Positions 1 to 15,420 of a stretch of 15,420 nucleotides of DNA are shown here, piece after piece. The notes below the pieces were generated by a model, which was not told the DNA's origin, did no database searches, and saw only the letters and a program-made list of their open reading frames with translations. The position numbers and the translations under genes are program-made. Numbering within the stretch: position 1 is the stretch's first letter; each line of letters opens with the position of its first letter. The DNA is taken from positions 4,497 through 19,916 of the forward strand of contig DAJC01000036.1 of NCBI GenBank assembly GCA_002498845.1, written 5' to 3'. Origin of the DNA: Thermoplasmatales archaeon UBA509 (GTDB taxonomy: Archaea; Thermoplasmatota; Thermoplasmata; Thermoplasmatales; Thermoplasmataceae).

Positions 1-7
1 TTTTCTT

Positions 8-268
8 TCACTCAAGAATCTTGACAGTCTTGTTTGTTGATCTCATTCCTCTGATGATTTTTATTCTGGATTGTTCAACATTGAAATGAGCGCAAAGTTG
101 CCTTAATACATCGGCATTTGCTTTACCATTTTCTCTAGGCTCGTTGGTGTAAACAGTAAGCTTATTACCTTCGGCAATAATCTGACCATTCCCCCGTTTT
201 ACCTTAACCTGAACTATCAATGCATTTTCAGGTGTTGCATTTGATATGATCGGATTAATTTTGTTCAT
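8..268 (-). CDS. DUF167 / YggU (UPF0235) family small protein
   Basis: An 86-residue protein of the DUF167/YggU family. The family's signature is visible at residues 39-83: a strand (LTVYTNEP), then ENGKANADVLRQL, then a helix and HFNVEQSRIKIIRG followed by S-T-NK-VKI, matching the usual pattern P-x-x-GKAN-x-x-L ... V-x-x-S-x-V-x-I-x-x-G-x-x-S-x-x-K. The length is typical for these small single-domain alpha/beta proteins. The cellular role is not established, and nothing here adds one. The start is fixed because the next in-frame upstream ATG (position 286) is followed by a stop. A TATA-like box lies about 30 nt upstream, so the message is probably nearly leaderless. The gene is the first in the window; what follows it on the left is not visible. 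Confidence 0.85.
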   Translation of the reverse strand: MNKINPIISNATPENALIVQVKVKRGNGQIIAEGNKLTVYTNEPRENGKANADVLRQLCAHFNVEQSRIKIIRGMRSTNKTVKILE

Positions 269-293
269 ATTTCAGGTACATCGCATTTCTCCG

Positions 294-303
294 GTTAAAT
301 ATG
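294..303 (-). promoter_or_regulatory. TATA-like box for the DUF167 gene
   Basis: Read on the minus strand the sequence is catatttaac, centred about 30 nt upstream of the ATG at 268. With the usual archaeal TATA-to-start distance of about 26 nt the transcript would start only a few bases before the ATG. It lies in the left arm of a long inverted repeat. Confidence 0.5.
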
Positions 304-318
304 AAAGAAAATCGCTTT

Positions 319-328
319 CAATATATGA
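319..328 (+). promoter_or_regulatory. Possible rightward TATA-like box
   Basis: The sequence caatatatga lies in the right arm of the inverted repeat and mirrors the DUF167 promoter. A start about 26 nt downstream would fall near 350, some 20-25 nt before the ORF at 374. No experimental support; the mirrored sequence is the only argument. Confidence 0.3.
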
Positions 329-373
329 CCGGTAATCAAGATATCAGGCTTGGAAGATGCTTAACTATCATGT

Positions 374-616
374 ATGGTAGCATTAAAATTGCACTTATTT
401 CATTTCTACTTTAGAGATCTCTGTAACCAAAGCAATATCTTCATGTTTCAGCACATGATCGAACGCTACAGAATCACCTACCCTGATGCATTCCGGCTGA
501 AATCTGTGGATGGGATTTTGCGAAAGATTCTGGATAAGATCCTTGGCTTAAAGGCCATACCAGAAAAGAGGAACGCGTTGCAGGCAGTAAGAAGTGCACT
601 TGTAGATCCCTTATGA
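374..616 (+). CDS. Unrecognised small ORF (hypothetical, doubtful)
   Basis: An 80-codon ORF that I do not recognise. Its first 23 residues are rich in aromatic and hydrophobic residues (HLFHFYFRD) and look unlike a normal start. From the internal Met at residue 24 (position 443) the protein becomes more ordinary, with an Arg/Lys-rich, probably helical part (residues 45-75, VDGILRKILDKILGLKAIP). It might therefore be a shorter protein starting at 443, a fragment of a decayed gene, or chance. Points for it: a possible rightward TATA-like box at 319-328 and plausible amino acid composition in the second half. Points against: no family match, no clear ribosome binding site, and location in a gene-poor stretch with structured repeats. 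It is followed at once by two stem-loops. Confidence 0.3.
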   Translation: MVALKLHLFHFYFRDLCNQSNIFMFQHMIERYRITYPDAFRLKSVDGILRKILDKILGLKAIPEKRNALQAVRSALVDPL

Positions 617-620
617 AAGA

Positions 621-654
621 GTGCCTGTTCTTAGTCTAAGCAGAAAGCAGGCAC
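621..654. repeat. Nested inverted repeat (stem-loop 1)
   Basis: The outer stem is a perfect 7-bp match, gtgcctg (621-627) with caggcac (648-654). Inside it lies a second symmetric element, cttag-t-ctaag (630-640), which could form a 4-bp stem with a 3-nt loop. It begins five bases after the stop of the doubtful ORF. There is no T-run after it, so it is not a standard terminator. Confidence 0.55.
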
Positions 655-680
655 GTGAGTTCCAGCGCACTCCATTTTTA

Positions 681-718
681 AGATCCGAGTTATTTTGCTG
701 GATCAGCAGAGCGGATCT
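681..718. repeat. Nested inverted repeat (stem-loop 2)
   Basis: The outer stem is a perfect 7-bp match, agatccg (681-687) with cggatct (712-718). An inner perfect 5-bp stem, tgctg (696-700) with cagca (704-708), closes a 3-nt loop. The architecture (outer 7-bp stem, small inner stem, asymmetric internal loop) resembles stem-loop 1, 26 nt away. It could be part of a structured RNA on either strand. Confidence 0.55.
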
Positions 719-827
719 ATTTGAATTTAGAACAGATGCCTGATAAAAAACAAGGTTGTTATGTTTTAACATTATTGTGAAGCTATAATAATCTTGGAAG
801 CAGTAGGACGCCGGATTCCCAATAGAG

Positions 828-902
828 TGCTCCGACCGGGATTTGGACCCGGGTCGTCGGCTCGAAAGGCCGATATGCTTGGCCGGACTACACCATCGGA
901 GC
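828..902 (-). tRNA. tRNA-Glu (anticodon UUC)
   Basis: A full cloverleaf can be folded. The acceptor stem pairs GCTCCGA (902-896) with TCGGAGC (835-829) and has discriminator A at 828. The D arm is GTGT/GCAT with an 11-nt loop containing G18-G19. The anticodon stem TCGGC/GCCGA closes loop CTTTCGA, giving anticodon TTC (Glu). There is a 4-nt variable loop and a T stem CCGGG/CCCGG. The CCA end is not encoded and there is no intron. The odd point is the T loop, TCCAAAT: position 55, almost always U (pseudouridine), is C here (plus-strand base 846). C56 and A58 are kept. A TATA-like box lies 22-38 nt upstream. The gene sits just downstream of pelA and is oriented with it. Confidence 0.93.
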
Positions 903-923
903 AGAACAGACCCTAAACCCACA

Positions 924-940
924 TACTTATATGTATTTTT
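924..940 (-). promoter_or_regulatory. TATA-like box for tRNA-Glu
   Basis: On the minus strand the sequence is aaaaatacatataagt, 22-38 nt upstream of the first tRNA base. This is the expected place for an archaeal tRNA promoter. Confidence 0.6.
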
Positions 941-963
941 GTAGCTGGTGCCAGTCCATCAGG

Positions 964-2001
964 TCAAGGTAACCTGTATCTGAGGATGGCGCAATAGCCC
1001 CCGAAATTACTCACTATCCTGCCAGGATCAGTTCCTGTCCCTATTATGTGCACCCTTGTACCATAGTTTCTGGACACTTCCAGAAGCTTCCTGCCCTCAG
1101 GGGTCCTGAATTTTTCCTCAGAAACAATAAGTGTATCCACGGCGCCAGCTTCAAGTGCTTTCAGAACATCTTCGTATCCATATGTTCCAAGGCCGTCTGT
1201 CCCAACATGCCTCAGAAAGCTCTCCACGAGTCTGGAATCTCCAGAAATTCTCAGGTCCCTGAAAATGGCATCAGCCTCGGGAGTATTCAGGAATTCCCAG
1301 ACAGCGCCTGCATCTGATCTGTTGGTGGGGTATGTCACCACCCGGAATCCTGTTCCGCCGTATGTTCTGAATGCGTTTACTATCTTTTCTCTGGTGAATC
1401 CTGGTCCAAGGACAATTATGGTGCTTCCTTCTGGCAGCATCCTGCGGCATGACTCAACAATTTCCCTGTGAAAATCCTGTTCAGAGAAATTACTTTCGTA
1501 AGCTTTGCCTGTGAGATGTGAATCGATCTTGCCTATGCTCTGTATCCCGTATGACTTCAGCATAAGAATCCATGCGGTCTCATCATCTGCGGCGATGAAA
1601 TAGAATTTCTGTGAAAACTTATTATCCAGGGCCTCAGCCAGGAGTTCACGCTGCTGTTCCAGCCACTGCTGCTTCTTGAGTTCGAAGTTGTCGCCGGGTG
1701 ATATATTGAATGACTGATGGTCTCCAATGATGTCCTCAGGTCCTTCCCTTATGGTGCCAAGAACCTTCAGATTTCCAGAAAAATCCTGGAATTCAACGCT
1801 CTCAGCAACTATGGATGCGGTGACAGGTTTTCGCGGGGATTCCTTGGATCTGTTCATGTCCTGCTGCTTCTCCACCCTTCTCAGGGTTGTCATCCTGACC
1901 ATGTCTCCAGGATTTATGAGGTTCTTCAGATACCATAAATCATCATCGGAATCTACGTGTACCGTAATCCATTCAGAATCCTTCTTTTCCGTGATCCTCA
2001 T
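964..2001 (-). CDS. pelA: Pelota / Dom34 ribosome rescue factor
   Basis: Archaeal Pelota, 345 residues, the normal length. It is an eRF1-like factor without the GGQ motif that enters the empty A site of stalled ribosomes with its GTPase partner (archaeal aEF1-alpha) and, with ABCE1, splits the subunits. Domain 1 (residues 1-125, Sm-like) carries the conserved DDLWYLKNLINPGD and ESPRKPVT segments and the VEFQDFSGNLKVLG strand pair. The central domain (about 130-260) has the conserved PGF (200-202). The C-terminal L7Ae-like domain (about 262-345) has the A-G-AVDTLIVSEE segment. The start overlaps the stop of the upstream nuclease-like gene as ATGA (2001-1998), so translation is probably coupled. 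It is the last gene of the ubiX - Mut7-C - pelA operon. Confidence 0.95.
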   Translation of the reverse strand: MRITEKKDSEWITVHVDSDDDLWYLKNLINPGDMVRMTTLRRVEKQQDMNRSKESPRKPVTASIVAESVEFQDFSGNLKVLGTIREGPEDIIGDHQSFNISPGDNFELKKQQWLEQQRELLAEALDNKFSQKFYFIAADDETAWILMLKSYGIQSIGKIDSHLTGKAYESNFSEQDFHREIVESCRRMLPEGSTIIVLGPGFTREKIVNAFRTYGGTGFRVVTYPTNRSDAGAVWEFLNTPEADAIFRDLRISGDSRLVESFLRHVGTDGLGTYGYEDVLKALEAGAVDTLIVSEEKFRTPEGRKLLEVSRNYGTRVHIIGTGTDPGRIVSNFGGYCAILRYRLP

Positions 2002-2465
2002 CTTTCTTTCTCCGCCGTGCCATCAACTATGGACCGGATCTCATTCTTTATTGATGCATAGTGAGTCCCCTCCCAGTAGATCTTTCCGCAGTGAGTGCAA
2101 ATGTAAACCCTGTTCTGCAACTTCCTGACCCCGGGTGGCAGACTTGCCATGATGGCTGGGTCATCAGTGACCCTGAGCAGACCGTTACAGAGTGGACATC
2201 TTGTGAAATAAAGGGATTCATCAGGCGGAAATCTTGCCACGAATTCTCTGAGCTGTTCCACATGCCTGTCAGATTTGATATATATGGAATTTCTGTACCT
2301 TACGGAAAGTTCCCTGTCCCTTGTTATTAGGATCAAATCTTCCCTTGAACATGTCTCAATGATTGAATCATCCGCCATGTCAGAGGTTGCATACCCGACA
2401 TCATAGCCCATCAGGCGTAACCACCTGCACATCTTCCCCAGCATGCTGTCAGCGAAGAATCTCAT
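1998..2465 (-). CDS. Mut7-C domain (PIN-like) protein with zinc ribbon
   Basis: The N-terminal half is a Mut7-C domain (PF01927), a PIN-like fold regarded as an RNase domain. It has F-ADSMLGKMCRWLRLMGYD at residues 4-22, ADD at 31-33 and the LITRDREL segment at 46-53, whose acidic residues (D6, D32/D33, D50) are likely metal ligands. The C-terminal half has two CxxC pairs, CPLC (90-93) and CTHC (123-126), followed by GKIYWEGTH, forming the zinc ribbon usual in this family. I place the start at 2465 because family members begin at M-R-F-x-ADSMLGK and this leaves 1 nt after the ubiX stop (TGA-A-ATG). A start at 2498 would add 11 residues and overlap ubiX by 32 nt. Its stop overlaps the pelA start, suggesting a link to RNA turnover or ribosome rescue, which is inference. 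The substrate is unknown. Confidence 0.88.
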   Translation of the reverse strand: MRFFADSMLGKMCRWLRLMGYDVGYATSDMADDSIIETCSREDLILITRDRELSVRYRNSIYIKSDRHVEQLREFVARFPPDESLYFTRCPLCNGLLRVTDDPAIMASLPPGVRKLQNRVYICTHCGKIYWEGTHYASIKNEIRSIVDGTAEKER

Positions 2466-2466
2466 T

Positions 2467-3030
2467 TCAGTAGTCTTTCCATCGTCCTGACATATCATTG
2501 TCGATGCCCATCAGATCCAGAACCCGAGATACAACAAAATTCACCATGTCACCAGCAGTCTCAGGCCTTGTGTAATAACCTGGCATTGCAGGAGCCACAA
2601 TCACTCCGTTTGTCGACAGCTTCAGCATGTTTTCAATGTAAATGGAGCTCAGTGGCATCTCTCTTGGTACAATCACCATCCTCCTACGCTCCTTCATGGA
2701 TACTGCAGCAATCCGTGTGATGAGAGTGTCAGCCATGCCGGTAGCCATCCTTGCAAGGGTGGTGTTGGAGCAGGGAATTATGACAAAACTCCTGAACCTG
2801 AAGGATCCGGAACTCACCGGTGCAGCAAGGTCAGAATCATCATAAACATGTTCAGCCAGTTTAGAAAAGTCCTCCAGAGTCAGGTCTGTCTCAGCGGTCA
2901 TGACCCTTTTCGCACCATCAGAAATGATCAGGTGGCGTTCAAAATTCTTAAGCGATTCAAGGAGCCTGAACGCAAGAACAGTTCCTGAAGCTCCTGTTAC
3001 GCCCACAACTATCCTATTGTCTCCCTTCAA
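2467..3030 (-). CDS. ubiX: UbiX-like flavin prenyltransferase
   Basis: A UbiX/Pad1-type flavoprotein of 187 residues, the normal size. The family attaches a dimethylallyl group to FMN to make prenylated FMN, the cofactor of UbiD-type decarboxylases. Visible motifs are GVTGASG at residues 10-16 (flavin phosphate site), PCSNTTLARMATG in the middle, KERRRMVIVPREMPLS, and PAMPGYYTRPET. The family segment usually reads TRAADVxLKERR; here it is TRIAAVSMKERR, a mild variation. No UbiD partner lies in the window, so the downstream pathway (quinone synthesis or another decarboxylation) cannot be told. The gene is first in an operon with the Mut7-C gene and pelA; a TATA-like box lies about 32 nt upstream of the start. 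Confidence 0.92.
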   Translation of the reverse strand: MKGDNRIVVGVTGASGTVLAFRLLESLKNFERHLIISDGAKRVMTAETDLTLEDFSKLAEHVYDDSDLAAPVSSGSFRFRSFVIIPCSNTTLARMATGMADTLITRIAAVSMKERRRMVIVPREMPLSSIYIENMLKLSTNGVIVAPAMPGYYTRPETAGDMVNFVVSRVLDLMGIDNDMSGRWKDY

Positions 3031-3057
3031 TGAATATCCATAAAAGATGTATATGGG

Positions 3058-3066
3058 ATATATAAG
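3058..3066 (-). promoter_or_regulatory. TATA-like box for the ubiX - Mut7-C - pelA operon
   Basis: On the minus strand the sequence is cttatatat, centred about 32 nt upstream of the ubiX ATG in the 44-nt gap after the surface-protein gene. It suggests a short-leader message and separate transcription from the surface genes. Confidence 0.55.
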
Positions 3067-3074
3067 TGATGGTC

Positions 3075-3650
3075 TCAGCGCTTTCTGTTAAAGTAGAAGT
3101 ACAGTACGAAGGTTGCGGCGAATATTGCCACGATTATCGCTGCATCCCTGTAATCGTCATAAAGACTGACAACCCTGGGCTTGGACCACGAAAATCCAGG
3201 ATAAGCACCGGAATCAAGGGCTTTGATGTTTGACAGGTGGCTTCCGCCGCTGGTCACAAGGGACTGCTGGTTCTCAGTCATCTTGAATGCTATGGTGAAG
3301 TTCTGGACACTGGGAAAACCAATTGAAGACAGCGCAGTTATAACATCGAGTCCGTATGGGTTGAGGCCTGTGTATGACAGATCGAACACTATGAGGTCCT
3401 GCGTTGAATTTGCGCTCCAGTTGTATGTTACGTATGTGCTGTTATCTATTATATCTGCAAAGAATGAGTTCCACTCCGTAGTGCTGATCGTGTAATGGTT
3501 TTCGGTTCCGTTTATATAATAGGTAACTGAGGGCAGACTCGATGGGGGCGGATTCAGTACAGGAGTGCTTCCCATGGCTGATATTGGAGCAACGGCCAGC
3601 ACAAAAACGAATGCCAGAGCCGCTAGTGAAATGGCTGTCTTGTTTTTCAT
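3075..3650 (-). CDS. Small secreted protein with C-terminal membrane anchor
   Basis: A 191-residue protein of unknown function. It has a signal peptide (MKNKTAISLAALAFVFVLAVAPISA, residues 1-25), an extracellular part of about 140 residues with several N-glycosylation sequons (NGT, NST, NWS-like, NST, NFT), and one C-terminal membrane helix (about 168-185, AAIIVAIFAATFVLYFYF) ending in NRKR, a positive cytoplasmic stop. It is therefore probably anchored outside the cell. I start it at 3650 because that Met begins the signal peptide and a TATA-like box at 3682-3693 would place the transcript start near 3661, inside the longer frame that begins at 3698. It follows the giant surface gene by 69 nt in the same direction, so the two may belong together. 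No family recognised. Confidence 0.75.
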   Translation of the reverse strand: MKNKTAISLAALAFVFVLAVAPISAMGSTPVLNPPPSSLPSVTYYINGTENHYTISTTEWNSFFADIIDNSTYVTYNWSANSTQDLIVFDLSYTGLNPYGLDVITALSSIGFPSVQNFTIAFKMTENQQSLVTSGGSHLSNIKALDSGAYPGFSWSKPRVVSLYDDYRDAAIIVAIFAATFVLYFYFNRKR

Positions 3651-3681
3651 GAAATTGAATCCGAAACAGATATGAATTTCT

Positions 3682-3693
3682 CTAAATAAGTTT
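3682..3693 (-). promoter_or_regulatory. TATA-like box for the small surface protein
   Basis: On the minus strand the sequence is aaacttatttag, centred about 38 nt upstream of the ATG at 3650. It lies inside the longer reading frame starting at 3698, which argues for the shorter start. Confidence 0.45.
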
Positions 3694-3719
3694 TTCACTG
3701 CAATTTTCCAGATACGGAT

Positions 3720-6700
3720 TCAGTTTCCTCTTCTTGCCATTGATGGATCCATGGCGTATTTCTGGCCATCAGGATCAGCAAGTATGAGGATTTTCCCACG
3801 ATCTACCAATCTTCTGAGAGCCGATTCCATGGTCTTCTTCCTGATTCTGCCAGCCTTGCCTTTTTTCATAATTTCACGTATGGTTCTGTTTCTCATTTCC
3901 ATTATGATCTCAGCTGCGGCATCCTCATCTGCGCCATAGGCAACCTGCCTGTATGCGACCAATGATACCGGGATCATGGCTACCAGTGCCTCAGGAATGA
4001 AACCGAAAGTGAACACGGTCCTGGTTGTGCTTTTTCCGTGACCGTTAAAATGGACATCAAGGTTCACAGTGTGGTACCCTGGAAGGAGAAAAATGCTCAA
4101 TGAATCTCCTCCATAGGATTCCCCTGATACAGTCCAAGTGTATCTAAGGTTCTGAAGGTCAGTACCATGAACAACTGGATGAAATTCTGCAAAACCTGAT
4201 ATGATGCTGTATGCAATTCCTATGCCTGTGATCTGAGGATAGTAAGTGACGTTTATTCCTCTAATTTCTGTGCTGTTTATGTTTCCACACATGTCTGTGG
4301 CTGTCAGGAATACGCTGTAATTTCCATCGGCATTGAAGTTAATGGTGACATTCCCCCGGCCTGTATATCCAGAATACAGGACTCTTGAATTGCTCATTTT
4401 GATCTCAATGTATGCCGGTACGGCATCCATAACAGAAAATGCCAGTTCAGTGGTGTTTGTGCCTGAAAGATTCATGTCTGCAACTCTCACCGATATTGCT
4501 GGAGGTCGATCATAGCTGGCTACCATGATGTTCTCCCTGGCAGAATTGTTCCAGAGGTTCCTGGCGTAAAACGTCACGTTGTAAGTTGAATTTCCTTCTG
4601 GTAAAGTTATTTCCCCATCTTCGGCAGACTGGATTGCCCACGATCTTCCTCTGCTTATGTTTGCCACGATGGAGATGTTGGCACTGTCCACATCAGGAAA
4701 ATGCAGCACAGTTGAATTTGTGTATATGACAGGCTTCGGGAAGGATGGCACAACCGGAATTGTGTTGTTCACGCTCAATGATAAGTTACGGGATGAAATC
4801 AGGCCGCTACTGCCGATTGCCTCAATATTCATATGATAAGTACCATTCTCGTGGAAAAAGCCACTGCCCTGATCAAGGACAATATTCCAGTTTTTTCCGG
4901 TGACCTCCCACTCTCCAATCACATTGCCACAGTAAATGATGGATGCAGATATCCGTGATGTTACATTGCTTGTTGCGTTGATTGTCATGGTGTTATTGCT
5001 GGAATCACCATAGAATGAAAGTAAACGGGAACCGGATGTGTTCACACTCAACAGAGGTCGGTATGTTTCGATCCCAAAGCTCCTGGAACCAAGGAATGCA
5101 GTTTGACCATCAAGAAGCGTTGCATTGAGCGACAGGACATAATTTCCGTTTGTCAGATTGAGGGTTGTCCAGTTGGTGTCAAGCTGATACGAGAGATTCA
5201 TAGCGGCACCGTGGACATATAGGTCGTAATATGAAACGTTCTCCACTCCTACCCATTGTACAGTTATGTTGCTCCTGCTGTAGTACGTCCCATTTGTTAT
5301 ACCTATGGAGGTGCTGCCTGAAATGCCCTTTATGGTGGTGTAGTTGAACCATCTGGAATGCACTATTCCGAAGCAGTCTGTATAGTTCACCCAGAGAACC
5401 AGTTTCCCCGGGTTGGAGGACACAAACAGCCCGAATGCCAGAGAATTTGTTGTGTACGTTCCACTGTTCCATTGCACGCTTGTTGTGCCATTGCCAGAAG
5501 TGCCAGTTATATTTATTGTAAATCCCTGGGACTGGGCGATGTATGTCCCATTGCCTGGATTCACATATATGACAGGTATCTGGCTGTCAATGGAAACCTC
5601 CTCATACACTGAGGATGAATAACCGGCCATGTTGCTGGCTGTTACAGTGAGCCGGTATGTCCCGGTGGGAAAAAGTGAGGCATCGATTGTGATACTGCCG
5701 TTACTGGCTTTAAGCTCAGTACCGCCAAGGGTCGCATTCAGGCTGTATGTGAGGTTTGAATGCACCGAGTATTCCACGGTAGAATTGTGTGTTATTATTC
5801 CTGCAGGCTCCAGACTTATGCCTATACCATCTGTAGACAGTGGCTCAGCGCTGCTGTAGAATATGTATATGTCGCTACCGGCAGCAAGTGTACCGGCAGA
5901 GGCATTTTCGTCAAGATAGACTCCGGTTATGTTCTGCACAAAAATGTTGCTGGCGATGGCATAGTACGGGCTCAGGAACTCAGCCTGTCCAGAATCCATG
6001 TGCAGTGCAGTGTCTCCGGCCCCTGACCAGGTACTCAGGGATCCGTTGATGATAAGCATCCGGCTGTAATCCTCAGGGTCAAGCATGAATGAATAATGTC
6101 CACTGGTTGTTGCGTTCATCAGAACTTCGTATACGCCATCTGTTTCCCAGGCCAGGCTCGTGTTCACAATATTCCCGTTGAATGTCTGTCCAGGAGCCAT
6201 GGTCATATCCAGTGTTTTATTGAGAATGAAATGAATGGTGTCCCCGGACGAGAGATTGAGATCCATTCCCGTTAGGTTTCCGTGTGACTGGCTCATGGCC
6301 ACAAGTAAGCTGTCTCTACCAAGAGAGATATTGTATGCTGTGGATGTTCCACTTGTGAAATTGATTGCTACCAGCGAGAAGCGGGAAACCATTACAAAGC
6401 TTCCGTGGAGAAAGAAGACTCCAGTGAAATAGGGAAAATGTCCATAGGAGAGTGCACTGGAGACTGAAAGATCTGTCAGGTTAACGGCAATCATGTTCAC
6501 TTCCGTGCTGTTCCCACAGGCAATATATTCCACGTTGCCAGATACCACAGATACAAAGTTTCCTCCGGAGATAGGCTGTACCTGGGTGAGAATACCTGCA
6601 GTCTGGTTTGCGTAATTCCAGTATGAAATAGAAGTTTTGCTGGAGTGCGCAACGAACAGGACATCATTAAGTTCAGGGTCCAGTACCGGGATCGACGCAC

Positions 6701-7493
6701 TTCGAATGTCACCTGTAACATTTCCGGACTGCTGCAATTCGTATGAATAATTTCTGGACTGTAGAGGTGCAAAGCCCGCATCGTGGCTGGTAACATAGAG
6801 TTCGTCCAGAGTGATACTGCAGTTGCTACCGCCGACCAGAAGGCTGAAATTCCCGGGGTGTAGTGTACTGTTGACCGGCACAGTCATGGGGAAATTTCCC
6901 GTCGAGTTGTATCCACTCTCAATTGAAAAGAATATCTTGTTTGGATACAGGCTGTTCCATGACAATTCAACTGTCTGGAACGCGTCAATTGCTGGATCCG
7001 GTCCTACATTTTGAATGGTTTTTCCGTAGATATACTGATGGGAGACGCCATTTTGCTGATCACCGGGCCCAAAAAAGTAGTGGATGATATTGCGGCCGCC
7101 CTGCATTATTGCAAGGTTGTCAATAGTTGTCAGCAGATTATCAGCGTCGTTCCACGAGTAAGTGATTTTCATGCTCTCATTTGATGTCCCGTTGAGGTTT
7201 ATGTAAAAATATTCCGGGCTGGATATGGGTGCGCTTGTATTGATATTGAATCCGGAAACTGGCAATGCGCTACCCTCAACCATGTGTGAATAGGAATTGA
7301 GCGGTGTGTTATTGAAGTTCACCCAGCTTGTGTTTGCAGGATACTGGCCAGAGGGAATCTCCGTGAAGTTATAGAGGCCTGGACTGCCGACGGGAGCTTG
7401 AATATTTGATCCGGATGAAACTTCAGACGTAAATACCGTAATTGGTATTAATAAACTTAATACTATTAATACCATTAATACCTTAAGTAGCAT
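3720..7493 (-). CDS. Giant glycosylatable surface protein with cytoplasmic winged-HTH-like tail
   Basis: A 1257-residue type I membrane protein of unknown role. Residues 1-23 are a signal peptide (MLLKVLMVLIVLSLLIPITV). About 30-250 look like a beta-sandwich (LamG-like ending in ITLDELYVTS); about 250-480 are beta-rich and could be a propeller. From about 560 to 1155 come Ig-like modules marked by a recurring G-N/T-Y-x-(hydrophobic)-x-(hydrophobic) strand near residues 609, 783, 883, 968, 1053 and 1138, about 85-100 apart in the later part. More than 50 N-x-S/T sequons are present. A membrane segment follows (about 1162-1182, IPEALVAMIPVSLVAYR). The last 70 or so residues are charged: two helices (AAEIIMEMRNRTIREIMKKG, KKTMESALRRLVDRGK) and a hairpin (ILILADPDGQKYAM), as in a winged helix. 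The domain assignments are by eye. It is divergent from gap, with its own TATA-like box. Confidence 0.85.
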   Translation of the reverse strand: MLLKVLMVLIVLSLLIPITVFTSEVSSGSNIQAPVGSPGLYNFTEIPSGQYPANTSWVNFNNTPLNSYSHMVEGSALPVSGFNINTSAPISSPEYFYINLNGTSNESMKITYSWNDADNLLTTIDNLAIMQGGRNIIHYFFGPGDQQNGVSHQYIYGKTIQNVGPDPAIDAFQTVELSWNSLYPNKIFFSIESGYNSTGNFPMTVPVNSTLHPGNFSLLVGGSNCSITLDELYVTSHDAGFAPLQSRNYSYELQQSGNVTGDIRSASIPVLDPELNDVLFVAHSSKTSISYWNYANQTAGILTQVQPISGGNFVSVVSGNVEYIACGNSTEVNMIAVNLTDLSVSSALSYGHFPYFTGVFFLHGSFVMVSRFSLVAINFTSGTSTAYNISLGRDSLLVAMSQSHGNLTGMDLNLSSGDTIHFILNKTLDMTMAPGQTFNGNIVNTSLAWETDGVYEVLMNATTSGHYSFMLDPEDYSRMLIINGSLSTWSGAGDTALHMDSGQAEFLSPYYAIASNIFVQNITGVYLDENASAGTLAAGSDIYIFYSSAEPLSTDGIGISLEPAGIITHNSTVEYSVHSNLTYSLNATLGGTELKASNGSITIDASLFPTGTYRLTVTASNMAGYSSSVYEEVSIDSQIPVIYVNPGNGTYIAQSQGFTINITGTSGNGTTSVQWNSGTYTTNSLAFGLFVSSNPGKLVLWVNYTDCFGIVHSRWFNYTTIKGISGSTSIGITNGTYYSRSNITVQWVGVENVSYYDLYVHGAAMNLSYQLDTNWTTLNLTNGNYVLSLNATLLDGQTAFLGSRSFGIETYRPLLSVNTSGSRLLSFYGDSSNNTMTINATSNVTSRISASIIYCGNVIGEWEVTGKNWNIVLDQGSGFFHENGTYHMNIEAIGSSGLISSRNLSLSVNNTIPVVPSFPKPVIYTNSTVLHFPDVDSANISIVANISRGRSWAIQSAEDGEITLPEGNSTYNVTFYARNLWNNSARENIMVASYDRPPAISVRVADMNLSGTNTTELAFSVMDAVPAYIEIKMSNSRVLYSGYTGRGNVTINFNADGNYSVFLTATDMCGNINSTEIRGINVTYYPQITGIGIAYSIISGFAEFHPVVHGTDLQNLRYTWTVSGESYGGDSLSIFLLPGYHTVNLDVHFNGHGKSTTRTVFTFGFIPEALVAMIPVSLVAYRQVAYGADEDAAAEIIMEMRNRTIREIMKKGKAGRIRKKTMESALRRLVDRGKILILADPDGQKYAMDPSMARRGN
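7445..7480. repeat. Four 9-bp AT-rich tandem units in the signal-peptide codons
   Basis: On the plus strand the units are gtattaata, aacttaata, ctattaata and ccattaata. They encode the leucine/valine-rich signal peptide of the giant surface protein (VLM VLI VLS LLI) and use TTA leucine codons and ATA isoleucine, unlike the CTG/CTC-rich codons of the neighbouring housekeeping genes. The unit core ATTAAT is itself palindromic. Confidence 0.6.
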
Positions 7494-7507
7494 AGATTAA
7501 TAAATCA

Positions 7508-7517
7508 CCCTTAAGGG
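7508..7517. promoter_or_regulatory. Perfect palindrome CCCTTAAGGG near the surface-gene start site
   Basis: A perfect 10-bp palindrome lies between the TATA-like box (7523-7530) and the ATG (7493) of the giant surface gene, close to where its transcript should begin. A second small symmetry, GGATA (7516-7520) with TATCC (7535-7539), frames the TATA box. It could be an operator; the binding protein is unknown. Confidence 0.4.
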
Positions 7518-7521
7518 ATAA

Positions 7522-7532
7522 GTTATATAAAA
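7522..7532 (-). promoter_or_regulatory. TATA-like box for the giant surface protein
   Basis: On the minus strand the sequence is ttttatataac, centred about 34 nt upstream of the ATG at 7493, giving a leader of roughly 5-10 nt. Confidence 0.55.
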
Positions 7533-7559
7533 AATATCCATGAACCACCAGAATTGAAC

Positions 7560-7568
7560 TATTATATG
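7560..7568 (+). promoter_or_regulatory. TATA-like box for the gap - radA operon
   Basis: The sequence tattatatg is centred about 27 nt upstream of the gap ATG (7592), which predicts a leaderless or nearly leaderless message. A GGAG at 7581-7584 could also act as a weak ribosome binding site. Confidence 0.55.
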
Positions 7569-7591
7569 CAGGCAGGCAATGGAGTAATAAC

Positions 7592-8605
7592 ATGATCAAG
7601 GTAGGAATCAATGGTTATGGTACCATCGGCAGGAGGGTCGCTCAGGCAGTGAGATTGCAGAAGGACATGATTGTGACCGGCATAGTGAAAACCAGGCCAG
7701 ATTATGTGGCTGAATCAGCCATGCATGATTTCAGGATATTTGCCGCTGATGCAAAATCGCTGGAATCCTTCAACAGCTCTTCTATCAAGGCATCCGGTAC
7801 GCTGGAAGACCTGATCTCTGATTCAGATATAATTGTGGACGCAACTCCTGAAGGAATGGGCAGGAAGAACATTGAAACCTACAGGAAGAATGGAATTAAG
7901 GCCATCTTCCAGGGAGGCGAGGATCATGAGATTGCCCAGGCCTCATTCAATGCATACTCAAATTTCATGGATTCCTGGGGAAAGGATTACGTGAGGGTTG
8001 TTTCATGCAACACCACTGCCCTTGCCAGGACGGTAACATCTGTTCGGAAATCCTTTGGCGTGAAACATGTCAGTGCCACACTCATAAGAAGGGCCACTGA
8101 CCCCAATGACAGCTCAAAGGGGCCAATAAATGCACTGGAACCAAGCCTGAAATTTCCGTCACACCACGCACCTGATCTGCAGACAGTCATAGGCAATGTT
8201 GATGTTGACACCGTGGCCATAAAGGCACCCACCACACTGATGCATGTCCATGTGGTCAGCATTGATCTGGAAAAGCCAGCGGGTCAGAAGCAGGTCATAG
8301 CTGAGATGGGGAAGTACAGGCGAATCATGCTGGTGTCCGGCAAATCAGGACTCACGTCCACAGCACAGATAATGGATATGGCCAGGGAGATGGGCAGATC
8401 TCGGTCCGATCTTTATGAAATAGCAGTGTGGAAGGAAAGCGTAAACTTAAAAGGTACGAAACTCAATTACATACAGGCAGTTCATCAGGAAAGCGATGTG
8501 GTACCCGAAAATGTGGACGCAATCAGGGCCATGTTCCAGTTAATGGACAGTGAAAAATCCATTTCTGAGACTGATAAGACGCTGAATATTGGAAAAAGGG
8601 TGTAA
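7592..8605 (+). CDS. gap: Archaeal-type glyceraldehyde-3-phosphate dehydrogenase
   Basis: Archaeal (type II) phosphorylating GAPDH, 337 residues, the usual length. It interconverts glyceraldehyde 3-phosphate and 1,3-bisphosphoglycerate with NAD(P). The Rossmann motif [13 protein letters not shown] is at residues 6-18, [13 protein letters not shown] at 81-93, and the catalytic cysteine is Cys139 in SCNTTAL. The His-containing segment [32 protein letters not shown] (about 191-222) matches the family's active-site region. In Thermoplasmatales, which degrade sugars mostly through non-phosphorylating Entner-Doudoroff variants, the enzyme is expected to serve mainly in gluconeogenesis; that is family knowledge. 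radA starts 2 nt after the stop, so the two are co-transcribed. The start is supported by the TATA-like box about 27 nt upstream. Confidence 0.95.
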
Positions 8606-8607
8606 CA

Positions 8608-9573
8608 ATGGTTGAAAGCAAGGAGCAGAAGAAATACACAATAGAGGATTTGCCCGGAGTTGGAGAAGCAACAGCAGAGAAGCTTAGGGAGAATGGTTAC
8701 GATGACATTATGACCATAGCCGTTGCCTCACCCAAGGATCTTTCGGATGTAGCAGGCATCGCTGAGGGAAACGCCTCAAAGATAATAGCCGCTGCCAGAA
8801 AATATGCCGATGTTGGCAATTTCGAAACCGGTGAAGAGATACTTGAGCGCAGGAAGGAAGTGAAGAAACTCACCACAGGCAGCAAGAATCTTGACAACCT
8901 CCTGGGCGGTGGATTCGAGACACAGTCCATAACGGAATTCTTCGGAGAATTTGGATCGGGCAAGACCCAGATCATGCACCAGGCAGCTGTGAATGCAACA
9001 ATGCCTGTGGAAAATGGCGGTTTCGATTCAGATGTCCTGATCATAGATACTGAGAACACATTCAGGCCTGAAAGAATCATTCAGATGTCAAAGTTCAGGG
9101 GGCTTGATCCGGAAAAGGTTCTGAAGCGCATCCATGTCGCAAGGGCGTATAACTCTCATCACCAGATACTCCTTGCTGAGAGGGCATCGGAACTTGCCAA
9201 GGAATTCCCGATCAAGCTTCTCATAGTGGATTCCCTGACATCGCATTTCAGGTCGGAATACATGGGAAGAGGTTCACTGGCTGAGAGGCAGCAGCTTCTT
9301 AACAGGCATATGCATGACCTTCTGAAGTTCGGTACTATATACAACGCAGTTATAACAGTGACAAACCAGGTTTCGGCCAGGCCGGATGTATTCTTTGGCG
9401 ATCCAACTGCGCCAATCGGCGGAAATGTTGTTGGTCACACCGCAACGTTCAGGATATATCTCAGGAAGAGTAAGGGGGGCAAGAGAATTGCCAGGCTCAT
9501 CGATTCGCCCTATCTTCCTGAAGGAGAGACGGTAATCCAGATCTCCGAGGACGGAGTAATTGATGGAGTGTAA
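8608..9573 (+). CDS. radA: RadA recombinase
   Basis: Archaeal RadA (RecA/Rad51 family), 321 residues, normal length, no intein. It forms ATP-dependent filaments on single-stranded DNA and carries out strand exchange in homologous recombination. The N-terminal helix-hairpin-helix DNA-binding domain covers about residues 10-68 ([17 protein letters not shown] ... [16 protein letters not shown]). The ATPase core has Walker A GEFGSGKT at 113-120, Walker B LLIVDS at 204-209, and the ARPD...[24 protein letters not shown] segment containing the L2 region (about 257-285). It lies 2 nt after gap and 13 nt before the HTH/ACT gene, so all three are likely one transcript; pairing with gap may be only positional. 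Confidence 0.97.
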
Positions 9574-9586
9574 GTAAGACTGGAAA

Positions 9587-10102
9587 ATGTGGAAATACAT
9601 AAATGACAACTTTGCCAGGTACCCTTCGCAGGTGAAGGTGCTGAGAAAGCTGATCTCACTTGGTCTATCCGTGAGAAAAGATCATGAGAATATGCCCAGG
9701 GTGTACTGCGGCGACGTTGAGGTTAAAGCCTCCGCCATTGCTCAGGCACTTGGCGTTGACAGGAGAGCCGTCATTGAAATACTGGGAAAAATAATCAGCG
9801 ATCCTGAACTTTCCAATTTCTACTCACAGTTGAAACCAATCCCCGATTTCTCAATGGTCAGCTCAAGACTGGGCATGGGAGTGATTCAGATAGTTCCAAC
9901 CTCTGCAACGCAGCCCGGCATAATTTCAGGTGTTTCACAGGTAATTGCCAGGGAGAACATCAGCATAAGGCAGGTCATCGTGGATGATCCTGAGCTTGTG
10001 GACAGCCCGAGGGCAACCATAGTTACGGACAGCCCAATCCCTGGGCACCTCCTGTCTGACCTGAAGAAGATTCCCGGGGTCGAAGCAGTGGTGATACTCT
10101 AG
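9587..10102 (+). CDS. Archaeal HTH-ACT domain protein (COG2061-like)
   Basis: A 171-residue protein matching the archaeal family described as a regulator of amino acid metabolism with an N-terminal helix-turn-helix and a C-terminal ACT domain (AF1403-like, COG2061). The first part (about 10-70) has the family's LRKLISLGLSVRKD, YCGDVEVKASAIAQALGVDRRAV segments, with the DNA-binding-like helices at about 45-70. The ACT domain (about 97-171) shows GVIQIVPTSATQPGIISGVSQVIARENISIRQVIVDDPEL and the closing [24 protein letters not shown] domains bind small ligands, often amino acids; the ligand here is unknown. It is third in the gap - radA operon. Its stop TAG shares bases with the stop of convergent purK in the tetranucleotide CTAG (10099-10102). 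Confidence 0.9.
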   Translation: MWKYINDNFARYPSQVKVLRKLISLGLSVRKDHENMPRVYCGDVEVKASAIAQALGVDRRAVIEILGKIISDPELSNFYSQLKPIPDFSMVSSRLGMGVIQIVPTSATQPGIISGVSQVIARENISIRQVIVDDPELVDSPRATIVTDSPIPGHLLSDLKKIPGVEAVVIL

Positions 10103-11187
10103 GAATACTCCAGGAAATCCAGTATATTTCCCCCATACATAATGTCAATCAGCGCATCTATTCTTTCCCTGACATCATCTGCTGAAGGGGCGACAATATT
10201 CACATGGCCAACCTTCCTCCTTTTTTTCGCGTTGTCCTTTCCGTACCAGTAGACCTGTGTCCCTGGTATTTCAAGAATCCTGTTCTTCAAATCCTCGTCC
10301 ATCTGCCTTCCTATAATATTCACGATGCCGGATGCAGATAGCAATTCCGGTTGCGGCACAGGAAGCCCGGCTATGGCCCTTATGTGCTGCTCAAACTGTG
10401 ATATTGAGGAACCAAGAAGAGTATGATGCCCTGAGTTGTGGACCCTTGGGGAGAATTCATTTATTATGGGCTTTCCGTCCCTGATGAAGAATTCAATCCC
10501 CATGACACCGGTGTAATCCAGTTTCTCAAGAAGTTTCATGGCAACGTCTTTCATGCCGATATCGGGAAACGGGGCTACGTTGTAGAGCAGCATCCCCTTC
10601 ATGTTAACGTTCAGGGAAGCCGTATGGAAAGCCATCTTTCCGTGGATGTCCCTGGATGCTATGACCGAGGCTTCCTGGCTGAAGTCTACAAATTCCTCCA
10701 GCACATATTTGCCCTCCGGCATCCCCTGAGGAATACTGCCGGGTGATACGGGATACTGGCCCTTGCCGTCATAACCACCCATGGCAGTTTTTGCTATTGA
10801 GCGATCATATTGGCCGGATGCTTTCCTGAGTTCCCCAAGGCTATGCACAACAGTGAAGGGCGTCACAGGCAGACCGGCATCACGGAGAAATTCCTTTTCA
10901 AGCGATCTGTCTCTCTTCAATCTTATGGGAAGCATCCCCGGCTTCAGCTTACCCAGGGAATCAGCATAATCAAGAACACGGTCATCAACATGCTCAAACT
11001 CGTATGTCACAACGTCTGATGAATCAACAAAATCTCTGTAGTTATCATAGGTGAAGCCATGGTCCGAGATGCGCACGCCAGGCTTTGAAAAATCGGAATC
11101 AATGCTGTTGAATCCGTATCCCAGCTTCCGCCCTTCCAGCACCATCATCCAGCCCAGCTGCCCACCGCCAATGATTCCTATGTTCAT
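10099..11187 (-). CDS. purK: N5-carboxyaminoimidazole ribonucleotide synthetase
   Basis: PurK, an ATP-grasp enzyme of 362 residues. It carboxylates 5-aminoimidazole ribonucleotide (AIR) to N5-CAIR with ATP and bicarbonate in purine biosynthesis. Visible features are the N-terminal nucleotide-fold motif [12 protein letters not shown] (4-15), the ATP-grasp lysine region [14 protein letters not shown] (150-163), [16 protein letters not shown], the metal and substrate-site segment [15 protein letters not shown], and the C-terminal [10 protein letters not shown]. It overlaps purE by 4 nt (ATGA), so the pair is translated together and catalyses consecutive steps. Its stop is shared in CTAG with the convergent HTH-ACT gene, leaving no room for a terminator between them. 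Confidence 0.95.
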
Positions 11188-11657
11188 TCCAGCTTTTCAC
11201 CCAGAACCTTTTTTGTCTGGTTTTCCATGAACTTTTTCACTCTTTCGGCAACTTCAGGATACTTTATGCCAAGAATCCTTGCAGCCAGCAGTGCCGCATT
11301 CCTTGACCCTCCTATTGCCACAGTTGCCACAGGAATTCCTGCCGGCATCTGCACTATGGACAGGAGCGAATCAATGCCGTTCAAACTCCTAGTCTGAATG
11401 GGAACGCCTATTACCGGAAGTGGAGTGAGAGCTGCTGTCATTCCCGGAAGGTGCGCAGATCCGCCGGCCCCGGCTATGATGACCTCAACCCCTCTTGACT
11501 GGGCGCTCTTTGCATATTCATACATAAGATCAGGTGTCCTGTGCGCAGAAACTATCCTGTATTCAACCTCAATCCCCAGTTCGCCCAGGACAGTAATGGC
11601 ATCCCTCATGTGATCGAAATCACTGCTGCTGCCCATTATGACTCCAACTTTTGCCAT
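11184..11657 (-). CDS. purE: N5-CAIR mutase (PurE, class I)
   Basis: PurE, 157 residues, typical for the class I enzyme that moves the carboxyl group of N5-CAIR to carbon 4, giving CAIR. The presence of PurK directly downstream fits class I. Motifs are MGSSSDFD (8-15, phosphate binding), SAHRTP (37-42) with the catalytic His39, [12 protein letters not shown] (62-73), and [22 protein letters not shown] (84-105). A TATA-like box is centred about 25 nt upstream of the ATG, which predicts a leaderless purE-purK message, so no 5' riboswitch is possible here. It is followed by purK with an ATGA overlap. Confidence 0.96.
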
Positions 11658-11675
11658 GCTTAGAAATTTGCAGAT

Positions 11676-11686
11676 GGTATAAAAGG
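11676..11686 (-). promoter_or_regulatory. TATA-like box for purE-purK
   Basis: On the minus strand the sequence is ccttttatacc, centred about 25 nt upstream of the purE ATG (11657). A small dyad, GCAGA-TT-TCTGC (11691-11702), lies just upstream and might be a regulator site. Confidence 0.6.
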
Positions 11687-11718
11687 GATTGCAGATTTCT
11701 GCCGGGATAGTTCAGCCA

Positions 11719-12789
11719 TCAGGCTGACTGATTTGAGTTTCCCGCCAGTTCCAGCACTTCCTTCACAGTCACGGTCCTGTGGCCCGTGGCCTTTCGTATT
11801 CTGTTCATTATTGCCAGGCCGTATCCATTTTCAGGGAAAGGATGAATCACCGCCATGTTATAATCGCCCAGGTCAAGCTGCCTGAAGGCAGAGAATAGGT
11901 TGTGCCCCACCTGTCTGAGGTCAGTCATGCTCCCCAGCCTGAGGCACTGATCACTGCGGCATAGCTCATCGGCACCAATGGCAAGGATCCCCAGATGGCA
12001 AAGGTCAAGGTTCACAAGTGCCCTGAAGTCTTCAACGCTGTGCATGAGGAAGAAGGGCTTTTCGGGCGCGTAGTGCCTGTACTTCATGCCCGGCGTTATT
12101 GCAACATTGCTTTCCACAGTGCCTCTGGCAGCATCTGATATTTCAATGCTTCCGAAGACTTCCTGCAGGCTCTCAACAGTTGTGGATCCTGCCCTGAGAA
12201 GCCTGGGAGGAGACGTTGTGAGATCAAGTATTGTGGATTCCAGTCCGAAGCTGGTTTTTCCGGAATCGTAAATGAGATCAACCCTTCCAGACATTTCTAG
12301 GATGGCATCCTGCGAATCAGTTATACTGGGCCTGGTGGAAAGGTTTGCACTTGGGGCGGCTATGGGAACGCCTGAGGCAGATATAAGCTCAAGTGCCAGT
12401 CTGTTGTCCGGCATTCTCACTGCAACAGTTGGCTGCCCTGCAGATACGGCGGCAGGAACCGCATTTGACTTCTCAAGCAGCACAGTCAGAGGCCCGGGCC
12501 AGAAGCGCATCAGACTCTCCCGGAGTCTGGAATCGGGAAGAACGGCTATGTCATCAAGCATTTCAAGTGAGGATATATGAAGTATCAGGGGGTTGTCTGC
12601 AGGCCTGCTCTTGGCCGTGAATATCTTCAGGCATGCTTCCTGGTCAAGGCCGTTGGCTCCAAGACCGTAAACGGTTTCAGTTGGGAAGATCACGGTACCT
12701 CCGGCAAGAATGACCTCAGCACCCGAATGGACAGCCTCCGGATCAGGTCTGTTCTGATCGGCCTTAACTATGCGGGTATGGACTGGCAT
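11719..12789 (-). CDS. sua5: Threonylcarbamoyl-AMP synthase (Sua5/TsaC, two-domain)
   Basis: Two-domain Sua5 of about 356 residues. It makes threonylcarbamoyl-AMP from threonine, bicarbonate and ATP, the first step of t6A37 modification of ANN-decoding tRNAs; the KEOPS complex completes it. The YrdC domain (about 10-205) shows GGTVIFPTETVYGLGAN, KSRPADNPLI, FWPGPLTVLL, VAVRMPDNRLA and PIAAPSANLSTRPS. The linker ITPGMKYRHYAP is the Sua5 signature that closes the active site, and the C-terminal Sua5 domain ends in HPFPENGYGLAIMNRIRKATG. I prefer the start at 12789: the family begins close to this Met, and the nearest TATA-like box (12824-12833) would put the transcript start downstream of the alternative ATG at 12813. 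The longer form, with 8 more residues, has an AAGGT upstream and cannot be excluded. It is divergent from the ThDP enzyme gene. Confidence 0.94.
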   Translation of the reverse strand: MPVHTRIVKADQNRPDPEAVHSGAEVILAGGTVIFPTETVYGLGANGLDQEACLKIFTAKSRPADNPLILHISSLEMLDDIAVLPDSRLRESLMRFWPGPLTVLLEKSNAVPAAVSAGQPTVAVRMPDNRLALELISASGVPIAAPSANLSTRPSITDSQDAILEMSGRVDLIYDSGKTSFGLESTILDLTTSPPRLLRAGSTTVESLQEVFGSIEISDAARGTVESNVAITPGMKYRHYAPEKPFFLMHSVEDFRALVNLDLCHLGILAIGADELCRSDQCLRLGSMTDLRQVGHNLFSAFRQLDLGDYNMAVIHPFPENGYGLAIMNRIRKATGHRTVTVKEVLELAGNSNQSA

Positions 12790-12823
12790 TATCCGCAGAT
12801 GATTTTCTGACATATTACCTTGA

Positions 12824-12833
12824 CCATTAAATG
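12824..12833 (-). promoter_or_regulatory. Possible TATA-like box for sua5
   Basis: On the minus strand the sequence is tcatttaatg, centred about 40 nt upstream of the ATG at 12789 but only about 16 nt upstream of the alternative ATG at 12813. Weak evidence by sequence alone. Confidence 0.35.
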
Positions 12834-12879
12834 ATCATCCCATGGCACATACAGAAGCAATGTAAAGGGCGTCTGGCAT

Positions 12880-12919
12880 TGCAGAGGTTGCCGTACACTT
12901 CAATGCAACTGCAAAGGTT
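12880..12919. repeat. Pair of 10-bp direct repeats upstream of the ThDP enzyme gene
   Basis: TGCAGAGGTT (12880-12889) and TGCAAAGGTT (12910-12919) differ in one base and start 30 bp apart, about three helical turns. The second overlaps the TATA-like box of the ThDP enzyme gene. A further inverted pair, GCAATG (12857-12862) with CATTGC (12877-12882), precedes them. Possibly regulatory. Confidence 0.35.
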
Positions 12920-12925
12920 AAACTA
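12917..12925 (+). promoter_or_regulatory. TATA-like box for the PoxB-like gene
   Basis: The sequence gttaaacta is centred about 26 nt upstream of the ATG at 12947, predicting a leaderless message. A purine-rich GAGGGG at 12930-12935 could instead act as a ribosome binding site with 11-nt spacing. Confidence 0.45.
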
Positions 12926-12946
12926 CCAAGAGGGGCATGTTGACGC

Positions 12947-14599
12947 ATGAATACGGTAGCAGAATTGATAATAGATGCCCTGGTGAAATCCGGAGTGAAG
13001 AGGATATACGGATTACCAGGGGACTCCCTGAATCCTCTCATGGATGCCATAAGAAGGAACACAGCCATTGAGTTCATACAGGTGAGGCACGAGGAGGGTG
13101 CGGCACTGGCAGCATCATTTGAAGCAAAATATACAGGTGACCTTGCAGTCTGCATGGGAACTTCTGGGCCAGGATCAATACATCTCCTCAACGGACTTTA
13201 CGATGCAAAGATGGAAGCCTCTCCAGTTCTGGCACTGACCGGCCAGATAGAGACGGACCTCATTGGGACAGACTATTTCCAGGAGGTTGACATGATGCAT
13301 CTCTACAGCGATGTCTCCGTATTCCAGGCAAGAATAATAAATCCTGATTCCGCGGGACATCTGGTGAAAAGAGCCATATTCGAGGCGCGCACACATCCGG
13401 GTGTTGCCCACCTTGATCTTCCTGTGGACATACTGAGATCGCAGGCAAAACTGCAGGATGACTACGGCATGACTGAAAGGTCCGCAGTGTCAATGGAACC
13501 CGATCTGGGGGACATAGTGAAGGCCATGGACCAGAGCCAGCATCCTGTCATAATGTACGGGAGAGGGGCAGCTGGCTGTGCGGATGGCCTGAAGGATCTC
13601 TCCACAAGGATCGGGGCACCCCTCATATATGCACTGAACGGCAAGGGTATACTTTCGGATACGGATCCGCGTGTTATGGGCGGACTTGGTTTACTGGGCA
13701 CCAAACCATCAGTTGCCGCTATGAAGAAAGCCGATCTGGTCGTGCTCATAGGCACATCCTTCCCATATGTCCAGTTCCTTCCGGAAGGCGTGAAGTACAT
13801 TCAGGTGGATTCGAACCCCCTGAAGATCGGCAAGAGAGTCAAGCCTGATCTTTACTGTGTCTGCGATGCTGGCGTATTTCTGAGAAAATTGAAGGTTCAG
13901 GAGAAGCAGAAGAAATATTACGATGATCTGCGGCAGGAGAAGGAGAAATGGCTGGAAAACCTGAAGGCCGTTGAGGAGGGCAAATCAGACCCCATAAAGC
14001 CTGAGGCGGTTGTTTCAGCAGTTTCCAGTAAGCTTCAGGACAATGCTGTGATAGTGGCAGACACCGGCAACGTTACTGTCTGGGCAGCCCGTAATCTCAG
14101 ACTGAAGGAGGGACACAGGTTCCTGTTCTCGTCATGGCTCGGGACCATGGGGGCAGGCGTGCCGGGTGCAATTGGTGCATCTTTTGCCTCGGGAAGGCCC
14201 GTACTGGCCATAGTTGGAGACGGGAGTTTCGCCATGACCATGATGGAACTCATAACTGCAAGGAAATATTCAAGGCCCGTCAAATACATAGTTTTCAACA
14301 ACTCAAAGCTTGGAATGATCAAGTTTGAGGAAGAGGTCATGGGCTATCCGGAATTCGGTGTGGACCTTTACAACCCGGATTTCGAAGCCCTGGCAAGGAG
14401 CATTGAAATAGAAGCCTTCACCGCCAGGAAATATTCGGAACTGGATGCTGCCCTGACAGAACTTATGGCGGCCAGGGGTCCTGCTGTTCTCAATGTTTTT
14501 GTGGATTCCAACGAAAGGCCAATGCCGCCAAAAATAAATATGGAGCAGGCAAAGGGTTACGTAACATCAATACTCAGGGAGAAATTCAGCGGAATCTGA
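12947..14599 (+). CDS. Pyruvate oxidase / PoxB-like ThDP-dependent enzyme
   Basis: A 550-residue thiamine diphosphate enzyme of the pyruvate oxidase / acetolactate synthase superfamily, closest by eye to PoxB-type pyruvate oxidases, which decarboxylate pyruvate to acetate and pass electrons through FAD to quinone or oxygen. The N-terminal PYR domain has GLPGDSLNPLMDAI (22-35), the catalytic glutamate in RHEEGAALAA (47-56), and CMGTSGPGSIHLLNGLYDAK. The middle domain (about 190-330) would bind FAD. The C-terminal PP domain has the ThDP motif GDGSFAMT (424-431) ending in NN (451-452). It stops soon after PPKINMEQAKGY, where E. coli PoxB continues for about 20 residues with its lipid-binding tail, so it may be soluble. 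Acetolactate synthase or another pyruvate decarboxylating activity is an alternative. Divergent from sua5. Confidence 0.88.
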   Translation: MNTVAELIIDALVKSGVKRIYGLPGDSLNPLMDAIRRNTAIEFIQVRHEEGAALAASFEAKYTGDLAVCMGTSGPGSIHLLNGLYDAKMEASPVLALTGQIETDLIGTDYFQEVDMMHLYSDVSVFQARIINPDSAGHLVKRAIFEARTHPGVAHLDLPVDILRSQAKLQDDYGMTERSAVSMEPDLGDIVKAMDQSQHPVIMYGRGAAGCADGLKDLSTRIGAPLIYALNGKGILSDTDPRVMGGLGLLGTKPSVAAMKKADLVVLIGTSFPYVQFLPEGVKYIQVDSNPLKIGKRVKPDLYCVCDAGVFLRKLKVQEKQKKYYDDLRQEKEKWLENLKAVEEGKSDPIKPEAVVSAVSSKLQDNAVIVADTGNVTVWAARNLRLKEGHRFLFSSWLGTMGAGVPGAIGASFASGRPVLAIVGDGSFAMTMMELITARKYSRPVKYIVFNNSKLGMIKFEEEVMGYPEFGVDLYNPDFEALARSIEIEAFTARKYSELDAALTELMAARGPAVLNVFVDSNERPMPPKINMEQAKGYVTSILREKFSGI

Positions 14600-14624
14600 T
14601 TCTTGTGAACTGAATCTCCCGAAT

Positions 14625-14636
14625 CATTTATTAATT
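14625..14636 (+). promoter_or_regulatory. TATA-like box for the aminopeptidase gene
   Basis: The sequence catttattaatt is centred about 28 nt upstream of the ATG at 14659, in the 59-nt gap after the PoxB-like gene. It predicts a nearly leaderless message. Confidence 0.55.
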
Positions 14637-14658
14637 CAAAGATGCTTTGCAGAATTGC

Positions 14659-15420
14659 ATGAAAATAGAAAAATACGACATAGAGCTCAATATCGACTTC
14701 AGAAAACTTGAATATACCGGGGTAGAAAAGATCACCCTAGCAGGAGAGGGCGACACGTTTTTCCTTAACTCTGTGGGAATTGACATCCATGAGATATCAT
14801 CCCGCGGAAAACCCATTAAATTCACAATCAACAGCAAGGATGAAACGGTTAACACAGATCACAAGCTGGGCCCTACTGAAACCATTGAGGTGAAATTCTC
14901 TGCCAGAGTGGGTGAGACGCTCATGGGTCTCTATGTGGCCAAATATGGCAATGATCATATGATCACCACACAGTTTGAATCCACAGGTGCCCGACAGGCG
15001 TTTCCCTGTGTGGATCATCCAAATTACAAGGCTGTGTTCTCCCTGAAGCTTGTCATTGACAATGATCTGGAGGCCATATCCAACATGCCGGTGGCTTCAA
15101 CTGAGAAAGCAGGGGATAAGAAGAGAGTCATATTCAATGACACACCAAGGATGTCCACTTATCTGCTGTACATCGGCGTGGGCAAGTTTGACAGCATAAG
15201 CAGGAAGATGGGGCATATTGACGGATATCTGACAGCACCACGGGGAAGGCTCATGAGCAATGATTTTCCCCTTGTGGAGGCAGACCATGTCATTGCCAAA
15301 TACGAGGACTATTTCGGGATAAAATATGTGCTGCCCAAGCTCCACCTGATTTCTGTGCCGGAGTTCGGTGCAGGCGCAATGGAGAACTGGGGAGCAATCA
15401 CCTTCAGGGAACTGGTCATA
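14659..15420 (+). CDS. Tricorn-interacting factor F2/F3-type M1 aminopeptidase (partial)
   Basis: The first 254 codons of a gene that runs off the window end. The protein begins MKIEKYDIELNIDFRKLEYTG and matches the tricorn protease interacting factor F2/F3 family of Thermoplasma, M1 zinc aminopeptidases that trim the short peptides released by proteasome and tricorn to amino acids. The N-terminal beta-sandwich domain (about 1-180) includes MITTQFESTGARQAFPCVDHPNYKAVF and ISNMPV, both typical of M1 enzymes, and TPRMSTYLLYIGVGKF. The catalytic domain then starts, with the substrate-binding GAMEN motif at residues 239-243. The zinc motif HExxH(x18)E should follow beyond the window. By recollected similarity F3 is slightly favoured over F2 (shared VPEFGAGAMENWGAITFRE), but I do not separate them with confidence. 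No in-frame stop is seen before 15420. Confidence 0.92.
   Translation, partial: MKIEKYDIELNIDFRKLEYTGVEKITLAGEGDTFFLNSVGIDIHEISSRGKPIKFTINSKDETVNTDHKLGPTETIEVKFSARVGETLMGLYVAKYGNDHMITTQFESTGARQAFPCVDHPNYKAVFSLKLVIDNDLEAISNMPVASTEKAGDKKRVIFNDTPRMSTYLLYIGVGKFDSISRKMGHIDGYLTAPRGRLMSNDFPLVEADHVIAKYEDYFGIKYVLPKLHLISVPEFGAGAMENWGAITFRELVI

Follow-up and report, generated by a model that had tools for sequence, protein, structure and literature searches.

The window analysed here, a stretch of 15,420 nucleotides from Thermoplasmatales archaeon UBA509, carries on its reverse strand the gene of a giant surface protein (3720..7493, stop codon included), an open reading frame for a single-pass protein of 1257 amino acids referred to below as the giant. 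The gene lies between a divergent pair that we take to encode GAPDH and RadA, and a group comprising p207, which codes for a small membrane protein, and genes presumably encoding UbiX, Mut7-C and pelota; this arrangement recurs in many loci. Pfam identifies Flavoprotein, Mut7-C and eRF1 domains in this group. The pelota-like and Mut7-C genes (964-2498, reverse strand) overlap by four bases and are likewise found near the giant in many relatives.

The giant begins with a signal-like hydrophobic segment (residues 2-20; 7434..7490, reverse strand as for all its parts) with a hydropathy of 2.73 (median 2.51 in the homologues having the N-terminus). The ectodomain (residues 22-1162; 4008..7430) is predicted to be all-beta, is rich in sequons and poor in lysine and arginine, and contains Ig/PKD-like stretches; its Pfam matches to Big_13 and PKD both fall below the cut-off. 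A structure model of it was all-beta at low confidence (mean pLDDT 57.7, pTM 0.30), and the top Foldseek rows for this model, Sevenless, ROS1 and others, reached a TM of about 0.1; for these reasons only the all-beta character was used from the ectodomain structure. A transmembrane helix follows (residues 1163-1181; 3951..4007), assigned from hydropathy and overlapping a model helix at 1167-1199 whose membrane part is of low confidence. The remaining tail of 75 residues (1183-1257) holds 17 K/R and 11 D/E, as against 38 K/R and 81 D/E in residues 1-1162. At the 5' end of the gene, the first codons include two direct 18-nt AT-rich copies (7446-7481; TATTAATA...) and a perfect inverted repeat of 11 nt (7443-7453 and 7464-7474).

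Membrane topology was evaluated over an alignment of 28 homologous loci (L002-L027, L030 and L031), from which L001 (the same locus as in the window, but shorter), L028 (which lacks the end) and L029 were left out. The strongest hydropathy in the region 1155-1190 had a median of 1.98 and a minimum of 1.30. A preliminary description of this DNA had called this segment the only internal hydrophobic one, which holds by conservation across the family but not in the window's own protein, where residues 359-377 are nearly equal (1.75 vs 1.82); in the close relative L003 they even exceed the membrane segment (1.90 vs 1.63). A second membrane segment at 359-377 was nevertheless rejected: 26 of the 28 homologues contain this stretch, and their median there is only 0.73, compared with 1.98 at 1163-1181 in all 28. 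Across the helix, the median K+R content rises from 4.6% in the ectodomain to 22.4% in the tail, while the median number of sequons per 100 residues drops from 5.3 to 0 (28 homologues); the tail of the window's protein itself has one sequon, at N1202. Under the positive-inside rule, which is established knowledge, the N-terminal signal-like segment together with the shifts in K/R and sequons points to a cytoplasmic location of the tail. The predicted location of the tail on the cytoplasmic side of a single membrane helix is thus well supported, in agreement with the preliminary description and with no sign of a topology that leaves the tail outside, and the ectodomain is probably N-glycosylated.

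The preliminary description had also proposed, for the span 3745-4012 (residues 1161-1250), that the tail resembles a winged helix-turn-helix (wHTH) domain, and the peptides on which it relied were found at residues 1193-1212, 1219-1234 and 1235-1248 (nt 3750-3917). An AlphaFold2 model of the tail, obtained from eight sequences, is a canonical winged helix with a pLDDT of 87-91 and the usual wHTH order of elements, H1-S1-H2-H3-S2-S3. The cytoplasmic part of helix 1 covers residues 1189-1199 (3897..3929), its start at D1189 being chosen from conservation; helix 2 covers residues 1205-1214 (3852..3881) and helix 3, in the position of the recognition helix, residues 1219-1231 (3801..3839), both placed from the model and the alignment columns. 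The wing consists in the model of strands 1236-1239 and 1245-1248 (3750..3788), joined by a D-P-D-G turn (residues 1240-1243; 3765-3776; model and columns) in which D1240 is kept in 27/28 and G1243 in 24/28 homologues. The wHTH layout read earlier as helix, helix and hairpin thus stands, except that AAEIIMEMRNRTIREIMKKG is not one helix: in the model, helix 1 runs to residue 1199 and is followed by a strand at 1203-1204 and by helix 2.

Whether the tail might instead be a simple helical anchor, with the wHTH assignment being wrong, was weighed on the same data. None of the Pfam DNA-binding models passes its cut-off with the window's protein or its tail, all profile matches being sub-threshold, and in a Foldseek search with the tail model no match reached E <= 0.001, although regulators or DNA-binding proteins made up 44 of 50 among the matches listed. 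Against an anchor speak the high pLDDT from just eight sequences, the complete set of wHTH elements, the hydrophobic and glycine pattern kept in all 28 homologues, profile matches to MarR, and a profile-profile comparison with DUF7343 that scored 23.0 (probability 39.7%) where 20 column-shuffled controls gave 6.4-14.0. A wrong fold assignment, with a simple helical anchor in its place, is very improbable, and no confident prediction of a different fold emerged.

Basic residues are frequent in helices 2 and 3 across the family. K/R occupies helix 2 positions 1206, 1210, 1213 and 1214 in 23, 22, 24 and 21 of the 28 homologues, and helix 3 positions 1219, 1220, 1223 and 1224 in 18, 14, 17 and 16; judging from the hydrophobic pattern, these positions are likely to be exposed. 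The acidic D-P-D-G turn of the wing counts against DNA binding, but is not decisive, given that the best matches of a tail HMM outside the family to which this genome belongs (f1), namely MarR proteins, have a similar DP(D/N)D wing motif. These MarR matches are encoded by open frames of 147-156 amino acids and were confirmed by Pfam, and their alignment with the tail spans helix 2, helix 3 and the beginning of the wing. MarR proteins are soluble and possess dimerisation helices, of which the tail shows none; BlaI/MecI proteins (Penicillinase_R) are likewise soluble repressors. The window's tail does not reach the Pfam cut-offs of MarR and MarR_2 and had no MarR match; 3 of 26 family tails matched MarR_2 (best E 0.0071). 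The MarR matches and the basic helices 2 and 3 give the earlier reading indirect support; the tail may bind DNA and regulate genes.

As a first target of such binding, a palindrome in the giant's own promoter had been suggested. The spacer of 98 bp at 7494-7591 separates the giant from the divergent GAPDH-like gene and contains the palindrome CCCTTAAGGG at 7508-7517. Among 5000 shuffled versions of the spacer (mononucleotide shuffles), however, 10.5% contained one or more perfect 10-bp palindromes (0.105, not significant), and in the relatives L003-L006 the palindrome decays while a TATA-like block stays. Owing to this chance frequency and this decay, the palindrome was rejected both as an operator and as evidence. 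That no conserved operator was seen in the giant's own promoter is in line with another explanation, in which the giant is an envelope glycoprotein whose tail holds the chromosome at the membrane irrespective of DNA sequence and organises it instead of regulating genes. The basic helices 2 and 3, with the other exposed residues variable, fit this explanation as well, which we nonetheless consider quite improbable.

Next to the fold, the distribution of the giant was determined. A whole-protein search of 61 genomes gave matches in 35, among them 34 of the 37 genomes of f1; the 35th belongs to another family and covers the ectodomain only in part. Matches extended to the tail in 32 of the 37 f1 genomes, and the tail HMM added one more (G021); the four in which the tail was not seen (G011, G025, G028 and G033) are 50-84% complete. 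Because a second ectodomain match turns up close to the end of a contig in one genome (G034), and the matches in G016 and G032 cross one TAA, we do not claim a strict single copy. The tail HMM was further run in six frames against 200 genomes drawn from the class, 27 of them from f1 and 173 from other families. Every one of the 27 f1 genomes had one match (E <= 1.3e-12; open frames of 515-1292 amino acids), whereas the 173 others gave only weak matches in 40 genomes (best 3.6e-6) and nothing at E <= 0.01 in the remaining 133. The HMM search for the tail that the preliminary description had proposed thus finds it in all f1 genomes covered. A profile search of a protein database returned eight proteins, of which five are close relatives and three have a query coverage of 22-32% and C-termini that look different; the eight homologue loci that bear a name are MAGs of Thermoplasmata or Thermoplasmatota. 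The cultured Thermoplasma volcanium GSS1 (G027), a member of f1, carries an orthologue of the giant annotated as "hypothetical protein".

Conservation speaks against a chance resemblance: the tail alignment is nearly gap-free over the 28 homologues, and the most distant among the homologues compared overall is 18% identical. Tail and ectodomain identities to the six relatives L003-L008 are 87/86, 80/76, 72/66, 37/32, 37/27 and 30/24%, respectively. The tail thus equals or slightly exceeds the ectodomain in similarity, which makes it a constrained part of the protein and not a drifting end.

A comparison with known membrane regulators shows what the giant shares with them. According to the available part of a survey of transmembrane transcription regulators (TTRs, of the ToxR and TcpP type; PMC10269533), 50,302 such proteins were found, including in 367 of 404 archaeal species, and about 56% are single-pass, the commonest form. 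Like the giant, they combine in one polypeptide a part outside the cell, a membrane helix and an HTH on the inner side. The giant differs from those described there by its C-terminal HTH, its ectodomain of about 1140 amino acids and the lack of a DNA-binding Pfam model above the cut-off. Operationally, the available text of the survey defines a TTR by a DNA-binding domain that a Pfam profile recognises (PMC10269533). The giant has at least one transmembrane region and, on the cytoplasmic side, a fold of DNA-binding type according to the predicted wHTH and the topology statistics, a fold that by itself does not prove binding; Pfam recognises no DNA-binding domain in the window's protein or tail, so we describe the giant as TTR-like and do not file it as a TTR. 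For the same reason, it would probably escape a survey built on Pfam models, a hint that such censuses of membrane regulators are missing some of them.

Among archaea, ArnR has been studied biochemically, and ArnR/ArnR1 of Sulfolobus acidocaldarius are also membrane-bound one-component HTH regulators of an acidophile; as far as the available text goes, in ArnR an HTH at the N-terminus is combined with a putative HAMP, a sensing domain and, at the C-terminus, two membrane helices, and there is no giant ectodomain (PMC6396743). The giant departs from this layout in having its HTH at the C-terminus and, apart from the signal-like segment, a single conserved membrane helix. The DUF7343 (PF24034) membrane HTH proteins of Thermoplasmata share with the giant the layout of a membrane protein ending in a C-terminal wHTH. 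The 12 compared differ from it, however, in size (159-245 amino acids stop to stop), in having two hydrophobic segments each and in an RxGxTN wing. In the giant's own genome (G000), PF24034 (cut-off 27.6 bits) gave three matches at E <= 0.001, none of them at the giant, which is accordingly no member of DUF7343. On another stretch of that genome (L098, 1201-1695, forward strand) lies an open reading frame of 165 amino acids with two hydrophobic segments and a C-terminal DUF7343 winged helix, a candidate membrane-tethered regulator.

The preliminary description had regarded the layout as uncommon for an archaeal surface protein. This needs qualifying: a membrane-tethered HTH as such is not uncommon, since the available part of the survey places it in 367/404 archaeal species (PMC10269533) and a small two-helix one occurs in the same genome, and what remains uncommon is the giant ectodomain. 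With TTRs widespread, ArnR described and a DUF7343 protein in the same genome, the principle is already known. What is new is the joining of a sequon-rich ectodomain, several hundred to about 1140 residues long, to a predicted wHTH, family-wide by the tail (27/27 f1 genomes), the ectodomain having been aligned in the 28 homologues and not in each of these 27 genomes. In the literature searched, with most subscription papers outside it, this layout is not described, including in the available parts of PMC7285479, PMC5498576, PMC10354927, PMC5155288, PMC8345856 and PMC12448462.

On balance, we find it somewhat probable that the giant is a type I membrane protein working like a single-pass transmembrane transcription regulator; architecture, conservation, predicted fold and topology are computed, and the regulatory role is inferred. 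Such a protein would expose a probably N-glycosylated, beta-rich ectodomain, cross the membrane with one helix and hold a MarR/BlaI-like winged helix directly beneath. The ectodomain would sense an envelope-level cue such as surface contact, a polymer, a glycan or pH, and this cue would alter clustering or conformation via the membrane helix. Two tails, seemingly devoid of dimerisation helices of their own, may thereby be paired or separated on DNA and could, while still membrane-bound, turn genes on or off, possibly those of the envelope.

A different role is suggested by the cell envelope of the order. In the available part of a cryo-tomography study of two Thermoplasmatales, Cuniculiplasma and Oxyplasma, an S-layer lattice is described as absent from C. 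divulgatum and O. meridianum, and the exterior protein layer of about 20 nm is given without an identified protein (PMC12448462). The giant could be a structural component of an exterior layer that replaces the S-layer in Thermoplasmatales, its wHTH being a cytoplasmic anchor to a protein partner or to acidic lipid heads that regulates no gene. Its sequon-rich nature and its presence in every f1 genome searched with the tail HMM are compatible with such a role, as is the exterior layer just described in two members of the same order; moreover, the highest VIA scores of the tail are those with the protein-binding winged helices of cullins, and basic residues beside the membrane could bind lipid. 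A folded wHTH, however, exceeds what an anchor needs, as illustrated by p207, which ends in NRKR, and by a 1080-aa protein at another locus (L094) that ends in a short basic tail, and the best sequence matches outside f1 are MarR regulators. We regard this structural role as possible but rather unlikely.

A family-wide protein of giant size, probably glycosylated and with a regulator-like tail, the giant is a candidate for a part of such an exterior layer or for its sensor, and it offers a testable case of one polypeptide joining the cell's outside to the chromosome. A speculative extension, which we hold to be unlikely, is that a family-wide glycoprotein doubles as a membrane-tethered transcription regulator and either belongs to the exterior protein layer of Thermoplasmatales or senses it. 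If true, part of the coat of a wall-less acidophile would read its own state and pass it straight to the chromosome through one helix.

The candidate partner p207 is the next gene downstream of the giant, on the same strand (3075..3650, or 3075-3698 with a GTG start). Its product of 191-207 residues has a signal-like and a C-terminal hydrophobic segment, the NRKR following directly on the latter, and no Pfam match. Of 29 loci, 23 have p207 as the adjacent downstream match in the giant's orientation, 2 have it on the opposite strand and 4 gave no match, three of these four with a flank of about 1.5 kb. Each of the 27 f1 genomes has one match to p207, whose conservation exceeds that of the giant. 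In 3 of these genomes (G013, G029 and G154) p207 shares a contig with the giant but is distant from it, and in 7 further ones the two are on different contigs. Two other families of the order also have p207, in 6 genomes without a strong tail-HMM match. An obligate, ToxS-like partnership was rejected in view of the linkage in 23/29 loci, the unlinked copies in several genera and the presence of p207 without the giant. p207 may thus act at most as an optional co-component, and its linkage to the giant may be ordinary synteny. In five 17-kb stretches from the families f4/f5 (L085-L089), our script flagged no open reading frame of giant-like layout beside p207. At the locus L094, p207 adjoins the open reading frame for the 1080-aa protein (6333-9572, forward strand), whose sequons number 42 and whose short basic tail goes with a C-terminal hydrophobic segment; in that genome (G022), the giant is found on another contig.
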